Shown: positions 1-64,000 of the stretch, in pieces
How positions within the stretch are numbered: the first letter of the stretch is position 1
Layout: every line of letters begins with the position of its first letter
Source: Trinickia mobilis
GTDB lineage: Bacteria > Pseudomonadota > Gammaproteobacteria > Burkholderiales > Burkholderiaceae
Direction of reading: 5' to 3'
Length of the DNA: 64,000 nt
NCBI RefSeq assembly: GCF_017315705.1
Contig: NZ_JAFLRF010000002.1
Span: 186,001 to 250,000, forward strand
The notes under the pieces: generated by a model
The model's input: only the letters and a program-made list of their open reading frames with translations
Told to the model about the DNA's origin: nothing
The model's database searches: none
Made by a program: the position numbers and the translations under genes

Positions 1-384
1 TCGCGGCTGGAGTGGCTCGCGAAGACGGGCACGCTCGTCGATCTCACGCAGCCGCTGCCGCTCATTCTCGTCGCCGAGCCGAGCGTCACGCGCGCCGCTG
101 TGCTCGATGCGCTCGCGGAAAAAGGCGTGCGCTGGCAAGTGGTGTGCACGAGCACCAGCTACGCGGGGTGCGTCGCCGCCGCGCGCGGCGGGCTCGGCGT
201 CACGGTGCGCTCGCAATACCTGGCCGCGCGCGGTTTGACGCCGCCCTTGAACATCGCGAGCCTGCCGCCGCTGCCCGACGTCGAATTCATCTGCCTCGCG
301 GCCAAGCGGCTCAGCCGCCCGGCAGGCACGCTGCTGCAGTTGCTGCAGGAAAGCGATCTGCGCGGGGATTGGGTGGGCGAGTAG
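1..384 (+). CDS. LysR-family transcriptional regulator, C-terminal part (5' end outside window)
   Basis: The frame is open from base 1 to a TAG stop and gives about 127 residues. It reads as the second half of a LysR effector-binding domain: a linker toward a segment rich in Ala/Gly (SYAGCVAAARGGLGVTV) that resembles the 'gaGiavlp' strand-helix of this fold, then a short C-terminal helix. The DNA-binding domain would lie upstream of the window, so its target cannot be judged. The next gene starts 195 bp downstream on the same strand and seems unrelated. Confidence 0.75.
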   Translation, partial: SRLEWLAKTGTLVDLTQPLPLILVAEPSVTRAAVLDALAEKGVRWQVVCTSTSYAGCVAAARGGLGVTVRSQYLAARGLTPPLNIASLPPLPDVEFICLAAKRLSRPAGTLLQLLQESDLRGDWVGE

Positions 385-579
385 CGCGCGACGCAATCCG
401 CACGGCGCGAGGCCGCGCGGGCGCCGCCGGGCGGGCCTGGCAGCGCTGTATTAAAGTAACGTCACCAGCCGGCCGCGGCCTCGGGCGCATCGCCGGCGCC
501 ATAGGGCTTGTTCACGCGAATCGCAGGCCCTGCATCCCGCCCCACCCGACCGAGCGTTGCGTATCCGCCGGAGACCCAG

Positions 580-2622
580 ATGGAGCATGCGTACGCTCAA
601 CTCTTGCACGCGCTCGCGGAGCACGCAGGCTGGGCGCTGACCGTCGTCTTCCTCGCGGCGTTTCTCGAAGCGGTCGCCGTCATCGGCACCTTCATTCCCG
701 GCAGCACGATCCTGTTCGTCGCGGGCGCGCTCGTCGGCACGGGCGCGCTGAATCTGGGCTGGCTCTTCACGAGCGCGGTCGCCGGCGCCGTTTGCGGGGA
801 CGGCATCAGCTATTGGATCGGCCATCGCTACCGGGACTCCATCGCGTGCCGCCGGCCGTTCAGCACGCATCCGAACCTCCTCGAAGGCGGCCGCCAGTAC
901 TTCGCGAAGCACGGCGTCCTGAGCGTCGTGACCGCGCGCTTCTTCGCCCCGCTGCGGGCCATCGTGCCGGTCGTCGCGGGCATGCTGGGCATGACCCCGG
1001 CGCGCTTTTACACGATGAATGTCCTGTCGGCGCTGCTATGGGCGCTCGCACACATCCTGCCGGGCGTCGTGTTCGGGGCGTCGCTGGTGCTCGCGGGCGC
1101 GGTTTCCTTCCGTCTCGTGACCGTCATAGCGATTCTCGCCGCGGCGTTGTGGGTCAGCGTCCGCGCGGTGCGCGTCGTGCTCGACCACGCGCGCAACTGG
1201 GCGAATTCATCGCGCGATGCCCTGAAGCGTTGGGCACGCAATCACGAAGGCAAGGTTGGCGGCCTCGTCATGCGGATGTTCGACCCCGCCCGGCCGGTCA
1301 TGGGTTCGCTCGTCGCGCTCACGGTGCTCGTCGTGCTGGCGGCGGCGATTTTCTTCGGCGTGTTCGCCGGCGTGGTGAGCGGCGCGCCGCTCGTTCAAGT
1401 CGACCTCTCCGCTTACCGCTATCTGCAATCGATCCGCTCGCCGTGGGCCGATGCCGTGTTCTCCGTGCTCGCCACGCTCGGCACCGTGCCGACACTCGCG
1501 GCGCTCGTCGCGACCGCCACGCTGCTGATGGCCTATGAGCGCCGCTGGCGCACCATCGCCTACTGGCTGACCGCCGTGGTTTTCTCGCAGATGCTGATCC
1601 TCGTGATCCAGTTGAGCGTGCTGCGCGCGGCGCCCGGGCACGCGGGTTCCGACATCTACTCGTTCCCGAGCAATCACGTCGCCGCCACGGTCACGATCTA
1701 CGGCTTTCTCGCGTTCCTGCTCACGCGCCGCGTCGGCCGCATCCAGGGCATGGCGGTGGCCGCGGTCGCGACCGGCATCATCGTCGCCGTCGCGTTCGCG
1801 GGCCTCTACCTCGGCCGGTTTGCGCTGTCGGACGCGCTGGGCGGCGCGGCCTTCGCGGCCATCTGGGTCGCCATCGCCGGGCTGTTCAGCGTCTGGAAGC
1901 ATCCCGATCCGCCGCCGAGCCGGCCGCACATGCCCGCCGTATTTCTCGTGATGATCGGCGCGAGCGTCGCGTGGCAGGCGGGCAGCAGCGTGTCGAGCAA
2001 CGCCGCGTCCGAAGCGCCGCCAAGCGCGCCCATCGCGGTCAGCGAAGCGAAGTGGGCCGACTCGGTCTGGAAGATCTTTCCGTGCTATCGCTCCGACATG
2101 ATCGGCGACCGGCGCGAGCCCATGACCGTGCAATGGGCGGCCGATCCGCAGCAGCTCGAAGCCCAATTGGAAAGCCGGGGATGGATCCAAGGCCCGCGTC
2201 TGACGACGCGCAGCCTGCTCTCGCTCGTGTCGCCCGACGTCTCGGCGACGGACTTGCCGGCGCTGCCGAAGCTCAACAACGGCGAACCGTCGACGCTCGT
2301 CTTCACGCGTTCGCGCGACATGCGCGACGAACGCGACGTGCTGCGCTTCTGGGCGACCGGTTATGCCGTCGACCGGCGCGACGGCGAACCGCCGGCGCCG
2401 ATCTGGCTCGGCTCGCTCGTTCACGAGCGCTTGCTGCGGCCGTCGTGGCCGTTCAATATCCTGCGCCCCGACAAGCGCGTGGGCCGTCTCATCGCGGACC
2501 CAGGCAAGCCGGCCGCATGGCGCGAACTCGAAGTAGCGAGAGGCACGGGCTGCGACGGCATGCCCGTCAATTTGTTATCGTCGGACCCACGGCAGCAGGC
2601 TGCCGCGGCAAACAAGAAGTAA
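580..2622 (+). CDS. DedA/VTT-domain membrane protein fused to PAP2-like and LssY C-terminal domains
   Basis: 680 residues. I chose the ATG at 580 over the upstream ATG at 508 because GGAG lies 7 nt before it. Residues about 1-200 are a DedA (VTT) module: FIPGSTILFVAGALVG near the start and RFFAPLRAIVPVVAGMLGM later, both typical of this flippase-like family. Residues about 250-440 form a multi-helix PAP2-like domain with SFPSNH at 361-366. The tail (about 470-680) is soluble and LssY-C-like. The PAP2 active site looks incomplete: in GLYLGRFALSD (408-418) a Phe stands where the catalytic His is expected, and the expected SR pair is absent. The N-terminal half is probably functional in lipid transport; phosphatase activity is doubtful. 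A second DedA gene follows 15 bp downstream, probably in one operon. Confidence 0.85.
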   Translation: MEHAYAQLLHALAEHAGWALTVVFLAAFLEAVAVIGTFIPGSTILFVAGALVGTGALNLGWLFTSAVAGAVCGDGISYWIGHRYRDSIACRRPFSTHPNLLEGGRQYFAKHGVLSVVTARFFAPLRAIVPVVAGMLGMTPARFYTMNVLSALLWALAHILPGVVFGASLVLAGAVSFRLVTVIAILAAALWVSVRAVRVVLDHARNWANSSRDALKRWARNHEGKVGGLVMRMFDPARPVMGSLVALTVLVVLAAAIFFGVFAGVVSGAPLVQVDLSAYRYLQSIRSPWADAVFSVLATLGTVPTLAALVATATLLMAYERRWRTIAYWLTAVVFSQMLILVIQLSVLRAAPGHAGSDIYSFPSNHVAATVTIYGFLAFLLTRRVGRIQGMAVAAVATGIIVAVAFAGLYLGRFALSDALGGAAFAAIWVAIAGLFSVWKHPDPPPSRPHMPAVFLVMIGASVAWQAGSSVSSNAASEAPPSAPIAVSEAKWADSVWKIFPCYRSDMIGDRREPMTVQWAADPQQLEAQLESRGWIQGPRLTTRSLLSLVSPDVSATDLPALPKLNNGEPSTLVFTRSRDMRDERDVLRFWATGYAVDRRDGEPPAPIWLGSLVHERLLRPSWPFNILRPDKRVGRLIADPGKPAAWRELEVARGTGCDGMPVNLLSSDPRQQAAAANKK

Positions 2623-2637
2623 CGGGAAACGAAGCCA

Positions 2638-3669
2638 ATGCACCCAATTCCTCCTGCGGCGATTGCAACCTGGGGCGCCGGTGCCGTCTTTCTGAACGTG
2701 CTGTTGACGCGGCTCGGCGTCCCGGTCCCGGCCGTGCCGATATTGGTGCTCGCGGGCACGGCAATCGCGAACGACACGCTGTCGTTCTGGCCCGTGCTGC
2801 TCGGCGCGGTGTGCGGTGCGCTCGCGGGCGACGGCGTGTGGTTCGCGGCGGGACGCCGCTACGGCGAGCGCGTGTTCGACGCACTCGCGCGGCTGTCTCC
2901 GTACATCGAGATCACCGTACGGACGGCGCGCTCGATGTTCGAGCGCTTCGGCGTGTCGATCACGGCCGTGTCCAAGTTCGTGCCCGGCCTCGCGTTCATT
3001 ACCCCGCCGCTGATGGGCACGACGCGTGTCGATACGCGCATCTACATGGCCTGGGACGTGGTAAGCGCCACCGCATGGGCCGGGTTCTGGCTGCTCGGCG
3101 GCGTGCTGGTGCAAAAGGAATTGCACGTGTTGCTGAGCGTCGTCAGAGCGCACAACGCCACGTTCATCGACGTGCTCGCCGCCATCGTCGCCGGATACTT
3201 CGCGCTGCGCCTGGTGCAACGGTGGCGCCTGCGCCGGCTGCTGGTCCGCATGCGGCGCACGGCGCATGCCATGGAGACGCCGTGGCTGCACGCCACGCCG
3301 TCGCCGATCGTCCTCGATGCGCGCCCGGAGCCGATTCGCAGCCACGCGGCGCATTGCATTGCGCGCGCCCGGCCGCTCGATCTGACCTGCGCGGAGAACG
3401 TGGACGAGGCGCTTCTCGCTGACGATGCCGTCGTCTACTGCGTCTGCCCGGACCCCGCCAGCGCGGATGAAATCGGCCGAAAAATGCGCGAGAAAGGCTT
3501 CACGCGCATCCGTACCGTCAAGGGCGATCTCGATGCGTGGAGGCGGCGCGGCTATCCGATCAACACGTCGCCTCACGTCGACATGCATGGCGTCGAATCG
3601 CCGGATACGCCGCCCGAGCACACGCCGCTGACCGTGCGATGCGTCGCGCCCAAGCGGCCGCGCACTTAA
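2638..3669 (+). CDS. DedA-family membrane protein with C-terminal rhodanese-like domain
   Basis: 343 residues, starting 15 bp after the preceding DedA gene. Residues about 1-200 are a VTT module with an acidic VPAVPILVLAG segment and the charged motif GDGVWFAAGRRYGERVF. After a basic linker (about 200-225), residues about 235-325 read as a rhodanese fold: PIVLDARPEP, then VVYCVCPDPASA with a Cys at the expected active-site loop, then GFTRIRTVKGDLDAWRRRGYPI. The rhodanese part should face the cytoplasm and could bind sulfur or act as a redox sensor; this is inference. The stop codon shares a TTAA with the convergent peptidase gene, so the two genes overlap by four bases. Confidence 0.85.
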   Translation: MHPIPPAAIATWGAGAVFLNVLLTRLGVPVPAVPILVLAGTAIANDTLSFWPVLLGAVCGALAGDGVWFAAGRRYGERVFDALARLSPYIEITVRTARSMFERFGVSITAVSKFVPGLAFITPPLMGTTRVDTRIYMAWDVVSATAWAGFWLLGGVLVQKELHVLLSVVRAHNATFIDVLAAIVAGYFALRLVQRWRLRRLLVRMRRTAHAMETPWLHATPSPIVLDARPEPIRSHAAHCIARARPLDLTCAENVDEALLADDAVVYCVCPDPASADEIGRKMREKGFTRIRTVKGDLDAWRRRGYPINTSPHVDMHGVESPDTPPEHTPLTVRCVAPKRPRT

Positions 3670-5705
3670 GCCGCCAGCAACCCCCGCTTGCGCAACATCG
3701 GCGCCGCTTGCGGATCGCGGCCTCGGAACGCGCGAAACGCGGCGCGTTCCTCGCGGCTGTCGCCCGCGCTGTAGATGTAGCGATGCAGCTTCTCCGCCAG
3801 CACCGCATCGAACGCGTTGCCGGCTTCCTCGAACGCGTCGAACGCCTCGGCCTCCAGCACTTCCGCCCACATGTAGACGTAGTAGCCCGCCGCATAGTAC
3901 GAGCCGCTGAACACATGCCCGAAATGCGGCAAGCGGTGACGCATGCCCACTTCGCGCGGCACGCCGAGACGCTCACGCTCTTCCGCTTCGAAAGCCGCGA
4001 TATCGATACCGGCGGGATTCTCCTGCAAATGCAGCGCCATATCGATCAGCGCCGACGACGTATACGCGACCGTTTCGAACCCCTGGTTGAACGTCTGCGA
4101 CGCGCGGATGCGCTCGATCAGCGCGGCAGGAATCGGCTCGCCCGTGCTCACGTGACGCGCGTGCTTGGCGAGCACCTCCGCAACCGTGGCCCAATTCTCC
4201 ATCAGTTGCGAAGGCAACTCGACATAGTCGCGCGGCACCTGCGTGCCGGACAGACGCCCGTAAGTCACGTCGGACAACAAGCCGTGCAAGCCATGGCCGA
4301 ACTCATGGAACAGCGTGCGCACATCGTCGAAACTCAAGAGCGTCGGGCCGTCGCCGCCGCGCGCGAAATTGTTGTTGTTCACCACGACCGGAATCGACTT
4401 GCCGCCGTTCTTCGACTGGTTGCGGTAGACGCTCATCCACGCGCCGCCCTGCTTGTTGGGCCGCGCAAAGTTGTCGCCGAGGAAGATGCCCACCCGCTCG
4501 CCGCCGCGGCGCACTTCCCACAAGCGCACATCCGGGTGATACAGCGGCACGCCGGTTTGCTCGACGAACTGCACGCCGAACAAGCGGCCCGCGCAATCGA
4601 ACATCGCGCCGATCATCGCGTCCAGGCTGAAATAGGGCTTCACTTGGGCATCGTCGAGTGCGTAGCGTTCGGCGCGCACTCTTTCGGCGAGGTAGTACCA
4701 GTCCCAAGGTTCGATGTCCGTGGGCTCGCCGAGCGCCGCCGCTTGCGCGGCCAGCGCCTCGCGCTCTTCTCGCGCGCTGGCTTTGGCGGGCTCCCACACT
4801 TGCCGGAACAAGTCATAGACCGCAGACGGCTTGCCCGCCATCCGGTCCACGAGCGCATAGTCGGCGTAGCTGTCGTAGCCGAGCAATTGCGCCTGTTCGT
4901 GGCGCAACGCCAGGATTTCGCGCGCGAGCGGACGGTTGTCGCGTTCCGGCGTTTCGCCGCGGCCGGTCCAGGCGCGCCACGCCGCTTCGCGCAGATCGCG
5001 GCGCGTGGACCACGTGAGAAACGGCAGCACCAGCGAGCGCGACAGCGTGATCACGCAGCCGTCCACGCCGCGTTCCCGCGCGGCGCTCTTCGCGGCCTCG
5101 CGCAGAAAATCGGGCAAGCCGGCGAGGTCGGCCTCGGTTTTCAGCGGCAACTGGTAGCTCGATTCGTCGGCGAGCACGTTTTGCGCGAACCGCGTGTGCA
5201 AATTCGCCAGGCGCTCAGCGATCGCGGCAAAGCGCTCGCGTGCGGCGCCTTTCAGCGTCGCGCCCGTACGCACGAAATCGGTATGCAAGCGTGCCAGCAA
5301 GCGTTGCTGCTCTTCGCTCAACGGCAGCTCGGCGGCTTGTCGGCGGACCTCGTCGAGCCTCGCAAAGAAGGCGGCGTGCATCGACACCTTGCTCGCATGC
5401 GCCGCCAGGAGCGGCGCCATTTCGCGCTCGACCGCCTGCAGCTCGGGCGGCGCCTCCGACGAGCAGAGGTTTTCGAAGACCAGTTGCACGCGCTGGAGGC
5501 GAACGCCGGCGGCGTCGAACGCGGCAACCGTGTTGTCGAACGTGGGCGGGGCGGAATGGGTTGCCAATGCATCGATTTCGGCGAGATGCTCGGCGAACAG
5601 CGTCGTGAAGGCGGGAATGAAGTGTTCGGGTTGGATTTGCGCAAACGGCGGCAACTGGTAAGGGGTTTGCCAGTCTTGCAGCAGCGGGTTGCCGGGCTCG
5701 TTCAT
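3666..5705 (-). CDS. M3-family metallopeptidase (peptidyl-dipeptidase Dcp / oligopeptidase A type)
   Basis: 679 residues, the usual length of Dcp and PrlC. The zinc motif HEFGH lies at 467-471 in VRTLFHEFGHGLHGL. It is followed by YGRLSGTQVPRDYVELPSQL, which is closer to Dcp (SGT-PRDFVEFPSQ) than to oligopeptidase A; the third zinc ligand would be the Glu in DYVEL. No signal peptide is present, so it should be a cytoplasmic enzyme that degrades short peptides. It stands alone, convergent with the DedA pair and divergent from the diguanylate cyclase. I am sure of the family and less sure of the Dcp versus PrlC assignment. Confidence 0.93.
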   Translation of the reverse strand: MNEPGNPLLQDWQTPYQLPPFAQIQPEHFIPAFTTLFAEHLAEIDALATHSAPPTFDNTVAAFDAAGVRLQRVQLVFENLCSSEAPPELQAVEREMAPLLAAHASKVSMHAAFFARLDEVRRQAAELPLSEEQQRLLARLHTDFVRTGATLKGAARERFAAIAERLANLHTRFAQNVLADESSYQLPLKTEADLAGLPDFLREAAKSAARERGVDGCVITLSRSLVLPFLTWSTRRDLREAAWRAWTGRGETPERDNRPLAREILALRHEQAQLLGYDSYADYALVDRMAGKPSAVYDLFRQVWEPAKASAREEREALAAQAAALGEPTDIEPWDWYYLAERVRAERYALDDAQVKPYFSLDAMIGAMFDCAGRLFGVQFVEQTGVPLYHPDVRLWEVRRGGERVGIFLGDNFARPNKQGGAWMSVYRNQSKNGGKSIPVVVNNNNFARGGDGPTLLSFDDVRTLFHEFGHGLHGLLSDVTYGRLSGTQVPRDYVELPSQLMENWATVAEVLAKHARHVSTGEPIPAALIERIRASQTFNQGFETVAYTSSALIDMALHLQENPAGIDIAAFEAEERERLGVPREVGMRHRLPHFGHVFSGSYYAAGYYVYMWAEVLEAEAFDAFEEAGNAFDAVLAEKLHRYIYSAGDSREERAAFRAFRGRDPQAAPMLRKRGLLAA

Positions 5706-6006
5706 GTCGATCTGCCTTGTGGGCGGTCAGCTTCGGGAAGCGGACATGATATGCCAGGGCGCGCGCTGCAGCAGGTGCGCCTTCTCGAAGGATCGTTCCA
5801 GCGACGGAACGGGAGCCCCGCTTGGCGCCTGCGCCAAGCGGGGAATCTCACGCACTTTTAAAACGCACTGCACGCTCAATTGCGGTTCGATCTGTAGGAA
5901 AATAACGAACCGGCGGGCGCGAACAACAAACCCGGGACCAACCGCAACCAATTCCGCATTGCTCGCCGACAGCAAAGACAGCACGACAACAAACGGGACA
6001 CGTGGG
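5706..6006. other. Divergent intergenic region between the M3 peptidase and the diguanylate cyclase
   Basis: About 300 bp separate two divergent starts. No gene was recognised; ORFs crossing it run in from the neighbouring genes. The only strong structure is the perfect inverted repeat at 5816-5843. The right half is A-rich before the cyclase start. Confidence 0.6.
5816..5843. repeat. Perfect 13-bp inverted repeat
   Basis: Arms CCCCGCTTGGCGC (5816-5828) and its exact complement (5831-5843) are separated by two bases. A TTTT run follows about 14 bases further on the + strand. It lies between two divergent genes, so it is not an obvious terminator for either and could be a regulator-binding palindrome or the remains of a repeat. 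Confidence 0.6.
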
Positions 6007-7368
6007 ATGGAAGACTTGCTGATACAGCGCGCAACGCGCAAACAGGTCGCAGTTGCCGGGGTCTTCGCGCTGCTCATTCTGCTCACGCTGGCGATCGCCG
6101 CGCCGCGCGCGCACCTTGCACTTCCGCCGGTCGCCCCGTTCCTGCCGATGTGCGCGCTCACGGTGTTCACCACCGCGTGTATCGCCGCGTTCCTGCTCAG
6201 CGCCCGTTTTGCCGCGACGCGTCAATTGATGCTCTGCGCGCTCGGCGGCGCTTACGCTTACACGGCCGTAGCCGTGGCTTTGCAACTGCTGACGTTTCCG
6301 GGCGTCATGACGCCTTCCGGCCTCTTCGGCGCCGGACCGCACAGCTCCGGTTGGATCTGGGTGTTCTGGCACGGCGGGTTTCCGCTGCTCGTGATGCTGG
6401 CCGCCTTGATACGCGGGCGTTTCAAGCAACGGCCCATCAATCCCGCGCACGTCAGTTCGTGGGCCTGGGCGCTGATCGGCGGCCCGGTGGCGATTGCCGT
6501 CGCTCTCGGCGCACTCGCGATCCATCTGCAACTGCCGCAGGCACTGAATCCCGCCGCCGACGCCGGCAATCTCTCGAGCGATCACACGGCGCTCGTCATC
6601 CTGCTCTTCAACATCGTCGCAATCGTCGTCGTGCTGTCGACGGGACGGCTGCGCTCCCTGCTCGACTTGTGGCTCGCGATCGCCGTGCTCGCCTGCTTCA
6701 TCGACATCTGCCTGAATCTGCTGAGCGCAGACCGCTTCACGGTCGGCTGGTACATCGGGCGCGTTTTCAGCATGCTCGCCCCGGGGATCCTGGTCTGCGT
6801 GCTGGTATGGGAAGTGACGGTGCTCTACCGGAGGATGTCCGACGCGTACGCGTCGCTGCTGCAAAGCTCGGTGCTCGATGCGCTGACCCGCATTTACAAC
6901 CGCACTTACTTCACCGACCAGCTGCGCAAGGAATTCGACCGCGCGAAACGCAACGTGGAGCCGCTGTCGCTCGTCATGTTCGACGTCGACTACTTCAAGC
7001 GCTACAACGATGCCTTCGGCCATCTTCAGGGCGACGCCTGCCTGAAGGCGGTGGCGAACGCGCTGGCCGGCGTCGTGCGCCGCCCTGCCGATTTCGTGGC
7101 GCGCTACGGAGGCGAGGAATTCGCGCTCGTGTTGCCCGATACGGACGCACACGCGGCCTCGGCCATCGCCGAGCGGGCACGGCAAGCGGTGGTATTGCTG
7201 GGCCTGGGCGCGCCGACGCAGCTCGGCTGCGTCACCGTCAGCGCCGGGTGCGCCACCCGTGAGCAGGGCACGCTGACGAGCCCCGACGAGCTGGTCAGCG
7301 CGGCCGACGCCGCGCTTTACGCCGCCAAGCGCGCGGGACGCAACCGGATTCACACGGGCCCCGAGTAA
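6007..7368 (+). CDS. Membrane-anchored diguanylate cyclase (GGDEF domain)
   Basis: 453 residues from ATG 6007. The N-terminal 260 residues form seven or eight hydrophobic segments, a MASE-type integral membrane sensor. A short linker leads to a complete GGDEF domain starting at DALTRIYNRTYF. The active-site signature is RYGGEEFALVLP (GGEEF at 368-372), with the metal-binding FDVDYFKRYND upstream, so it should make cyclic di-GMP from two GTP. No RxxD inhibitory site is obvious before the motif. The longer frame upstream (from 5689) has no family resemblance and overlaps the peptidase promoter, so I rejected it. It appears to be monocistronic. Confidence 0.93.
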   Translation: MEDLLIQRATRKQVAVAGVFALLILLTLAIAAPRAHLALPPVAPFLPMCALTVFTTACIAAFLLSARFAATRQLMLCALGGAYAYTAVAVALQLLTFPGVMTPSGLFGAGPHSSGWIWVFWHGGFPLLVMLAALIRGRFKQRPINPAHVSSWAWALIGGPVAIAVALGALAIHLQLPQALNPAADAGNLSSDHTALVILLFNIVAIVVVLSTGRLRSLLDLWLAIAVLACFIDICLNLLSADRFTVGWYIGRVFSMLAPGILVCVLVWEVTVLYRRMSDAYASLLQSSVLDALTRIYNRTYFTDQLRKEFDRAKRNVEPLSLVMFDVDYFKRYNDAFGHLQGDACLKAVANALAGVVRRPADFVARYGGEEFALVLPDTDAHAASAIAERARQAVVLLGLGAPTQLGCVTVSAGCATREQGTLTSPDELVSAADAALYAAKRAGRNRIHTGPE

Positions 7369-7411
7369 GTGCTCTGTTCAGAAGCGATCTTGAGCCGGCG
7401 GGCCGCCGGCG

Positions 7412-7831
7412 CTAGATTCGCTGCAGCGTTTGCGGATCGGGCTCGCCGTCGAAATACTTGCGCAAGGCTTCCACGAAGACTTCGTTGTCGTCCGTTGCGC
7501 GCGCAAAGAGGGTGATCGACGAGCGAAATTTCAGGTAGTCCGGGTAGCCGAAGATCTCCTTGATCGAACGGCCTGCGACGAGGCTCACGAGCCTCGTCGA
7601 TTCCCGCAGGCGCTCGCCGAGCACAGGGTGGCGCAAATAAGCCTGAGCCTCGGCCAGCGACGAGATCGCATACCGCTGCGCCATCGCACTGTCCCCAAGC
7701 CCCTCTATCTGCGGAAACACGAACCACATCCAGTGGCTTCGCTTGCGGCCGTCGCGCAGTTCGTCCGCCGCCTGCGCGTAGACCCGATCCTGCGCATCGA
7801 CAAAGCGCTGCAGGTCATAGGGATCGTCCAT
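7412..7831 (-). CDS. DUF1810 domain-containing protein
   Basis: 139 residues. The start at 7831 has GGAGGG five to six bases upstream; an ATG further up (7879) has no such site. The sequence matches the small DUF1810 (calpastatin-like) family: DPYDLQRFVDAQDRVY at the N-terminus, then HWMWFVFPQIEGLG, and LRHPVLGERLRE with a C-terminal FxxAL helix. These are soluble helical proteins of unknown function. It lies convergent to the diguanylate cyclase and upstream of nothing obvious. Confidence 0.9.
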   Translation of the reverse strand: MDDPYDLQRFVDAQDRVYAQAADELRDGRKRSHWMWFVFPQIEGLGDSAMAQRYAISSLAEAQAYLRHPVLGERLRESTRLVSLVAGRSIKEIFGYPDYLKFRSSITLFARATDDNEVFVEALRKYFDGEPDPQTLQRI

Positions 7832-7911
7832 CTCGCCCTCCGTATCGACCGGCGCGGCTTGCCGCTCGCAAGCGTTCATTCTCGCGCTCGCTCATGCGGC
7901 ACGCAATTGCA

Positions 7912-9159
7912 TCACAAGAATCGGAGGGCCGCCCTCGGCGGCCACAACCGCACGGCCAGCGCCGCGCACGACGTCGCAACCGCAAGCGCCGTGACCGCGA
8001 TCCAGCCCCATTGCGCGAGCAGCATGCTGCCGAGGCCGGCGCCCGCCGACATGCCGGTGAACATCCCGACGAACAGTACGGCGTTCAAGCGGCTGCGCGA
8101 GTTCGGATCGATGCCGTAAATGAGGGTCTGGTGCGCGATCAGCGTGACCTGCACGCCGAGATCGAAGCCGACTGCGCAGATCGCCAGCAGGACCAGTTGC
8201 GCGCGCGGCGGCATCAGCGGCGCCAGCGCCATCGCCGCGAACGACACGATCGCGAGGCTCGCGCCGAGCCGCGTGACCGGTTCCGGTCCACGGCGATCGG
8301 CGAGGCGTCCCGCCAGCGGCGCGGCCAGCGCGCCGGCCGCGCCGGCGAGGCCGAATGCGCCCGCCGCCTCGCTGCCGAGATGGAAAGGCGCGTCGTGGAG
8401 CATCATCGCGAGCGTCGACCAAAATGCGCTGAAGCCCACCGCGATCAGTCCCTGCGCGAACGCGGCGCGCCGCAACGCGCCGTGGCGCCGCCACAGTTGC
8501 CCGAGCGAGCCGAGCAGCGCGCCGTATGAGACGCGCGTCGTGGGCGCAAAGCGCGGCAGGCCGCGCCGGGCCGCCGCGCCGATCGCCGCGACGCTCGCGG
8601 CCGCGATCACGAACATCGCACGCCAGCCGAAGTGCTCGGCGACGTAGCCGCTCACCACGCGCGACAGCAGAATGCCGAGCAAGAGCCCGGTCATGACGGT
8701 GCCCACCGTCTTGCCGCGATGCGCGTCGGGCGCGAGCGTAGCCGCAGCGGGGACGATGTCCTGGGCCATCGTGGCGGCCACGCCCATCGCGAGACTCGCG
8801 GCCAGCAGCAAGCCGATCGAGGGCGCGGCAGCGGCGAGCAGCAGCGCGAGAACGAGCGCTGCCGCCTTGCACAGAATCACGCGGCGGCGATCGAACCGGT
8901 CTCCGAGCGGCGCGAGAAACAGGATGCCGAGCGCGTAGCCGAGTTGCGTCAGCGTCGGCACCAGACCCACGATGCGCGCGGAGGCGCCCGTGTCCGCGCT
9001 CAGCACGCCGAGCATCGGCTGGCCGTAATAGAGCGGCGCGACCGAAAAGGCGGCGCCCGCGGCAAGCAGCAGCACCAGTTGCGGACTAAGCGCCGAGGTT
9101 TCCGCGGGCGGATCGAATTCCGCGGCGGCCACTGTATCCGCGTCGTGCATGATAGACAT
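7912..9159 (-). CDS. MFS transporter (drug/metabolite efflux type)
   Basis: 415 residues with 12 predicted hydrophobic segments. MFS signatures are visible: APLGDRFDRRRVIL after helix 2 (motif A), and LADRRGPEPV in the second half. I set the start at 9159, where GAGGG precedes the ATG by 9 bases; the ORF extends further up without a ribosome-binding site. It is divergent from a LysR gene 99 bp away, the classic layout of an efflux pump and its local regulator. The substrate is not predictable. Confidence 0.88.
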   Translation of the reverse strand: MSIMHDADTVAAAEFDPPAETSALSPQLVLLLAAGAAFSVAPLYYGQPMLGVLSADTGASARIVGLVPTLTQLGYALGILFLAPLGDRFDRRRVILCKAAALVLALLLAAAAPSIGLLLAASLAMGVAATMAQDIVPAAATLAPDAHRGKTVGTVMTGLLLGILLSRVVSGYVAEHFGWRAMFVIAAASVAAIGAAARRGLPRFAPTTRVSYGALLGSLGQLWRRHGALRRAAFAQGLIAVGFSAFWSTLAMMLHDAPFHLGSEAAGAFGLAGAAGALAAPLAGRLADRRGPEPVTRLGASLAIVSFAAMALAPLMPPRAQLVLLAICAVGFDLGVQVTLIAHQTLIYGIDPNSRSRLNAVLFVGMFTGMSAGAGLGSMLLAQWGWIAVTALAVATSCAALAVRLWPPRAALRFL

Positions 9160-9258
9160 CGAACATATCCCTCTGATTGACGGCTCGGTTGAGATTGTGC
9201 GGATTAAGTTCGCATAACGGTAGTCGCACGCGCCGAACATTTGCTATACGCTCGACGC

Positions 9259-10215
9259 ATGACCAGCGCACGCCCCTCCCCCCCGCTCGCCGGCGGCTTC
9301 GCTTCGCCCGCCTCCGGCGATCGTCTCCAATTGATGGAGACCTTCGTACGCATCGTGGAGGCCGGCAGCCTGTCGGCGGCTGCCGCGCAGCTGAACGCGA
9401 CACAGCCGACCATCAGCCGCCGTCTCCAGGCGCTCGAGCAATCGCTCGGCGTGCGTCTGCTGCAACGCTCCACGCACGTCATGCGGCTCACCGTGGACGG
9501 CGAGCGCTGCTTCGAGCGTGCCAAGGAGCTGCTCGCGAGCTGGGCATCGTTCGAAGCGGATCTGCGCGGCGCGCAGGAGGAACCGGAAGGCACGCTGCGC
9601 ATCACGGCGCCGCACGCGTTCGGGCAGGAGCAATTCGTCGTGCCCTTGGCCGAGTTTCTGCACCGGTATCCGCGCGTATCCGTCGAATGGCTGCTGCGCG
9701 ACGACGTGCGCGACTTCATCGCGGCCGGCATCGATTGCGCGATCCTGGCCGGCGAACCGGCGGACCCTGCCGTCGTCGCGATCAAACTGGCGGCGGTGCC
9801 GCGCATCGTGGTGGCCTCGCCGTCGCTCTTCGAGGGCTCGCGCGTGCCGCAACACGCGGCCGACCTCGCCGGCTTGCCGTGGCTTGCATTGCGCACGTAC
9901 TACCGCAACGAAGTGAAGCTGACGCACGAAGCGACGGGGGAAGCCGTCCGTTTCCCGATCCGTCCGCGCATCAGCACCGACAATCTCTACGCACTGCGAA
10001 GTTCCGCGCGGCTGGGACTCGGCGTGGGCATCGGCTCGGCGTGGCTGCTGCACGACGATATCGCGCAAGGGCGGTTGTTGCACCTCGCGCCTCAATGGCG
10101 GGCCGCGCCGCTGCCGCTTTATCTGACCTACCCTCACGCGCAGTTTTACCCGTCGAGGCTGGTCCGCTTTGTCGAGATGATGCGCGAGGTCGTGCCGGCC
10201 ATCGTCGAGGGATGA
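9259..10215 (+). CDS. LysR-family transcriptional regulator, divergent from MFS gene
   Basis: 318 residues. The winged helix-turn-helix is LQLMETFVRIVEAGSLSAAA followed by QPTISRRLQALEQSLGVRLL; the effector domain follows from about residue 110. The ATG at 9259 adds a proline-rich 25-residue lead; an internal ATG at 9334 is an alternative start. It belongs to the CrgA/AaeR-like branch, which often controls an adjacent efflux transporter. It probably acts on the shared 99-bp region with the MFS gene. Confidence 0.9.
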   Translation: MTSARPSPPLAGGFASPASGDRLQLMETFVRIVEAGSLSAAAAQLNATQPTISRRLQALEQSLGVRLLQRSTHVMRLTVDGERCFERAKELLASWASFEADLRGAQEEPEGTLRITAPHAFGQEQFVVPLAEFLHRYPRVSVEWLLRDDVRDFIAAGIDCAILAGEPADPAVVAIKLAAVPRIVVASPSLFEGSRVPQHAADLAGLPWLALRTYYRNEVKLTHEATGEAVRFPIRPRISTDNLYALRSSARLGLGVGIGSAWLLHDDIAQGRLLHLAPQWRAAPLPLYLTYPHAQFYPSRLVRFVEMMREVVPAIVEG

Positions 10216-10344
10216 CGCTCGACATCTGATACAGGGACGCCGCCACCGCTTGCGGACGCGAACAGTGGCATCCGCGTGCGATGGATTCCGGCATTCAAGC
10301 GCCTGAAACCGCCCTCATCCGTACCGGAAACCATCAAGCAATCT

Positions 10345-10375
10345 GTATCGGTACTGTACCGGAACCGTTCGATAC
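10345..10375. promoter_or_regulatory. Candidate operator upstream of LysE exporter
   Basis: GTATCG (10345-10350) and CGATAC (10370-10375) are an inverted pair enclosing GGTACTGTACC, itself nearly palindromic. Another GTACCGG lies at 10321. Clustered GTACCG repeats 40-90 bp before an exporter start look like a GntR/MocR-type operator; this is inference from pattern only. Confidence 0.35.
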
Positions 10376-10411
10376 ACTAGCCCAACTGTGTAATCGACCG
10401 GACCTTCCACC

Positions 10412-11026
10412 ATGCCACTCGACCTCCCGAACGCCTTGCCCGCCGGCATCCTGTTCGCGCTCGTCACGACGATCACGCCGGGCCCGAACAACGCGATGCT
10501 GCTCGCCTCCGGCGTCAACTTCGGCTTTCGCCGCACGCTGCCGCACATCTGCGGAATCAGCGCGGGCGTCGCCGTCTTGATGCTGTCGGTCGGCTATGGT
10601 CTCGGCGAAGCGTTCCGCCTGTTTCCGCGGCTGTACACGGCGCTGGAGACGGCAAGCGTCGTCTACCTGCTGTACCTCGCCTGGAAAATCGGCTCGTCGG
10701 ACCAAGTGCAGGTGAAGAAGGGCGAGCCGCGCCCGATGACGTTCTTCGAAGCCGTCGCGTTCCAATGGATCAACCCGAAGGCCTGGATGATGGTGCTCAC
10801 CGCCGCGACCACGCTGCACCTCTCCGATAACTTCGGTTTCAACGCGACGCTGATGGCGGCGGTGTTCGTCGTGATCGGCTTTCCGAGCATCAGCCTGTGG
10901 GCGGCCGGCGGCCTCGCGCTGCGGCGCTTCCTGTCGAACCGGCAGCGGCTGCGCACGTTCAACATCACGATGGCGGTCCTGCTCGTGCTGTCGCTGTATC
11001 CGGCCGTCGAGCACTTCCTCGCGTGA
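10412..11026 (+). CDS. LysE/RhtB-family amino-acid exporter
   Basis: 204 residues with six hydrophobic segments. The N-terminal TPGPNNAMLLASGVNFGFRR is the hallmark of the RhtB/LysE superfamily, and FQWINPKAWMM is its second conserved loop. The family exports amino acids such as threonine, homoserine or cysteine derivatives across the inner membrane. It stands alone with a possible operator at 10345-10375. The exact substrate is unknown. Confidence 0.92.
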   Translation: MPLDLPNALPAGILFALVTTITPGPNNAMLLASGVNFGFRRTLPHICGISAGVAVLMLSVGYGLGEAFRLFPRLYTALETASVVYLLYLAWKIGSSDQVQVKKGEPRPMTFFEAVAFQWINPKAWMMVLTAATTLHLSDNFGFNATLMAAVFVVIGFPSISLWAAGGLALRRFLSNRQRLRTFNITMAVLLVLSLYPAVEHFLA

Positions 11027-11089
11027 CGGGATAGCGAACGCGGTGCTCCATAATCGTGGCATTGCCACGTTCGGAGTCACCCTGAAGTT

Positions 11090-11120
11090 GAACTACCCCC
11101 ACGCTCACTATCGTTCGCTG
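11090..11120 (+). repeat. Repeat A copy 1 (31 nt)
   Basis: GAACTACCCCCACGCTCACT continuing to CGCTG is identical to 11221-11251. Read in its forward frame it encodes NYPHAHYRSL. It runs directly into the 51-nt hairpin element. Confidence 0.9.
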
Positions 11121-11168
11121 TCGACCGGAGTTGGCGCTTTAGCGCTTACTCCGGTCCCATGCAAAGCT
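11118..11168 (+). repeat. 51-nt hairpin repeat, copy 1
   Basis: Starts CTGTCG and ends CATGCAAAGCT, like the copies at 21431-21481 and 22217-22267. Outer arms GACCGGAGT and ACTCCGGTC are perfectly complementary and enclose GCGCT-TT-AGCGC. The insertion keeps the surrounding reading frame open (51 = 17 codons). It sits inside the composite repeat upstream of a LysR gene. Confidence 0.85.
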
Positions 11169-11224
11169 CCCCCCAAGGGGGCTGATGCCTCCCTTGGGGC
11201 GGCCCGGCGGGAGGCATCATGAAC
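11169..11224 (+). repeat. Repeat B copy 1 (56 nt) with RBS hairpin
   Basis: Identical to 11252-11307. It contains GATGCCTCCC and GGGAGGCATC as 10-bp arms; the right arm carries the ribosome-binding site (GGGAGG) directly before an ATG at 11219. The leading CCCCCCAAGGGGG could pair instead with CTCCCTTGGGG, giving two competing folds. Confidence 0.85.
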
Positions 11225-11305
11225 TACCCCCACGCTCACTATCGTTCGCTGCCCCCCAAGGGGGCTGATGCCTCCCTTGGGGCGGCCCGGCGGGAGGCAT
11301 CATGA
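11219..11305 (+). CDS. Repeat-encoded leader ORF, 28 codons, coupled to LysR gene
   Basis: Begins ATGAAC after GGGAGG and ends with TGA overlapping the LysR start as ATGA (LysR ATG at 11302). The peptide begins MNYPHAHYRSL and ends with ARREAS, a sequence produced by repeats A and B. The same element supplies the SD for both this ORF and the LysR gene. Whether the peptide matters or only its translation is unknown; it may be a neutral by-product of the repeat. Confidence 0.4.
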   Translation: MNYPHAHYRSLPPKGADASLGAARREAS

Positions 11306-11307
11306 AC
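11252..11307 (+). repeat. Repeat B copy 2 (56 nt) overlapping LysR start
   Basis: Exact second copy of 11169-11224. Its terminal GGGAGGCATCATGAAC provides the Shine-Dalgarno sequence and the first two codons of the LysR gene at 11302, with the SD buried in a 10-bp stem. Confidence 0.85.
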
Positions 11308-12219
11308 CTCCATCGCCTCGACTTCGTTTCGCTATCGCTCTTTACGCTCGTCGTTCGCAGCGGAAGCATCAGCAAAGGGGCCGAACTCGCGCATCTCGCG
11401 GTAGGCGCGGCGAGCAAGCGCATCGCCGATCTGGAAGCCGCCGTCGGCACCGAGCTTTTAGAGCGCCACTCCCGGGGCATCACGCTCACCGCAGCCGGCG
11501 ACGCGCTACTGCGCCACGCCCAGCGCATCCTGAATGACGTCGACCAGTTGTCGGCCGATCTTTCCGATTACGCGGCCGGCGTCGTGGGCGTAGTGCGGCT
11601 GTGGGCGAACACGTCGGCGATCACGCAGTTCCTGCCCGCCGAGATTGCGGCCTTCACGGCGGCGAATCCGGAAATCCGCATCGAACTCGAAGAGCAAAAC
11701 AGCGAACAGGTGGCGTTGGCCGTCGTCGATGGGCAAGCCGATTTCGGCATCCTCGCGGACCAGATGCCGACGCTCGGCTTGCAGACCACGTTTTACCGTC
11801 GCGATCAGCTCGTGCTGGTCGTGCCGACCTCCCACCCTTTGGCCCGCCGCAAAGCCATTTCCTTCGATGAAGCGCTGGACTTCGACTTCGTCAGCCTCGC
11901 GCGCGATACGTCGCTGGCCAAGCGCCTGCAGCTCGCTACCGACGCCTCCGGCAAACGCCTGAAACTGCGCATCCAGGTGCGCAGTTTCGACGCGATGTGC
12001 CTGATGGTCGCCGCTGGACTTGGCATTGCGGTGCTGCCGGAAGCGGCCATCCGTCCGCACTTGCGCTCGATGGGCTTGCACAAGATCGCCTTGTCCGAGG
12101 ATTGGGCCGAGCGCGAGCTGCTCATCTGCGCGCGTGACCTCAGCGCGCTGCCCAAGCCCGCGCGTCTGCTCGTCAACCATCTGATCGGCGCCTCGCCGGA
12201 CCCATCGGCGGCTGCCTGA
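11302..12219 (+). CDS. LysR-family transcriptional regulator
   Basis: 305 residues. The helix-turn-helix is DFVSLSLFTLVVRSGSISKG followed by AASKRIADLEAAVGTELLER; the effector domain runs from about residue 90 and includes VAAGLGIAVLPEAA. The start codon lies at the very end of a repeat B copy, in a hairpin that covers the ribosome-binding site, and is coupled to a 28-codon leader ORF. The CoA-transferase gene follows 120 bp downstream on the same strand, separated by a hairpin, and is a plausible target. Confidence 0.9.
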   Translation: MNLHRLDFVSLSLFTLVVRSGSISKGAELAHLAVGAASKRIADLEAAVGTELLERHSRGITLTAAGDALLRHAQRILNDVDQLSADLSDYAAGVVGVVRLWANTSAITQFLPAEIAAFTAANPEIRIELEEQNSEQVALAVVDGQADFGILADQMPTLGLQTTFYRRDQLVLVVPTSHPLARRKAISFDEALDFDFVSLARDTSLAKRLQLATDASGKRLKLRIQVRSFDAMCLMVAAGLGIAVLPEAAIRPHLRSMGLHKIALSEDWAERELLICARDLSALPKPARLLVNHLIGASPDPSAAA

Positions 12220-12240
12220 CGCTCGTCTCGATCGCCTCGC

Positions 12241-12269
12241 ACCCGCTTTCGCGTTTCGCGAAAGCGGGT
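12241..12269 (+). terminator. Hairpin between LysR and CoA-transferase genes
   Basis: Perfect 13-bp stem ACCCGCTTTCGCG / CGCGAAAGCGGGT around TTT. Only TTCTCCC follows, so the U-tract is weak. It is well placed to end LysR transcription. Confidence 0.55.
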
Positions 12270-12339
12270 TCTCCCACTGCCGCATTCCGCCCGCGCGAGC
12301 TCGCGTGCACAATCGTCTCCATCACAAGGAGACTTCATC

Positions 12340-13557
12340 ATGAGCGGCCACCCCCCCATCCCGGCGTCGCCCGCCGCGCTCAAAGGCGTGCGCGTGATCG
12401 AAATGGGCCAACTGATCGCCGGCCCGTTCGCCGGCAAGACGCTCGGCGATTTCGGCGCCGACGTCATCAAGATCGAGCCGCCCGGCACCGGCGACCCGCT
12501 GCGCAACTGGCGCTTGATGAAGGAAGGCACCTCCGTCTGGTGGCAAGTCCAATCGCGCAACAAGCGCTCGCTCGCGCTCGATCTGCGCTGCGCCGACGGC
12601 CAGGACATCGCGCGCAAGCTGATCGCCGAGGCCGACGTCCTCATCGAAAACTTCCGCCCCGGCACGCTCGAAAGCTGGGGCATGGGTTACGAGCCGCTGT
12701 CGGAACTCAACCCGCGGCTCGTCATGCTGCGCATTTCCGGCTACGGCCAGACCGGCCCCTATCGCGACTTGCCGGGCTTCGGCTCGATCGGCGAGGCGAT
12801 GGGCGGGCTGCGGCATCTGACGGGCGAACCGGGGCGCGTGCCCGTGCGTTGCGGCATCTCGATCGGCGACACGCTCGCCGCGCTGCATGGCGTGATCGGC
12901 GTGCTGACCGCGCTCTATCACCGCGACGCGAACGGCGGCAAAGGGCAGGTCATCGACGTCGCGCTTCACGAAGCCGTGTTCAACGTGATGGAAAGCCTGG
13001 TCCCCGAATACAGCGCGTTCGGCGCGGTGCGCGAAGCGGCCGGCAGCGCGTTGCCCGGCATCGCGCCGTCCAACGCGTACCGGTGCGCCGATGGCTACGT
13101 GCTGATCGCGGGCAACGGCGACAGCATCTTCAAGCGCTTGATGACGGCGATCGGCCGCGCCGATCTCGCCGCCGACCCCGCGCTCGCGAACAACGCGGGA
13201 CGTGTCGAACGCGTCGACGAACTGGACCAGGCGATCGAGCGCTGGAGCGTCGAGCGCTCCGTGAAGGACGTGCTCGCCGCGCTGTCGGACGCCGGCGTCC
13301 CCGCCGGCAAGATCTACACGGCCAAGGACATCGCCGAAGACCCGCACTACCGCGCGCGCGGCATGATCGTGAGGCAAGCGACGCGCGACGGCTATGAAGT
13401 CGACGTGCCGGGCATCGTGCCGAAGCTGACGGCGACGCCGGGATCGATACGCTCGTCGGCGCCGAAGCTCGGCGACGACACCCACGATGTGCTGCGCGAA
13501 ATCGGACTTTCCGGCGCGCGCATTGCCGAGCTGCGCGAAAAAGGCGCCATCGCATGA
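12340..13557 (+). CDS. CaiB/BaiF-family (class III) CoA-transferase
   Basis: 405 residues, normal for the family, after AAGGAG. Motifs: LKGVRVIEMGQLIAGPFAGK, DFGADVIKIEPPGTGDP, NKRSLALDLR, and ENFRPGTLESWGMGYE, which carry the conserved CoA and catalytic region including the Asp in YRDLPGFGSI. The enzyme moves CoA between a donor such as succinyl-CoA and an organic acid. It overlaps the HMG-CoA-lyase gene by ATGA, so the two should be co-translated and act in sequence. The substrate is inferred to be a C5-C6 branched acid. Confidence 0.92.
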   Translation: MSGHPPIPASPAALKGVRVIEMGQLIAGPFAGKTLGDFGADVIKIEPPGTGDPLRNWRLMKEGTSVWWQVQSRNKRSLALDLRCADGQDIARKLIAEADVLIENFRPGTLESWGMGYEPLSELNPRLVMLRISGYGQTGPYRDLPGFGSIGEAMGGLRHLTGEPGRVPVRCGISIGDTLAALHGVIGVLTALYHRDANGGKGQVIDVALHEAVFNVMESLVPEYSAFGAVREAAGSALPGIAPSNAYRCADGYVLIAGNGDSIFKRLMTAIGRADLAADPALANNAGRVERVDELDQAIERWSVERSVKDVLAALSDAGVPAGKIYTAKDIAEDPHYRARGMIVRQATRDGYEVDVPGIVPKLTATPGSIRSSAPKLGDDTHDVLREIGLSGARIAELREKGAIA

Positions 13558-14552
13558 ACGTCTGGAACGGGGAACGCCGTCGCATCCATATGCAGGAGGT
13601 CGGCACGCGCGACGGTTTGCAAGCCGAATGCGCGTTCGTCGACACCAAGGACAAGATCGCGCTCGTCGACGCGCTGTCGGAGTCGGGCGTGGCGAAGATC
13701 GAGGTGACCGCGTTCGTGTCGCCGCAAGCGATCCCTGCGCTGCGCGACGCCGAGATCGTGATGCGCGAGATCGAGCGCAAACCGGGCGTCGTCTATACCG
13801 CGCTCGTGCCGAACGTGCGCGGCGCCGAGCGCGCGATCGACGCGCGCGCGGACGAGCTGAACCTCGTGATGTCCGCGAGCGAGAGCCACAACCTGGCGAA
13901 CCTGCGCATGACGCGCGACCAATCGTTCGGCGCGTTGAAACACGTCGCGAACCTCGCGCGCGACGCGAAGCTGCCCGTCAACATCTCGCTGTCTTGCGCG
14001 TTCGGCTGCCCGATGGAGGGCGACGTGTCCGAAGCCACGGTGCTCCGCTGGGCGCAACGCCTGATCGACGAGGCCGGCGCGCACGGCATCACGCTTTGCG
14101 ACACGACCGGCATGGCCTATCCGAGCCAAGTCGCCAAGCTCACGGCGATGTTCTCGGAGCGTTGGCCCGGCACCGAACTGACGCTGCATTTCCACAATAC
14201 GCGCGGCATGGGCCTCGCCAACGTGCTGGCCGCGATCGACGCGGGCGCGAATCGCTTCGACGCGTCGCTGGGCGGGATCGGCGGCTGCCCGTATGCGCCG
14301 GGTGCGAGCGGCAACGTCTGCAGCGAAGAGATCGTGCACGCGCTGGAGTGGATGGGATACGACACCGGTGTCGATCTTGCCGCGCTGATCGCGGCCTCGA
14401 AACGTCTGCCGGCGCTGATCGGCCACGACACGCCGGGCCAGATCGTCAAGGCAGGACGGCGGCTCGATCTGCATCCGCTGCCCGCGGATTTCGCGGCGAT
14501 CCGCGAACGTGCGCTGCAACGCGACGGTAGGGCAGCAGAGCAACGAGATTAA
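13554..14552 (+). CDS. Hydroxymethylglutaryl-CoA lyase family protein
   Basis: 332 residues. The HMGL-like TIM barrel is clear: QEVGTRDGLQ at the N-terminus (first metal Asp), LHFHNTRGMGLAN (metal His pair), and GGIGGCPYAPGASGN with the active-site Cys of the C-terminal lid. It cleaves 3-hydroxy-3-methylglutaryl-CoA or a homologue such as citramalyl-CoA to acetyl-CoA and a keto acid. It starts by ATGA overlap with the CoA-transferase and is followed by two MFS permeases, suggesting uptake, activation and cleavage in one unit. Confidence 0.9.
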   Translation: MNVWNGERRRIHMQEVGTRDGLQAECAFVDTKDKIALVDALSESGVAKIEVTAFVSPQAIPALRDAEIVMREIERKPGVVYTALVPNVRGAERAIDARADELNLVMSASESHNLANLRMTRDQSFGALKHVANLARDAKLPVNISLSCAFGCPMEGDVSEATVLRWAQRLIDEAGAHGITLCDTTGMAYPSQVAKLTAMFSERWPGTELTLHFHNTRGMGLANVLAAIDAGANRFDASLGGIGGCPYAPGASGNVCSEEIVHALEWMGYDTGVDLAALIAASKRLPALIGHDTPGQIVKAGRRLDLHPLPADFAAIRERALQRDGRAAEQRD

Positions 14553-14643
14553 GCGCAACCTATATCGCGAACAGTACGGGCGCCCCCACGGCAGACGATG
14601 AAAAATCGCTAAGGCGCCTTCCCCTAGCCCAGGAGACGACAAC

Positions 14644-16002
14644 ATGCAAGAAACCGACATCGCGCAGCCACCCAAAGCGCACTGGTACGACGGCCTCACA
14701 CCCACGCACTGGCGCGTGCTGCGCGGCAGCTTCCTGGGCTGGATTTTCGACGGCTTCGAAGCGCTCGCGCTCGTCGTCGTGCTCGCGCCGATGCTCAAGT
14801 CGGTGCTGACGCCCGCGCAAGCGTTGTCGACGCCCGTCTACGCGGGCGGCGTGATCGGCATCACACTGCTCGGCTGGGGCGTCGGCGGCATGGTGGGCGG
14901 CATCCTCGCGGACTATGTCGGACGCAAGCGCATGATGCTGTGGTCGGTGTTCCTCTATGCGTTGTTCTCGGGGCTGACCGCGTTCTCCGGTTCGTTTTTG
15001 GTGCTGTGCTCGCTGCGCTTTCTCACGGGCCTCGCGATGGGCAGCGAATGGAGCACGGGCGTCGCGCTCGTTTCGGAAACGTGGCCCGAGCACGCTCGCG
15101 CGAAAGGCGCAGGGTTCTTGCAATCCGGATTCGGCTGGGGGACGCTGCTGGCGGTCGTCGTCTGGTATGCGCTCTCGTCGATGCATCCGCTGGGCGGACA
15201 GACGTGGCGCCTGATGTTCGTCGCCGGCGCACTGCCTGCGTTGTTCGTGCTCTATCTGCGCCGCGGATTGAGCGAATCGGAGAAGTGGCAAACGGCGGTC
15301 AAGGAGAAGCGCTGGAGCGCGACGGCCGACGCGAGCGGCCATGCTGTCGCGAAGGCAGGCAATCGAGACAAGCGCCCGTTCACGCTCAAGCAATTGTTCA
15401 GCGAACGCGAAGCGCTGCGCCGCACGCTGCTGACGATGCTCCTGTCGATCGTTTCGACCACGGGCTGGTGGGCCATCTCGAGCTGGCTGCCGACGTTCAC
15501 GGTGTCCTTGGCGAAAGCGACGGGAGCCGCCGACGCCGTGGCGTGGGGCTCGCGGATCTCGATCGTCTACACCGCGGGAGCGATCGTCGCGTATCTGGCG
15601 GCGGGCTTCATCGTCGATTCGATCGGCCGGCGCGCGTTCCTGTGCATGACGTTCGCCGGCGCGCTGATCACGACGGTCATCACGTACCAGTACACGGCGA
15701 CGCTGGGCGGGATGCTGATCATCGCGCCGATCAACGGGTTCTTTACGCTCGGCTGCGCGTATGCGTGGATGGCGATCTATCCGTCCGAGCTGTTCACGAC
15801 GACCGTGCGCTCGACGGCGATCAGCTTCGTGTTCAACGCGGCGCGTTTGATCGCGTGGGTGTTTCCGATTCTGTCGGGATCGATGATCAAGACGTTCGGC
15901 GGGGTGTCGCATGCGGCGCTGATCATGAGCTCGTGCTACCTGCTCGGGATCGTGATTCCGTGGTTCTTGCCGGAGACGCGGGGCAAGGGCATGCCGGAGT
16001 GA
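14644..16002 (+). CDS. MFS transporter (aromatic acid/sialate symporter-like)
   Basis: 452 residues and 12 hydrophobic segments. GWIFDGFEALALVVVLAPML and ADYVGRKRMMLWSVFLYALF (motif A), GSEWSTGVALVSE and PETRGKGMPE place it among proton symporters for organic acids (AAHS/NanT-like). It follows the lyase by 91 bp on the same strand and may bring in the acid used by the CoA-transferase. A small ORF with a good SD lies 6 bp beyond its stop. Confidence 0.9.
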   Translation: MQETDIAQPPKAHWYDGLTPTHWRVLRGSFLGWIFDGFEALALVVVLAPMLKSVLTPAQALSTPVYAGGVIGITLLGWGVGGMVGGILADYVGRKRMMLWSVFLYALFSGLTAFSGSFLVLCSLRFLTGLAMGSEWSTGVALVSETWPEHARAKGAGFLQSGFGWGTLLAVVVWYALSSMHPLGGQTWRLMFVAGALPALFVLYLRRGLSESEKWQTAVKEKRWSATADASGHAVAKAGNRDKRPFTLKQLFSEREALRRTLLTMLLSIVSTTGWWAISSWLPTFTVSLAKATGAADAVAWGSRISIVYTAGAIVAYLAAGFIVDSIGRRAFLCMTFAGALITTVITYQYTATLGGMLIIAPINGFFTLGCAYAWMAIYPSELFTTTVRSTAISFVFNAARLIAWVFPILSGSMIKTFGGVSHAALIMSSCYLLGIVIPWFLPETRGKGMPE

Positions 16003-16008
16003 GGGAGC

Positions 16009-16167
16009 ATGAAGCGCGGCGCGTCAAACGATGCGCTGCACGATGCGCCGACGATCGCCGCCGTCATCGTCGAGACCTTACGGTTTGCATTCATCGGCTC
16101 GTCAGGAGCGGCCCAGGAGTCGGTATTCGCACGCATTGTTGAGTGCATTAGCAATGTGCGACATTAG
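16009..16167 (+). CDS. Possible small protein of 52 residues
   Basis: Starts 6 bp after the MFS stop with GAGGGAGC just before the ATG. It reads MKRGASNDALHDAPTIAAVI and continues with a short hydrophobic stretch (TLRFAFIGSS), one Cys near the end and a TAG at 16165. I recognise no family. The close spacing and SD favour translation, but the region could also be plain intergenic DNA. Confidence 0.35.
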   Translation: MKRGASNDALHDAPTIAAVIVETLRFAFIGSSGAAQESVFARIVECISNVRH

Positions 16168-16217
16168 CGCGGCTCGGAGACCGCCCGATAAACACGTCCC
16201 AAAACCAAGAGGCAACA

Positions 16218-17615
16218 ATGTCCCACCAGAAGTCGGCTGAAATTGCTGCGCGGTTCGACCGCCTGCCCCCGTCGCGCACCGTCTGGACGATGGTGATCCT
16301 GATCTCGCTCGGCGGCGTATTCGAGTTCTACGACCTGTTCTTCACGGGCTACGTGGCGCCCGGCATGGTCGAATCGGGGCTCTTCAAGCCCGAATCGCTC
16401 GGCATCTTCGGCTCGCTCGCCGGGCTCGCGGTGGCCGGCTTCGGCACCTTCGTGTTCTCGACGTTCGCCGGGCTCTGGATCGGCGCGCTGATCTTCGGCT
16501 CGGTGGCCGACCGCTTCGGGCGACGCTTCATCTTCACGTGGTCGCTCGTCTGGTACATGGTCTGCACGATCATCATGGCGTTCCAGACCTCCGGCCAGTG
16601 GATCAACATCTGGCGCATCATCGCGGGCATCGGCATCGGCGTCGAGCTCGTCACGATCGATTCCTACATCTCCGAGCTGATTCCGAGCGCCGAGCGCGGC
16701 CGCGCGTACGCCGCGAACCAGTTCATCACGTTCTCCGTGGTGCCGGTGATCGCGTTCCTCGCGTGGGCGCTGAAAGGGACGCAGCCGTTCGGCCTCGAAT
16801 ATTGGCGCGTGGTGATTCTGATCGGCTCGGTCGGCGCGCTCGCCGTGTGGTTCATCCGCCGCAACGTGCCGGAAAGCCCGCGCTGGCTCGCGCGTCAGGG
16901 CCGCGTCGACGAAGCCGAGCGCATCATCGCCGACATCGAAAGCCGCGTCGCCAAGGAAAAAGGCATCGCGCTGCCGCCGCCGCAAGTCGCGGCGCAGGAG
17001 CGCGAAGGCCGCGGCTCCTACGCCGAGATCTTCGGCCCGCTCTATCTGAAGCGCACGATCATTCTGTCGATCTTCAACATGGCGCAGGTCATCGGCTTCT
17101 ACGGCTTTGCCGCGTGGGTGCCGACGCTCTTGATCCATCGCGGCGTCCACGTGACCGCGAGCCTCGGCTACGCATTCATCATTGCGATTGCGAACCCGTT
17201 CGGTCCGCTGCTCGGCACCTGGTTCGCCGACAAGGTCGAGCGCAAGACGCAAATCTGCACCGCGCTGTTTGTGATGGGCGTCGTGATCGCGCTCTTCTCG
17301 CAGGCGTCCGACCCGACGATCCTGATCATCCTCGGCGTGCTGTTCACGCTCGCGTCGAACATCATGTCGTACGCGTATCACGGCTACCAGGCGGAGCTGT
17401 ATCCGACGCGCGTGCGCGCCCGCGCGGTGGGCTTCGTCTACTCGTGGAGCCGGATCGCGGCAGCCTTCGCGGGCCTCGCGATCGGCATTCTGCTGCACGG
17501 CTACGGCGTGCCGGGGGTCGCCGTGTTCATCGGCGCGTCGATGGTGGTCGCGATCTGCATGATCCTGCTCGGGCCGTCCACGCGTGGGCGCTCGCTCGAG
17601 TCGATCAATCATTGA
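16218..17615 (+). CDS. MFS transporter (sugar-porter/niacin-permease-like)
   Basis: 465 residues, 12 hydrophobic segments. FEFYDLFFTGYVAPGM, GSVADRFGRRFIFTWSLVWY, YISELIPSAERGRAYA, and RRNVPESPRWLARQGRVDEA are typical of metabolite:H+ symporters. The cytoplasmic loop after helix 6 carries the PESPRWL motif. It is the second permease in the CoA-transferase/lyase neighbourhood, with a 215-bp upstream gap that may hold its own promoter. Confidence 0.9.
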   Translation: MSHQKSAEIAARFDRLPPSRTVWTMVILISLGGVFEFYDLFFTGYVAPGMVESGLFKPESLGIFGSLAGLAVAGFGTFVFSTFAGLWIGALIFGSVADRFGRRFIFTWSLVWYMVCTIIMAFQTSGQWINIWRIIAGIGIGVELVTIDSYISELIPSAERGRAYAANQFITFSVVPVIAFLAWALKGTQPFGLEYWRVVILIGSVGALAVWFIRRNVPESPRWLARQGRVDEAERIIADIESRVAKEKGIALPPPQVAAQEREGRGSYAEIFGPLYLKRTIILSIFNMAQVIGFYGFAAWVPTLLIHRGVHVTASLGYAFIIAIANPFGPLLGTWFADKVERKTQICTALFVMGVVIALFSQASDPTILIILGVLFTLASNIMSYAYHGYQAELYPTRVRARAVGFVYSWSRIAAAFAGLAIGILLHGYGVPGVAVFIGASMVVAICMILLGPSTRGRSLESINH

Positions 17616-17767
17616 CGGCGCGCGCAGCGATGCTGCGGTGACGCTCGCGTGACATTCGTCTGGCGTTTTGCACCCGCAACGTGCGCAACGCCAGCGTTCG
17701 GCGTACGCTTGACGGCAGCGCCGCTGTCGCGCTACATCGCGCGGCCGGTGCCGATAAGGGGACACCG

Positions 17768-18016
17768 ATGAAAGCACCCGTCAGAACCGGCACCCATATC
17801 GAAGGCATTCACTGGGTGGCCGAATACTCGGAGACGGCGCACGAGATTCGCGTGCTGCGTGAAGGGTTCGAAGTCGGCGTCTATTGCGCGCCGCCTACTC
17901 TATTCGGCGACGAGGCCGACGCCGGCTCGAAAAGCTGCGCCGACCATCGCGCCGTAGAGGCCGCCATCCGCGCGTTCCTGATGCGCTTCGTCGCCGACCA
18001 CGACGCGGAGGAATAG
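17768..18016 (+). CDS. Hypothetical protein, 82 residues
   Basis: I chose ATG 17768, preceded by AAGGGGA, over 17681. The product starts MKAPVRTGTHIEGIHWVAEY, with two beta-strand-like segments (EIRVLREGFEVGVY) and a helix ending in DHDAEE. No domain is recognised. It lies convergent to the pca operon. Confidence 0.55.
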   Translation: MKAPVRTGTHIEGIHWVAEYSETAHEIRVLREGFEVGVYCAPPTLFGDEADAGSKSCADHRAVEAAIRAFLMRFVADHDAEE

Positions 18017-18063
18017 CGGGGCCGCCGCCCCTCTTGGCCGCCTCTCTTCATGACGCGGCGGTC

Positions 18064-18465
18064 TTATTCGGCGGAGGCCGCCCCGCCCGCGTCTTCCTCG
18101 CGGAACACCTTGTCCGCCAGGTGAAACGCCGAATTCGCTGCCGGCACGCCGCAGTAGATCGCTGTCTGCAGCAGCACTTCCTTGATTTCGTCGCGCGTCA
18201 CGCCGTTGTTCTTCGCCGCGCGCAAATGCATCGCCAGCTCCTCGCCGCGGTTCAGCGCCACCATCATCGCAATCGTCAGCAGGCTGCGCGTATGGCGCGG
18301 CAAGCCTTCGCGCGCCCAGATCTCGCCCCACGCATAGCGCGAAATGAAATTCTGGAACTCCGTCGTCAGCTCCGTGCGGTTCGCGAGCGAGCGATCCACG
18401 TGCGCGTCGCCGAGCACCGCGCGGCGCACCTTCATCCCAGCTTCGTAGCGTTCTTCGTCGTTCAT
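18064..18465 (-). CDS. pcaC: 4-carboxymuconolactone decarboxylase
   Basis: 133 residues, the usual size. It converts 4-carboxymuconolactone to beta-ketoadipate enol-lactone in the protocatechuate branch. The AhpD-like fold is visible: MKVRRAVLGDAHVDRSL, GEIWAREGLPRHTRSLLTIA and HLRAAKNNGVTRDEIKEVLL, with the conserved catalytic His/Glu helices. It is the last gene of pcaIJBDC; its ATG overlaps the pcaD stop. Confidence 0.95.
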   Translation of the reverse strand: MNDEERYEAGMKVRRAVLGDAHVDRSLANRTELTTEFQNFISRYAWGEIWAREGLPRHTRSLLTIAMMVALNRGEELAMHLRAAKNNGVTRDEIKEVLLQTAIYCGVPAANSAFHLADKVFREEDAGGAASAE

Positions 18466-19253
18466 TGCGGCCCTGCCAGGAAATCGAGCACTGTCGGCGT
18501 AAATTCATCAGCCCGCTCGATATTGGAAATGTGGAAGGCGTCCAGCTCGGCGTAGCGCGCGCCGGGAATGCCGCTCACGAGCGCGCGGCCTTGCTCGGCA
18601 GTGGTCGAGACGTCGTGCGTGCCCGCGATCACGAGCGACGGCACCTTGATGCCGGCGAGCTCGCCGCGCAGATCGGCTCCGTCGATGGCTTCGCAGTTCG
18701 ATGCATAGCCTTCGTTGTTCGTGTGCACGAACACGTCCCGGATCTGGGCGAAGACGAGCGGCTCGCTCTCGATGAACCCGGCGCTGAACCAGCGCGACAG
18801 CACCGCATCCGCAATCGCGAGCATGCCCTCTTCGCGAGCCCGCTTCGCACGCGGCACCCAGATTTCCGGCGAACCGATGTGCGCCGCCGTGTTGGACAGC
18901 ACGACACGGTTCAAGCGCTCAGGATGGCGCGCCGCGAGCGCGATCCCCGTCAGGCCGCCCATCGAGATGCCGCAGAAATTCGCGCGTTCGATCGCGAGCG
19001 CATCGAGCAGGCCGAGCACATCGCCGGTCAATTGCTCGATCGTGTACGGCCCCTTGGGCGCATCGGAATGGCCGTGGCCGCGCGTGTCGTAGCGCAGCAC
19101 GCGGAAGTGCTGCGAAAAAGCCTCGACTTGCGCGGTCCACATCGACAGATCCGCGCCGAGCGAATTCGACAGCACGAGCCACGGCGCGGCGGCGCGCCGG
19201 GCGCCATCGACACGATAGTGAAGGTTGATGCCATTGACGGCAGCGTGGGGCAT
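18462..19253 (-). CDS. pcaD: 3-oxoadipate enol-lactonase
   Basis: 263 residues from ATG 19253. Alpha/beta hydrolase with the nucleophile in GISMGG (Ser97), Asp214 in THDVS and His241 in AFHISN. It hydrolyses the enol-lactone to beta-ketoadipate. It follows pcaB by 5 bp and overlaps pcaC, so the three are one transcript. A much longer frame through this region exists but is an antisense/out-of-frame artefact of high GC. Confidence 0.95.
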   Translation of the reverse strand: MPHAAVNGINLHYRVDGARRAAAPWLVLSNSLGADLSMWTAQVEAFSQHFRVLRYDTRGHGHSDAPKGPYTIEQLTGDVLGLLDALAIERANFCGISMGGLTGIALAARHPERLNRVVLSNTAAHIGSPEIWVPRAKRAREEGMLAIADAVLSRWFSAGFIESEPLVFAQIRDVFVHTNNEGYASNCEAIDGADLRGELAGIKVPSLVIAGTHDVSTTAEQGRALVSGIPGARYAELDAFHISNIERADEFTPTVLDFLAGPQ

Positions 19254-19258
19254 TGCGA

Positions 19259-20641
19259 TTACTCCTGGTCGGCTGCAGCGGCGTGCAGCAATAGAACGGC
19301 GTCGACGTACGCATGCGCCTGCCCGACGTACTGCGCCGGATCGAGCAGTTGCTGCAAGCGTGCGACGGGAAGATGGGCGGTGACGGCATCGTCGGCGGCG
19401 AGCACGTCGAAGAGCGTTCGGCCCGTTTGCACGGCCGTCTTCGACGCGTGCTCGACGAGCTTGTGCGCGTCGAGCCGGCCGATCTTGTCGCCGAGCGCGA
19501 GCATCACCGCCTCGCCGAGAATGAGGCCGTGCGTGACTTCGAGATTGGCCGCGAGACGCTCGACATCGACATTCAGGCCCGCGAGGATCTGGCCGGTCTG
19601 CGCGAGCGCGCCGCCGGCGAGACGCGCGAGATCGGGCAACGCGTCCCACTCGGCCTGCCAGCCGCCGAGCGCGCGCTCGTGCTCCTGAACCATGCCGGCG
19701 AACACGGTGGCGACAAGCCCCGGCGCGCGAGCCGCCGCGGTCAGCACCGCCGCGCAGCCGACCGGGTTGCGCTTGTGCGGCATCGTCGACGAGCCGCCCT
19801 TGCCGGGCGCCGCGGGTTCCGCGAGCTCGCCGATTTCGGTCTGCATTTGCAGCGAGATGTCGCGCGCGATCTTGCCGAGCGTGCCGATCAGCATGCCAAA
19901 GAGCGAGGCCGATTCGGCAATCCGGTCGCGCTGCGTGTGCCACGGCACCGCGGGCAGCGCGAGGCCCAGCTCCTTTGCAAGCGACGCGGCCACGGCAGGC
20001 GCCGCATCGCGCAAGCTCGCGAGCGTGCCGGCCGCGCCGCCGAATTGCAGCACGAGCACGCGCGCACGCAATTCGCCAAGGCGCGCGCGGTGCCGCAACA
20101 GCGCGTCGAGCCACTGCGCGAACTTGAGGCCGAGCGTCATCGGCAGCGCCTGCTGCAGCCACGTCCGGCCGATCAGCGGCGTCGCGCGATGTTGCTTCGC
20201 CAGCGCGGCGAGCGCATCGCAAGACACGCGCAAATCGGCGTCGAGCAACGCGAACGTATCGCGCAGTTGCAGCACCGTGGCCGTATCGATGACGTCCTGG
20301 CTCGTCGCGCCCCAATGGACGTATTTCGACGCCTCGGCATCGATATCCTTCACGCTCGCCGTAAGCTGCTTGACGAGCGGAATCGCCAGATTGCCGCCGA
20401 GCGCCGCATCGCGCGCAAGCGCGCCGGCGTCGAGCCGGTCCGCGTGACACGCGGTTTCGATCGCGCCGACCGCCGCCTGCGGAATCACACCATGCGCCGC
20501 CGACGCGCGCGCAAGCGCCGCTTCGACATCGAGCATCCGCTGCAGCGTGGCGCGCGGCGACCACACGTCGTTCATCGGCTGCGTCCCGCAGATGAGGCTA
20601 GTGAGGCGTGCGCTGGCTTCTAGCATGAAATGGGTGGACAT
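19259..20641 (-). CDS. pcaB: 3-carboxy-cis,cis-muconate cycloisomerase
   Basis: 460 residues. The fumarase/aspartase signature GSSTMPHKRNPVGC is intact, with the other conserved blocks HWGATSQDVIDTA and ESASLFGMLIG region. It forms 4-carboxymuconolactone from 3-carboxymuconate. No clear ribosome-binding site precedes the ATG at 20641 or the ATG five codons inside, so the start is provisional. It is separated from pcaJ by 118 bp; pcaF is not here. Confidence 0.95.
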   Translation of the reverse strand: MSTHFMLEASARLTSLICGTQPMNDVWSPRATLQRMLDVEAALARASAAHGVIPQAAVGAIETACHADRLDAGALARDAALGGNLAIPLVKQLTASVKDIDAEASKYVHWGATSQDVIDTATVLQLRDTFALLDADLRVSCDALAALAKQHRATPLIGRTWLQQALPMTLGLKFAQWLDALLRHRARLGELRARVLVLQFGGAAGTLASLRDAAPAVAASLAKELGLALPAVPWHTQRDRIAESASLFGMLIGTLGKIARDISLQMQTEIGELAEPAAPGKGGSSTMPHKRNPVGCAAVLTAAARAPGLVATVFAGMVQEHERALGGWQAEWDALPDLARLAGGALAQTGQILAGLNVDVERLAANLEVTHGLILGEAVMLALGDKIGRLDAHKLVEHASKTAVQTGRTLFDVLAADDAVTAHLPVARLQQLLDPAQYVGQAHAYVDAVLLLHAAAADQE

Positions 20642-20759
20642 TGAAAACCGCGCCGTGGCTGCAAAGGCGGGAAACGAGCGGCGCGCGAGACTCGCGAACT
20701 GCCATTGTCTCGCGAAGCCGCTTTTTGGGTATGCGTGAATACGCCCGGCTAAGGGCGTT

Positions 20760-21419
20760 TCAAGCCGAAGCGGCGGCCTGGGTCGCGTCGATGAGCGCGA
20801 TGCCCGTCAGCTTCTGTAATTCGTCGAACGAGATGTCGGAAAAGATCTCGCGCACGGCGAGCCCTTCTTTCGTGACGTCGATCACGGCGAGGTCGGTATA
20901 GATGCGGTCGACGCAGCCGATGCCCGTCACCGGGTACGAGCACTGCCCGACGAGCTTGCTTTCACCCTGCTTCGTCAAGTGCTCCATCATCACGTAGACC
21001 TGCTTCGCGCCAATCGCGAGATCCATCGCGCCGCCGACGGCCGGAATCGCATCGGGTGCGCCCGTGTGCCAGTTCGCGAGGTCGCCCTTCTCCGAGACCT
21101 GGAACGCGCCCAGCACGCAAAAATCCAGATGGCCGCCGCGCATCATCGCGAACGAATCCGCGTGATGGAAGAACGCGCCGCCCGTGAGCAGCGTCACGTG
21201 CTGCTTGCCGGCGTTGATCAGCTCGTCGTCTTCCTCGCCGGGCGCCGGCGCCGGGCCCATGCCGAGCAGGCCGTTTTCGCTGTGCAGGAAGATTTCGCGG
21301 TCGGCGGCGAGGTGGTTCGCCACCAGCGTCGGCACGCCGATGCCGAGGTTCACGTAAGCGCCTTCAGGGATGTCCTGGGCGACGCGCTTGGCCATTTCAT
21401 CGCGGGTCAGTCGTTTCAT
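20760..21419 (-). CDS. pcaJ: 3-oxoadipate CoA-transferase, subunit B
   Basis: 219 residues. LGIGVPTLVANHL and SENGLLGMGPAP, with the catalytic Glu in SENG, are diagnostic of the beta subunit of class I CoA-transferases. With PcaI it converts beta-ketoadipate to its CoA ester using succinyl-CoA. A GGAG ribosome-binding site precedes the start. A 51-nt hairpin repeat lies between pcaI and pcaJ. Confidence 0.93.
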   Translation of the reverse strand: MKRLTRDEMAKRVAQDIPEGAYVNLGIGVPTLVANHLAADREIFLHSENGLLGMGPAPAPGEEDDELINAGKQHVTLLTGGAFFHHADSFAMMRGGHLDFCVLGAFQVSEKGDLANWHTGAPDAIPAVGGAMDLAIGAKQVYVMMEHLTKQGESKLVGQCSYPVTGIGCVDRIYTDLAVIDVTKEGLAVREIFSDISFDELQKLTGIALIDATQAAASA

Positions 21420-21430
21420 CGTCGATTCTC

Positions 21431-21481
21431 CTGTCGGTCGGAGTTGGCGCTTTAGCGCTTACTCTGACCTCATGCAAAGCT
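21431..21481 (+). repeat. 51-nt hairpin repeat, copy 2 (between pcaI and pcaJ)
   Basis: CTGTCG...CATGCAAAGCT, same length as copies 1 and 3. Arms GGTCGGAGT / ACTCTGACC pair with a single G-T wobble around GCGCT-TT-AGCGC. On the pca transcript it forms the same hairpin in the pcaI-pcaJ spacer and could tune the ratio or stability of the two messages. Confidence 0.85.
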
Positions 21482-21491
21482 CGGGCACTCG

Positions 21492-22193
21492 TTAGGCGGC
21501 TTGTTCGGCGTGGGCGTCGCGGTGCACCGTCTGCGGCACCGCGACCACGCGCTGCACGAAGATGCCGGGCGTGACGATCACTTCCGGATCGAGCGCGCCG
21601 AGCGGCACGACTTCCGACACTTGCGCGATCGCGGTCTTCGCCGCACTCGCCATGATCGGGCCGAAGTTGCGCGCCGTCTTGCGGTAGACGAGATTGCCCC
21701 AGCGGTCGCCCCGGTACGCCTTGATCAGCGCGAAATCCGCGTGCAGCGGCGCTTCGAGCACATAGTGCTTGCCGTCGATCAGACGCGTTTCCTTGCCCTC
21801 GGCGAGCTTCGTGCCATAGCCGGTGGGCGTGAAGAAGCCGCCGATGCCGGCGCCCGCCGCGCGAATGCGCTCCGCGAGGTTGCCCTGCGGCACGAGCTCC
21901 AGTTCGATCTCGCCTGCGCGATAGAGCGCGTCGAATACGTAGGAATCGGTCTGGCGCGGGAACGAGCAGATGATCTTGCGCACGCGCTTGGTCTTGAGCA
22001 ATGCGGCCAGGCCCGTGTCGCCGTTGCCCGCGTTGTTGTTCACGATGGTCAGATCGCGCGCGCCCTGCTCGATCAACGCATCGATCAGCTCGGACGGCAT
22101 CCCGGCCGTGCCGAAGCCGCCGATCATGATCGTCGCTCCGTCGTATACGTCGGCCACCGCCGACTGGAGGGATTCGAAAATCTTGTTAACCAT
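21492..22193 (-). CDS. pcaI: 3-oxoadipate CoA-transferase, subunit A
   Basis: 233 residues. IMIGGFGTAGMPSELIDALI and NNAGNGDTGLAALL are typical alpha-subunit CoA-binding motifs, and FFTPTGYGT follows. It partners with PcaJ. First gene of the pcaIJBDC transcript; the promoter region upstream holds two IclR-type boxes (22354-22387) and a hairpin repeat. Confidence 0.93.
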   Translation of the reverse strand: MVNKIFESLQSAVADVYDGATIMIGGFGTAGMPSELIDALIEQGARDLTIVNNNAGNGDTGLAALLKTKRVRKIICSFPRQTDSYVFDALYRAGEIELELVPQGNLAERIRAAGAGIGGFFTPTGYGTKLAEGKETRLIDGKHYVLEAPLHADFALIKAYRGDRWGNLVYRKTARNFGPIMASAAKTAIAQVSEVVPLGALDPEVIVTPGIFVQRVVAVPQTVHRDAHAEQAA

Positions 22194-22216
22194 GCTGTCT
22201 TCCTGATGTTGCGGCG

Positions 22217-22267
22217 CTGTCGGCTGGCCTTAGCGCTTTAGCGCTTAGGCCAGTCCCATGCAAAGCT
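22217..22267 (+). repeat. 51-nt hairpin repeat, copy 3 (pcaI leader)
   Basis: Third copy with the same ends. Its arms CTGGCCT / AGGCCAG differ in sequence from copies 1 and 2 but remain complementary, so base pairing is kept by covariation. It lies 24 bp before the pcaI start, in the 5' leader of the pca transcript. Confidence 0.85.
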
Positions 22268-22353
22268 GCCGACCGCTAGGTGAAGGGGCGCGCCCGAAAG
22301 CGTGCCCGGCGTCTCCGTCAACCGTCGCGCGGGAGGTGCGTCGGCTGCGTTTT

Positions 22354-22387
22354 GTTCGTATTTCGAACATAGATTCGATTAGCGAAC
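22354..22387. promoter_or_regulatory. Tandem IclR/PcaR-type operator boxes before pcaI
   Basis: GTTCGTATTTCGAAC (22354-22368, a near palindrome) and ATTCGATTAGCGAAC (22373-22387) sit 19 bp apart, two helical turns. They resemble the GTTCG-centred sites that I recall for PcaR/PcaU/PobR. A similar box lies before pobA. No regulator of this class is encoded in the window. Confidence 0.55.
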
Positions 22388-22517
22388 GTTTCAACGCATC
22401 ATAGAGTCGGGGCGAACCGCTTGTCAAGGATCGTCAGACGGGCAGCCTTGACTGCGCGCCTCCTTGGCGCTACCGCACGTGCGATGCATATCGCCGTCAT
22501 GCACGCGCGCAAAACGC

Positions 22518-23228
22518 TCAAGGAAATCGCGCCCGCAGCCAATCGAGCTTGGTAGGCGGCAGGCTCAGCCTGCCGCCATAGCCGTCGTCGTCGCCATGAC
22601 CGTAATTCAATTTGCCGGGCTTTGTCGTGATCACGCGGGCATCCCAGAACCCATCGCCTAGAGAAAAATAGAATAAGCGCTCCGCCAGTAAGTCGCCCGT
22701 CGCGGCGGAAAATAGCTGCAACCGCATTCTTTTCTCAAAAAACGGGGCCCACGAGGCGACTTCGCATAGCCGTACTTCATAGCGCCGTCCGCCATCTTCG
22801 AATACGTTACCGCCCATTGTCTCAGTCATCATCGCGGTGTACTTCTCGCAACCGTACGGACCCGAGCTCCACACCGGACCGGAGTTCCACCACAGGTTCC
22901 AAAGGTTGAGCAACAGTGCGGCAATGCCGATCCGCAACGCCACCGTTGTGGCCAATTTGAATGTGCGGTGTGCACGGCCTGATGCCGAATCGGCGAATAC
23001 ATAGGCCCAGCTGCGTAGCAGGCAAATTGCAATGAAGGTGAACTTTATTGCGCGCCAGAGGAATTCTGGTACGAGCATGCTACGCAGTAGCGTTCGTTCG
23101 AGAAAGGGCGCTGTGTCCCAATAGTCATAAAGATCGTAGACAGCTTGTGCCATCCATACCAATGCGATCATCAACGTGATCGTGTATTTCAACTGCGGCT
23201 GCCTGATGGCTCGGATTAAAGAAGACAT
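22518..23228 (-). CDS. Predicted membrane protein downstream of DUF6402-type gene
   Basis: 236 residues from ATG 23228, overlapping the previous gene's end by 13 bp. Three hydrophobic segments lie at about 14-31, 48-68 and 88-108; the remainder is a soluble domain with EVRLCEVASWAPFFEKRMRL, FYFSLGDGFWDARV and a Gly/Asp-rich GHGDDDGYGG. No family is recognised. Overlap with the DUF6402-type gene suggests paired function, such as effector and immunity, but that is a guess. Base composition is clearly lower in GC than the surrounding pca genes. Confidence 0.6.
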   Translation of the reverse strand: MSSLIRAIRQPQLKYTITLMIALVWMAQAVYDLYDYWDTAPFLERTLLRSMLVPEFLWRAIKFTFIAICLLRSWAYVFADSASGRAHRTFKLATTVALRIGIAALLLNLWNLWWNSGPVWSSGPYGCEKYTAMMTETMGGNVFEDGGRRYEVRLCEVASWAPFFEKRMRLQLFSAATGDLLAERLFYFSLGDGFWDARVITTKPGKLNYGHGDDDGYGGRLSLPPTKLDWLRARFP

Positions 23229-24506
23229 TCGGGCAGCTCCACAGTAATCGGGGTTTTCAATTGAATGAATATTCGATCTGAATAAATCAGGAAATCGCCG
23301 CCTTGCTGGTGTTGCCGCTGCCAAGCTCGGAAATCTCGATTGCGGATCGGATAATAGACGCTGCGCTCCAACAACGGGAGTTCGGTATAAACCGGGTTGT
23401 CGGTGCCATTCCACAGGTGGGGGCGTATTTGCGGTTGCTGTCCGAACTCCTTACTTACATAGTCACCCGCCAACGATGCCGCCAGCCACAACATGTCATG
23501 CTTATTCCAATGCCCAAGATATTGCGAATGGCCATCACCATCATCCGCAAAAGAATAGTTTTCCTTGGCATAGACATAGATGTGCGTAATGTGCACGGTT
23601 CGCCGTATGTAATAGCGCACGCCATGGCTTTCGTGGCGCCCATAGGTTTGGCTTTCGACCCGCGCCAAACCGGTAGCGGCATAGAAATAGAAGTTGCCCA
23701 GCGCGGCGGATATATCGCGTGCGAATACCGAGCGCCAAATATCCACCTTACTATGCTGAAATTGAAACCGCGCATGCAATTGCTCAATATCCTCCCCGCA
23801 CAACGCCCAGGTAAGCAGCCAACCGCTTTTCATCCCCGTTCGATCGAAGAACCGCTGCAGCATCCCTGGCCCCTCGCCAGGCTTGCCTTTTAGCACCTCC
23901 ATTGCCCCTGAGCTATAAATGGCATTTTTTACTCAAATCATCGTACTGGCTCTGGATCAAGTCATGCCGCAACAACCACTCCAACTTTACGCTCTCGGTA
24001 TCTACCATGCTTTTTGGATACGGTTGGCCGAATTGATTGATGCCATAGGTTTCATCGTGCTTGGTCCGCGAATAATTAAGCTGACCAGCAAACCAGCGGC
24101 GCATCAATTTCGCCGAGACTTTCAGCCCGAGTGCATCCATTGCGCGGGGAATGTCTTGGATGTCAAACGGTGGCACGGTAGGTGCGGGCGGCGCGGGTGG
24201 CTTCGGCGCCGCCTTGACCTTGGGCATGGGCGGAGGCGGCGGAGTACGCACCCAATCGATGAAATCGAGAATGTCCGTCACCATTTTCACCACGCCATCG
24301 GTCTCAACCCGCGGCGGGGTCTTCACGGGTGGCGCAGGCGGGGGTGGCGACGCATGGATCAACTTCGGCGGCGGCCGCTCCAGCCTTAAGCACACGTCCT
24401 CGATCCGAACCGGCGTGCAGCCTTGCTCGCCTTCATGTAATTGCCAGCGCGGCCTGAATAAGCCATCCAGCTTGTAATACGGCGATGGGCCGTTTGTATT
24501 GTCCAA
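23216..24506 (-). pseudogene. DUF6402-family protein, frameshifted
   Basis: Two frames form one family member. The upstream frame (24506-23913) starts TTG after an AGGAGG site. It has a proline-rich linker, then QDIPRAMDALGLKVSAKLMR and INQFGQPYPKSMVDTESVKL. The downstream frame (to 23216) continues with GALGNFYFYAATGLARV-like text, QYLGHWNKHDM and WQRQHQQGGDFLIYSDRIF. They break at a run of six A residues (23925-23930 on the - strand). With five A the protein reads through as SKNAIYSSGAMEVLKGK. The family is common near type VI secretion genes, as I recall; no VgrG or PAAR gene is present here. It could be a pseudogene, a slippage site or a sequencing error. Confidence 0.75.
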
Positions 24507-24584
24507 TGCTTGCCTCCTCTCGTGTACACACAAACCGGAGATTGTAAGCATATCGAAATGAATACGCCATGCGACACCATGTCT

Positions 24585-25763
24585 CTACGCCACAAACGGC
24601 AGCCCCACATAGTTCTCCGCCAGCGATTGCGCCGCCGCGCGCGAGCTCGTCACGTACTTCAGCTCCGCCATCTTCAGGCGATTGCCGAACGGCGTGTCGT
24701 CGTAAGACGAGTGCAGCATGTTGGTCATGAAATACGAAAAGTGCTCCGCACGCCAAATGCGTTCGAGGCAGGTCTGCGAGTAGGCGTCGAGCAGATCGGC
24801 GCGCGCATCGCGGTAGCGCGCCGCCAGCGCCTTCGACAGCACGCGCACGTCGGACACGGCGAGATTCATTCCCTTCGCGCCGGTAGGCGGCACGATGTGC
24901 GCCGCGTCGCCCGCGAGGAACAGGCGCCCGAACTGCATCGGCTCGGTGACGAAGCTGCGCATCGGCGTCACGCTCTTCTGCGTGATGCGCCCTTCGTTCG
25001 GCAACCAACCGCTGCTATTTTCGAAGCGCGTGCGCAGCTCTGCCCAGATGCGCTCGTCGGACCACTGCGCAAGGTCTTCCTCGGGATGGCATTGCAGATA
25101 GAGGCGCGTGACGCTCGGCGAACGCATGCTGAAGAGCGCAAAGCCGCGCTCGTGATGCGCGTAGACGAGCTCGTCCTTGGACGGCACCGCGTCTGCCAGG
25201 ATGCCGAGCCAGGCGAACGGATAGACGCGTTCGTAGGTGCGCAGCACGCCGGCCGGAATCGACGCGCGCGAAATGCCATGGAAACCATCGCATCCCGCCA
25301 CGTAGTCGCAATCGATCCGCTGCTCGACGCCGCGGTGCTTGAAGCGGACGTGCGGCGCATCGCTTTGCAAATCGTGCAGCGACACGTCCTCCGCCTCGAA
25401 ATAGAGCGGCTGTTCGTGCTCGAGCGCAGCCGCGATGAGATCGCGCACGACTTCATGCTGGCTATAAACGGTAATCGAGCGCCCGCCCGTGAGCGCCGTC
25501 ACGTCGATGCGGTGCAGTTCGCGCCCGAACAGCAGTTCGATGCCGTGATGCACGAGCCCTTCGCGCTGCATCCGCGCACCGAGCCCGGCTTCGTTGAGCG
25601 TATCGACCGTGCCTTGTTCGAGCACGCCGGCGCGGATGCGGTTCTCGCAATACTCGCGCGCGCGCGCCTCGACGATCACGGAATCGATGCCTTGCAAACG
25701 AAGCAGATGGGAAAGCAAGAGGCCTGCGGGCCCCGCGCCGATGATGGCGACTTGTGTGCGCAT
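24585..25763 (-). CDS. pobA: 4-hydroxybenzoate 3-monooxygenase
   Basis: 392 residues from ATG 25763 with GGAG upstream. FAD motifs GAGPAG (9-14), ENRIRAGVLEQGTVD, and GDAAHIVPPTGAKGMN are those of PobA. It hydroxylates 4-hydroxybenzoate to protocatechuate using NADPH and oxygen. Divergent from a LysR gene 123 bp away. Protocatechuate then enters the pca pathway whose lower part is encoded next door. Confidence 0.95.
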   Translation of the reverse strand: MRTQVAIIGAGPAGLLLSHLLRLQGIDSVIVEARAREYCENRIRAGVLEQGTVDTLNEAGLGARMQREGLVHHGIELLFGRELHRIDVTALTGGRSITVYSQHEVVRDLIAAALEHEQPLYFEAEDVSLHDLQSDAPHVRFKHRGVEQRIDCDYVAGCDGFHGISRASIPAGVLRTYERVYPFAWLGILADAVPSKDELVYAHHERGFALFSMRSPSVTRLYLQCHPEEDLAQWSDERIWAELRTRFENSSGWLPNEGRITQKSVTPMRSFVTEPMQFGRLFLAGDAAHIVPPTGAKGMNLAVSDVRVLSKALAARYRDARADLLDAYSQTCLERIWRAEHFSYFMTNMLHSSYDDTPFGNRLKMAELKYVTSSRAAAQSLAENYVGLPFVA

Positions 25764-25782
25764 GTTCGTCTCCTGAACATTG

Positions 25783-25798
25783 GTTCGATTAATGAAAC
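25783..25798. promoter_or_regulatory. PobR/PcaR-like box in pobA promoter
   Basis: GTTCGATTAATGAAAC is near palindromic around ATTAAT and shares TTCG...GAAC spacing with the boxes before pcaI. It sits about 20 bp upstream of the pobA start. Confidence 0.45.
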
Positions 25799-25833
25799 GA
25801 TTGTCGGCGCTTTCCCCAATATGCGGCAACGCG

Positions 25834-25860
25834 ATTATGCGAATACCTTGTATACGCAAT
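25834..25860. promoter_or_regulatory. Candidate LysR site between pobA and its divergent regulator
   Basis: ATTATGCG (25834-25841) and CGCAAT (25855-25860) make an inverted pair with the T-N11-A type spacing expected for LysR proteins, 27 bp before the LysR start. Confidence 0.4.
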
Positions 25861-25886
25861 AGCGATAAAGGTAGCGTAAGACCGCG

Positions 25887-26813
25887 ATGCAAGAACTCGA
25901 CTTGAATTTGATTCCTTACCTGGTCGCGATGGAAGACGCGCGCAACGTAAGCCGCGCCGCCGAGCTGCTAGGCGTGAGCCAGCCGCGCGTGTCGACGGCG
26001 CTCGGGCGGCTGCGCAAGTATTTCGGCGATCCGCTCTTCGTGCGCACGTCGCGCGGCATGGAGCCGACGCCGCGCGCGCTCGCCCTCATCCCCGCCGCGC
26101 GCGAGGCGCTTCTATCCATCGAACGCGGGGTGCTCGACGCTCAGCAGTTCGACCCGGCCACGACGACCCGCACGTTCTCGATCGCGCTCTCCGACGTCGG
26201 CGAGATCGTGTTCCTGCCGCGCCTCTTGCAGCTCTTCGCCGAGCGCGCGCCGCACGCGAACCTGCGTTCGGTCTCGCTGCCGCCCGCGCACGTCGAACGC
26301 GGGCTCGAAACGGGCGACGTGGACCTCGCGATCGGCTATTTCCCCGACCTCTCCGGAAGCAATTTTTTTCAGCAACGGTTGTTTACGCACCGCTTCATCT
26401 GCTTGCTGAGAAGCGGCCATCCGCTCGCGGGTGCGCCGCTCGCGCTCGACCCGTTTCTCGCCTGCGGCCACGCGGTCGTGCGCGCCGAAGGACGCAGCCA
26501 GGAAGTGCTCGAAAAGTTCCTGGAGAAAAATCGCATCCGCCGCCGCGCCGTGCTCGAGACGCCGCACTTCATGAGCCTGCCGTTCATCCTCGCACGCACC
26601 GACCTGATCGCGACCGTGCCGCATGCGATCGGCTTCGCGTACGCCGCCGAGCATGCGTCGATCACGCTCGCCGAGCCGCCTTTGCCGCTGCCGCATTTCG
26701 ATCTCAAGCAGCACTGGCACCGCAAGTATCACAACGATCCGCGGCTGTCGTGGCTGCGCGGCGTCGTCTCCGAACTGTTCAACGACGCTGCCGACGAATG
26801 GCCCAAGTCATGA
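25887..26813 (+). CDS. LysR-family transcriptional regulator divergent from pobA
   Basis: 308 residues. HTH: NLIPYLVAMEDARNVSRAAE and QPRVSTALGRLRKYFGDPLF, the NodD/NahR-like subgroup. The effector domain begins near residue 90. Its position suggests control of pobA, although a PobR-like IclR box is also present; both could act. No other gene depends on it in sight. Confidence 0.9.
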   Translation: MQELDLNLIPYLVAMEDARNVSRAAELLGVSQPRVSTALGRLRKYFGDPLFVRTSRGMEPTPRALALIPAAREALLSIERGVLDAQQFDPATTTRTFSIALSDVGEIVFLPRLLQLFAERAPHANLRSVSLPPAHVERGLETGDVDLAIGYFPDLSGSNFFQQRLFTHRFICLLRSGHPLAGAPLALDPFLACGHAVVRAEGRSQEVLEKFLEKNRIRRRAVLETPHFMSLPFILARTDLIATVPHAIGFAYAAEHASITLAEPPLPLPHFDLKQHWHRKYHNDPRLSWLRGVVSELFNDAADEWPKS

Positions 26814-26953
26814 CCCGATTCATGACTCGAGTACGCTGCGCGAAATGAAGTCGGGGTGCCCCGGGCGGCGCCGCAAAAAACATGGAACAATGCGGAACGC
26901 GTGACGGATAGGGATTGCCCGGCTGCGGCGAATCGGCACATCAGGAGCCAAGG

Positions 26954-27592
26954 ATGACGAACGAATCTCGAGCAAAAAAGCACAACGGCGACGCTTTGAG
27001 CCGGCCGACACGCGAAGAAGCGGAAGCCGCAGTCGGCGTGCTGTTGCGCTGGGCCGGCGACGATCCCGAGCGCGAAGGCTTGCTCGAAACCCCGGCGCGC
27101 GTCGTGCGCGCGTACGAAGAGTTCTTCTCGGGCTATCAGCAGGACCCGCGTGAAATCCTGGCGCGCACGTTCTCCGAAGTGGACGGCTACGACGAAATGA
27201 TCGTGCTGAAGGACATCCGCTTCGAAAGCTATTGCGAGCACCACATGGTGCCGATCATCGGTCGCGCGCACGTTGCGTACTTGCCGGAGCATCGCGTGGT
27301 CGGCATTTCGAAGCTCGCGCGGCTCGTCGACGCGTTTGCGAAGCGTCTGCAGATCCAGGAGAAGATGACCGCGCAAATCGCCGATACGCTGAACGAGATC
27401 CTGCAGCCGAAGGGCGTCGGCGTGATCCTCGAGGCGGCCCATCAATGCATGTCGACGCGCGGCGTGCACAAGCCGGGCGTCGAGATGGTCACGTCGCGGA
27501 TGCTCGGCACGTTCCGCACGGATCCGTCGACGCGGCGCGAGTTTCTATCGATCGTGTCGAACAGCACGGCGTACAACGTGCCGAATACGTGA
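26954..27592 (+). CDS. folE: GTP cyclohydrolase I
   Basis: 212 residues from ATG 26954 after AGGAG. Zinc and active-site residues are seen as CEHH (94-97) in [20 protein letters not shown] and HQC (163-165) in [13 protein letters not shown]. It turns GTP into 7,8-dihydroneopterin triphosphate, the first folate/pterin step. The gene stands alone. Confidence 0.95.
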
Positions 27593-27724
27593 GCGCTAGG
27601 GAGATCGGCTCGGACGAATGCCTGCCCATTTCGAGATGGGAATTGTCACAAATGGCAATGTCATTACAACCAGGCTACAGCTGTATTTCGAACCTTACCG
27701 GCCGGACCGTCGGCAAGCCCGGCG

Positions 27725-28651
27725 TCACGACTTCGCTTCGTCGCGGCGATCGCCTTCGCGGATCTTGCCCTGCGACACGCTGCTGCCCGGCGGCACGCTG
27801 TGCGTGAGCCATACGTTGCCGCCGATCACCGAACCCCGCCCGATCGTCACGCGCCCGAGTATCGTCGCGCCCGCATAGATCACGACATCGTCTTCGACCA
27901 CCGGATGGCGCGCATTGCCCTTGACGAGCGCGCCGTCGCCATCGGCTGGAAAACTCTTCGCGCCGAGCGTCACCGCCTGATAAAGACGCACGCGTTCGCC
28001 GATGATCGCCGTTTCGCCGATCACGACGCCCGTGCCGTGGTCGATGAAAAAGCTCGGGCCGATCTGCGCGCCGGGGTGGATGTCGATGCCGGTCGCCGAG
28101 TGCGCGATCTCGTTGATGAAACGCGCAAGCAACGGCACGCCAAGACGATGCAAAGCGTGCGCGAGCCGATGATGCATCATCGCCAACACGCCGGGATAGC
28201 ACAGCAGGATTTCGGTGATGTGCTGGGCGGCCGGATCGCCCGCATACGCGGCCTGAATGTCGCTCACGAGCAGCGCGCGAATCTTCGGCAACTGCGCGCC
28301 GAAATCGCGCGCGATTGCGAATGCCGTCGCTCTCAGTTCGTCGTTGGAGGTATCGGCGTGCTCGGGCAGAAAGCGCAGCGCGCGGCGGACCTGTTCGGCG
28401 AGCAGCCGCAGCGTGCTTTCGAGCGTGGTCCCGACGTAGTAGTCGACGCTTTCGTCGGTCAGATCGGGCGCACCGTAGTGCGTCGGGAAAAGCGCGGCGC
28501 GCAGGCCGGTGACGATGCCGCAGATCGCATCGCGGGAAGGCAATTCCCGAATGCCGCGCGGATGGCGCGTGCGATGCAGTTGTTCGCGCGAGGCGCGCAA
28601 CTCGGCGACGATTTGCTCAAGACCCCAGTTGTGGGACTGCGAATTCGACAT
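27725..28651 (-). CDS. epsC: Serine O-acetyltransferase (EpsC/long CysE type)
   Basis: 308 residues from ATG 28651. After an N-terminal helical region, the left-handed beta-helix repeats are clear: GIDIHPGAQIGPSFFIDHGT, VVIGETAIIG, LGAKSFPADG and NARHPVVEDDVVIYAGATIL. It makes O-acetylserine for cysteine synthesis. The length and IVAELRASREQ start fit the EpsC branch more than short CysE. Convergent with nothing; stands alone. Confidence 0.88.
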   Translation of the reverse strand: MSNSQSHNWGLEQIVAELRASREQLHRTRHPRGIRELPSRDAICGIVTGLRAALFPTHYGAPDLTDESVDYYVGTTLESTLRLLAEQVRRALRFLPEHADTSNDELRATAFAIARDFGAQLPKIRALLVSDIQAAYAGDPAAQHITEILLCYPGVLAMMHHRLAHALHRLGVPLLARFINEIAHSATGIDIHPGAQIGPSFFIDHGTGVVIGETAIIGERVRLYQAVTLGAKSFPADGDGALVKGNARHPVVEDDVVIYAGATILGRVTIGRGSVIGGNVWLTHSVPPGSSVSQGKIREGDRRDEAKS

Positions 28652-28743
28652 GATGACGCGGCAGCCGCTTATCGCGGCTGTTAAGTGAAGTGTCCGCAAA
28701 GATTACCGCTTTTTTGCCGCCTTCGCGCGAGGCCCGATGGGAG

Positions 28744-28983
28744 TCAGATCGTCACGCTGCTCGCGTCGATCCAGCGCACGGCCCAGTCGCGCGCGTGCGC
28801 AATCGCGGAAGCTTCATCCGTAAAACGCAGCTCATTCGGAAAGAAACGATTGGCGACGAGTTCTCCGTCGCTCGAACGGGAGATCACGACATACGCCTGG
28901 TAGGTGCCGTCGCCCGAGCGCGCCGGCGCGCAGTTCAACAAGTAGCCGCGATGTGTGAATGCAGCGTCGAAATCGAAATGCAT
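28744..28983 (-). CDS. Small conserved hypothetical protein, 79 residues
   Basis: Reads MHFDFDAAFTHRGYLLNC, then beta-strand-like GTYQAYVVISRSSDGELVAN and a C-terminal helix ending in WAVRWIDASSVTI. No domain named. Compact and GC3-rich like a real gene. Confidence 0.5.
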   Translation of the reverse strand: MHFDFDAAFTHRGYLLNCAPARSGDGTYQAYVVISRSSDGELVANRFFPNELRFTDEASAIAHARDWAVRWIDASSVTI

Positions 28984-29254
28984 GAGTCACCTGCCCTGAG
29001 TGCCCTGCCTGGTTTATTCGAGTTGTACGCACAATTGGGGAGTTCGCCGCGGGTTTGAACGGCACGCACGACGAACATGTAATGATGGCGTGCAAGCTCT
29101 GAGGAGAGGATCATACTCTGTACAAAGTGCGTGTTCTACGAAAAAAAATCGGACGCTAACCCTTCTTTACGGTTCCAGTGCGCGACCCCTCATGCCTGAG
29201 CGGCGGAACGGCTTTTGCAGCGCTTTCATCGATTGCTTTTTTATGGGGATCGTC

Positions 29255-29743
29255 ATGAATGCGACAACCGACAACCCAATCGGCGCGCGCGGCGCCGATC
29301 GCGCGACGAATGAACCTGACGCTCAACCCGGACCGCTCGGCCTGACGAACCGGCGTCCGCGCAGCGTCGATTTGAGCAACGATGCGACCTTCGACAGCAC
29401 CGTCGATACCGACGGCAAGTATCGCGAAGCCGAGCGCCTCGCGAACGGCGAACCGATTTCGCCAGACGAAGTGACGTGTTGCGATGCGACGCTCGACAAC
29501 AGCGTGCCCGAGCAAGGAGACGGCTTCGCCGGTTTCGACAGCCGGGTCGGCGGCAGCAAGCTGCTGCTTGCGCTCAAGCCCGGCTACGACGTAGTGGACA
29601 AGGGCGTACAGCTCACCCAAATCCCTTACCTGCAGATACACGGCAGGATGCGCCGGTCGGCAAACGACATCGATTGGGAATGGGAGCTGCAGCACATGCG
29701 CCCGACGCGTCTCTTCGAGATTTGCCCCTCGAAGCCGCATTGA
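29255..29743 (+). CDS. Hypothetical protein, 162 residues
   Basis: ATG 29255 has GGGGAT just upstream. Acidic, apparently disordered N-terminal half (DATFDSTVDTDGKYREAERL) and a compact end with QLTQIPYLQIHGRMRRSAND and WEWELQHMRP. One CC pair (DEVTCCDATLDN). No family recognised. Confidence 0.5.
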   Translation: MNATTDNPIGARGADRATNEPDAQPGPLGLTNRRPRSVDLSNDATFDSTVDTDGKYREAERLANGEPISPDEVTCCDATLDNSVPEQGDGFAGFDSRVGGSKLLLALKPGYDVVDKGVQLTQIPYLQIHGRMRRSANDIDWEWELQHMRPTRLFEICPSKPH

Positions 29744-29795
29744 GCCGATTTTTTTCGGGGCTCGCAAATGCCCCCCACGCTCTCTTACGTTCGCT

Positions 29796-29831
29796 GCCTC
29801 CCTTGGGGCGGCCCGGCGCCCCAAGGGAGGC
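29796..29831 (+). repeat. 14-bp perfect hairpin covering the SDR ribosome-binding site
   Basis: Arms GCCTCCCTTGGGGC (29796-29809) and GCCCCAAGGGAGGC (29818-29831), loop GGCCCGGC. The right arm contains GGGAGG and is followed by ATC-ATG (29835). It is a variant of repeat B at 11169-11307 and also has a CCCCCCACGCTC...TTCGCTGC preface like repeat A. Confidence 0.8.
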
Positions 29832-29834
29832 ATC

Positions 29835-30437
29835 ATGAAGATCGTCGTCATCGGAGCCAGCGGCACGCTCGGGCGCGCCGTGTCGGCCGAACTCAAGACC
29901 CGCCATCAAGTGATCGAAGTCGGCGCGACGCACGGCGACTATCACGTCGACGTCACGAACTTGCCGAGCGTCGAGCGGCTTTTTCACGAGATCGGCAAAG
30001 TCGATGCCGTGGTGACGACCGTCGGCAAAACGCACTTCGGCCCGTTTCACGAAATGACGGCTGATCAGTTCTGGATCGGCCTGCGCGACAAGCTCATGGG
30101 ACAAGTGAACGTCGTGCTCGCCGCCCAGCATCACGTGAACGACGGCGGGTCGTTCACGCTGACGACCGGCATTCTCACCGACGAGCCGATTCGCGACGGC
30201 GTCAACACGACGACCGTCAATTCCGCGCTCGAAGGGTTCGTGCGCGGCGCGGCGATCGAGTTGCCGCGCGGGATTCGGATCAACGCGGTGAGCCCCACCG
30301 TGCTCGAAGAATCGATGGGCATGTACGGGCCGTATTTCCGCGGCTTCGAGCCGGTCACGGCACATCGCGCCGCGCGGGCGTATTGCCGCAGCGTGGAAGG
30401 CGCGCAGACGGGGCGGGTGTATCGCGTGGGAGACTGA
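29835..30437 (+). CDS. Short-chain dehydrogenase/reductase-like protein
   Basis: 200 residues. IVVIGASGTLGRAVSAEL is a Rossmann nucleotide-binding start and INAVSPTVLEES a typical SDR end. The catalytic YxxxK is missing: the corresponding stretch reads NTTTVNSALEGFVRGAA. Such short atypical SDRs exist in this group, so it may be a real non-canonical family rather than a dead enzyme. Its translation start is inside the hairpin repeat. Confidence 0.8.
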   Translation: MKIVVIGASGTLGRAVSAELKTRHQVIEVGATHGDYHVDVTNLPSVERLFHEIGKVDAVVTTVGKTHFGPFHEMTADQFWIGLRDKLMGQVNVVLAAQHHVNDGGSFTLTTGILTDEPIRDGVNTTTVNSALEGFVRGAAIELPRGIRINAVSPTVLEESMGMYGPYFRGFEPVTAHRAARAYCRSVEGAQTGRVYRVGD

Positions 30438-30575
30438 ACAGCCTATTCAGGGCCGCACGGCGCTGCGGTTTTGCATCTTTCCAATCGATCGACCGCATCC
30501 AGGCAGCAAGCTTCGACATCCAGAGGAGACCTCGTTATCCGGGGTTGTTCAGGGAACGCCAAACGTTTGCTTTGC

Positions 30576-30989
30576 TTAGCGATGTCGAAACACCCAGAAC
30601 TTGGCGGACACGAAATTCACGCCAAGACCGGCGACCGATCCCACTGCGACGGCAAAGAGCGGCAGGAATCGCATGGGGTGAAGCAGGAAGACCGTTGCCG
30701 AATAGGCGAGATAATTGACGGCCCCGCCGCCCGACATGGCGAACAGATACCGCCACCACTCGCTCCAGAGCGAGCGGGCGCGACGCGGGGTTGCCGGCAT
30801 GGCGCTCGCCCGCGGCGTAAATGTGTAGTGCCGATTGATTTGCCAGGTGACGAACACGGCGCCCAGGAACGACACGACGCGGCCGGCGTAATAGCCGAGG
30901 CCGAGCGCAAGCATCAAATACAAGACACCCGCATCGGCAAGAAAGCCCGCCATGCCGGCGACGCCAAAGTGAAAAAGCTGTTTGCGCAT
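30576..30989 (-). CDS. GtrA-family membrane protein
   Basis: 137 residues, four hydrophobic segments, from ATG 30989. QLFHFGVAGMAGFLADAGVL, WQINRHYTFTP and NFVSAKFWVFRHR are typical of GtrA/DPMS-like flippases that move polyprenyl-linked sugars. It normally pairs with a glycosyltransferase; here only the stub at 30991-31161 remains upstream. Confidence 0.88.
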   Translation of the reverse strand: MRKQLFHFGVAGMAGFLADAGVLYLMLALGLGYYAGRVVSFLGAVFVTWQINRHYTFTPRASAMPATPRRARSLWSEWWRYLFAMSGGGAVNYLAYSATVFLLHPMRFLPLFAVAVGSVAGLGVNFVSAKFWVFRHR

Positions 30990-30990
30990 G

Positions 30991-31161
30991 TCAGGGGACG
31001 GGCGTGTCCGCACCCGACGAATTGTTGTCGAAGACATGGACGCGGGCCTCCGGAAGTGCCGTCCGGAAATTGCGGACCACGGCGCCGACTGTCGCGGCCG
31101 CGTTGTAACCAGGCACGAGTACCGCGATCCGTAGCGGAGGAATGCCGCGCGGAACTGTCAT
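30991..31161 (-). pseudogene. Glycosyltransferase family 2 remnant (N-terminal 56 codons)
   Basis: ATG at 31161, stop just 1 bp before the GtrA start. It reads LRIAVLVPGYNAAATVGAVV, FRTALPEARVHVFDNNSS and then breaks off in GADTPVP-stop. The start is that of a GT2 enzyme, which normally continues for another 250 residues or more. A deletion has joined it to the GtrA gene. Confidence 0.65.
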
Positions 31162-31369
31162 GGATTCGTAATATTTAAATGGGCAGTTGAGTCAGACAAG
31201 GCAAGAAGCATCCTTTTCAGCCTAAAAGAAACTTTGCGAAAAAAGCCTTGCCATAGCGGTAAAACGCGCGGTGGAGCGCATCCGGCGCTAGCCGGCCCCG
31301 GCCTCCACCGGCCGCGGCATCCTAAAGGCCACGCGTGGCGATGTCAACTTCGACACCCGCCGGTCCGAC

Positions 31370-31546
31370 TCAGCCCCAAACCCGCTCAAACACAGCCCGC
31401 ACAACCGGAATCAAGCGTTCGCCGCCCAGCATCCCGAACAGACCGACCAGCGCGACCGTCGGCGGCGCAGGCGATCTCACGCCGAACGCACTGTAAATCA
31501 CGCCGACCAGCAAACCGAGCGCCAGTGAGACTAGATAAGGTTTCAT
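31370..31546 (-). CDS. XapX domain (DUF1427) small membrane protein
   Basis: 58 residues from ATG 31546 after AGAGGAGG. Two hydrophobic helices with the family signature: YLVSLALGLLVGVIYSAFGV, RSPAPPTVALVGLFGMLGGE. Function unknown. It follows a decayed dehydrogenase, perhaps a leftover of the same operon. Confidence 0.85.
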   Translation of the reverse strand: MKPYLVSLALGLLVGVIYSAFGVRSPAPPTVALVGLFGMLGGERLIPVVRAVFERVWG

Positions 31547-31559
31547 CGCCAGCCTCCTC

Positions 31560-31725
31560 TCACATGTCGATGACGACGCGTCCGGCCGTACCGGCCGCCA
31601 CCGCTTCATAGGCTGCGCGCGCCTCGCGCCTTCGCGATCTGCGTCACCGCGCCGCCCACCCCGCCGCTCACGCCGATCGCGGACGCTTCGCCGTGGCCGA
31701 ACGACTTGAGTTGAATCGCTTTCAT
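31560..31725 (-). pseudogene. Zinc-type alcohol dehydrogenase/quinone oxidoreductase remnant
   Basis: Three short pieces of a roughly 330-residue enzyme remain: MKAIQLKSFGHG (start), IGVSGGVGGAVTQIAKARGA (nucleotide-binding loop), and in a shifted frame AAYEAVAAGTAGRVVIDM (C-terminus). Two large internal deletions are implied. A GGAAAG ribosome-binding site is still present. Confidence 0.7.
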
Positions 31726-31850
31726 GGCGATCTTTCCTGGCGGTAGTTGGCTGCCGAATGCAGCGCACGACCGAAGTCTAGATGTCCGGGATGCCGGCGT
31801 GCCGACAAGTGCTTTCGAATTTCGGACAGACTTCGCGCGCGGTCGTTTTG

Positions 31851-32675
31851 CTATTCGTCGACGAGATCGGCGGGATCGCCCGCTTCGAGGCCCGAGGCTT
31901 TGAGCGTCTGATGCGGATAGAACTCGGTGGGCGGCGCACCGAGCTCGCGGCGAAACATGTCGCTGAAGCTGCTCGGCAGGTAGCCGAGCGAACGCGCGAC
32001 GCTGCTGACCGAGCGCCCTTCCGCCAGACGCGCCACCGCGACCGCCAACTGAACCTGCCGCCGCCACTCGGCAAAGCCGATGCCCAGCTTGCGTGTGAAG
32101 AGCCGTGCGAGCGTGCGCACGCTCGCACCCACGGACACGGCGTGCTGCTCGAAGCTGATGTCGATTGAGGGATTGTCGATCACGGCGCGGCAGAGCGATT
32201 CGAGGCGCCGGTCCGAGGCGCCGGGCAGGGCAATCCGCAGCGAATAGCGCGGCGCGTGCTCGAGTTCGAGGACGACCATCCGATAAGCCGCGTCGAGATA
32301 AGTCCGATCGCGCTCCCCTTCACGCTCGGCGAGCGTCGTGATCAGCTCTCTTAACAGCCCGTTGATCTCGAAGACGTCACACTGCCGGCTCAGATGCCGC
32401 ACGAACGGCGCGCGCAGATAGACGTTGCGCATTTCGACGGCACTCATCATACGGATCGAGTGCACGGTGCCCGCCGGCAGCCAGACGGCCCGCTGCGGCG
32501 GCACCAGCAGCGCTTCCTGGCCGACCTCCACCCACATCACGCCCGAGACGGCGTAGAGCACCTGGGCCCAATCGTGCGAATGCGGCTCGATGTGCAGCCC
32601 GCGCGGATAGCGGCGCGCGAGCGAGCGTCCCTGTCCCGGGGTATCGCGAAGATCGGGGGGCGCAGCTTTGGGCAT
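31851..32675 (-). CDS. AraC-family transcriptional regulator with cupin domain
   Basis: 274 residues. N-terminal cupin (HIEPHSHDWAQVLYAVSGVM, LPAGTVHSIRM) and C-terminal double helix-turn-helix (VSVGASVRTLARLFTRKLGI, SVSSVARSLGYLPSSFSDMF). Likely regulated the dehydrogenase now decayed downstream. Confidence 0.9.
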   Translation of the reverse strand: MPKAAPPDLRDTPGQGRSLARRYPRGLHIEPHSHDWAQVLYAVSGVMWVEVGQEALLVPPQRAVWLPAGTVHSIRMMSAVEMRNVYLRAPFVRHLSRQCDVFEINGLLRELITTLAEREGERDRTYLDAAYRMVVLELEHAPRYSLRIALPGASDRRLESLCRAVIDNPSIDISFEQHAVSVGASVRTLARLFTRKLGIGFAEWRRQVQLAVAVARLAEGRSVSSVARSLGYLPSSFSDMFRRELGAPPTEFYPHQTLKASGLEAGDPADLVDE

Positions 32676-32721
32676 GGCGGTGTGGTCTTCGACGGATAGT
32701 GATCGCTGCGGGTCACGCTAC

Positions 32722-33660
32722 TCACCCGCCCTTTACGCCTTGCGTGTTCACATACAGCGAATAGAGCCCGTGGCTCGCCGCCATGAAGAGGCGATTGCGG
32801 TGGCGCCCGCCGAAGCACACGTTCGCGCAACGCTCCGGCAGCGCGATATGGCCGATCGCCTCGCCTTGCGGCGTGAAGACGCGCACGCCGTCGAGCTCGT
32901 CGGTCCCCATGCCCCAGCCGCACCACAGGTTGCCGTGGATGTCGACGCGAAGACCGTCCGGCGTGCCGGGGCCGGCGTCGATCAGCACGCGGCCGTTCTC
33001 GATCGACGTGCCGTCCGAGGCAACGTCGTACGCGCGGATCTTGCGCGGATTGGCGCGCGATTCGACGATGTACAGAATCGATTCGTCGGGCGAGAACGCG
33101 AGACCGTTGGGGCCGGCAAGATCGTCGGCGACGACGGACAGCTCGCCCGTCCGGCCGTCGATGCGATAGACGGCGGCAACCCGTTCGGACTCCTGCTGTT
33201 CGCCCTCGTAGAAGCCGTCGATGCCGAAGGTCGGATCGCTGAACCAGATCGAGCCGTCCGATTTCACGATCACGTCGTTCGGCGAATTCAGCCGCTTGCC
33301 CCGATAGCGGTCCGCGAGCACGGTGATCGAGCCGTCGTATTCGGTGCGCGTCACGCGCCGCGTCAGGTGCTCGCAAGTCACAAGCCGGCCCTCGCGGTCG
33401 CGCGTGTTGCCGTTCGCGTTGTTCGACGGCTTGCGAAACTCGCTGACTGCGCCCGTCGCTTCGTCCCAGCGCAGCATCCGGTCGTTCGGAATGTCGCTCC
33501 ACAGCAGGTAGCGTCCGTCGCCGAACCACACCGGTCCTTCGGACCAGCGCGCCCCCTGATACCAGCATTCGACCGAAGCCGATGCGACACGCAGTGCGTT
33601 AAAGCGCGGGTCGAGCACACGGACGGCGGGATCCGGATAGCGGCGGGAGTTGTCTGTCAT
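32722..33660 (-). CDS. SMP-30/gluconolactonase family protein
   Basis: 312 residues from ATG 33660. Beta-propeller signatures: EGPVWFGDGRYLLWSDIPND, LNSPNDVIVKSDGSIWFSDP, GPNGLAFSPDESILYI and PDGLRVDIHGNLWCGWG. The family hydrolyses lactones such as gluconolactone with a divalent metal. No signal peptide. It lies just upstream of the AraC gene on the same strand. Confidence 0.92.
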   Translation of the reverse strand: MTDNSRRYPDPAVRVLDPRFNALRVASASVECWYQGARWSEGPVWFGDGRYLLWSDIPNDRMLRWDEATGAVSEFRKPSNNANGNTRDREGRLVTCEHLTRRVTRTEYDGSITVLADRYRGKRLNSPNDVIVKSDGSIWFSDPTFGIDGFYEGEQQESERVAAVYRIDGRTGELSVVADDLAGPNGLAFSPDESILYIVESRANPRKIRAYDVASDGTSIENGRVLIDAGPGTPDGLRVDIHGNLWCGWGMGTDELDGVRVFTPQGEAIGHIALPERCANVCFGGRHRNRLFMAASHGLYSLYVNTQGVKGG

Positions 33661-33763
33661 GAGGTGCCTTTTCGTTGATCGCGTTGGGGGTCTGGATCGG
33701 TCCAACGCGGCGTTATGCCGCTAAATGCACAGGGCTTGCGGTGGGACAATCACTTCATCGTAA

Positions 33764-34606
33764 ATGAAATTGCTTCCGCCGATCATGCTGACTCCCACCG
33801 TGGTCCCCTTACGTAGCCCAAGTAGCCCAAGTAGCCCAAGTAGCCCGAGTAGCCCGAGTAGCCCAAGTCACCGAACTCATTCGGCCACCCAGGTTGTTCC
33901 GATTAACCGCACGGCTTTGCGCCAAAACGCCCATTGCTCGAGCTGCGCTATGCGCCACTTGTGCATGCCGCAGGGCCTCGCGGCCGACGAAATTCCGAAG
34001 CTCGAAGCGCTCGTCTGCACCGCGCGAACCGTCAAGCGCGGCTCCACGCTGTACCGTTCGGGCGAACCGTTCAGCAATCTGTACGCGGTCCGCACGGGCT
34101 CGCTGAAAACCGTCCTCACGCATCGCGACGGCCGCGAGCAAGTCACGGGCATCCATCTGGCCGGCGAAGCGCTCGGGCTCGACGGCATCGGCGAAGACAC
34201 ACACACCTGCCACGCCGTCGCGCTGGAAGACAGCTCCGTCTGCATCATGCCTTACGACGCCCTGAAAGCCCTGTGCCGCGAATCCGGCTCGGTGCAGCAG
34301 CGCCTGCACAAGCTGATGGGCGAGCAAATCGTGCGCGAAACCTCGCACATGATGCTGCTCGGCTCGTTGAACGCCGAAGAGCGCGTCGCCACGTTCCTGC
34401 TCGATGTCTCGGAGCGCCACGCGAAGCGCGGCTATTCGCCGAGCAAATTCCATCTGCGCATGACACGCGAGGAAATGGGCAGCTATCTCGGCATGTCGCT
34501 CGAAACCGTGAGCCGCATGCTGTCGCGCTTCCAAAAGCGCGGGATCATCGAAATGGAAGGCAAGCTGATCCGTATCGCCGATTTCGCCGCGCTGCGCAGC
34601 ATGTAA
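33764..34606 (+). CDS. FNR-type Crp-family transcriptional regulator
   Basis: 280 residues from 33764; ATG 33785 is an alternative. HCSSCAMRHLC gives Cys58, 61 and 67, and Cys149 lies in THTCHAV, the four ligands of an oxygen-labile [4Fe-4S] cluster. A cAMP-binding-like beta-roll follows and the recognition helix is EEMGSYLGMSLETVSRMLSR (E-x-x-SR, as in FNR). The N-terminus has six 9-bp repeats encoding Ser/Pro. It should switch genes to low-oxygen metabolism. Confidence 0.92.
   Translation: MKLLPPIMLTPTVVPLRSPSSPSSPSSPSSPSSPSHRTHSATQVVPINRTALRQNAHCSSCAMRHLCMPQGLAADEIPKLEALVCTARTVKRGSTLYRSGEPFSNLYAVRTGSLKTVLTHRDGREQVTGIHLAGEALGLDGIGEDTHTCHAVALEDSSVCIMPYDALKALCRESGSVQQRLHKLMGEQIVRETSHMMLLGSLNAEERVATFLLDVSERHAKRGYSPSKFHLRMTREEMGSYLGMSLETVSRMLSRFQKRGIIEMEGKLIRIADFAALRSM
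33813..33866 (+). repeat. Six tandem 9-bp repeats in the FNR N-terminus
   Basis: GTAGCCCAA (three copies), GTAGCCCGA (two) and GTAGCCCAA once more. In frame it encodes a Ser-Ser-Pro run. Copy-number change keeps the frame. Confidence 0.85.
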
Positions 34607-34664
34607 ATCCGTTTGCTAAAGTTGCCCCGTTTGGAGATCGGCTCACTCGACAATCGGATCGACT

Positions 34665-35480
34665 ATGGCACCTCGCAAAAAGCACGACATTCGCGTCGGC
34701 ATCGGCGGTTGGACCTTCGCACCCTGGCGGGGCACGTTCTACCCGCCGGACCTCACGCAAAAGCGCGAACTCGAATACGCAAGCCGTCAACTGACGTCGA
34801 TCGAAATCAACGGCACCTTCTACGGTACGCAGCGCTCCGACAGCTTCGCGAAGTGGTACGACGAGACGCCCGAAGGCTTCGTCTTCGCACTCAAGGCGCC
34901 GCGTTTCGCGACGCATCGCCGGGTGCTCGCCGAGGCGGGCGAATCGGTCGAACGGTTCTTCGCGAGCGGCGTCATGAGGCTCAAGGAAAAGCTCGGGCCG
35001 ATCAACTGGCAGTTCCGGACGACCCAACCATTCAACGCCGAGGATTTCGAGGCCTTTCTCAAGCTGTTGCCCCATGAAGTGGACGGACAGGCGGTGCGGA
35101 ACGCGGTGGAGGTCCGTCACGACAGTTTCAAGAACGCCGATTTCATCGCGCTTCTGCGCCGCTACGGCGTGGCCGTCGTCGTCGCTGGCGATTCTCAGTA
35201 CCCGCAGATCGCCGATCTCACCGCGCCCTTTGTCTACGCCCGCATCATGGGCACCGCCGAAACGGAAGCGCGGGGCTATTCCGATGACGCCCTCGATCTA
35301 TGGACCGAACGCGCGCAGCAGTGGGCGGCGGGCGGCGCACCCGGCGGACTCGAAACCGTGGCCGAGGCGCCCCGCAAGGCGAGCAAGCGCGATGTCTACC
35401 TTTACGTGATCAGCGGCTTCAAAGTGCGCAATCCGGCGGCGGGAATGGCAATCATCGAAAGGCTTCAGAAGGCCAGGTAG
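34665..35480 (+). CDS. DUF72 domain-containing protein
   Basis: 271 residues. RVGIGGWTFAPWRGTFYPPD, TSIEINGTFYGTQRSDSFAK, FALKAPRFATHRR and VEVRHDSFKNADF are the DUF72 TIM-barrel signatures. Function unknown. Follows the FNR gene by 58 bp, possibly in one transcript. Confidence 0.92.
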   Translation: MAPRKKHDIRVGIGGWTFAPWRGTFYPPDLTQKRELEYASRQLTSIEINGTFYGTQRSDSFAKWYDETPEGFVFALKAPRFATHRRVLAEAGESVERFFASGVMRLKEKLGPINWQFRTTQPFNAEDFEAFLKLLPHEVDGQAVRNAVEVRHDSFKNADFIALLRRYGVAVVVAGDSQYPQIADLTAPFVYARIMGTAETEARGYSDDALDLWTERAQQWAAGGAPGGLETVAEAPRKASKRDVYLYVISGFKVRNPAAGMAIIERLQKAR

Positions 35481-35520
35481 GCGCACTCGGAGCGGCACAG
35501 GCGGGCGCGCCGGTGTCTGG

Positions 35521-35545
35521 TGCCGTGCCGTGCCTTGCCTTGCCG
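35521..35545 (+). repeat. Five TGCCK pentamers
   Basis: TGCCG, TGCCG, TGCCT, TGCCT, TGCCG in the short convergent spacer between the DUF72 and ArgP-type genes. A simple sequence repeat with no clear role. Confidence 0.6.
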
Positions 35546-35571
35546 TGCAGCGCCGTGCTCGCGTCCGGGCC

Positions 35572-36465
35572 TCAATCCAGAAACGCCCCCGCCCGCTTTT
35601 TCAGCTCCGCGCCGAAATCGTCGAGCCAGCCGATCGAAAGCCGCCAGCTCTGCCAATACAGGTCGACGTCGAGATGCTTGCCCGGCGCAATCTCCACCAA
35701 TTCGCCCGCCGCAAGGTGCGCGGAAATCATCGGCACCGGGCACATCCCCCAACCCATTCCCGTCATCGCCGCACGCAGGAAACCGCCAACGTGTGGAATC
35801 CAGTGCAGCGGCGGATCGACTTCCGCGCGCGTAATGCGCCGCATAAAGCGCGTCTGCAACGCATCTTTCGGATTGAACACGACGCACGGGGCGCGCCGCA
35901 GCGAGTCGCGGTTCACACCGTCCGCAAAATAGCGCGCGAAGAAAGACGGCGACGCGACAGCCAGATACCGCATCCTCCCGAGCCGCGTCGAACGGCACCC
36001 CTGCACCGGCTCGGCCTGCGTCGTGACCGCCCCTTGCACGCTGCCGTCGCGAATCCGCTGAGCGGTGTGGTCCTGATCGTCGATGACGAGGTCGAGCAGC
36101 GTTTCCCGTTCGACGCAGAACGGCGCGGCCGCATCGACGAACCAGGTGCCGACGCTGTCGTCGTTCACGGCCACCCGCAGCGTCGGCCACGATTCGGCGA
36201 GCGAACCGGGCATCGACGGCACCTGCCCGGTCAGTTCCGACTCGAGCAGCTTGACGCGTTCCGTATGGCGGCACAGCAGCGCGCCCGACGTGGTCGCGGC
36301 GCAAGGCTGTCCGCGTTTCACAAGCACGCTGCCGACGCGCTCTTCGAGCAGCTTCACGCGCTGCGAGACCGCGGACGGCGTGACGTTCAGCGCGCTCGCC
36401 GCGCGATCGAACGAACCGTAGCGGATGACGGCGGCGAGCGCGTCGAGCAAGGCATAGTCGAGCAT
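35572..36465 (-). CDS. argP: LysR-family regulator ArgP/LysG type
   Basis: 297 residues. YALLDALAAVIRYGSFDRAA and VTPSAVSQRVKLLEERVGSV form the HTH; WFVDAAAPFCVERETLLDLV and FNPKDALQTRFMRRI are ArgP/LysG-like. Divergent from a LysE/ArgO-type exporter 110 bp away, the expected pair: it senses lysine or arginine and drives export. Confidence 0.9.
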   Translation of the reverse strand: MLDYALLDALAAVIRYGSFDRAASALNVTPSAVSQRVKLLEERVGSVLVKRGQPCAATTSGALLCRHTERVKLLESELTGQVPSMPGSLAESWPTLRVAVNDDSVGTWFVDAAAPFCVERETLLDLVIDDQDHTAQRIRDGSVQGAVTTQAEPVQGCRSTRLGRMRYLAVASPSFFARYFADGVNRDSLRRAPCVVFNPKDALQTRFMRRITRAEVDPPLHWIPHVGGFLRAAMTGMGWGMCPVPMISAHLAAGELVEIAPGKHLDVDLYWQSWRLSIGWLDDFGAELKKRAGAFLD

Positions 36466-36575
36466 TAGCGTTCCTTAATCTGCATTAGCTAAATTAGCTT
36501 TTCTTACGCATGCAAAACACGCAGACTAGCTCCGTTCGCTTCTCTCGTCCACCCGTCTCGTCCGCCTGAATCGAT

Positions 36576-37229
36576 ATGAACTGGACCGCTTATTCGCACG
36601 GCGCGGCATTGTGCGCGTCGCTCATCGTCACCATCGGCGCGCAGAACGCCTTCGTGCTGCGCCAGGGCATCATGCGCTCACACGTCGGCAAGATCGTCCT
36701 GTTGTGCACGCTGTCGGATCTCGTGCTGATCGCGGCGGGTGTGGGCGGTGCGTCCGTGCTCGTCGAGCGCTATCCGGTGTTTATCCACGCAGTGCTGTAC
36801 GCGGGGCTCGCGTATCTCGCCTGGTTCGGCATCAGCGCATTGCGCCGTGCGCTGCGTCCGGGGCATGCGGTGATGGACGTCGGCGCGCAGCCGGCGAAGT
36901 CCTCCGGTGCGGCAACAGCCGCCGGCGGCACGCCGGCGGCGCTTCGCCCGTGGCCTGTCATCCTGATGACGCTCGCGTTCACGTGGCTCAATCCGCATGT
37001 GTATCTCGACGTGTTCCTGCTGATCGGCACGGCGGGCGCGCGCGAACCGGAAGGCGCGCGCATGGCGTTCGCGCTCGGCGCGATGTCGATCAGTCCGCTG
37101 TGGTTCGTGGGCCTCGGCTACGGCGCGCGTCTGCTCGCGCCCCTGTTCCGCCGTGCGAGCGCCTGGCGCGTGCTCGACGGCGCGATCGGCGGCATGGTGC
37201 TGCTGCTCGCCGCCGCGCAGTTGCGCTGA
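36576..37229 (+). CDS. LysE/ArgO-family amino-acid exporter
   Basis: 217 residues, five to six helices. LIVTIGAQNAFVLRQGIMRS is the LysE/ArgO signature and TWLNPHVYLDVFLLIG the conserved second motif. Exports basic amino acids. A 20-residue Ala/Gly-rich loop (about 108-124) joins the halves. Paired with the divergent ArgP-type gene. Confidence 0.92.
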   Translation: MNWTAYSHGAALCASLIVTIGAQNAFVLRQGIMRSHVGKIVLLCTLSDLVLIAAGVGGASVLVERYPVFIHAVLYAGLAYLAWFGISALRRALRPGHAVMDVGAQPAKSSGAATAAGGTPAALRPWPVILMTLAFTWLNPHVYLDVFLLIGTAGAREPEGARMAFALGAMSISPLWFVGLGYGARLLAPLFRRASAWRVLDGAIGGMVLLLAAAQLR

Positions 37230-37322
37230 GGTTTGCTTGCGCGGCACCAGGCCACGCAACGCCCCCTCGCATCGTTGCGCCTCGCCCCCGTAAGCTGCGT
37301 TTGCATGTCACGCGCGCATGGT

Positions 37323-37369
37323 ATATACCTGCAACGCGGCATTTGCGGCTTCGCGTCGGACAGGTATAT
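37323..37369. repeat. Inverted repeat with distant arms
   Basis: ATATACCTG (37323-37331) and CAGGTATAT (37361-37369), 9 bp each, 29 bases apart. It lies about 55 bp upstream of a small membrane protein gene and could be an operator or a looped structure. Confidence 0.4.
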
Positions 37370-37422
37370 CCAATGCCGCTTATTTGGCGGTTGTCCGAAC
37401 GACCATACGAGTAGAGGACACG

Positions 37423-37611
37423 ATGGGGTACTTGAGATTCCTCGGCTACGGCATTTTGTGCGCGATTGCCATCGCGTTGCTGATCGTCATGTGCGCGATC
37501 CTGAAGGAGAACGTCGTCACGCACGGCGCCGGCCAGCACGACCAGTCCGTAGGCGTCGTCATCCGGTCGTCCGAACCGGCCGGCGTGACCAAGGTGTCCG
37601 CGTCCCAGTAG
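37423..37611 (+). CDS. Small single-span membrane protein, 62 residues
   Basis: ATG 37423 after GAGG. One hydrophobic helix (YLRFLGYGILCAIAIALLIV) then a short polar tail. No family. The start upstream (37318) would add an unlikely extension. Confidence 0.5.
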   Translation: MGYLRFLGYGILCAIAIALLIVMCAILKENVVTHGAGQHDQSVGVVIRSSEPAGVTKVSASQ

Positions 37612-37646
37612 GGCCAATCGTTCCCACCTGACGGAAGCCGTCTCGA

Positions 37647-38024
37647 CTAAGGGCGTTGTTTGGCTTGCAGTTGTTTGCGCACCCGCGGCGGATCGTAGAT
37701 GCTCAGCAAGATCAAATGCCCTTCCCCGCTGTTGCGGATAGCGTGAACCACACCGCGCGGGACACGCACAACCGCCCCCGCGCGCACGCGATAGCACTGG
37801 TCGGCCACGTCGATATCGGCCTCGCCGTCGAGGATATAGAACGCGTGATTGTCATGGTCGATGTGCAGCGGCGAGTAGCCGCCGGGTTCGACGCGCGCGA
37901 TATCGATGTTGTATGCGTCCGTGTACTCGCTCCCAAGAATATTGAAAATGAACTCGTAGCCCTTGGACCCTTCGATCCGATGCGAAATCCAAGGGACATC
38001 GAACGTGTTCGTAACGTGTTGCAT
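37647..38024 (-). CDS. Cupin domain-containing protein
   Basis: 125 residues. Conserved cupin motif: PGGYSPLHIDHDNHAFYILD with the two His and Glu-like pattern, then GAVVRVPRGVVHAIRNSG. Likely a metal-bound binding or isomerase/dioxygenase-like protein for a small molecule. Lies 50 bp after the MFS gene in the same direction, so probably co-transcribed. Confidence 0.88.
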   Translation of the reverse strand: MQHVTNTFDVPWISHRIEGSKGYEFIFNILGSEYTDAYNIDIARVEPGGYSPLHIDHDNHAFYILDGEADIDVADQCYRVRAGAVVRVPRGVVHAIRNSGEGHLILLSIYDPPRVRKQLQAKQRP

Positions 38025-38074
38025 CTAGCGCCTCCCAAAAAATTGGCTTTGAAACCATACTCGTCAACCGCCAT

Positions 38075-39319
38075 TCAGCCCGCGCGCCGCTCCTTGACGA
38101 AAAGCATGCACAGACCGCCGAATAACGGCCCGGCCGCGAGCGTGGCGAACGCGGCAAAAAGAGAATGCGTAGCCTGAAATGTCATGCCGACCGCCGCCGG
38201 GGCCAGCGCGGAGCCGAGTTGCCAGACTGCGTTTGCGACCCCCGCCCCCGACCCGGCGAGTTGCGCTCCGGCCTGCTCCGCGACCATCGTCACGAGCAGC
38301 GGGCTATAGACGAACGCGCCGATGCCGACGAGCGGCGCAACGATGCGCAACGTCGCGGCCCCTGACAGGCCGCCGAAAATCAGCAGCATCACGCAAAAAA
38401 ACAAGAGCGAGACGATCGTCAGCAATTTGCGCCGCGCGCCGAGACGGTCCGAGAGCCAACCGATCGACGGCTTGCTCAGGAGGCCCGCCACGCCGGCGGT
38501 CGCGACGATCCAGCCGGCGTCGGTGGCGCTCATCCCGTGCCCCTTGACCATGAGCGGAATGGCCCACGCCGCGAAGCCGAGCGTGCCCCAGAATGCGCCG
38601 CAGCCGGCGATGGCGAGCAAGGCGAAATTCTTCGTCGATAGCGCTTGGAGGCCGGCCTTGAAATGGGCAGATCCGCGCGCCGGAGGCGGCACGTTCTCGC
38701 TTGCCTGCGGCCCGCGATCGCGCACCACGCAGAACACCACGAACGCAAATGCAAGCACCGTGAGCCCCAACCCGCGATAGACGGCGCGCCATCCGTATGC
38801 TTGAACCAGATAGGGCAACAGCGCATTGGACACGATCACGGCAACCGACGACGCGCTCATCAGCAATCCGATTGCGCGGCCTCGGCGCCGTTGCGCAAAC
38901 CACGTGCTGACGAGCTTGACTCCCGCGGCGTAGTCGGCGCCGGCAGTCAGCCCCATCAGCGCCTGCAATATCAAGCCGGCCGCGAACGAAGGGGTATAGC
39001 CGAAGCAGATCGTGGCGGCCGCCAAGCCGACGAGCGAAACCGATAGCGCAATGCGGCCGCCGAAGCGGTCCGTCGCGACACCGCCAATCACGTTCGACAG
39101 CACATAGCCCGAGTAAAACGCGGTCACGAACACGCCGAGCGCCGCGATCGGCAGCGCCAACGAATGGCCGAGCGGCAGCGCAACGGACGCCCAAGCGAGC
39201 CGGCAGACCGTACTCAGCAACAACGCCATCCAGACGCAGGCCAAGACGATCCAGCGTTGTCCCGTGCCCGCTGTTGCGTCCTGTGCAGGACGGACGTCGT
39301 CAACCGGTTTTACTAGCAT
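38075..39319 (-). CDS. MFS transporter
   Basis: 414 residues, 12 helices. Motif A: GGVATDRFGGRIALSVSLVG; second half: SDRLGARRKLLTIVSLLFF. Resembles oxalate/formate or organic-acid antiporters. Probably an operon with the cupin; a LysR gene lies upstream on the same strand. Confidence 0.88.
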   Translation of the reverse strand: MLVKPVDDVRPAQDATAGTGQRWIVLACVWMALLLSTVCRLAWASVALPLGHSLALPIAALGVFVTAFYSGYVLSNVIGGVATDRFGGRIALSVSLVGLAAATICFGYTPSFAAGLILQALMGLTAGADYAAGVKLVSTWFAQRRRGRAIGLLMSASSVAVIVSNALLPYLVQAYGWRAVYRGLGLTVLAFAFVVFCVVRDRGPQASENVPPPARGSAHFKAGLQALSTKNFALLAIAGCGAFWGTLGFAAWAIPLMVKGHGMSATDAGWIVATAGVAGLLSKPSIGWLSDRLGARRKLLTIVSLLFFCVMLLIFGGLSGAATLRIVAPLVGIGAFVYSPLLVTMVAEQAGAQLAGSGAGVANAVWQLGSALAPAAVGMTFQATHSLFAAFATLAAGPLFGGLCMLFVKERRAG

Positions 39320-39524
39320 GCGCGCTCCATCGTAGGCTCACGTCGACCCGGCGCGAAATTGCGGGGTCATCGATCCCTATGATCGGTTAAACCCATTCAC
39401 TGAGCGCATCGCGTTGGCGAAACACGGTGTTCCCCGCCTGGAACGCATGGGCGAAATGCAGCTTCGCGTGGCGCGCGGCGCTTTCGGTGCGCCGAGTTCA
39501 TGCGGCACCGAATCGATCGAGCGG

Positions 39525-40400
39525 CTACTTGTTGAACCGGCTTCCCAGGAAATCGATGAACGACCTGACCTTCGGCGACAGCGTGCGATGCTTTGAAAAC
39601 ACCGCATGGATGTCGCGGTCGCCGCGCGCCCACCCCGGCATCACGTGCACGAGACGCCCTTCCGCCAAGTCCTGCTTGCACAGATAATCCGGCAGCCAGC
39701 CGAGCCCGAGGCCATCGAGCAGCACGGTGCGAACCGTGCCCGTATCGTTCGCGGAGAAACGAGGGCGCACATGAATCGCCAAGACTTCGCTGCCGTTGCT
39801 CAATCGCCATTCGCTGCCGCTCGTGGCGATATCGAGCAACGCATGCTTGACAAGCGCTTCCGGCGATTCGGGTGCGCCGTATAGCTCGAGATAAGCCGGC
39901 GTCGCGAGCAGCTTCAACGAGGCCGTGCCGAGCCGCTTTGCGATCAGGCGGCTGTCCTCGAGTTCTCCGGTGTGGATCACCACGTCGACCTCGTCCATCA
40001 GCGGTTCGACTTTGCTGCTCGTAAGCGAAAGCGAAACTTCCATCTCGGGATACTGCCGCAGATAGTCGCCGATCAACGGCGCGATCATCCACTGGCCGGG
40101 CGTCACAGGCGCACTGACGCGCAGCAGGCCGCGCGGCGTGTGGCGGATCTGCCCTACCTTTTGCTCGGCATCGTCGACATCGTCGAGAATCTTGCGTGCG
40201 TGCGCCGCAAACAGCACGCCGGTCTCCGTGAGCGAGATTTTCCGGTTCGAGCGATAGATCAGCGCGACGCCGAGATGCTGTTCCAGCCTGCTGAGGCTGC
40301 GGCTCGCGGTGGACTTCGGCAAGCCCAGCGCATCCGCCGCCCCACTGACGCTCAACAATTCACTCACTTTTGCAAATACGCGAAGGTCTAGCAGTTCCAT
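39525..40400 (-). CDS. LysR-family transcriptional regulator
   Basis: 291 residues. LDLRVFAKVSELLSVSGAAD and LPKSTASRSLSRLEQHLGVA form the HTH, CrgA-like. Divergent from the flavin reductase gene 285 bp away and upstream of the MFS/cupin pair, so it could control either. Confidence 0.9.
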   Translation of the reverse strand: MELLDLRVFAKVSELLSVSGAADALGLPKSTASRSLSRLEQHLGVALIYRSNRKISLTETGVLFAAHARKILDDVDDAEQKVGQIRHTPRGLLRVSAPVTPGQWMIAPLIGDYLRQYPEMEVSLSLTSSKVEPLMDEVDVVIHTGELEDSRLIAKRLGTASLKLLATPAYLELYGAPESPEALVKHALLDIATSGSEWRLSNGSEVLAIHVRPRFSANDTGTVRTVLLDGLGLGWLPDYLCKQDLAEGRLVHVMPGWARGDRDIHAVFSKHRTLSPKVRSFIDFLGSRFNK

Positions 40401-40685
40401 GGCAGCTCGGCGTGTTGTGCGCCGGCGGCGAGCCGGTGCAATGGCGGTCAGCGAATCGGAACGGTTCTTTTAGCGGCGCCAAAAAACCGGGACAAATAGG
40501 ATTAGCGCGCATCTCGCTTGCGGCCCAAAGCCGGTTCCAGAAATGGAACACGCCGTTCCGCGCACGCGCCTTGCGGCCCATTTTGGCGGCTGCGAACATA
40601 GGCTGGATCATCCGTCATATCCGCAATCGAACCGCAACGTCCGGCGACACGGCCCGGCACACCGAAGTCAGGAGAAGCCCATTCC

Positions 40686-41177
40686 ATGCTAGACCCCGAA
40701 GAATTCCGCAAAGGCCTGCGCGCTTTTACGACAGGCGTCACCGTCATTTCGATGCCCAACGACGCCGGCGGCATGCACGCCATGACGGCAAGTTCGTTTG
40801 CGGCCGTCTCGATCGATCCGCAGCTCGTCGCGGTCAGCGTAGCGAAAACCGCCAGATCGCACGCGATCCTGAGCACCGACCAGCTCTACGCCATCAATAT
40901 CCTCGGCGAAAACCAGGCCTTCCACGGTCACTACTTTGCGAACCGCATTCCGGAAAAGTGGAACCCGCCCTACGAATGGCACGAAGGCGCGCCCGTGCTC
41001 ACCGGCACCATGGGCTGGTTCGTCTGCCGGCGCTGGGCGGCTTATGAGGGCGGCGACCACACGATTCTCGTCGGCGAAGCGCTCGAGATTCATCGCACCG
41101 ACAACCGGCCGCTCGTGTGCAGCCGCGGCCATTTCTATTCGCTTGGCGCGGCGGTCGAATCCGTGCGTCCGGAGTAA
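40686..41177 (+). CDS. Flavin reductase family protein
   Basis: 163 residues. FRKGLRAFTTGVTVISMPND, MTASSFAAVSIDPQLVAVSV and INILGENQAFHGHYFA are the flavin-reductase-like split-barrel motifs. It would supply reduced FMN or FAD to a partner oxygenase. Followed by two CDGSH iron-sulfur proteins. Confidence 0.92.
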   Translation: MLDPEEFRKGLRAFTTGVTVISMPNDAGGMHAMTASSFAAVSIDPQLVAVSVAKTARSHAILSTDQLYAINILGENQAFHGHYFANRIPEKWNPPYEWHEGAPVLTGTMGWFVCRRWAAYEGGDHTILVGEALEIHRTDNRPLVCSRGHFYSLGAAVESVRPE

Positions 41178-41213
41178 CGACGTTTCTCTCTCTTGCATCA
41201 AGGAATACCGATC

Positions 41214-41432
41214 GTGGCAAGCACTATCACAATCATGGATGACGGACCGATCGAAGTGTCGGGGGAATTCGAAATGGTCGACGACAACGGTGTCGCATTT
41301 CGGCGCAGAAAACGATGCCTGCTGTGCCGGTGCGGCCTGACGAAGCGCGCGCCGTTCTGCGATGCGTCGCATGAAGAGGCGGCGTTTTCGAGTTGTCCGC
41401 GAGCGCCGCAAAGCGCTTCCCAGTCCCGCTAG
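41214..41432 (+). CDS. CDGSH-type iron-sulfur protein (first of a tandem pair)
   Basis: 72 residues. GTG at 41214 aligns with the next gene's ATG and has AAGGA upstream. Cluster motif CRCGLTKRAPFCDASH (CxC-x2-T-x3-P-x-CD-x2-H), a 3Cys-1His [2Fe-2S] site. Shares about half its residues by eye with the next gene. Confidence 0.85.
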   Translation: MASTITIMDDGPIEVSGEFEMVDDNGVAFRRRKRCLLCRCGLTKRAPFCDASHEEAAFSSCPRAPQSASQSR

Positions 41433-41456
41433 CCCCTCCTTGGAAAGCTTCGCATC

Positions 41457-41678
41457 ATGTCTGCACTCAAGATCACTGTGATGAATTCCGGCCCGCTTCA
41501 TCTGACGGGCGACTTCGAAATCGTGGACGCCGCAGGTCACGCGTTTCCGAATCAAGGCATTTTCAGCCTGTGCCGCTGCGGCAAGTCGGCCCGCAAGCCG
41601 TATTGCGACGGCACGCATCGCGCGGAGAGATGGGAGAACGAGGCGCACTCGGACGACGTGCGAATCCCCAACGCGTGA
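41457..41678 (+). CDS. CDGSH-type iron-sulfur protein (second of the pair)
   Basis: 73 residues. CRCGKSARKPYCDGTH is the mitoNEET-like motif; the start MSALKITVMNSGPLHLTGDF aligns with the first. Gene duplication within a flavin-reductase operon. Probably a small electron carrier or redox sensor. Confidence 0.88.
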   Translation: MSALKITVMNSGPLHLTGDFEIVDAAGHAFPNQGIFSLCRCGKSARKPYCDGTHRAERWENEAHSDDVRIPNA

Positions 41679-41789
41679 AACCGAAGCCGCGGCCCTGGCG
41701 CATCGACGCTCAGAGCCACGGCTTCGCTATCGTATCGAGGTCTGTCTTCGTATCGTCAGCGGCTGCGCGTGGTCACGCGCAGCCGGCTA

Positions 41790-43007
41790 TCAAAGCCGCG
41801 ATAGCGCAACACTGGCGTCAGCCAGGCTTTCTGCCGATACCGCGCGCCGGCTTTCGATCAGGCGGCGCGCAAATCGCAGGTCTCGCGCCGCATCGACGCC
41901 GATGGCCGCCTTGACGCAATGCCCCTCGAGATAAAAGCGAATGAAGCTGCTGCTTTCCGGCTGCCGGCGTTCGATCAGCGTGTGCGAAGCGTGAGGAAAT
42001 CCGTAGATCTGAAGATTGACGCCGTGCTGATCCGACCAGAACCACGGCAACGGCTGATACCGCACCGCCTGCCCGAGCGCCGACTTCGCCGCACAGATGC
42101 CCTGCTCCTGCGCGTTTTGCCAAGACTCCAGGCGCAGACGCCGCCCGGCCCACGCGTTGTGTGCGGCTGCGACGTCACCGGCGGCGAAGATAAACGGATC
42201 GGAGGTGCGGCACTGTTCGTCGACGATGATTCCCCCATCGCATGCGATGCCCGCTGCTCTCGCCAGCTCGTCGTTGGGAATGAGCCCCACGCCGGTCACG
42301 ACTGCATCGCAAACCCGTTCGCGCCCGTCGCGAAGCGTGACCGACAGCTTGCCGCCGGCTTGCCGGGTGAAACCCACCACCTCCGCGCCGAGCACCACGG
42401 GCACACCATGCGATGCATGAAGCTCTGCGAGGTAAGCGGAAACGTCGGGCGGGACGGTACGCTCGCACAGCCGCCGAGCGCTCTCGACGACAGCCGCATG
42501 ACCGCCCATCTTGCGGCACGTCGCGGCCACCTCCAGACCGATCCAGCCGCCGCCGATCACGACGATCGATACGCCCGGCTGCAACAGCGGGCGCAACGCC
42601 AAGGCATCGTCGAGCGTGCGCAGCCGGTGGACGCCCGGCAGGTCCGCGCCCGGCACGCTCAACTCGCGCGCGCGTCCACCCGTGCAGAAGATCAGCGCGT
42701 CGTAGCGGAGCGTCTCTCCCCCGTCCAGCGTGACGCGCTTTGCCTCGCGTTGCAGCGCTGTGATCCGGACGCTGCTCCTCCAGTCGAGCGATAGTTCGGC
42801 GAAGTCGCCAGCGCCAAACAGATGCGTGCTCTCGACCGGCTTCTCGCCGGTCAGCACCGCTTTCGAAAGCGGCGGACGCTCGTAAGGGGGATGCGCCTCG
42901 TCGCCGACAAGGACGACGCGTCCGGCAAATCCTTCCTTGCGCAACGTCCGCGCGGCCCAGCCGCCAGCCTGTCCCGCGCCGGCCACGATGATGGTTGGCT
43001 CGCTCAT
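41790..43007 (-). CDS. andAa: Anthranilate 1,2-dioxygenase, ferredoxin reductase component
   Basis: 405 residues. FAD and NAD binding: IIVAGAGQAGGWAARTLRKE and VIGGGWIGLEVAATCRK, FAD site FIFAAGDVAAA. Reductase of a three-component ring-hydroxylating dioxygenase. Size and last position match andAa in the andAcAdAbAa order I recall from B. cepacia. Confidence 0.88.
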   Translation of the reverse strand: MSEPTIIVAGAGQAGGWAARTLRKEGFAGRVVLVGDEAHPPYERPPLSKAVLTGEKPVESTHLFGAGDFAELSLDWRSSVRITALQREAKRVTLDGGETLRYDALIFCTGGRARELSVPGADLPGVHRLRTLDDALALRPLLQPGVSIVVIGGGWIGLEVAATCRKMGGHAAVVESARRLCERTVPPDVSAYLAELHASHGVPVVLGAEVVGFTRQAGGKLSVTLRDGRERVCDAVVTGVGLIPNDELARAAGIACDGGIIVDEQCRTSDPFIFAAGDVAAAHNAWAGRRLRLESWQNAQEQGICAAKSALGQAVRYQPLPWFWSDQHGVNLQIYGFPHASHTLIERRQPESSSFIRFYLEGHCVKAAIGVDAARDLRFARRLIESRRAVSAESLADASVALSRL

Positions 43008-43034
43008 GTTGTTTACCTTGGAGATGACGAACGA

Positions 43035-43367
43035 TCAGCCGGCCAGTGCGATGTGCGGCATCACCTGGACCTCCACGCGTCCCGCGGCGATACGTATCGG
43101 ATACGTCTGCACGGGCTTCTCGCAAGGCGCCTTGCGAGCCTCCCCCGTACGCAGATCGAAAAGCCCTTGGTGAAGCGGGCATTCGACGCAGCCATCCTCG
43201 ACGAATCCTTCCGATAGCGGCGCCGTTTCATGCGTGCACAGATCGTGCAGCGCAAAGAGCTCGTCCCCCATGCGGAAAATCGCAATCGATACGCCATCCG
43301 CGCTCACCGCGCTTGGTTCGTCTTCGACAAAATCGTCAAGCGCGCCGATGTCATGCCAGGTGCTCAT
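43035..43367 (-). CDS. andAb: Anthranilate 1,2-dioxygenase, Rieske ferredoxin component
   Basis: 110 residues. Rieske [2Fe-2S] ligands Cys44-His46 in LCTHETAPL and Cys63-His66 in CPLHQGLFD. Carries electrons from AndAa to the oxygenase. Confidence 0.9.
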   Translation of the reverse strand: MSTWHDIGALDDFVEDEPSAVSADGVSIAIFRMGDELFALHDLCTHETAPLSEGFVEDGCVECPLHQGLFDLRTGEARKAPCEKPVQTYPIRIAAGRVEVQVMPHIALAG

Positions 43368-43381
43368 ATGCGTTTACCTCT

Positions 43382-43858
43382 TCAGATCGGAGTGGCGAGC
43401 AAGGTCTGGACACGCGACGTGTCGTAGACCACGCGTTTTTCGCGGAACAGCCACACGCCCTCGCGTTTGACGGCGGTGTCCCGGTAGCACCCTGCCTGAT
43501 AGACGACGGAATCGCCCGCCGTGCCGGTGCTCACCACGATGTAGCTGGAGGTCAGCTTGACCTCGTCGCCGTTCATCTCGTCGATGACGAGGCCGCCTAA
43601 CGCGTGGCGATAGGTATGCGCCTCAAAGATGTTCGCGTGACGCAGCGCCACGATCCGGTCGCGCATCATCTTGCGGTTGCGGCAGTAAATGATGGGCGCA
43701 GGCAGCCCGCGGTCCGCATTCTCCTTCGAGACGATCGTGTAGCTCGCGTCTTCCGTGAAGAAGTCCGGCCATGCTTCGAGCTTTCCGCTGTCGATCGCGT
43801 GGGCGTAACGGTGTTGAAGCGCGCTCAGTTCGAGCCAGCATTGCAGATGCTTATCCAT
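43382..43858 (-). CDS. andAd: Anthranilate 1,2-dioxygenase, small subunit
   Basis: 158 residues; SnoaL-like beta subunit with HRYAHAIDSGKLEAWPDFFT and CRNRKMMRDRIVALRHANIF, GDSVVYQAGCYRDTA. No metal site of its own. It directly follows the large subunit with a 1-bp spacer and precedes the ferredoxin. Confidence 0.9.
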   Translation of the reverse strand: MDKHLQCWLELSALQHRYAHAIDSGKLEAWPDFFTEDASYTIVSKENADRGLPAPIIYCRNRKMMRDRIVALRHANIFEAHTYRHALGGLVIDEMNGDEVKLTSSYIVVSTGTAGDSVVYQAGCYRDTAVKREGVWLFREKRVVYDTSRVQTLLATPI

Positions 43859-43859
43859 G

Positions 43860-45146
43860 TCAGTAGCCCATCGCCTTCTGGTATCCGGTCCAGAATCGGC
43901 GGATCAGGTTTTCGGTGATATTGCTGTTGGTCTGTTCCGGCGCATCGAGCCCCATGCCGATATACGATGTCTTGTCGCCGTCGCGCACCGTACCGCGCTG
44001 AACGAGTTCCGTCGCCTCGGTGTCTTCCATCGAGATGTAGCCGGCAGGACCCACGAGATTCGTCTGCAGCAGGCGCAGATCGCGCAGTTCCTGCGTGTCG
44101 TCTTCGTAGCCGAAGAAATGAAAGATCAGCTCGAAATTGTTCGGACCTTTAGGCAGCAATTGGCGCGCGACCAGCGTGTTATGGATCTGCTGTATGACGA
44201 GCTGCGGGAAAATCGGCTGGATGTGATTCGTGCAGTCCTCATCGAACTCGGAGATCTGCCCGAGCACCGCAGGATCTTCGAGCGCGAAGCCTTCTTGCAT
44301 CGAGCGGATCTTCTGATCGGTGTACGCCGTCGCCGTATTCGTATCCGCAATCGGCTTGGTCACGGTAATCAGGCTGTGCAGGCCATGCGTTTCGTCGGGA
44401 ATCGAGCGAGCGCTCATGCCGACGCGGAAAATGTTGAAGGTCGTATGGAACAGATGCAGGAGACTCGCGTGATACGGGTCCTTCACGTTCTCCAGATACA
44501 GCTTCCAGTTCGATTTCGAGTATTGGCGGGTACAGCCCAGATACACGATCGGCTTGTGAAATACGCGGTCGACCCACGGCCGCATCTGTGGGCCGATGTA
44601 GTCGGAAAGCGGCGGCGTTTCATCGCTGAACGTCGCAAACACGAGACCCTTGTATTCCTCGACGCGCAGCTTCTGAAGACCATGACTTGCCGGATCGAAA
44701 GCCTTGGCCATGCCGATCAGCATCGTGCCGCCCTGCTTCTGCCCGCGCCGGAACGGCACGCCCTGCAGGTCGCCTTCGCATGAGTAGTTCCACTGGTGGT
44801 AAACGCACGTATGCGAAGCGGCATTGCCGTATTTCTCGCGGCACACGACGGCGCCGCGATGCGCGCAACGATTCACCCAGCAGGCAAAGCCGTTCGCCGT
44901 GCGGGTGACGACGACCGGCGTGTCGCCGACAAACGTGCTCTTGAAGTCGTTGACGTTCGGAATTTCGCAAGCAAGCGCAACGAAACTCCAGTGCGGGCCG
45001 CGATAGATACGCTCCTGCTCGCGATCGTAGACTTCCTGGGAACTGAAAACGCTATAGGGAACGCACGAGCCATCGGGCTGTGGAAACGCGACGCGCCGTT
45101 CCGTTGCGCGCTGCGTGAGGTCCGCGAGTTCTGGCGCTTCTGACAT
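43860..45146 (-). CDS. andAc: Anthranilate 1,2-dioxygenase, large subunit
   Basis: 428 residues from ATG 45146 after GGAGAT. Rieske: Cys94-His96 in RCAHRG and Cys114-His117 in TCVYHQWNY. Mononuclear iron: Asp223, His226, His231 in ENVKDPYHASLLHLFH. It dihydroxylates anthranilate, which loses CO2 and ammonia to give catechol. First gene of the operon; divergent AraC gene 230 bp upstream. Confidence 0.9.
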   Translation of the reverse strand: MSEAPELADLTQRATERRVAFPQPDGSCVPYSVFSSQEVYDREQERIYRGPHWSFVALACEIPNVNDFKSTFVGDTPVVVTRTANGFACWVNRCAHRGAVVCREKYGNAASHTCVYHQWNYSCEGDLQGVPFRRGQKQGGTMLIGMAKAFDPASHGLQKLRVEEYKGLVFATFSDETPPLSDYIGPQMRPWVDRVFHKPIVYLGCTRQYSKSNWKLYLENVKDPYHASLLHLFHTTFNIFRVGMSARSIPDETHGLHSLITVTKPIADTNTATAYTDQKIRSMQEGFALEDPAVLGQISEFDEDCTNHIQPIFPQLVIQQIHNTLVARQLLPKGPNNFELIFHFFGYEDDTQELRDLRLLQTNLVGPAGYISMEDTEATELVQRGTVRDGDKTSYIGMGLDAPEQTNSNITENLIRRFWTGYQKAMGY

Positions 45147-45201
45147 TGAATATCTCCATACCATGTCGTTGTAGGGCGAATCTTAAGAAGACCATTTTTC
45201 C

Positions 45202-45243
45202 GCCGCTATCCGAAACCGGCGAAAAACGCTCGGGCTCTATCCG
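45202..45243. promoter_or_regulatory. Direct repeats, candidate AndR sites
   Basis: GCCGCTATCCG (45202-45212) and GGCTCTATCCG (45233-45243), 31 bp apart (three helical turns), in the divergent andAc/andR region about 60-100 bp from the andAc start. Direct repeats of this spacing fit an AraC/XylS dimer. Confidence 0.5.
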
Positions 45244-45376
45244 CTTTTTGCGAGGCTCGTTCGGACACCTCCATGACGCGAAGATTTTTTTCTGACAGAA
45301 TCGAAGCATTCCAACCTCCGCGCGCGCTTGCTTTCAGCAATCCTTCAGTTGCGGCGCGACGACTCGGAGAAAATCG

Positions 45377-46396
45377 ATGTCGCTGTCCCCCAAGAGCGAG
45401 GTCCTTTCGGGGCTCTACCGGAATTGCCTGTTCCGCTCCGATGTCCGCGTGAGCGTCCACGATCAGGTTGCGCACGAGCTTGCGGATCACGTCCTGCATT
45501 GGAGACGAGGCGCGCCCGATGCGGCCCTTTTCAAAGGCAAACTGAATCAGCTCACGGTGTACGCGTTGCAGTACGGGGCGGATGTCGAAGTCGTCCCGAG
45601 CCCGTTCGACGATTTCGCGCTGGTCCATACATCGCTGCAAGGCGGGGCCGAAATCGAAGCCGACGGGCACACGCTCAACGTGTCCGAAGGACGCACTGCG
45701 ATACTCGCCCCGCGCGATCGCTTGCGGATGCGCTGGTATGCCGGCACGCGGCAATTGATCATCAAAATCCCGCATGCGCTTTTGCGGGCGGCGACGGCGC
45801 ACGATGCTGCTCATGAAGCGAGCCTGATGCCCGGCTATCTCGTGCCGCGAGAATTGAATCTGCAATGGGACCTGCTGGTGCAGTCTCTGCTCGGGCTGTT
45901 ATCGAGCGAGCAGGCGAGCGCCGTGCACCCGTCGTGGCTCGATCATTTCGAGCGCAACATCGCGCTGTTCCTGCTCGCTCATCAGCCTGCAGCGCCGATT
46001 TTCCCGCTCGGTTCGGCGGTTGAGGCGGCCTCCTCCAGTCAGGGACACTTCGACGAGTACGTGGGCTCTTCGCGTCGGACGGATGCATTGCTGGAATACG
46101 TCGACGCGAAGCTCTCCGCTCCGGTGTCGCTCGAAGACCTTGCCAACGCCGCTGGGATCAGCGTGCGTTCGTTGAACGCATTGTGTCAAAGGCACTTCGG
46201 CGTCGCGCCGATGACCTTGCTCCGCAACATGCGGCTCGACGCCGTGCGCGCTCGTCTCGTCCTGGACCCGAGCGCGAGCGTGACCGATACTGCGCTTGCG
46301 TACGGGTTCGGTCACCTGGGCCGCTTCTCGGCCTACTATCAGGCAAGGTTCAACGAATTGCCCCGAGAGACGCAAAAAAAATCAGGAATCCTATAA
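45377..46396 (+). CDS. andR: AraC/XylS-family regulator of the anthranilate dioxygenase operon
   Basis: 339 residues. N-terminal AraC-binding-like region (VHTSLQGGAEIEADGHTLNV), C-terminal HTH: VSLEDLANAAGISVRSLNAL and TDTALAYGFGHLGRFSAYYQ. Divergent from andAc, as expected of an anthranilate-responsive activator. Confidence 0.85.
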   Translation: MSLSPKSEVLSGLYRNCLFRSDVRVSVHDQVAHELADHVLHWRRGAPDAALFKGKLNQLTVYALQYGADVEVVPSPFDDFALVHTSLQGGAEIEADGHTLNVSEGRTAILAPRDRLRMRWYAGTRQLIIKIPHALLRAATAHDAAHEASLMPGYLVPRELNLQWDLLVQSLLGLLSSEQASAVHPSWLDHFERNIALFLLAHQPAAPIFPLGSAVEAASSSQGHFDEYVGSSRRTDALLEYVDAKLSAPVSLEDLANAAGISVRSLNALCQRHFGVAPMTLLRNMRLDAVRARLVLDPSASVTDTALAYGFGHLGRFSAYYQARFNELPRETQKKSGIL

Positions 46397-46405
46397 GATC
46401 GCCGG

Positions 46406-47578
46406 CTAAAAATTCGCGACTATGCCGATAGACGCGCCGAACTGCCCGTGGCCGAAATTCGGATTCGTGTTGAACGGCAGGGCGTGCACCGGGTCGTCGT
46501 TCGAATTCGCTCCGTATGGATCGCTAAAGCCGTTTCCAAGACCGATATTCGACGTCGAGCTGTTCCACACATAGCCCAATTCCGTATACAGGAAGGTTCG
46601 CTTCGAGAGTGCATACGTAGCGCCTGACGTGAACAACGTTGCGTTGCCGTTCCCGCCGTTCGCATTGGCGTGATAGACGGCAGACGTCAGCCACGTGAAC
46701 GGCGTGACCTTCCACAACGCGCCTAGCCACGCATAGTCGACCGTGGCCGGCAACGATACGCCCTGCGGACGCAACGGCGGCGGCGCGCTGCCGAAATAGC
46801 CCTGGTTCGATGCAGCGGGCGCACTGAGATGCTGGTACCCGGCATATAGCGTAACCGGATCGATCTCGTAGGTGACGCCCGCCAACAGCGACCGCGACGC
46901 CGTGTACACGTTGCTGAAGTTTCCGTTCGGGTCGCGAATCTCGTCGTAGATGACGCGCAAATGCGCGGGATCGCGGCTATAGCCGACTTCCAGGCCATCG
47001 GACCTGCCTTGCGCCTGGCCTATCGTTCCCGGGCCGCTTCCCGGGTTTCCCGCATTCCAGGCCGGGCTGTTGGTCAAATCGTATTGGCCTTTGAAAAACA
47101 AGCCATGAATCTCGGGCGACTGATATTCCAGCGCGTTGCCTGCCTCCGACCAATTGCGCCCTCGCACCAGCGTCGAAATGCCGAACCACTGGAATCGCTC
47201 GGGATCGACGTCGAAGGAATCCCCCGCGATTTCGTGCACCCCAATGTAGCCCATTCGAAACGTGCCCCAGCGATCGCTCCGCAAACCCACCGTGGCCCCG
47301 CGTCCCCAGAAGTCGCCGAGCGTCGACCCGTCGTTGACGTCGATGCCCATCGTCAAGTTGAAGATCGCCGCGAGCCCGCCTCCCAGATCCTCGATGCCTT
47401 GCAGCCCGAGCTCGCTGGCTTCCAGATTGCCGCTTTGCGTGCTGAGCAGGTGTCCGTGCGGCAAGCCAGTCTGGAATTCGAGGCCTGAATCGAGACGGCC
47501 ATAGAGCGTTACGCTGCTCTGGGCGTGCGAAATCGGGCACATCGCCATGCAGATCGAAAGTAAGCAGAGTCTTTTCAT
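46406..47578 (-). CDS. Gram-negative porin
   Basis: 390 residues with a signal peptide (LCLLSICMAMCPISHAQ) and SSVTLYGRLDSGLEFQTG, EASELGLQGIEDLGGGLAAI; C-terminal IGIVANF ends in Phe as outer-membrane porins do. General diffusion porin of the OmpC/Opc Burkholderia type, convergent to andR. Might carry aromatic acids. Confidence 0.92.
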   Translation of the reverse strand: MKRLCLLSICMAMCPISHAQSSVTLYGRLDSGLEFQTGLPHGHLLSTQSGNLEASELGLQGIEDLGGGLAAIFNLTMGIDVNDGSTLGDFWGRGATVGLRSDRWGTFRMGYIGVHEIAGDSFDVDPERFQWFGISTLVRGRNWSEAGNALEYQSPEIHGLFFKGQYDLTNSPAWNAGNPGSGPGTIGQAQGRSDGLEVGYSRDPAHLRVIYDEIRDPNGNFSNVYTASRSLLAGVTYEIDPVTLYAGYQHLSAPAASNQGYFGSAPPPLRPQGVSLPATVDYAWLGALWKVTPFTWLTSAVYHANANGGNGNATLFTSGATYALSKRTFLYTELGYVWNSSTSNIGLGNGFSDPYGANSNDDPVHALPFNTNPNFGHGQFGASIGIVANF

Positions 47579-47909
47579 GGTCTCGCAGTTCGGGGGTCGT
47601 AGTCGTGCAGGTTGATCGGCTGCGAACGGCGATCGCAGTCCGCGTCGGATGCGGTTAGGCGATCCTCACGGGACAAAATTGGAAGAAGAAGCCGGCGTAC
47701 AGCAAAACCGTGTTCCCTGAACGGAACGATCGGCGTTGCTTAACCAGGAGGAAGGCTTCGAAGTGTTGCTGGCGGAGCCGGCGGTAAAGCGCTCCGCTGC
47801 AAGCTCGAGTGGTTGCTGATAAGCTCGCCGTGCACGTTCGAACCGGACGCAAACCCGCGTCCGGCCGGTTGAAACGAAATGCACTGTCTAGAGCGAAAAG
47901 GAGATTGTC
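47579..47909. other. Intergenic region before the DUF1330 gene
   Basis: 331 bp with no recognisable gene; short frames on both strands show no family motifs. It includes a hairpin with arms CCGGACGC / GCGTCCGG at 47843-47864 (loop AAACCC), about 45 bp before the DUF1330 start. The DUF1330 SD (AAAGGAG) lies at its end. Confidence 0.5.
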
Positions 47910-48203
47910 GTGGCAAAAGGCTATTGGGTTGTCGCTTATCGGAAGATTCTGGATGCCGAGAGTTTGGCCGCTTACGGGAAGCTGGCCAGCCCTGCGATCA
48001 AGGCTGGAGGCGGACGGCTTATCGTTCGCGGCGATGCGGCATATGCAAGCGGCGCGGGAATCCAGGAGCGTACGGTTGTCGTCGAGTTCGACAGCCTGGA
48101 AAGCGCAATGAGCACCTATAAAAGCGACGCGTACCAAGCAGCGCTGGTCGCGTTCGGCAAGGCCGCCGAACGCGACTTCCGCATCGTCGAAGGTACTGAA
48201 TAG
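47910..48203 (+). CDS. DUF1330 domain-containing protein
   Basis: 97 residues from GTG 47910 after AAAGGAG. KGYWVVAYRKILDAESLAAY and IQERTVVVEFDSLESAMSTY are DUF1330 (dimeric alpha/beta barrel-like) motifs. Small enzymes or binding proteins of this sort are often near aromatic catabolism genes. Confidence 0.92.
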   Translation: MAKGYWVVAYRKILDAESLAAYGKLASPAIKAGGGRLIVRGDAAYASGAGIQERTVVVEFDSLESAMSTYKSDAYQAALVAFGKAAERDFRIVEGTE

Positions 48204-48283
48204 GCGCGCTTCCGATTCAGCCGTCATGCGCGCGGCGGCCTCTTCGGGTTGGCACCTTGCCTCGGTGCACGGCGGGGCAAAAC

Positions 48284-49282
48284 CTATAAATCGAGCACCA
48301 GAAGTTCGCTCTTGGCACGCGACACGCAAATGGTCAGGAAATTCTGCTGGTCGTCGCCATCGAGGATGCAATCCTGATGTTCGACTTCGCCGCTCAGATA
48401 CCGGACCTTGCATGTCGCGCACAACCCGGCTTCGCACGACGTTTGCACGGGAACACCCGCGGCTTTGAGTACATCCGCGATGCTTTGGTCGACGGGGACA
48501 CGCAACCGCTCGCCCGTGCTGGCGATTTCGACCGTGAATCCGCCTGGCGTCCGCTCGTCACGCGGCACTGCGCGCTCCGGTGCCTTGAAATGCTCGCAGT
48601 GCACCGTGCCCTTCGGCCAATCCGCCGACGCGTCGGCGCACGCGCGCATGAAGCCGGCGGGCCCGCAATAATAAACATGCGTGCCGTCTTGCGCTTCATT
48701 GCGAAGGAGTTGCGCGATATCGAGTCCCTTCGCCGGATCGCCGCCGTCGAAGTGAAAATGCAGCCGGCCGGGTTCGATCAACGACGCTAGTTCTTCGGTG
48801 AAAGCGGCGGATTGCGCATCACGCGCGCAGTAGTGAAGTTCGCAGCCCGCGTCGTCCCGGCCGGCGAGCTGATGCGCCATCGACTTCAGCGGCGTCACGC
48901 CGATTCCGCCCGCGATCAGAATGACTTTGCGCGCCCCTTCGGCCAGTTCGAAATGGTTGCGCGGACAACTGACACGCACGCGGTCCTGCACCTTCAAATG
49001 CTCATGAACGGCTTTCGATCCGCCTCGGCCCTTTTCGTCGCGCAGCACCGCGATGACATAACGCCGGCGATCGCCGGGTGAATTGCACAGCGAATACTGC
49101 CGGACGATGCCGTTCTCAAGATGCACGTCGATATGCGCGCCCGCCGTGAACGGCGGCAGATCCCTGCCTTCCGGATCGACCAGTTCATACGACTGGATAT
49201 TGCGGCCTTCGTACCGGACTTGCCGCACGAAAAGCTCCTGCGTCGACGACGATGCCGCCGCTGCCTGATTGCCTGCTGTCAC
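48284..49282 (-). CDS. Phthalate-dioxygenase-type reductase (PDR/VanB family)
   Basis: 332 residues. FMN: RQYSLC (61-66); NADH: GGIGVTP (125-131); C-terminal plant-type [2Fe-2S] with Cys283, 288, 291 (CEAGLCATC) and 319. Passes electrons from NADH to the Rieske oxygenase encoded just upstream in the operon. Confidence 0.92.
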   Translation of the reverse strand: MTAGNQAAAASSSTQELFVRQVRYEGRNIQSYELVDPEGRDLPPFTAGAHIDVHLENGIVRQYSLCNSPGDRRRYVIAVLRDEKGRGGSKAVHEHLKVQDRVRVSCPRNHFELAEGARKVILIAGGIGVTPLKSMAHQLAGRDDAGCELHYCARDAQSAAFTEELASLIEPGRLHFHFDGGDPAKGLDIAQLLRNEAQDGTHVYYCGPAGFMRACADASADWPKGTVHCEHFKAPERAVPRDERTPGGFTVEIASTGERLRVPVDQSIADVLKAAGVPVQTSCEAGLCATCKVRYLSGEVEHQDCILDGDDQQNFLTICVSRAKSELLVLDL

Positions 49283-49350
49283 TTGATCTCTCCCAGCACC
49301 ATGAGTCCGTCGCGCGATGCGGCGCCGCGTAAGCGCCGCACGTCACGCCA

Positions 49351-50889
49351 TCAGGTGCGCGTCGATTGCTCCAGTTCTTGCATCTTTTCGCGCACGAACG
49401 CAGCGCGCGCTTCGCCCTTCAGGTGATCGCTCTGCGTGAGAATCGCGACGACCGCTTTCGAAATGCGGCGGCGCTGCGCGACTTCCTCTTCCACGGTGGC
49501 GGCCTCGGGAATCTCGAACACGTTGCCCGAGCAATAGCTGTTCGGCGTTGCGCCTACGTTGCGCAGCCACTCGGCGAATTCGGACGGCGATGCGGCAGGA
49601 TTCGTGCCGCGCACGGCATCGCGCAGCATCTTGCGGAACAGATAAAGACCCGCGTCGAACTTGGTCGGATGCTCGAGCGAATGGACGGCGATGGGGCGCT
49701 GGCTGATGATCGCCTCGTAGTCGCCCGGCGCGTATTGCGCGTCCTTGTAGTGCTCGCGCTCGCGATGGTGCTTCGGAATCGGCGGCATGTCTTCGAGCGC
49801 GTACTTGCCGAAGCGTTCGGGCCTGCGCATCGCCACCTGGCCTTCGAGGAAGTCGATCGTTTCATAGCCGACCAGCGACTTGTCGCCCACGCCGCGCGTA
49901 TCGACGCCCGGCCCCATCACACGCCAGCCGATCATCTTGCTGTTCTCGTCATCGACGGGCACCGTCCAGCGGATCATGTGAAAGCGGCTGAACAGCTTCT
50001 TGCTCAAACCATCTTCCGACGTGTAGGCGTGCAGGCTCAGATTCGGCAGAACCTGATGCTGCACGCGCACGAAAAGGTGATCCTTGTCCGCGCGGCGCGC
50101 GCCCGCACACGCGAGACTGCGGCCTTGCTGAACCGGAATGAACTGCATGTCGGGCGGCACTTCCATGGAAGCCGCGCCGACTTCGTCGAAGGTCGTGCCC
50201 TGGTAGTTGCCGCCCACCACGTTCTTGCCCGCGTGCAAGGCCGCCGTGTGATAGTTATCCGCGGCGTTGTCCTGAACCTGCAGCCAGTTGCAGTGCTGGA
50301 AATTGCTATAGGGCACGAGTTCGTCGGTCGGCAGCACCGTGAAATTGCCTTCCCACTCGGGGAACGGCGGCTCTTCTTCAGGCGGCCCCATGTACGCGAA
50401 CACGAGCCCGTTGCGCTCGACGGCCTTGTACGCGCCCTGCCTGATCGAGCACGCGTACTTTTCTGCTTCCGTCTCTTCGCCTTTCGGAAACGGCGCGTGC
50501 AGGCAGCTGCCGTCTACGTCGAACACCATGCCGTGATAGCAGCACTGGATGCCGCGCTCCTGGATCGCGCCATATTCGAGCGACGCGCCGCGGTGCACGC
50601 AATGCGCGTGCAGCACGCCGACGCGCCCGCTGCCGTCGCGGAATGCGACGAGCTCTTCGTTCAGGATCTTCAGGAAGCGGGGCGTGTCGGTCAGCTCCAT
50701 CGACATGCAGACGGGATGCCAGAAGCGGCGCATGTATTCGCCCAGCGGCGTGCCGGGGCCCGTCTCGGTGAGTTCGACGTCGTGCGCCGGCACCTTGTTC
50801 GTGTGGTAGCCGCCGTAGGGAATCAGCTTCTTCACGACCGCGCCGCCCGCACTGCCGCCCTTCTCCCTCTGTTCCGACTTGATCGTCAT
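49351..50889 (-). CDS. Rieske non-heme iron oxygenase, phthalate-4,5-dioxygenase type
   Basis: 512 residues, longer than most in this branch. Rieske Cys97-His99 (HCVHRGASL) and Cys117-His119... in QCCYHGMVFD; iron site Asp211, His214, His219 in DNAADNYHTAALH. Single-subunit oxygenase (no small subunit here) that probably oxidises an aromatic acid, with the next reductase. Phthalate itself is not proven. Confidence 0.88.
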   Translation of the reverse strand: MTIKSEQREKGGSAGGAVVKKLIPYGGYHTNKVPAHDVELTETGPGTPLGEYMRRFWHPVCMSMELTDTPRFLKILNEELVAFRDGSGRVGVLHAHCVHRGASLEYGAIQERGIQCCYHGMVFDVDGSCLHAPFPKGEETEAEKYACSIRQGAYKAVERNGLVFAYMGPPEEEPPFPEWEGNFTVLPTDELVPYSNFQHCNWLQVQDNAADNYHTAALHAGKNVVGGNYQGTTFDEVGAASMEVPPDMQFIPVQQGRSLACAGARRADKDHLFVRVQHQVLPNLSLHAYTSEDGLSKKLFSRFHMIRWTVPVDDENSKMIGWRVMGPGVDTRGVGDKSLVGYETIDFLEGQVAMRRPERFGKYALEDMPPIPKHHREREHYKDAQYAPGDYEAIISQRPIAVHSLEHPTKFDAGLYLFRKMLRDAVRGTNPAASPSEFAEWLRNVGATPNSYCSGNVFEIPEAATVEEEVAQRRRISKAVVAILTQSDHLKGEARAAFVREKMQELEQSTRT

Positions 50890-50967
50890 GACCGCTCCTT
50901 GTGACTATGGGTAAGTGAAGACAGCCGTTCCGGCCTGCCTTTCGACGTTTGAATACGGATACCGAAC

Positions 50968-51066
50968 TCTGTATACAAAGACTAGGCGCACACTTAATGC
51001 CCGCCAATATGGGTTTACACCTAAGGTTGACGCCTATCCTTTCAAACTGTAGTCTGTATCCAAAAT
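50968..51066. promoter_or_regulatory. Candidate GntR operators
   Basis: TCTGTATACAAAGA (50968-50981) and TCTGTATCCAAAAT (51053-51066) share TCTGTATMCAAA, one before each divergent gene (Rieske oxygenase and GntR). Typical of autoregulation by a GntR/FCD protein. Confidence 0.55.
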
Positions 51067-51078
51067 GCAGAGGCTGCC

Positions 51079-51747
51079 ATGACACTCAAGTTTGAAAAGA
51101 TCCAGACCCGTCCCGACTACGTCGACGAGGTGTATCGCGTGTTGCTCGATGCGATCAGCGACGGGTCGCTCGCGCCGGGTACGCGTCTGACGCAGGAAGA
51201 GATCGCCGAACAGTTCGCAGTATCGCGTTCGCCCGTGCTGCAAGCGTTGCGTCTGCTCAAGAAGGATGGGCTCGTACAAGACGCGCCGGGGCGCGGCGTG
51301 CTCGTCGCGCCGCTCGATGTCGAGTGGACCAGCCGGCTCTATCAGGTGCGCGGCGCGCTCGACGCGCTCGCCGCGAAGCTTGCGGCTGAACGCGGCGCGA
51401 TCATCGACAGCGCGCTCATCAGGCGTGGCCGGCTCGTGTCGAAGGGCAAGGATGTGAAGGCGATGATCGATGCGGATATTGCGTTTCATCAGGCCATCTA
51501 CGAAGCGTCGGGCAACCCGTTGATCGGCGAAAGCGCGCAATTGCATTGGGTGCATCTGCGCCGCGTGATGGGCGCCGTGCTGCAATCGTCGCGGCTGCGC
51601 GATTCGATCTGGGATGAACATCAGGCGATCGCGGACGCCATCGCAGCACGGGAACCCGCGCGTGCCGCGGAGCTGACCGAACTGCATGCCAGCCGCGCGC
51701 GACAAAATCTCGTCGCGCGGCTTGGAGAAGTGCTGAAGGCGGGTTGA
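51079..51747 (+). CDS. GntR-family transcriptional regulator (FCD domain)
   Basis: 222 residues. HTH: TRLTQEEIAEQFAVSRSPVL and LRLLKKDGLVQDAPGRGVLV; FCD: DADIAFHQAIYEASGNPLIG and WDEHQAIADAIAAREPARAA with metal-binding-like His. Divergent from the Rieske oxygenase; stops 1 bp before the convergent MFS gene. Confidence 0.92.
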   Translation: MTLKFEKIQTRPDYVDEVYRVLLDAISDGSLAPGTRLTQEEIAEQFAVSRSPVLQALRLLKKDGLVQDAPGRGVLVAPLDVEWTSRLYQVRGALDALAAKLAAERGAIIDSALIRRGRLVSKGKDVKAMIDADIAFHQAIYEASGNPLIGESAQLHWVHLRRVMGAVLQSSRLRDSIWDEHQAIADAIAAREPARAAELTELHASRARQNLVARLGEVLKAG

Positions 51748-51748
51748 G

Positions 51749-53062
51749 TCAGCTGCGATTCGACGGGTTGTTCACGTGCGCGCGGCGCAACGTAAGCGTC
51801 AGGAGGCTGCCGATCACCATGCTCGCGGCAATTCCCACGACGCCGCTTCCCGTCGAACCCGTCGACGTCTGCAGCCAGCCGATCACGTAGGGGCTTACCA
51901 CGCCGGAGATCGAGCCGACCGAATTCGCCAGCGCAATGCCGCCCGCGGCCGCCGCGCCCTGAAGCACGGCAGGCGGCACCGTCCAGAACTGCGAGATCGT
52001 CGTGATGACACCCATGGTGCCGACCGTCAGCGCGATGATCGCGACGACCGTATCGTGCGCATACAGGACGCTCGCGCAGAGTGCCAACGCGCCGATCACG
52101 CCGGGAATGGCCAAGTGCCAGCGGCGTTCGCCGCGACGGTCCGAACTGCGGCCGACGGCCACCATCGCAATCGCTGCCGCCGCATAAGGCACCGCCGACA
52201 GCAAGCCGATATTCAGCGTCCCCGACACGCCCGAGGCCTTGACCAGCGACGGCAGCCAGAAGCTCACGCCGTACAGGCCCATCGTGAAGAAGAAGTAGAT
52301 CGCCGACAGCAGCAGCACGCGCGGGCTCGCGAGACCATCGCGCAGCGAATGCAGCTTGTGATGACCGGCTTCCGCTTGCAGATCGCCAACGATCACGGTC
52401 TTCTCGTCGTCGCTCAGCCAACGTGCGTCCGAGACCTTGTCGTCCAGATAGAAGTACGCGACGATGCCGACCATCATGGTCGGCACGCCTTCGAGCAAGA
52501 ACAGCCATTGCCAGCCGGCCAGCCCATGCGCGCCGCTCAGCGAATGCATGATCCAGCCCGACAGCGGACCGCCGATGACGCCCGACATCGGAATGCCCGT
52601 CATGAAGAGCGCCGTGACCTTGCTGCGCCGGCCCGCGGGAAACCAGTACGTCAGATACAACAGGATCGCGGGGAAGAAGCCCGCTTCGGCCACGCCCAGC
52701 AGAAAACGTACGGCATAGAATTGCGCGGGCGTCGAGACGAACATCATCAACGCGGAGATGAGGCCCCATGTCACCATGATCCGCGCGATCCAGCGCCGGG
52801 CCCCTACCTTCAGCAGAACGAGGTTGCTCGGCACCTCGAACATCAGATAACCGACGAAGAAAATCCCTGCGCCGAGCCCGTAGACGGCATCGCTCATCCC
52901 CAGATCCCGGAGCATCTGCAGCTTCGCAAAGCTGACGTTGATACGATCGAGGTAAGCGCACAGATAGCAAAAAAACAGAAAGGGGATCAGGCGCCATGCG
53001 ACCTTCGCATAGGTGCCCGCTCCCGAAGGTTTCAGATACACGTCCTCGCTGATCGAACTCAT
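51749..53062 (-). CDS. MFS transporter, anion:cation symporter (ACS) type
   Basis: 437 residues from ATG 53062. LIPFLFFCYLCAYLDRINVS, GLGAGIFFVGYLMFEVPSNL and the WxxxR-like ARRWIARIMVTWGLI are ACS-family signatures (phthalate, tartrate, glucarate permeases). Probably imports the substrate of the Rieske oxygenase. Confidence 0.9.
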   Translation of the reverse strand: MSSISEDVYLKPSGAGTYAKVAWRLIPFLFFCYLCAYLDRINVSFAKLQMLRDLGMSDAVYGLGAGIFFVGYLMFEVPSNLVLLKVGARRWIARIMVTWGLISALMMFVSTPAQFYAVRFLLGVAEAGFFPAILLYLTYWFPAGRRSKVTALFMTGIPMSGVIGGPLSGWIMHSLSGAHGLAGWQWLFLLEGVPTMMVGIVAYFYLDDKVSDARWLSDDEKTVIVGDLQAEAGHHKLHSLRDGLASPRVLLLSAIYFFFTMGLYGVSFWLPSLVKASGVSGTLNIGLLSAVPYAAAAIAMVAVGRSSDRRGERRWHLAIPGVIGALALCASVLYAHDTVVAIIALTVGTMGVITTISQFWTVPPAVLQGAAAAGGIALANSVGSISGVVSPYVIGWLQTSTGSTGSGVVGIAASMVIGSLLTLTLRRAHVNNPSNRS

Positions 53063-53159
53063 GGGGATGTCTCCGTCGTGTTTTGATCGTTGCGGCGAGC
53101 GGGCACCGAGCCTGCCCGCCGCGCGGTGATGCAATGCGATGCGGTGCGATGCACCGGCT

Positions 53160-54002
53160 TTAGTCGAACATATCGGGCTGCGTGTTGACGAGCTGATCCC
53201 AGATGGTCTGGAAATGCAGCCAGCCGATGTATTCGCTGCCGACGTGTTCGCGGCTATATCGGGCCCGCTCTTGCGCCACGAAACGCGGCTTGATGCCGGT
53301 GGACTCGATCATCAATTGCTGCTGGCAGCAGCGCTCGAGCGCGATGAACCAGAACGCGGCGGATTCGATGCTGTGCCGGCTTGCCGTCAGAAGCCCGTGA
53401 TTCTGGTGAATCGCCGCCTTCACGCCCTTGAATGCATTCGCGACCTTATGACCGGCCTTGACCTCGACGGCGACCTGACCTGCTTCTTCACCGATCACGA
53501 CGTGGTCTTCGAAGAACGCGGCCGCGTCCTGGCTGATGGGATCGAGCTTCTTGCCGAGCGACGCGAACGCGGTGCCGTACACCGTGTGCGCATGGCACAT
53601 CGCGACGATGTCCTGATGCATCTCGTGGACGGCGGCGTGCAGCACGAAGCCTGCGCGATTGATCGCGTGCTCGCCCTCGACGACGTTGCCTTCGTGGTCC
53701 GCGCAAATGAGGTTCGAAATCTTGACCTGAGAGAAATGCACGGCCATCGGGTTCGTCCAGTAGAGGCCCGGATTCTCGGGGTCGCGCACCGTCAGGTGAC
53801 CTGCGAAGCCATAGTCGAACCCCTGCAGTGCGAACGCACGGCACGCGCCCACCAAGCGTTCCTTCAGATGCTGCCGGTGCTGCGCAGGGTCCTTGAACGT
53901 CGGCAACTGCGGAAAGATCAGACCCTCCTGCTCGGGCTGATAGATCGAGATGCGGCCCTTGAGATCGACCGGTTTCGATGAGGCTTCCATCACTTCGGAC
54001 AT
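53160..54002 (-). CDS. Class II aldolase/adducin family protein
   Basis: 280 residues from ATG 54002 after AAAGGAG. ALQGFDYGFAGHLTVRDPEN, MCHAHTVYGTAFASLG and IHQNHGLLTAS hold the zinc-binding His residues of this family. Members include dihydroxyphthalate-type decarboxylases, which would suit its position beside a phthalate-like oxygenase; aldolase activity is the other option. Confidence 0.85.
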   Translation of the reverse strand: MSEVMEASSKPVDLKGRISIYQPEQEGLIFPQLPTFKDPAQHRQHLKERLVGACRAFALQGFDYGFAGHLTVRDPENPGLYWTNPMAVHFSQVKISNLICADHEGNVVEGEHAINRAGFVLHAAVHEMHQDIVAMCHAHTVYGTAFASLGKKLDPISQDAAAFFEDHVVIGEEAGQVAVEVKAGHKVANAFKGVKAAIHQNHGLLTASRHSIESAAFWFIALERCCQQQLMIESTGIKPRFVAQERARYSREHVGSEYIGWLHFQTIWDQLVNTQPDMFD

Positions 54003-54118
54003 ATCGGCTCCTTTGAACATGTGGACATTAGGTCAGCACATGGTCAACTCCGCCGGCCGCGTTGACAAACGATCGTTGTTCATGAAAGCATGAATGACAT
54101 TCACCTGTTAGGGAAAAC

Positions 54119-55027
54119 ATGAGGCGGATGCCGAACTTCGTGCTGCTGCGCGCCTTCGAAGCAGCCGCCCGGCTCGAGAGCTTCGCGCTCGCCGCGCAGG
54201 AACTCCACCTGACGCCCTCGGCCATCAGTCATCAGGTGAAAGAACTGGAGGCGTATTTCGGCCGCCCGCTGTTCCTGCGCCGCAACCGGCGCATCGAGCC
54301 CACGCCCGAGGCCATGCGTTTGCTGGAAACCCTGAGCCGCGTATTCGATGTCGTGGAGACGGCATGCAGCGAGGTCACGCTCGCGCCGGATGCGCAGGTG
54401 CTCGCCGTGCATTGCGCGCCGAGCTTCGCGGTGAAGTGGCTAGGGCCCAAGCTGCCTGATTTCAACCAGACCTATCCACGTATCACGATTCGTCTGTCGA
54501 CGGGCGCGGAGCCGCTCGACCTCACGCGCGTTCAGGAAGTCGACATCGAGATCTCATACGGCGGCGCGCTCCATCGTCCCGGCCTCGAGATCGTTCCGCT
54601 CGGCCGCGAAGCCATCGTGCCGCTTTGTTCGCCCGCTTTGCTCGACAACGGCACGCCCTTGGCGCGGCGCATGAGCGAACTGACGCTGATCGATACGCCG
54701 CTGAGCCGCGTCACGTGGGCCGACTGGTTCGCGGCCAACCAACTCGACATGCCGACCACGCCTCGCCCTTCCTTCGATCGCGCCGCGCTCGGCATATCGG
54801 CCGCCGCGGACGGCATGGGCGTCGTGCTCGAAAGCACGCGGCTGGCCGAACGCGAGATCGCGCGCGGCGATCTCGTCGAAGTCCGCAGCGATGCATTCGC
54901 GCACTTCGAGCGGGAAACGCATTTTCTTTCTTACCGGAAAAACGAGGCCCAACTTGAGAAAGTTGCGGCGTTCAGGCTGTGGCTGCTGAAACGCGCGGGC
55001 GTCGAAGCGGAAGACCAAACGCATTGA
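54119..55027 (+). CDS. LysR-family regulator, GcvA-like
   Basis: 302 residues. PNFVLLRAFEAAARLESFAL and LTPSAISHQVKELEAYFGRP, then FLRRNRRIEPT and a typical effector domain. Divergent from the class II aldolase, probably its local regulator. Confidence 0.9.
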   Translation: MRRMPNFVLLRAFEAAARLESFALAAQELHLTPSAISHQVKELEAYFGRPLFLRRNRRIEPTPEAMRLLETLSRVFDVVETACSEVTLAPDAQVLAVHCAPSFAVKWLGPKLPDFNQTYPRITIRLSTGAEPLDLTRVQEVDIEISYGGALHRPGLEIVPLGREAIVPLCSPALLDNGTPLARRMSELTLIDTPLSRVTWADWFAANQLDMPTTPRPSFDRAALGISAAADGMGVVLESTRLAEREIARGDLVEVRSDAFAHFERETHFLSYRKNEAQLEKVAAFRLWLLKRAGVEAEDQTH

Positions 55028-55240
55028 AAGCGGCTTCCGGACGACATGCCGGCCCGCAGTTGCCCGTCGATTTTCTCCGTAAGAGATCTACCGTTACGGA
55101 ATGCTCCCAATCGCTGCCGGCTCCGCAACCTCCAGGTCCGTCAATGCGGGGCGGCCGCCGGCCTGCTGCTCGTCATCCTGCGCGCACCGGCCGGACGCGC
55201 GTCGATCATGGTGGCTGCGTACATCGGCTCCGCGAGCACC

Positions 55241-56401
55241 TCAGTGTCGTGGCTCGAGTTCCAGCCGCCTATAAGCACTCGCTCTAAGCGTTTGACAGAT
55301 CGCTTCCGCAGCAACCTCGCATGTTTCGGATACTCGGAGTATGCAGGCATTGCGATGTTGTTCCAATTCTTGCATCAGTTCTACTCCACGTGCTTCCCGA
55401 GCGAGCTTAATCAGCTTCGAATTTGCTGCCACCACTTGTTCATCTGAAGGGGTCACGTCATCCAAATCGTGTCCCACGGTGTCTTCACCACGTATCAAGC
55501 CGAGACTGCATAAAATTCCGTAAACGTACGTGCTATGATACCCATGCACCATGGCATATTCCATTTTCTGATTCTCCAGTAACGCGTTATACGTTTCAGC
55601 AACGAAATTCGGTCCCGGCATGAACCAGTCGCGCGAAAACACATCCGACAATACGGAACTCGCTGTTTTTGAAAAAATCGAATCGCGAGATTGAAGAAAA
55701 CGCTGAACCATGACAATCTCGCCGAGCAGATCCCAGTCAGAATAGGCAAGACACCAGGAGATGGAGTGGTCAATAAATCCACATAATTGCCATCGATCTA
55801 TACTGGGACAAAATGTCGAACGACCGAAATCGGTTAGATACATCGCCGCATGAGTGATTGCATATGCGTCTTCCCGCCGCATGAAGATGGGATGCGTGGG
55901 TTTATTAATGATGCTGCACGGGAGCAAATCCGAGAAATCTGGGATTGTATTGGAGTAGAGACCGTATAGCCATCTGATCTCCATCTGTCGAAAATTGGGT
56001 CGATCGATTGAATCAATATAGGGCGATGCAAATGCTGCCTGTACTGCGGCGTCGAAGATTTCATCCCGTTCGCCTAGACACGTCAGTGCAATATGAGCCA
56101 GGGCAATGCCTCCGACGGCTTGTGGGCTCGAAGCCAGCAGGAAGAGATGCCGAGCCGTGCGGGCGTGCGGGGATAAAATCGCGCTCAGCTCACTAATATC
56201 TGTTTGAAAACCGTAGTCTTCAGGGATACGACTTGCTACAAGGAGCAGCAACGCCGTTTCAGCAACCAGCTTATCCAGGATTTGATGTCCATCCAGCGCA
56301 GGATCATAACGGGATGACAATTCCACAAATCTGTCCAGATCCATCAGCAAGGATCGCGCGAATCTAAGAACGTGTGCAAGATTATCTCGGGTGTCGCGCA
56401 T
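55241..56401 (-). CDS. DUF6895-like helical protein
   Basis: 386 residues, soluble, mostly alpha-helical. EDAYAITHAAMYLTDFG (177-193), YSDWDLLGE (220-228) and YHSTYVYG (288-295) are the motifs that I recall, without confirmation, from the DUF6895 family seen mostly in actinobacteria. No signal or membrane segment. It lies 83 bp after a 78-residue peptide gene, with a terminator-like hairpin between. The ORF is AT-richer than its neighbours. Function unknown; a peptide-processing or peptide-binding role is only a suggestion. Confidence 0.7.
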   Translation of the reverse strand: MRDTRDNLAHVLRFARSLLMDLDRFVELSSRYDPALDGHQILDKLVAETALLLLVASRIPEDYGFQTDISELSAILSPHARTARHLFLLASSPQAVGGIALAHIALTCLGERDEIFDAAVQAAFASPYIDSIDRPNFRQMEIRWLYGLYSNTIPDFSDLLPCSIINKPTHPIFMRREDAYAITHAAMYLTDFGRSTFCPSIDRWQLCGFIDHSISWCLAYSDWDLLGEIVMVQRFLQSRDSIFSKTASSVLSDVFSRDWFMPGPNFVAETYNALLENQKMEYAMVHGYHSTYVYGILCSLGLIRGEDTVGHDLDDVTPSDEQVVAANSKLIKLAREARGVELMQELEQHRNACILRVSETCEVAAEAICQTLRASAYRRLELEPRH

Positions 56402-56417
56402 TGACGGGCTCGCTTGG

Positions 56418-56443
56418 AAAAATCGCCCGCTTCCTCGCGGGCG
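56418..56443 (-). terminator. Terminator/attenuator between peptide gene and DUF6895-like gene
   Basis: On the - strand CGCCCGC, loop GAGGAA, GCGGGCG, then ATTTTT: a 7-bp GC stem with U-run, 17 bp before the DUF6895-like start. Partial read-through would make the peptide mRNA exceed that of the protein. Confidence 0.75.
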
Positions 56444-56484
56444 GAAATGGCTAAGTGCGTTAAGTCCGGGGCTTATACGGCGCG

Positions 56485-56721
56485 TTACTGGCCGTTTCCT
56501 TGCGCAGCGGCACCTTGATTGATCACAGCAGCACCCGGGTTTTGGCCACAGACGATGACATAGTGATCGCCACCCAACGCGTACCAGCCGGCTTGAACGC
56601 CTGGATTGGTGATACTGTCCGCAGAAATGGATAGCAAATCGTTCAGCGTGGTGCTGGTATTCAGGATGTTCTTGTTGTTCATGTCAGTGACGAGGCGATG
56701 AATATCGCTGATGTTCGGCAT
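56485..56721 (-). CDS. Small peptide of 78 residues, possible modified-peptide precursor
   Basis: ATG 56721 with AAGGAGAT. Begins MPNISDIHRLVTDMNN with helical leader character, followed by a Ser/Thr-rich segment (NTSTTLNDLLSISADSIT) and a hydrophobic GVQAGWYALGGDHYVIVCG, one Cys at 58, and an Asn/Gln/Gly/Ala tail. This leader-core-like layout, with a strong SD and an attenuator behind, resembles RiPP or bacteriocin precursors. No transporter or known modifying enzyme lies nearby, so it is a hypothesis. Confidence 0.55.
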   Translation of the reverse strand: MPNISDIHRLVTDMNNKNILNTSTTLNDLLSISADSITNPGVQAGWYALGGDHYVIVCGQNPGAAVINQGAAAQGNGQ

Positions 56722-56748
56722 GATGGATCTCCTTGAGTGGTTGAAAAT

Positions 56749-56766
56749 CACGTCGGGATTGACGTG
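56749..56766. promoter_or_regulatory. Inverted repeat upstream of peptide gene
   Basis: CACGTC (56749-56754) and GACGTG (56761-56766), loop GGGATT, 28 bp before the peptide start. Possible operator or part of the 5' leader; the region upstream is AT-rich (A/T runs at 56813-56824). Confidence 0.4.
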
Positions 56767-56823
56767 ACAAGCAGTAAACGGGGAGTGCCTGCTTTTTTAT
56801 GAAGAATTGAGCAATTTTTTTTA

Positions 56824-56970
56824 TTGGGACCCATTCCGAACGGAAACGACAATTTGCTTGGCGCCGATCTCAGGGGCCGTCGCGCGAAACGCGACCCCGC
56901 GGCTTTGGGGTTCCCCATCGCCCGGCGGCGCACGCCGGGATTGCGGCGCGAAGAAGTGGCGCGACGTCAC
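56824..56970 (+). pseudogene. Helix-turn-helix (MmyB-like) regulator remnant, first 49 codons
   Basis: NLLGADLRGRRAKRDPAALG, FPIARRRTPGLRREEVARR is the N-terminal start of an MmyB/XRE-type regulator. After EEVARRH the family text ends and the frame wanders into unrelated sequence. It is a broken gene end next to the peptide region. Confidence 0.65.
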
Positions 56971-57066
56971 GCGCCGTTCGAATCGCGACGCTCGATAGCG
57001 GCAATGAAAACCGGTGCTGGGGAAAAGGCAACCGGCAGCACCGGCGAGCACGCGCTCATCACGCTT

Positions 57067-57918
57067 CTAAAACCAGACGGTAAAGCGGGTCCCGGTCGCG
57101 AGGCGGCTCACCGTCAACCGCCATTCGTGCGCGATGGCAATTTCCTTGCAGATGGCAAGCCCGAGGCCCGCGCCGTCGTGCCTCGCATCGGGCGCACGCC
57201 AGAACCGCTTGAAGAGAAACGGCAGGTATTCCTGCCGGATACCCGGCCCTTCGTCGCGAATCTGGATCGACACCTCGTCGATCCATAGCGATACGACGCC
57301 ATTGGGCGGCGACACGTTGATCGCGTTCTCGACCATGTTCTTGAGCATGATGAAGAGCGCACTCCGGTCGGCCCATATCGACGGCAGTCCCTTGCGCTCC
57401 TCGAGCTCGAGCTTGACCTGCTTCGCGTCCGCCTTGCGCGCCAGATAGGCGACGACTTCCCGCGCCACATCCACGATGCTCACCTGACCGAAGCTGAAGT
57501 TCTGCGACTCGCTGACTTCCGCGAGATGCAGCAACTGGCGAACCTGCCGCGCCATCAGATCGATCTCGCGCAGCAGCAAGTCCCTATCCTTGATCTCCGG
57601 TTGCAGCTCGATCTGGCCTCTGACCAGCGTCAACGGCGTTTGCAATTCGTGCGCCGCTGCCGCAAGAAACTGCTGCTGAACCGTAAAGCCGTTTTCCAGC
57701 CTGCTGAGCGCTTCATTGAAGGCGCTGATCAGCGGCTTGAAGACAGTCTTCCCCCTCGAGACCCGCTCGGTGGCGACGGCATACGGTCTGCCGCCGATGG
57801 CCACATGGGCGATCGTGCCGGCATCGGACGGGCGGCCGGCCAGCCACGGATCGCCGTTTCTCGCGTTCGCGGACGCCAACAACACGCGTCTGAGGCACAC
57901 GTTCGTGGCGTGGCTCAA
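57067..57918 (-). pseudogene. Sensor histidine kinase, truncated without membrane part
   Basis: 283 codons. Dimerisation and catalytic parts are present: FLAAAAHELQTPLTLV (phospho-His), NMVENAIN (N box), IRDEGPGI (G1), FKRFWRAPDARHDGAGLGLA (F/G2). The front only carries a short sensor-end piece (GRPYAVATERVSRGKTV) that then jumps to the kinase, with no transmembrane helices or HAMP. A TTG begins the frame. No response regulator is beside it. Confidence 0.65.
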
Positions 57919-58049
57919 ATGGTCAGGCCGGAGTCGTCGGCGCCCGACGGGTCTGCGGCCGCGCCGTCGGCCCAGGCGGTGCCCGATGAAAGCAGGAGCG
58001 AAGCAACGGCGAGCAACAGCGGGCGTTCGCGGCGGAGGGGGTTTTTCAC
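57915..58049 (-). pseudogene. Secreted-protein N-terminal remnant (44 codons)
   Basis: GTG 58049 to TGA 57915. Basic start, then hydrophobic LLLAVASLLLSSGTAWADGA, a clear signal peptide with an AxA-like site, and stop after DPSGADDSGLTI. The first part of an exported or outer-membrane protein that has lost the rest. Confidence 0.5.
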
Positions 58050-58268
58050 GGTCGTGTCCCGGAGGTCGATGATTGCAACAGATGCGACTCTAGGACCGGT
58101 CGACTTACTCGTTACTTACTCGCCAAAAACGCAAGACACGGAGAAACGGGAGGCCCGTCCGCCTCACGGAAAGCACAAAGAGTGACGTCTCGGCGCGCAG
58201 CCGGTAAGCGAAGCGCGTAGTGAATACCCGTCGCAGTGGGCGGCGTTGAATACCGGCCAAGAACTGGC
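58050..58268. other. Region without recognised gene
   Basis: About 220 bp between the secreted-protein stub and DUF1326; no motif or good start found. Possibly remains of an older insertion. Confidence 0.4.
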
Positions 58269-58871
58269 TCAGCCTTCGTAGGCAAACGGCGAATAGAAGC
58301 CGTTTCGATCTGAAATTTCTCGGGTGAATCCGTAGTCGGTGAAGCGAAAGCGTTTCGACTTCCCGATCACTGCGGGAAAACCTGGCACGGCGGTGAACGG
58401 GTGGTTGGAGATCGTAACGTCGCCTCCGTCCTGGCCAGCCAGAGCTTCGATTTCTACCTCGGCCACGTCAGGAATGCGCAGGCTGCGCCGTTTCCCGTCG
58501 ATCTGGTACTCAATGGCGACCGCCCTGACACCCATCACTTCGCCGATCAGCGGACCGAGCGCCGCGAGCGGTCCGCCGGCCTGGCCCGAGAAAATCGCAC
58601 TCAATACCTGTTGCTGCGGGGGCGTGGCGCGTTCGTCGAGATACAGGGCCACCCTCCACTTGGTTTGCAACATGTGGCCGGGCACGTAGGCAAAGAAAGC
58701 TGCATTGAGCCCGTCAAGCGCCACGCCACCGGACGTGCCTTGGTCGATGTGCCAGCCGACGAGCACCCCACAATCCTCCTGGGACGGTGGTCCCAGGCAA
58801 ACGCAACTGCAGGGGGCAAGACAGTTGCAGCTTTCGAAATAGGTACCGGAAACCTTCCAGGTGTCAGCCAT
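58269..58871 (-). CDS. DUF1326 domain-containing protein
   Basis: 200 residues. WKVSGTYFESCNCLAPCSCV with its Cys cluster (CNCxxPCxC) and CGVLVGWHIDQGTSGGVALD are hallmarks. Usually next to a DUF2182 membrane protein; that partner is absent. Unknown function, possible metal binding. Confidence 0.9.
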   Translation of the reverse strand: MADTWKVSGTYFESCNCLAPCSCVCLGPPSQEDCGVLVGWHIDQGTSGGVALDGLNAAFFAYVPGHMLQTKWRVALYLDERATPPQQQVLSAIFSGQAGGPLAALGPLIGEVMGVRAVAIEYQIDGKRRSLRIPDVAEVEIEALAGQDGGDVTISNHPFTAVPGFPAVIGKSKRFRFTDYGFTREISDRNGFYSPFAYEG

Positions 58872-59148
58872 GGCATTACCCCTCCAATGTTCCCGACGAG
58901 GTCGCAGACCGATCCTTGCAGTCTAGGCCACAGGAATGGGGCCGTATCAAGATGAGGCAACGTTCGTCTTCGGCAATCGAATGGCCGTTTGCTGGGCGGA
59001 GCCGACGTCTGAACGTCCGAGCGATGGTGCGTGCGGACGCATCATGGCCGATCTCTGTCCGCCACAGTGACCGCCTGACGGAGCAAATTCCACTTTGCAC
59101 AGGCCGGTGAAAGACGATTGCGCATCGCCCAACCCTTGACTCGTAGCC

Positions 59149-59985
59149 TTACCGTCCAACCTTCCGCTGCGCCATATACGCAAGATAAGCGACGATCAGA
59201 TCGATCTCGCGATCGCTCAGTTGGTCCTGCGGGAAAGCGGGCATGGTCCGGCCGGGCCAGTCTCGAACCGATGCCGGATTGCGAATGTAGCGGTGCAATG
59301 CAGCGGGCTGGAAGTACTCGACAGGATTCATCGGCACGTTGAGGTCGGGGCCGGTGTCCGCGCTGCCCGCGCGGTTGAGCCGATGACAAGCGAAACACTG
59401 AGTGATGAACAAGCTTTGGCCCGCGCGGATCGGATCGGTTGCCGGCAGCGCCGGATCGACGGCGAGCACCGGCCAACGCGCGGATGGCGACGGTTGCGTA
59501 GCCAGTCGCGCGATCTGGTAAGGCCACTGCTCGCTGCGGACAGAAGCCGCTTCCCTGCCGACCCAGACCAAGTAGAACGGTCCCGCGCTGACCGGCTTGC
59601 CCGGCAGCTTCGGCCACGGCTGCGCCGGGTCCTCGACCGCGAGCCATGCGACGGCTGTCGCAGGATCACGGTTGCGCACGAGGTCCATCGGCAGTTGCGC
59701 GGCGAAGCCGTCGGTCGCACGCGCCTCGAGCACGCTGTCCGCAGGCAACGCCGCACCGTCGAGCAGGTCGGCCAGCGGCACTGCGCGGTACGTCGTCGAC
59801 GAACCGTAGGCGACATCTCGCGGAACGTGAATCTCGACGGCATCCGGCCGCGCCAGCAACGCCCTTTGGCTAAACGACTGGGTCTTGCCGCCAATCGTGA
59901 GTTCGATCGTGGGCTGCGCGGCCTCACAATGCCCGATCGCGCCAAGCGTCAGCAGCAATACCGCAAGCAACACGTGTTTCGACAT
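59149..59985 (-). CDS. Periplasmic c-type cytochrome with oxidoreductase-like N-terminal domain
   Basis: 278 residues from ATG 59985 after GGAGGA. Signal peptide (LLAVLLLTLGAIGHCEAAQ). Heme c site CFACH at 197-201, axial Met248 in TMPAF. The N-terminal half resembles sulfite-oxidase-like Ig domains (TYRAVPLADLLDGA). Could take electrons from a molybdenum hydroxylase such as the one at the window end. Confidence 0.85.
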   Translation of the reverse strand: MSKHVLLAVLLLTLGAIGHCEAAQPTIELTIGGKTQSFSQRALLARPDAVEIHVPRDVAYGSSTTYRAVPLADLLDGAALPADSVLEARATDGFAAQLPMDLVRNRDPATAVAWLAVEDPAQPWPKLPGKPVSAGPFYLVWVGREAASVRSEQWPYQIARLATQPSPSARWPVLAVDPALPATDPIRAGQSLFITQCFACHRLNRAGSADTGPDLNVPMNPVEYFQPAALHRYIRNPASVRDWPGRTMPAFPQDQLSDREIDLIVAYLAYMAQRKVGR

Positions 59986-60052
59986 TTGTCCTCCATGCAT
60001 CGTCGTTGCCGGCGACATCCGTAGCCATCACGCAGCCCGTTGTCACCCGTAC

Positions 60053-60988
60053 TCATGCCTCGGCCACTCGCCGGCCTGCCGTCCGGTAACGCCCCGGGCT
60101 CTGTCCGGTCCATCGCTTGAACGCGATGCTGAAAGCCGTATCGGACAGGTACCCGATGCGCGCAGCGATATTGACCAACGGTTCTTCCGAGTGCCGCAGT
60201 GCCGTGCGCGCAATTGTCATGCGCCATTGATTCAGATATTCGAGCGGCGCACGACCGACTGAGCGGCGAAACCGAACTGCAAAAGCGGTGCGCGACATGC
60301 CGACTGCGCTCGCGAGACTTTCGACCGTCCATCGTTCGCCGGGCTTCGCGTGCATCATCGATAACGCGGCGCCGATCTTGGCGTCGGACAGCGCACCGAG
60401 CCAGCCTTCGGGCTGTTCAGTCGACGCGAGATACGCGCGCAGCGCATGGACGAGGACCAGCGTAGCAAGACTGCCCTTCGCGACGTCGGCGCCCGGATAA
60501 GCGGCGCTGGTCTCCCATTTAAGCAGATCGAGCACGCGCGCCAATGCGTGCGAACCCACATCCGCGGCGCGCAGATGAATGAGCGGCGGCAGTTGCCTGA
60601 GCAAAATCTCCGTCACGTCGTTCTCGAAGATGAAGCGTCCGCTCGCAAGACTCACGAGGGCACCCTCGCCTTTGCCGTGGTAGCGGACGACACCGTCCGC
60701 GCCTCGAATCGAGCGATACGTCGCGGGACCGTCTAGCGGCGCACGTGCAGGATCGCTCGCGGAGCGAAACGGCAGGCCGTTGGTCAGCAGATAGAAATCG
60801 CCTTCCTCGATCAGCAGCGGTGAGCCTTCGCCCTCGATCCACAGATGGAAGTGCCCCGACAGCACGCTGCCGAACTTGACGTGCCGGTACGCCGGAAAAC
60901 GAAATGCCCATGCGCCCCGCCCTTCGAAGCGCGAAGAGAGGGCGCTGCTGACCCGCAGCAGCGACAGCACGTCAGAAAGAGCGTCCAT
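60053..60988 (-). CDS. AraC-family regulator (cupin_6 type)
   Basis: 311 residues. N-terminal binding domain (LWIEGEGSPLLIEEGDFYLL), C-terminal HTH WTVESLASAVGMSRTAFAVR, VNIAARIGYLSDTAFSIAFK. Common neighbour and regulator of small oxidoreductases; likely controls the dehydrogenase now truncated. Confidence 0.92.
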   Translation of the reverse strand: MDALSDVLSLLRVSSALSSRFEGRGAWAFRFPAYRHVKFGSVLSGHFHLWIEGEGSPLLIEEGDFYLLTNGLPFRSASDPARAPLDGPATYRSIRGADGVVRYHGKGEGALVSLASGRFIFENDVTEILLRQLPPLIHLRAADVGSHALARVLDLLKWETSAAYPGADVAKGSLATLVLVHALRAYLASTEQPEGWLGALSDAKIGAALSMMHAKPGERWTVESLASAVGMSRTAFAVRFRRSVGRAPLEYLNQWRMTIARTALRHSEEPLVNIAARIGYLSDTAFSIAFKRWTGQSPGRYRTAGRRVAEA

Positions 60989-61023
60989 AAATGTACGATC
61001 TAATAAGAAAAAAGCTGTTTTGA

Positions 61024-62013
61024 TTATACAAACCCAGCCTTCGTCGCGCGATCATTGCATCCAACTCCGTCGACGGCAAGCTGCCGGTCCACCACGCGCC
61101 GGAGGGTCGGTTCATCCCGGGTGGAAACGGCCTCGGCGTGATCCACGCGGTGGGGTCCGAGGTCTGGCATCTGAAGGCCGGGCAGCGCGTCGTGATCTCG
61201 TCGCATTTCGTCGCGCAGGAAAACGTTGCGAACCCGGCGCAGATCCTGATCGGGGTCACTGCGGCGGGCGCCGTCGCCGAGCGCGTTCAGGCGGACTGGC
61301 GCAACGGCACGCTGGCTGACTACGCGTTGCTGCCGGCATCAACCGTCACGCCGGTCGACGACTGCCTCGATATCGACGCCGCCCGCCTCGCTGTGTCGAT
61401 GCGCTACGTGGTGCCGTGCGGCGGCTTGCTGCGCGGACGCCTCGCCGCCGGTGAGACCGTCGTCGTCTCCGGCGCGACGGGCGCGTATGGCACGGCCGCC
61501 GTTCTGCTCGCGGTGGCGATGGGCGCGGCGCGCGTGATTGCTGTCGGCCGGAATGCGGCGGCGCTCGACGCGCTGGCGGAAGCGGGACGCGGGCGCGTCA
61601 CGCCGGTCGCCGCGACCGGCGACAGCGCGGCTGATGCCGACATGATCCGCGCCACGGCTCACGGCGGCGCCGACATGGCCTTCGACATGGTCGGCGGCGC
61701 GCGCGACCCGAACATGACGCTTGCGGCGCTGCGCAGTCTCGTCCCCGGCGGCCGACTGGTTCTCATGGGCAGCATGGCTGTGCCGCTGCCGCTTCCCTAT
61801 ACCGAAGTCATGGTGAATAGCTGGGAGATTCTCGGCCAGTTCATGTATCCGCGCGCCGCGTACCGGCGCCTGCTCGCGCTCATCGGGACCGGCGCACTCG
61901 ACATGAGCGCGATCCGCCCGGTGACCTTTCCATTGCATGCGTTGCCCGACGCAATCGAGCGGGCAGCAGCGGCGGGCAATTTCGAATGCGTCGTCATCGA
62001 GCATCACGAGTGA
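61024..62013 (+). pseudogene. Zinc-type alcohol dehydrogenase-like protein, 5'-truncated
   Basis: The frame begins right after a TGA at 61021 with no ATG before GTG 61138. It reads ASNSVDGKLPVHHAPEGRFI in the middle of a GroES-like domain, so about 40 first codons are missing. The Rossmann part is intact (VVVSGATGAYGTAAVLLAVA). GTG 61138 might still start a shortened 291-residue product. Confidence 0.6.
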
Positions 62014-62037
62014 ACCCTATGCAATCGGCGCCCTCCG

Positions 62038-64000
62038 TTACGCCCGCTTCAAGACTGCGCTATCCACCGGCAACACCCGGATCCGCGTGCCTGTCGCGTT
62101 GAAGATCGCGTTGCAGATCGCCGCCGAAGTCGGCGGCACGCCCGGTTCGCCGACACCGCCAGGCGGCGCATCGCTCGGCACGATATACACGTGGGTTTCC
62201 GGCACGGAATCGATGCGGGCGACCCGAAAGTCGGTGAAGTTCGACTGCTCAGCCGCGCCGCCGCTGAACGTGAGCTCGCTGTACAGCGTGTTGCCGAGCG
62301 CCATCACCACCGCCCCTTCGAACTGCGCGATCACGCGATCGGGATGAACGATACGCCCGCAGTCCACCGCCAGGTCGACACGCGTCACGCGCACCGAGCC
62401 GTCGTCGGCCACCTGCACTTGCGCAACCGCGGCGACGTAAGTCAGAAAGCTGCGATGGACCGCAATGCCACGCCCGTGGCGAGCAGGCAACGCAGCGGAC
62501 CAGTTCGACCGCACGGCGGCTGCCCGGACCACCGCCGCATAGCGCGCGGTGTCGATCGGATACTCGTCGATCGACGCGCCGTAGTTCGGATAGTCGACTC
62601 CCAGCGCGTGCAGGTCGACATGGCGCGGACTGCCCAGCAGCGCGAGCAGATGCTGCACCGGGTCCTGTCCCGCGGCAGCGGCGAGTTCGTCGACGAACGA
62701 GCCCTGTGCGAAGCCGTGCGGAATGTTGTACACCGAGCGATACCAGCCGATCCGCGTATGCGCCGTCGCCGCGCCATTCTCGCACTGCACGTTGGCGACT
62801 TCATAAGGCATGTCGGTCACGCCCTGCCCCAGTTCGCCCGCTGAACCATAGACCACGTTCGGCGTAAACGTCGAACCGATCGACGGAAACACGCTCCGGT
62901 GCAGCCACGCAATCGTCTTGCCCTGCGCATCGAGTCCGCCTTCCATGTGCTGCGCACACACGGCATGGAAGTAGTCGTTGCGGATGTCGTCCTCACGTGT
63001 CCACGTCAGCTTGACCGGTGCGCCGGCTTCGCGCGACAGGAATGCCGCCTCGGCCACATAGTCCGGCTTCGACTTGCGGCCGAAGCCGCCGCCGAGCAAC
63101 GTGACGTTGATCGTGACCGCCTGTTCGTCCAGGCCGAGCACCTGTGCGACCGTCGTGCGCGCTTGCTGCGGGTTCTGCGTGGCAGTCCATACCTCGACCG
63201 CGCCGTTCGCGAACGACGCAGTCGCGGCAAGCGGCTCCATCGCCGCGTGGGCCAGGTGCGGCACGTAGTAGTCCGCCGACACGCGTCTTGCGGCGTGCCT
63301 TAGCGCGCCCGCGGTATCGCCGTTGTTGCGCACGACCTTCCCCGGCTGCCGCGCGGTATCTTCGAGCATCTTGCGATACGCGCGGCTATCGTAGCCGCCG
63401 TTCGGCCCGAGGTCCCATACGAGCTTCAGTTGCCGGCGCCCCTCCTGCGCTGCCCACGTATTGGTCGCCACTACCGCGACGCCGCCCAACGGCCGAAAGC
63501 CGGCAGGCAGCGGCGCCGCGGGAATGCGCACGATGTGCAGCACGCCGGGCACCTTCATCGCTTCGGTCGAATCGACGCTCTTGAGCGTTGCGCCGTACAC
63601 GGGCGAGCGCTCGACCGACGCGTAAGTCATCCCGGGCAACACGACGTCGATGCCGTACGTCGCACGGCCATGCACGATGTCGTCGAGATCGACGATGGGC
63701 AGCGACTTGCCGATATAGCGCCACGTGTCCTCGTTTTTCAGCTGCAACGTGTCGCGCGCCGGCACCGGCTGCCGCGCGGCCGCCGCCGCGAGCGCGCCAT
63801 ATGAAAGGCGCCGCCCGCTTGCCGCGTGCACCACATGGCCGGGCTCGGTCCCGCAGCTCGCCGGCGCCACTCGCCACTGGAGCGCGGCGGCCGCTACCAG
63901 CATCTGCCGCGCGGAGCCGCCCGCTTCGCGCAACGGCTGGAAGAACTGGCGGATACTGCGCGAGCCATCGGTGTTCTGGTCGCCGTACTTCGCATTGCCT
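62038..64000 (-). CDS. Xanthine dehydrogenase family molybdopterin-binding subunit (IorB-like), partial
   Basis: About 654 codons; the start lies past the window end. GRATYGIDVVLPGMTYASVE, GGGFGRKSKPDYVAEAAFLS, IGWYRSVYNIPHGFAQGSFV and GGVGEPGVPPTSAAICNAIF are motifs of isoquinoline 1-oxidoreductase beta type. The last (VGEPGVPP) holds the catalytic Glu. It oxidises an aldehyde or N-heterocycle using Mo cofactor; the small [2Fe-2S] subunit should lie upstream outside the window. Confidence 0.92.
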   Translation of the reverse strand, partial: GNAKYGDQNTDGSRSIRQFFQPLREAGGSARQMLVAAAALQWRVAPASCGTEPGHVVHAASGRRLSYGALAAAAARQPVPARDTLQLKNEDTWRYIGKSLPIVDLDDIVHGRATYGIDVVLPGMTYASVERSPVYGATLKSVDSTEAMKVPGVLHIVRIPAAPLPAGFRPLGGVAVVATNTWAAQEGRRQLKLVWDLGPNGGYDSRAYRKMLEDTARQPGKVVRNNGDTAGALRHAARRVSADYYVPHLAHAAMEPLAATASFANGAVEVWTATQNPQQARTTVAQVLGLDEQAVTINVTLLGGGFGRKSKPDYVAEAAFLSREAGAPVKLTWTREDDIRNDYFHAVCAQHMEGGLDAQGKTIAWLHRSVFPSIGSTFTPNVVYGSAGELGQGVTDMPYEVANVQCENGAATAHTRIGWYRSVYNIPHGFAQGSFVDELAAAAGQDPVQHLLALLGSPRHVDLHALGVDYPNYGASIDEYPIDTARYAAVVRAAAVRSNWSAALPARHGRGIAVHRSFLTYVAAVAQVQVADDGSVRVTRVDLAVDCGRIVHPDRVIAQFEGAVVMALGNTLYSELTFSGGAAEQSNFTDFRVARIDSVPETHVYIVPSDAPPGGVGEPGVPPTSAAICNAIFNATGTRIRVLPVDSAVLKRA

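Follow-up and report, generated by a model that had tools for sequence, protein, structure and literature searches.

Peptide epimerases of lasso-peptide biosynthesis are among the closest described systems to the locus reported here. A DUF6895 protein is named as a lasso-peptide epimerase in the title of Shi et al. (2026, ACS Catal.). The lasso epimerase MslH (MS-271) belongs to the CapA family within the metallophosphatase superfamily and prefers its precursor at full length (PMC9266682). A search of the open-access literature found no papers on PF21836 or DUF6902, and DUF6895 surfaced only through a review citing Shi et al.

We analysed a 64,000-nucleotide stretch of Trinickia mobilis DNA (the window, positions 186001-250000 of contig C36) in which, on the minus strand, a gene for a 78-residue peptide is followed by a hairpin with a T-run and then by a gene for a 386-residue DUF6895 protein. 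We consider it probable that this locus is a minimal, horizontally moving RiPP-like cassette composed of a precursor and a tailoring enzyme, probably a peptide epimerase. By the title of Shi et al., their enzyme resembles the window protein in its DUF6895 name and in a ribosomal peptide as its likely substrate; the window enzyme differs from that lasso system in being paired with its own kind of precursor. A search of the T. mobilis genome (G000) found no match to the lasso B-protein PF13471, and only one of the 20 DUF6895 genomes has one (G122, where 35 residues on another contig score barely above the cut-off); a lasso-peptide reading of the window was therefore rejected. MslH is a peptide epimerase of the metallophosphatase superfamily, whereas a Pfam scan of the window protein returned DUF6895 and a weak DUF6902 match only, with no metallophosphatase model.

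A two-gene locus in a low-GC patch

The features of the locus and its neighbours, in window coordinates, are as follows.
54119-55027, LysR gene, both Pfam domains present
55233-56830, segment of ~1.6 kb shared with Paraburkholderia lacunae, 94% identical, flanks differ (blastn, alignment)
55241-56401, minus strand, 386-aa DUF6895 protein, putative peptide-tailoring enzyme (Pfam, alignment, toroid model)
56418-56443, minus strand, intrinsic-terminator-like hairpin followed by ATTTTT, 7-bp all-GC stem at 56424-56443
56485-56721, minus strand, 78-aa precursor-like peptide gene (ORF with good Shine-Dalgarno, dN/dS, top match in leave-one-out test)
56488-56544, minus strand, Gly/Ala/Gln-rich tail, residues 60-78 (sequence; pLDDT < 50)
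56545-56589, minus strand, putative core-like part, residues 45-59, GWYALGGDHYVIVCG, predicted beta hairpin
56590-56721, minus strand, leader-like part, residues 1-44 (alignments and low-confidence model; approximate boundary)
56729-56734, minus strand, Shine-Dalgarno AAGGAG, 7 nt before the peptide ATG, invariant in three copies
57067-57918, minus strand, histidine kinase that looks shortened, 283 aa in a stop-to-stop frame of 340

The original prediction described a small peptide gene with a strong Shine-Dalgarno sequence in a low-GC patch bordered by broken genes. The peptide gene was found as an ATG open reading frame with the ribosome site listed above, and the cassette lies at 52-55% GC. 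Elsewhere in the window 1-kb steps have about 59-72%, with the exception of another low patch at 23-24 kb. That second patch has 51% GC and ORFs within 22518-24551. The claim of broken neighbours held in part: the histidine kinase looks shortened by sequence comparison, and the LysR gene retains both Pfam domains. Homologues of the kinase in two genomes (G001 and G002) have stop-to-stop frames of 473 and 496 aa and align only from residue 51 or 58 of the window kinase onward; the affected end faces away from the cassette. No sigma-70-like promoter was found on the cassette (minus) strand, and no protease or peptide exporter is encoded inside the cassette.

Close copies occupy different contexts

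Close copies of the pair are present in P. lacunae (L001) and Trinickia terrae (L002, the same locus as L015 of G001), with proteins 90-97% identical to those of the window. The T. terrae match covers 55237-56821 at 91% identity (blastn, alignment), and the shared similarity begins ~110 bp ahead of the peptide ATG and ends 8 bp past the DUF6895 stop codon; on the upstream side, P. lacunae and T. terrae have a further ~60 bp in common that the window does not share. Because similarity stops on both sides of the 1.6 kb, the three genomes hold the pair in three contexts. Judged from these alignments, the computation shows the pair to move horizontally as a unit, and a 1.6-kb low-GC segment common to three different contexts fits the transfer that had been suggested from the window. 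We searched two relatives for an empty site and could read none, since their best LysR matches are only 39-40% identical and are separated from the kinase homologue, by ~261 kb in G002 and by lying on a different contig in G001. Phage carriage was considered and rejected, as the DUF6895 protein has no match in phage records and the peptide has no confirmed relative in viral contigs.

Both genes look to be under purifying selection at the amino-acid level. Over the three pairs of copies dN/dS (NG86) is 0.16-0.23 for the DUF6895 protein and 0.20-0.21 for the peptide, the latter resting on small counts (7, 8 and 15 nucleotide differences).

A related peptide precedes remote DUF6895 genes

Searches within the family, the order and the phylum found proteins scoring above the DUF6895 cut-off in 5 of 299, 4 of 399 and 11 of 398 genomes, respectively, and searches of three further orders in 1 of 249, 3 of 194 and 1 of 131 genomes; the samples overlap, the first three each including G000, and together give 20 distinct DUF6895 genomes. 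The set was supplemented with four plasmid records, from Gemmatirosa, Kitasatospora, Streptomyces and Pseudalkalibacillus. Matches below the cut-off (G051, G375, G387, G946, G958), probably due to chance, were left out of the counts, and so was H7, a plasmid match that is partial and falls outside the DUF6895 domain.

A related small ORF, identified by profile test or near identity, lies upstream on the same strand in 10 of the 20 genomes (G000, G001, G178, G204, G405, G483, G613, G644, G791, G1351). Only the leader-like part remains before a stop in G178, the core-like part is not clear in G204, and the enzyme ORF of G613 is short (215 aa). Six more genomes have an upstream ORF built of repeats (G365, G381, G413, G622, G656, and G628, cut by a contig end). 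No recognisable precursor was seen in the other four (G122, G820, G912, G1273), and none was found by profile on the Gemmatirosa plasmid.

The small ORFs are too diverged for BLAST clustering beyond close copies and are linked by profile only. For 15 loci, with candidates chosen by eye beforehand, a profile built without the tested locus was scored on all six-frame ORFs of that locus; L050, in no training set, was tested also without its near relative L049. The repeat-type loci, two close copies and L047/L048 lay outside this test. Lack of conservation of the pair had been named beforehand as a result that would refute the original prediction; the related upstream ORF ranked first in 12 of the 15 loci (the window, L012, L013, L034 with both its genes, L035, L037, L043, L046, L049, L050, L051, L056), failing in L011, L052 and L055. 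First-ranked ORFs scored between 7.3 bits (in L043, a weak result) and 45.7 bits (in L037), against 6.3 for the best other ORF in any locus; the window peptide scored 35.4 bits versus 2.3 for the next ORF. An earlier profile run with a length limit had missed L012. The loci with a first-ranked peptide include the Kitasatospora, Streptomyces and Pseudalkalibacillus plasmids, so that a related peptide stands just upstream of remote DUF6895 genes in Pseudomonadota, Actinomycetota and Bacillota. By these profile comparisons, the pairing of a small peptide with DUF6895 is computationally shown to be conserved in remote genomes, and together with dN/dS values of ~0.2 for both genes this places the locus beyond chance.

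A further profile (A3) was run over the 20 DUF6895 genomes; at E up to 0.1 it matched 10 times, in 8 genomes, and every match adjoins DUF6895. Nine of the matched sequences had served to train A3, which leaves the second gene of G405 as the only other match, and G204 and G178 went undetected although their ORFs had come first in the leave-one-out test; the informative outcome is therefore that A3 matches nothing away from DUF6895. Among 279 genomes sampled evenly from the phylum it matched three (G000, G483, G405), all DUF6895 carriers. Fine co-evolution is not supported, as a mirror-tree comparison of peptide and enzyme similarity over 10 loci was not significant (r 0.23, p 0.09).

No other gene family recurs widely beside the remote loci. 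Smaller shared sets comprise a Cupin_8-like gene in L011, L047 and L048, one family in L047-L050, and ketosynthase-type genes near L049-L051. The last three loci, on two actinomycete plasmids and one Bacillota plasmid, have polyketide/ketosynthase genes within ~10 kb, and a lipid or polyketide link is possible there. A VgrG-type T6SS gene lies ~1.3 kb downstream of the DUF6895 gene in L012 (8971-11415), and MFS transporter and O-methyltransferase genes lie upstream of the two-peptide locus L034 (4119-6554).

The peptide has a leader-like and a core-like half

The window peptide has no Pfam or NCBIfam match listed, and ten remote peptides have no Pfam match over the cut-off. Its AlphaFold2 model, of low confidence (mean pLDDT 53), places helices at residues 4-16 and 26-38 and a hairpin at 46-50/55-60, followed from residue 61 by a loose tail without secondary structure (pLDDT < 50). 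In alignments of the related peptides a loose motif, L..sgI(I/V)(N/D)...tL..L, recurs in the first half, and an aromatic and beta-branched stretch recurs in the second half in remote loci; no column is invariant across the aligned peptides. The core-like stretches read GWYALGGDHYVIVCG in the window, GYVLAWDKYVLVV in Kitasatospora, GYVFVWDKYVYDV in L056, WTFVSPNYVYKG in L037 and GPWYIYKE in L035. The core unit occurs twice per ORF in L035, L037 and L056, and L034 has two peptide genes. The leader/core layout proposed from the window alone reappears as a two-part motif, with cores duplicated or repeated in some loci, and the alignments and the low-confidence model would be compatible with separate leader and core roles for the two halves.

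The DUF6895 protein keeps a polar residue set

The assignment to DUF6895 in the original prediction was checked by HMM search and is correct: residues 36-298 of the window protein match PF21836 at E 3.8e-43 and 148.3 bits, against a cut-off of 23.8. The protein carries the conserved residues E48, Y180, H184, D191, G193, D224, E228, Y288 and H289. In an alignment of 18 enzymes, which covers part of the DUF6895 loci and includes three near-identical copies, G193 and E228 are kept in all rows, and E48, Y180, H184, D224, Y288 and H289 in 17, DUF6902-type rows included; D191 is replaced in two DUF6902-type rows. The exception is L048, in which six of the seven conserved polar residues are changed (E48D and D224E conservatively) and E228 is kept; this locus has lost the conserved His residues and has no recognisable peptide. 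In L047 the conserved His are, by sequence, apparently also absent, and no upstream peptide was recognised. No Cys is present among the conserved enzyme columns.

A sister branch has repeat-built precursors

Scans of three of the six repeat-type enzymes gave in each case a stronger match to DUF6902 (PF21843) than to DUF6895 (PF21836); from L036, L038 and L042 the two look like sister families. Like the window pair, the DUF6902 loci keep E48/Y180/H184/D224/E228/Y288/H289 and have a small precursor upstream; they differ in that their precursors are built of repeats (FSSGL, FTTSC, FSTSSF, FTSWSG). In the five peptides examined, F/L(S/T)(S/T) motifs are repeated at a step of exactly 20 residues in L038, L040 and L042, of 21-22 in L039, and irregularly at 8-22 in L036. 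Duplicated cores or genes and repeats of ~20 residues are as expected of a product-encoding segment. Downstream genes are common to five of the six loci (HD and ArgS families, with EamA in three), which indicates that the DUF6902 pair sits at a fixed chromosomal spot. These shared neighbours, scanned mainly in L036, are ordinary genes (HD, arginyl-tRNA synthetase, SPOR, GH3, ScpA).

The two-gene layout, low GC and transfer as a unit would also suit a bacteriocin or toxin guarded by DUF6895 as its immunity or antitoxin protein. We judge this very unlikely, because DUF6895 keeps an enzyme-like polar residue set over remote phyla, precursors of repeated units fit a substrate better, and in L055 (2539-5250) DUF6895 is fused to an APH-type kinase domain in a 903-aa protein.

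The predicted fold is an alpha/alpha toroid

The DUF6895 protein is confidently predicted to be an alpha/alpha toroid, its model being all-helical (pLDDT 81, pTM 0.81). No solved structure related by sequence was found in a PDB sequence search, and the best Foldseek match (E 0.021) was to armadillo repeats with a very poor superposition. VIA-align matched the model to a GH105 protein (Z 17.0), squalene-hopene cyclase (16.6), cellobiose 2-epimerase 5zig (15.2), N-acetylglucosamine 2-epimerase 6f04 (13.4) and the LanC-like GCR2 (3t33; 11.4, with many other toroids scoring higher), values of 11-17 that are modest given that mostly helical models without a clear relative typically reach a best Z of 14. 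The best toroid matches thus have unrelated activities (GH105, terpene cyclases). The N-acylglucosamine and cellobiose 2-epimerases share the toroid with the model; unlike the window protein they act on sugars, and at 8-11% identity they have no demonstrated sequence relationship to it. In the model the conserved residues lie on helices 38-56, 176-189, 223-236 and 276-303, and from the helix order we infer that they face the barrel centre.

A precursor with a tailoring enzyme of other chemistry, such as cyclisation, dehydration or another backbone or side-chain change, is an unlikely alternative that draws on the toroids of terpene cyclases and LanC-like GCR2, and on L011, where the DUF6895 gene lies near a LanB dehydratase gene and a Cupin_8 gene. 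LanC-like cyclases use a Cys/Cys/His set of zinc ligands, whereas the window family has no Cys in its conserved columns, making LanC-type zinc chemistry unlikely, and the published DUF6895 member is an epimerase by title. In L011 (3270-10488) the LanB dehydratase is full-length (Lant_dehydr_N and C) and ORFs of 125 and 164 aa stand upstream; this locus is possibly a larger RiPP cluster.

Toroids can also bind, and transcobalamin is among the fold matches, so DUF6895 might bind peptides or act in signalling without being a catalyst, and the peptide might be a pheromone. Near-invariance of the E/D/Y/H residues and the lack of any other family recurring beside most loci make this highly improbable.

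The intergenic hairpin

A GC hairpin with a U-run had been predicted between the two genes and is present, as a 7-bp all-GC stem followed by ATTTTT. Across the three close copies the stem is invariant and the loop varies. Taken alone, the hairpin does not exceed chance expectation: shuffles averaged 1.4 terminator-like sites where the scan counted 2, and the fold of the whole intergenic stretch is no better than shuffles (z +0.4). Of 17 intergenic stretches, a loose hairpin scan flagged only 8, among which are three mutual copies and one very weak case, so an attenuator as a general feature of the pair was rejected. For the window, the chances that the hairpin attenuates enzyme transcription relative to the precursor appear evenly balanced.

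A small ORF, a hairpin and a T-run ahead of an enzyme gene would also be the arrangement of classical attenuation, with the ORF as a regulatory leader peptide controlling a terminator before DUF6895. The probability we give this is very low, considering that fewer than half of the intergenic stretches have a flagged hairpin, that the peptide's amino-acid sequence is selected and related across phyla with duplicated cores, and that the ORF has no obvious run of one codon.

Proposed function of the cassette

The locus has what is generally expected of a RiPP biosynthetic locus, a gene-encoded precursor adjoining a tailoring-type enzyme and conserved with it as a pair. That the DUF6895 enzyme modifies the peptide we hold to be likely. 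That the chemistry is epimerisation, suggested by the title of Shi et al. and by fold analogy, is the least secure step and could go either way. A strong ribosome site would yield a precursor whose leader is helical and whose core is aromatic, beta-branched and hairpin-like; DUF6895 would bind the leader while the core sits in the toroid, where the conserved His, Glu, Asp and Tyr could take off and return alpha protons by acid/base catalysis, inverting residues from L to D. In this lineage the ribosome site and the hairpin before the enzyme gene may together keep the precursor in excess. Cleavage and export would depend on genes outside the locus, and an antibacterial or signalling role for the peptide is a guess.

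More tentatively, and with slightly less than even confidence, DUF6895 and DUF6902 may define an undescribed ribosomal peptide class, probably with D-residues, made by mobile two-gene cassettes with a cofactor-free toroid epimerase and helical-leader precursors of single-core, tandem-core or multi-repeat type, with lasso use as a side branch. If so, one small enzyme could introduce D-residues, or some other change, into a ribosomal peptide with neither radical SAM nor metallophosphatase partners, and a single enzyme family would serve several phyla. A DUF6895 or DUF6902 gene with a small ORF ahead of it would then be a handle for genome mining, the pair would offer a simple two-gene laboratory system for D-residue peptides, and a function could be assigned to two Pfam families that so far have none on record. 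The co-occurrence of relatives of the pair in at least three major bacterial groups suggests a little-known route to altered peptides.
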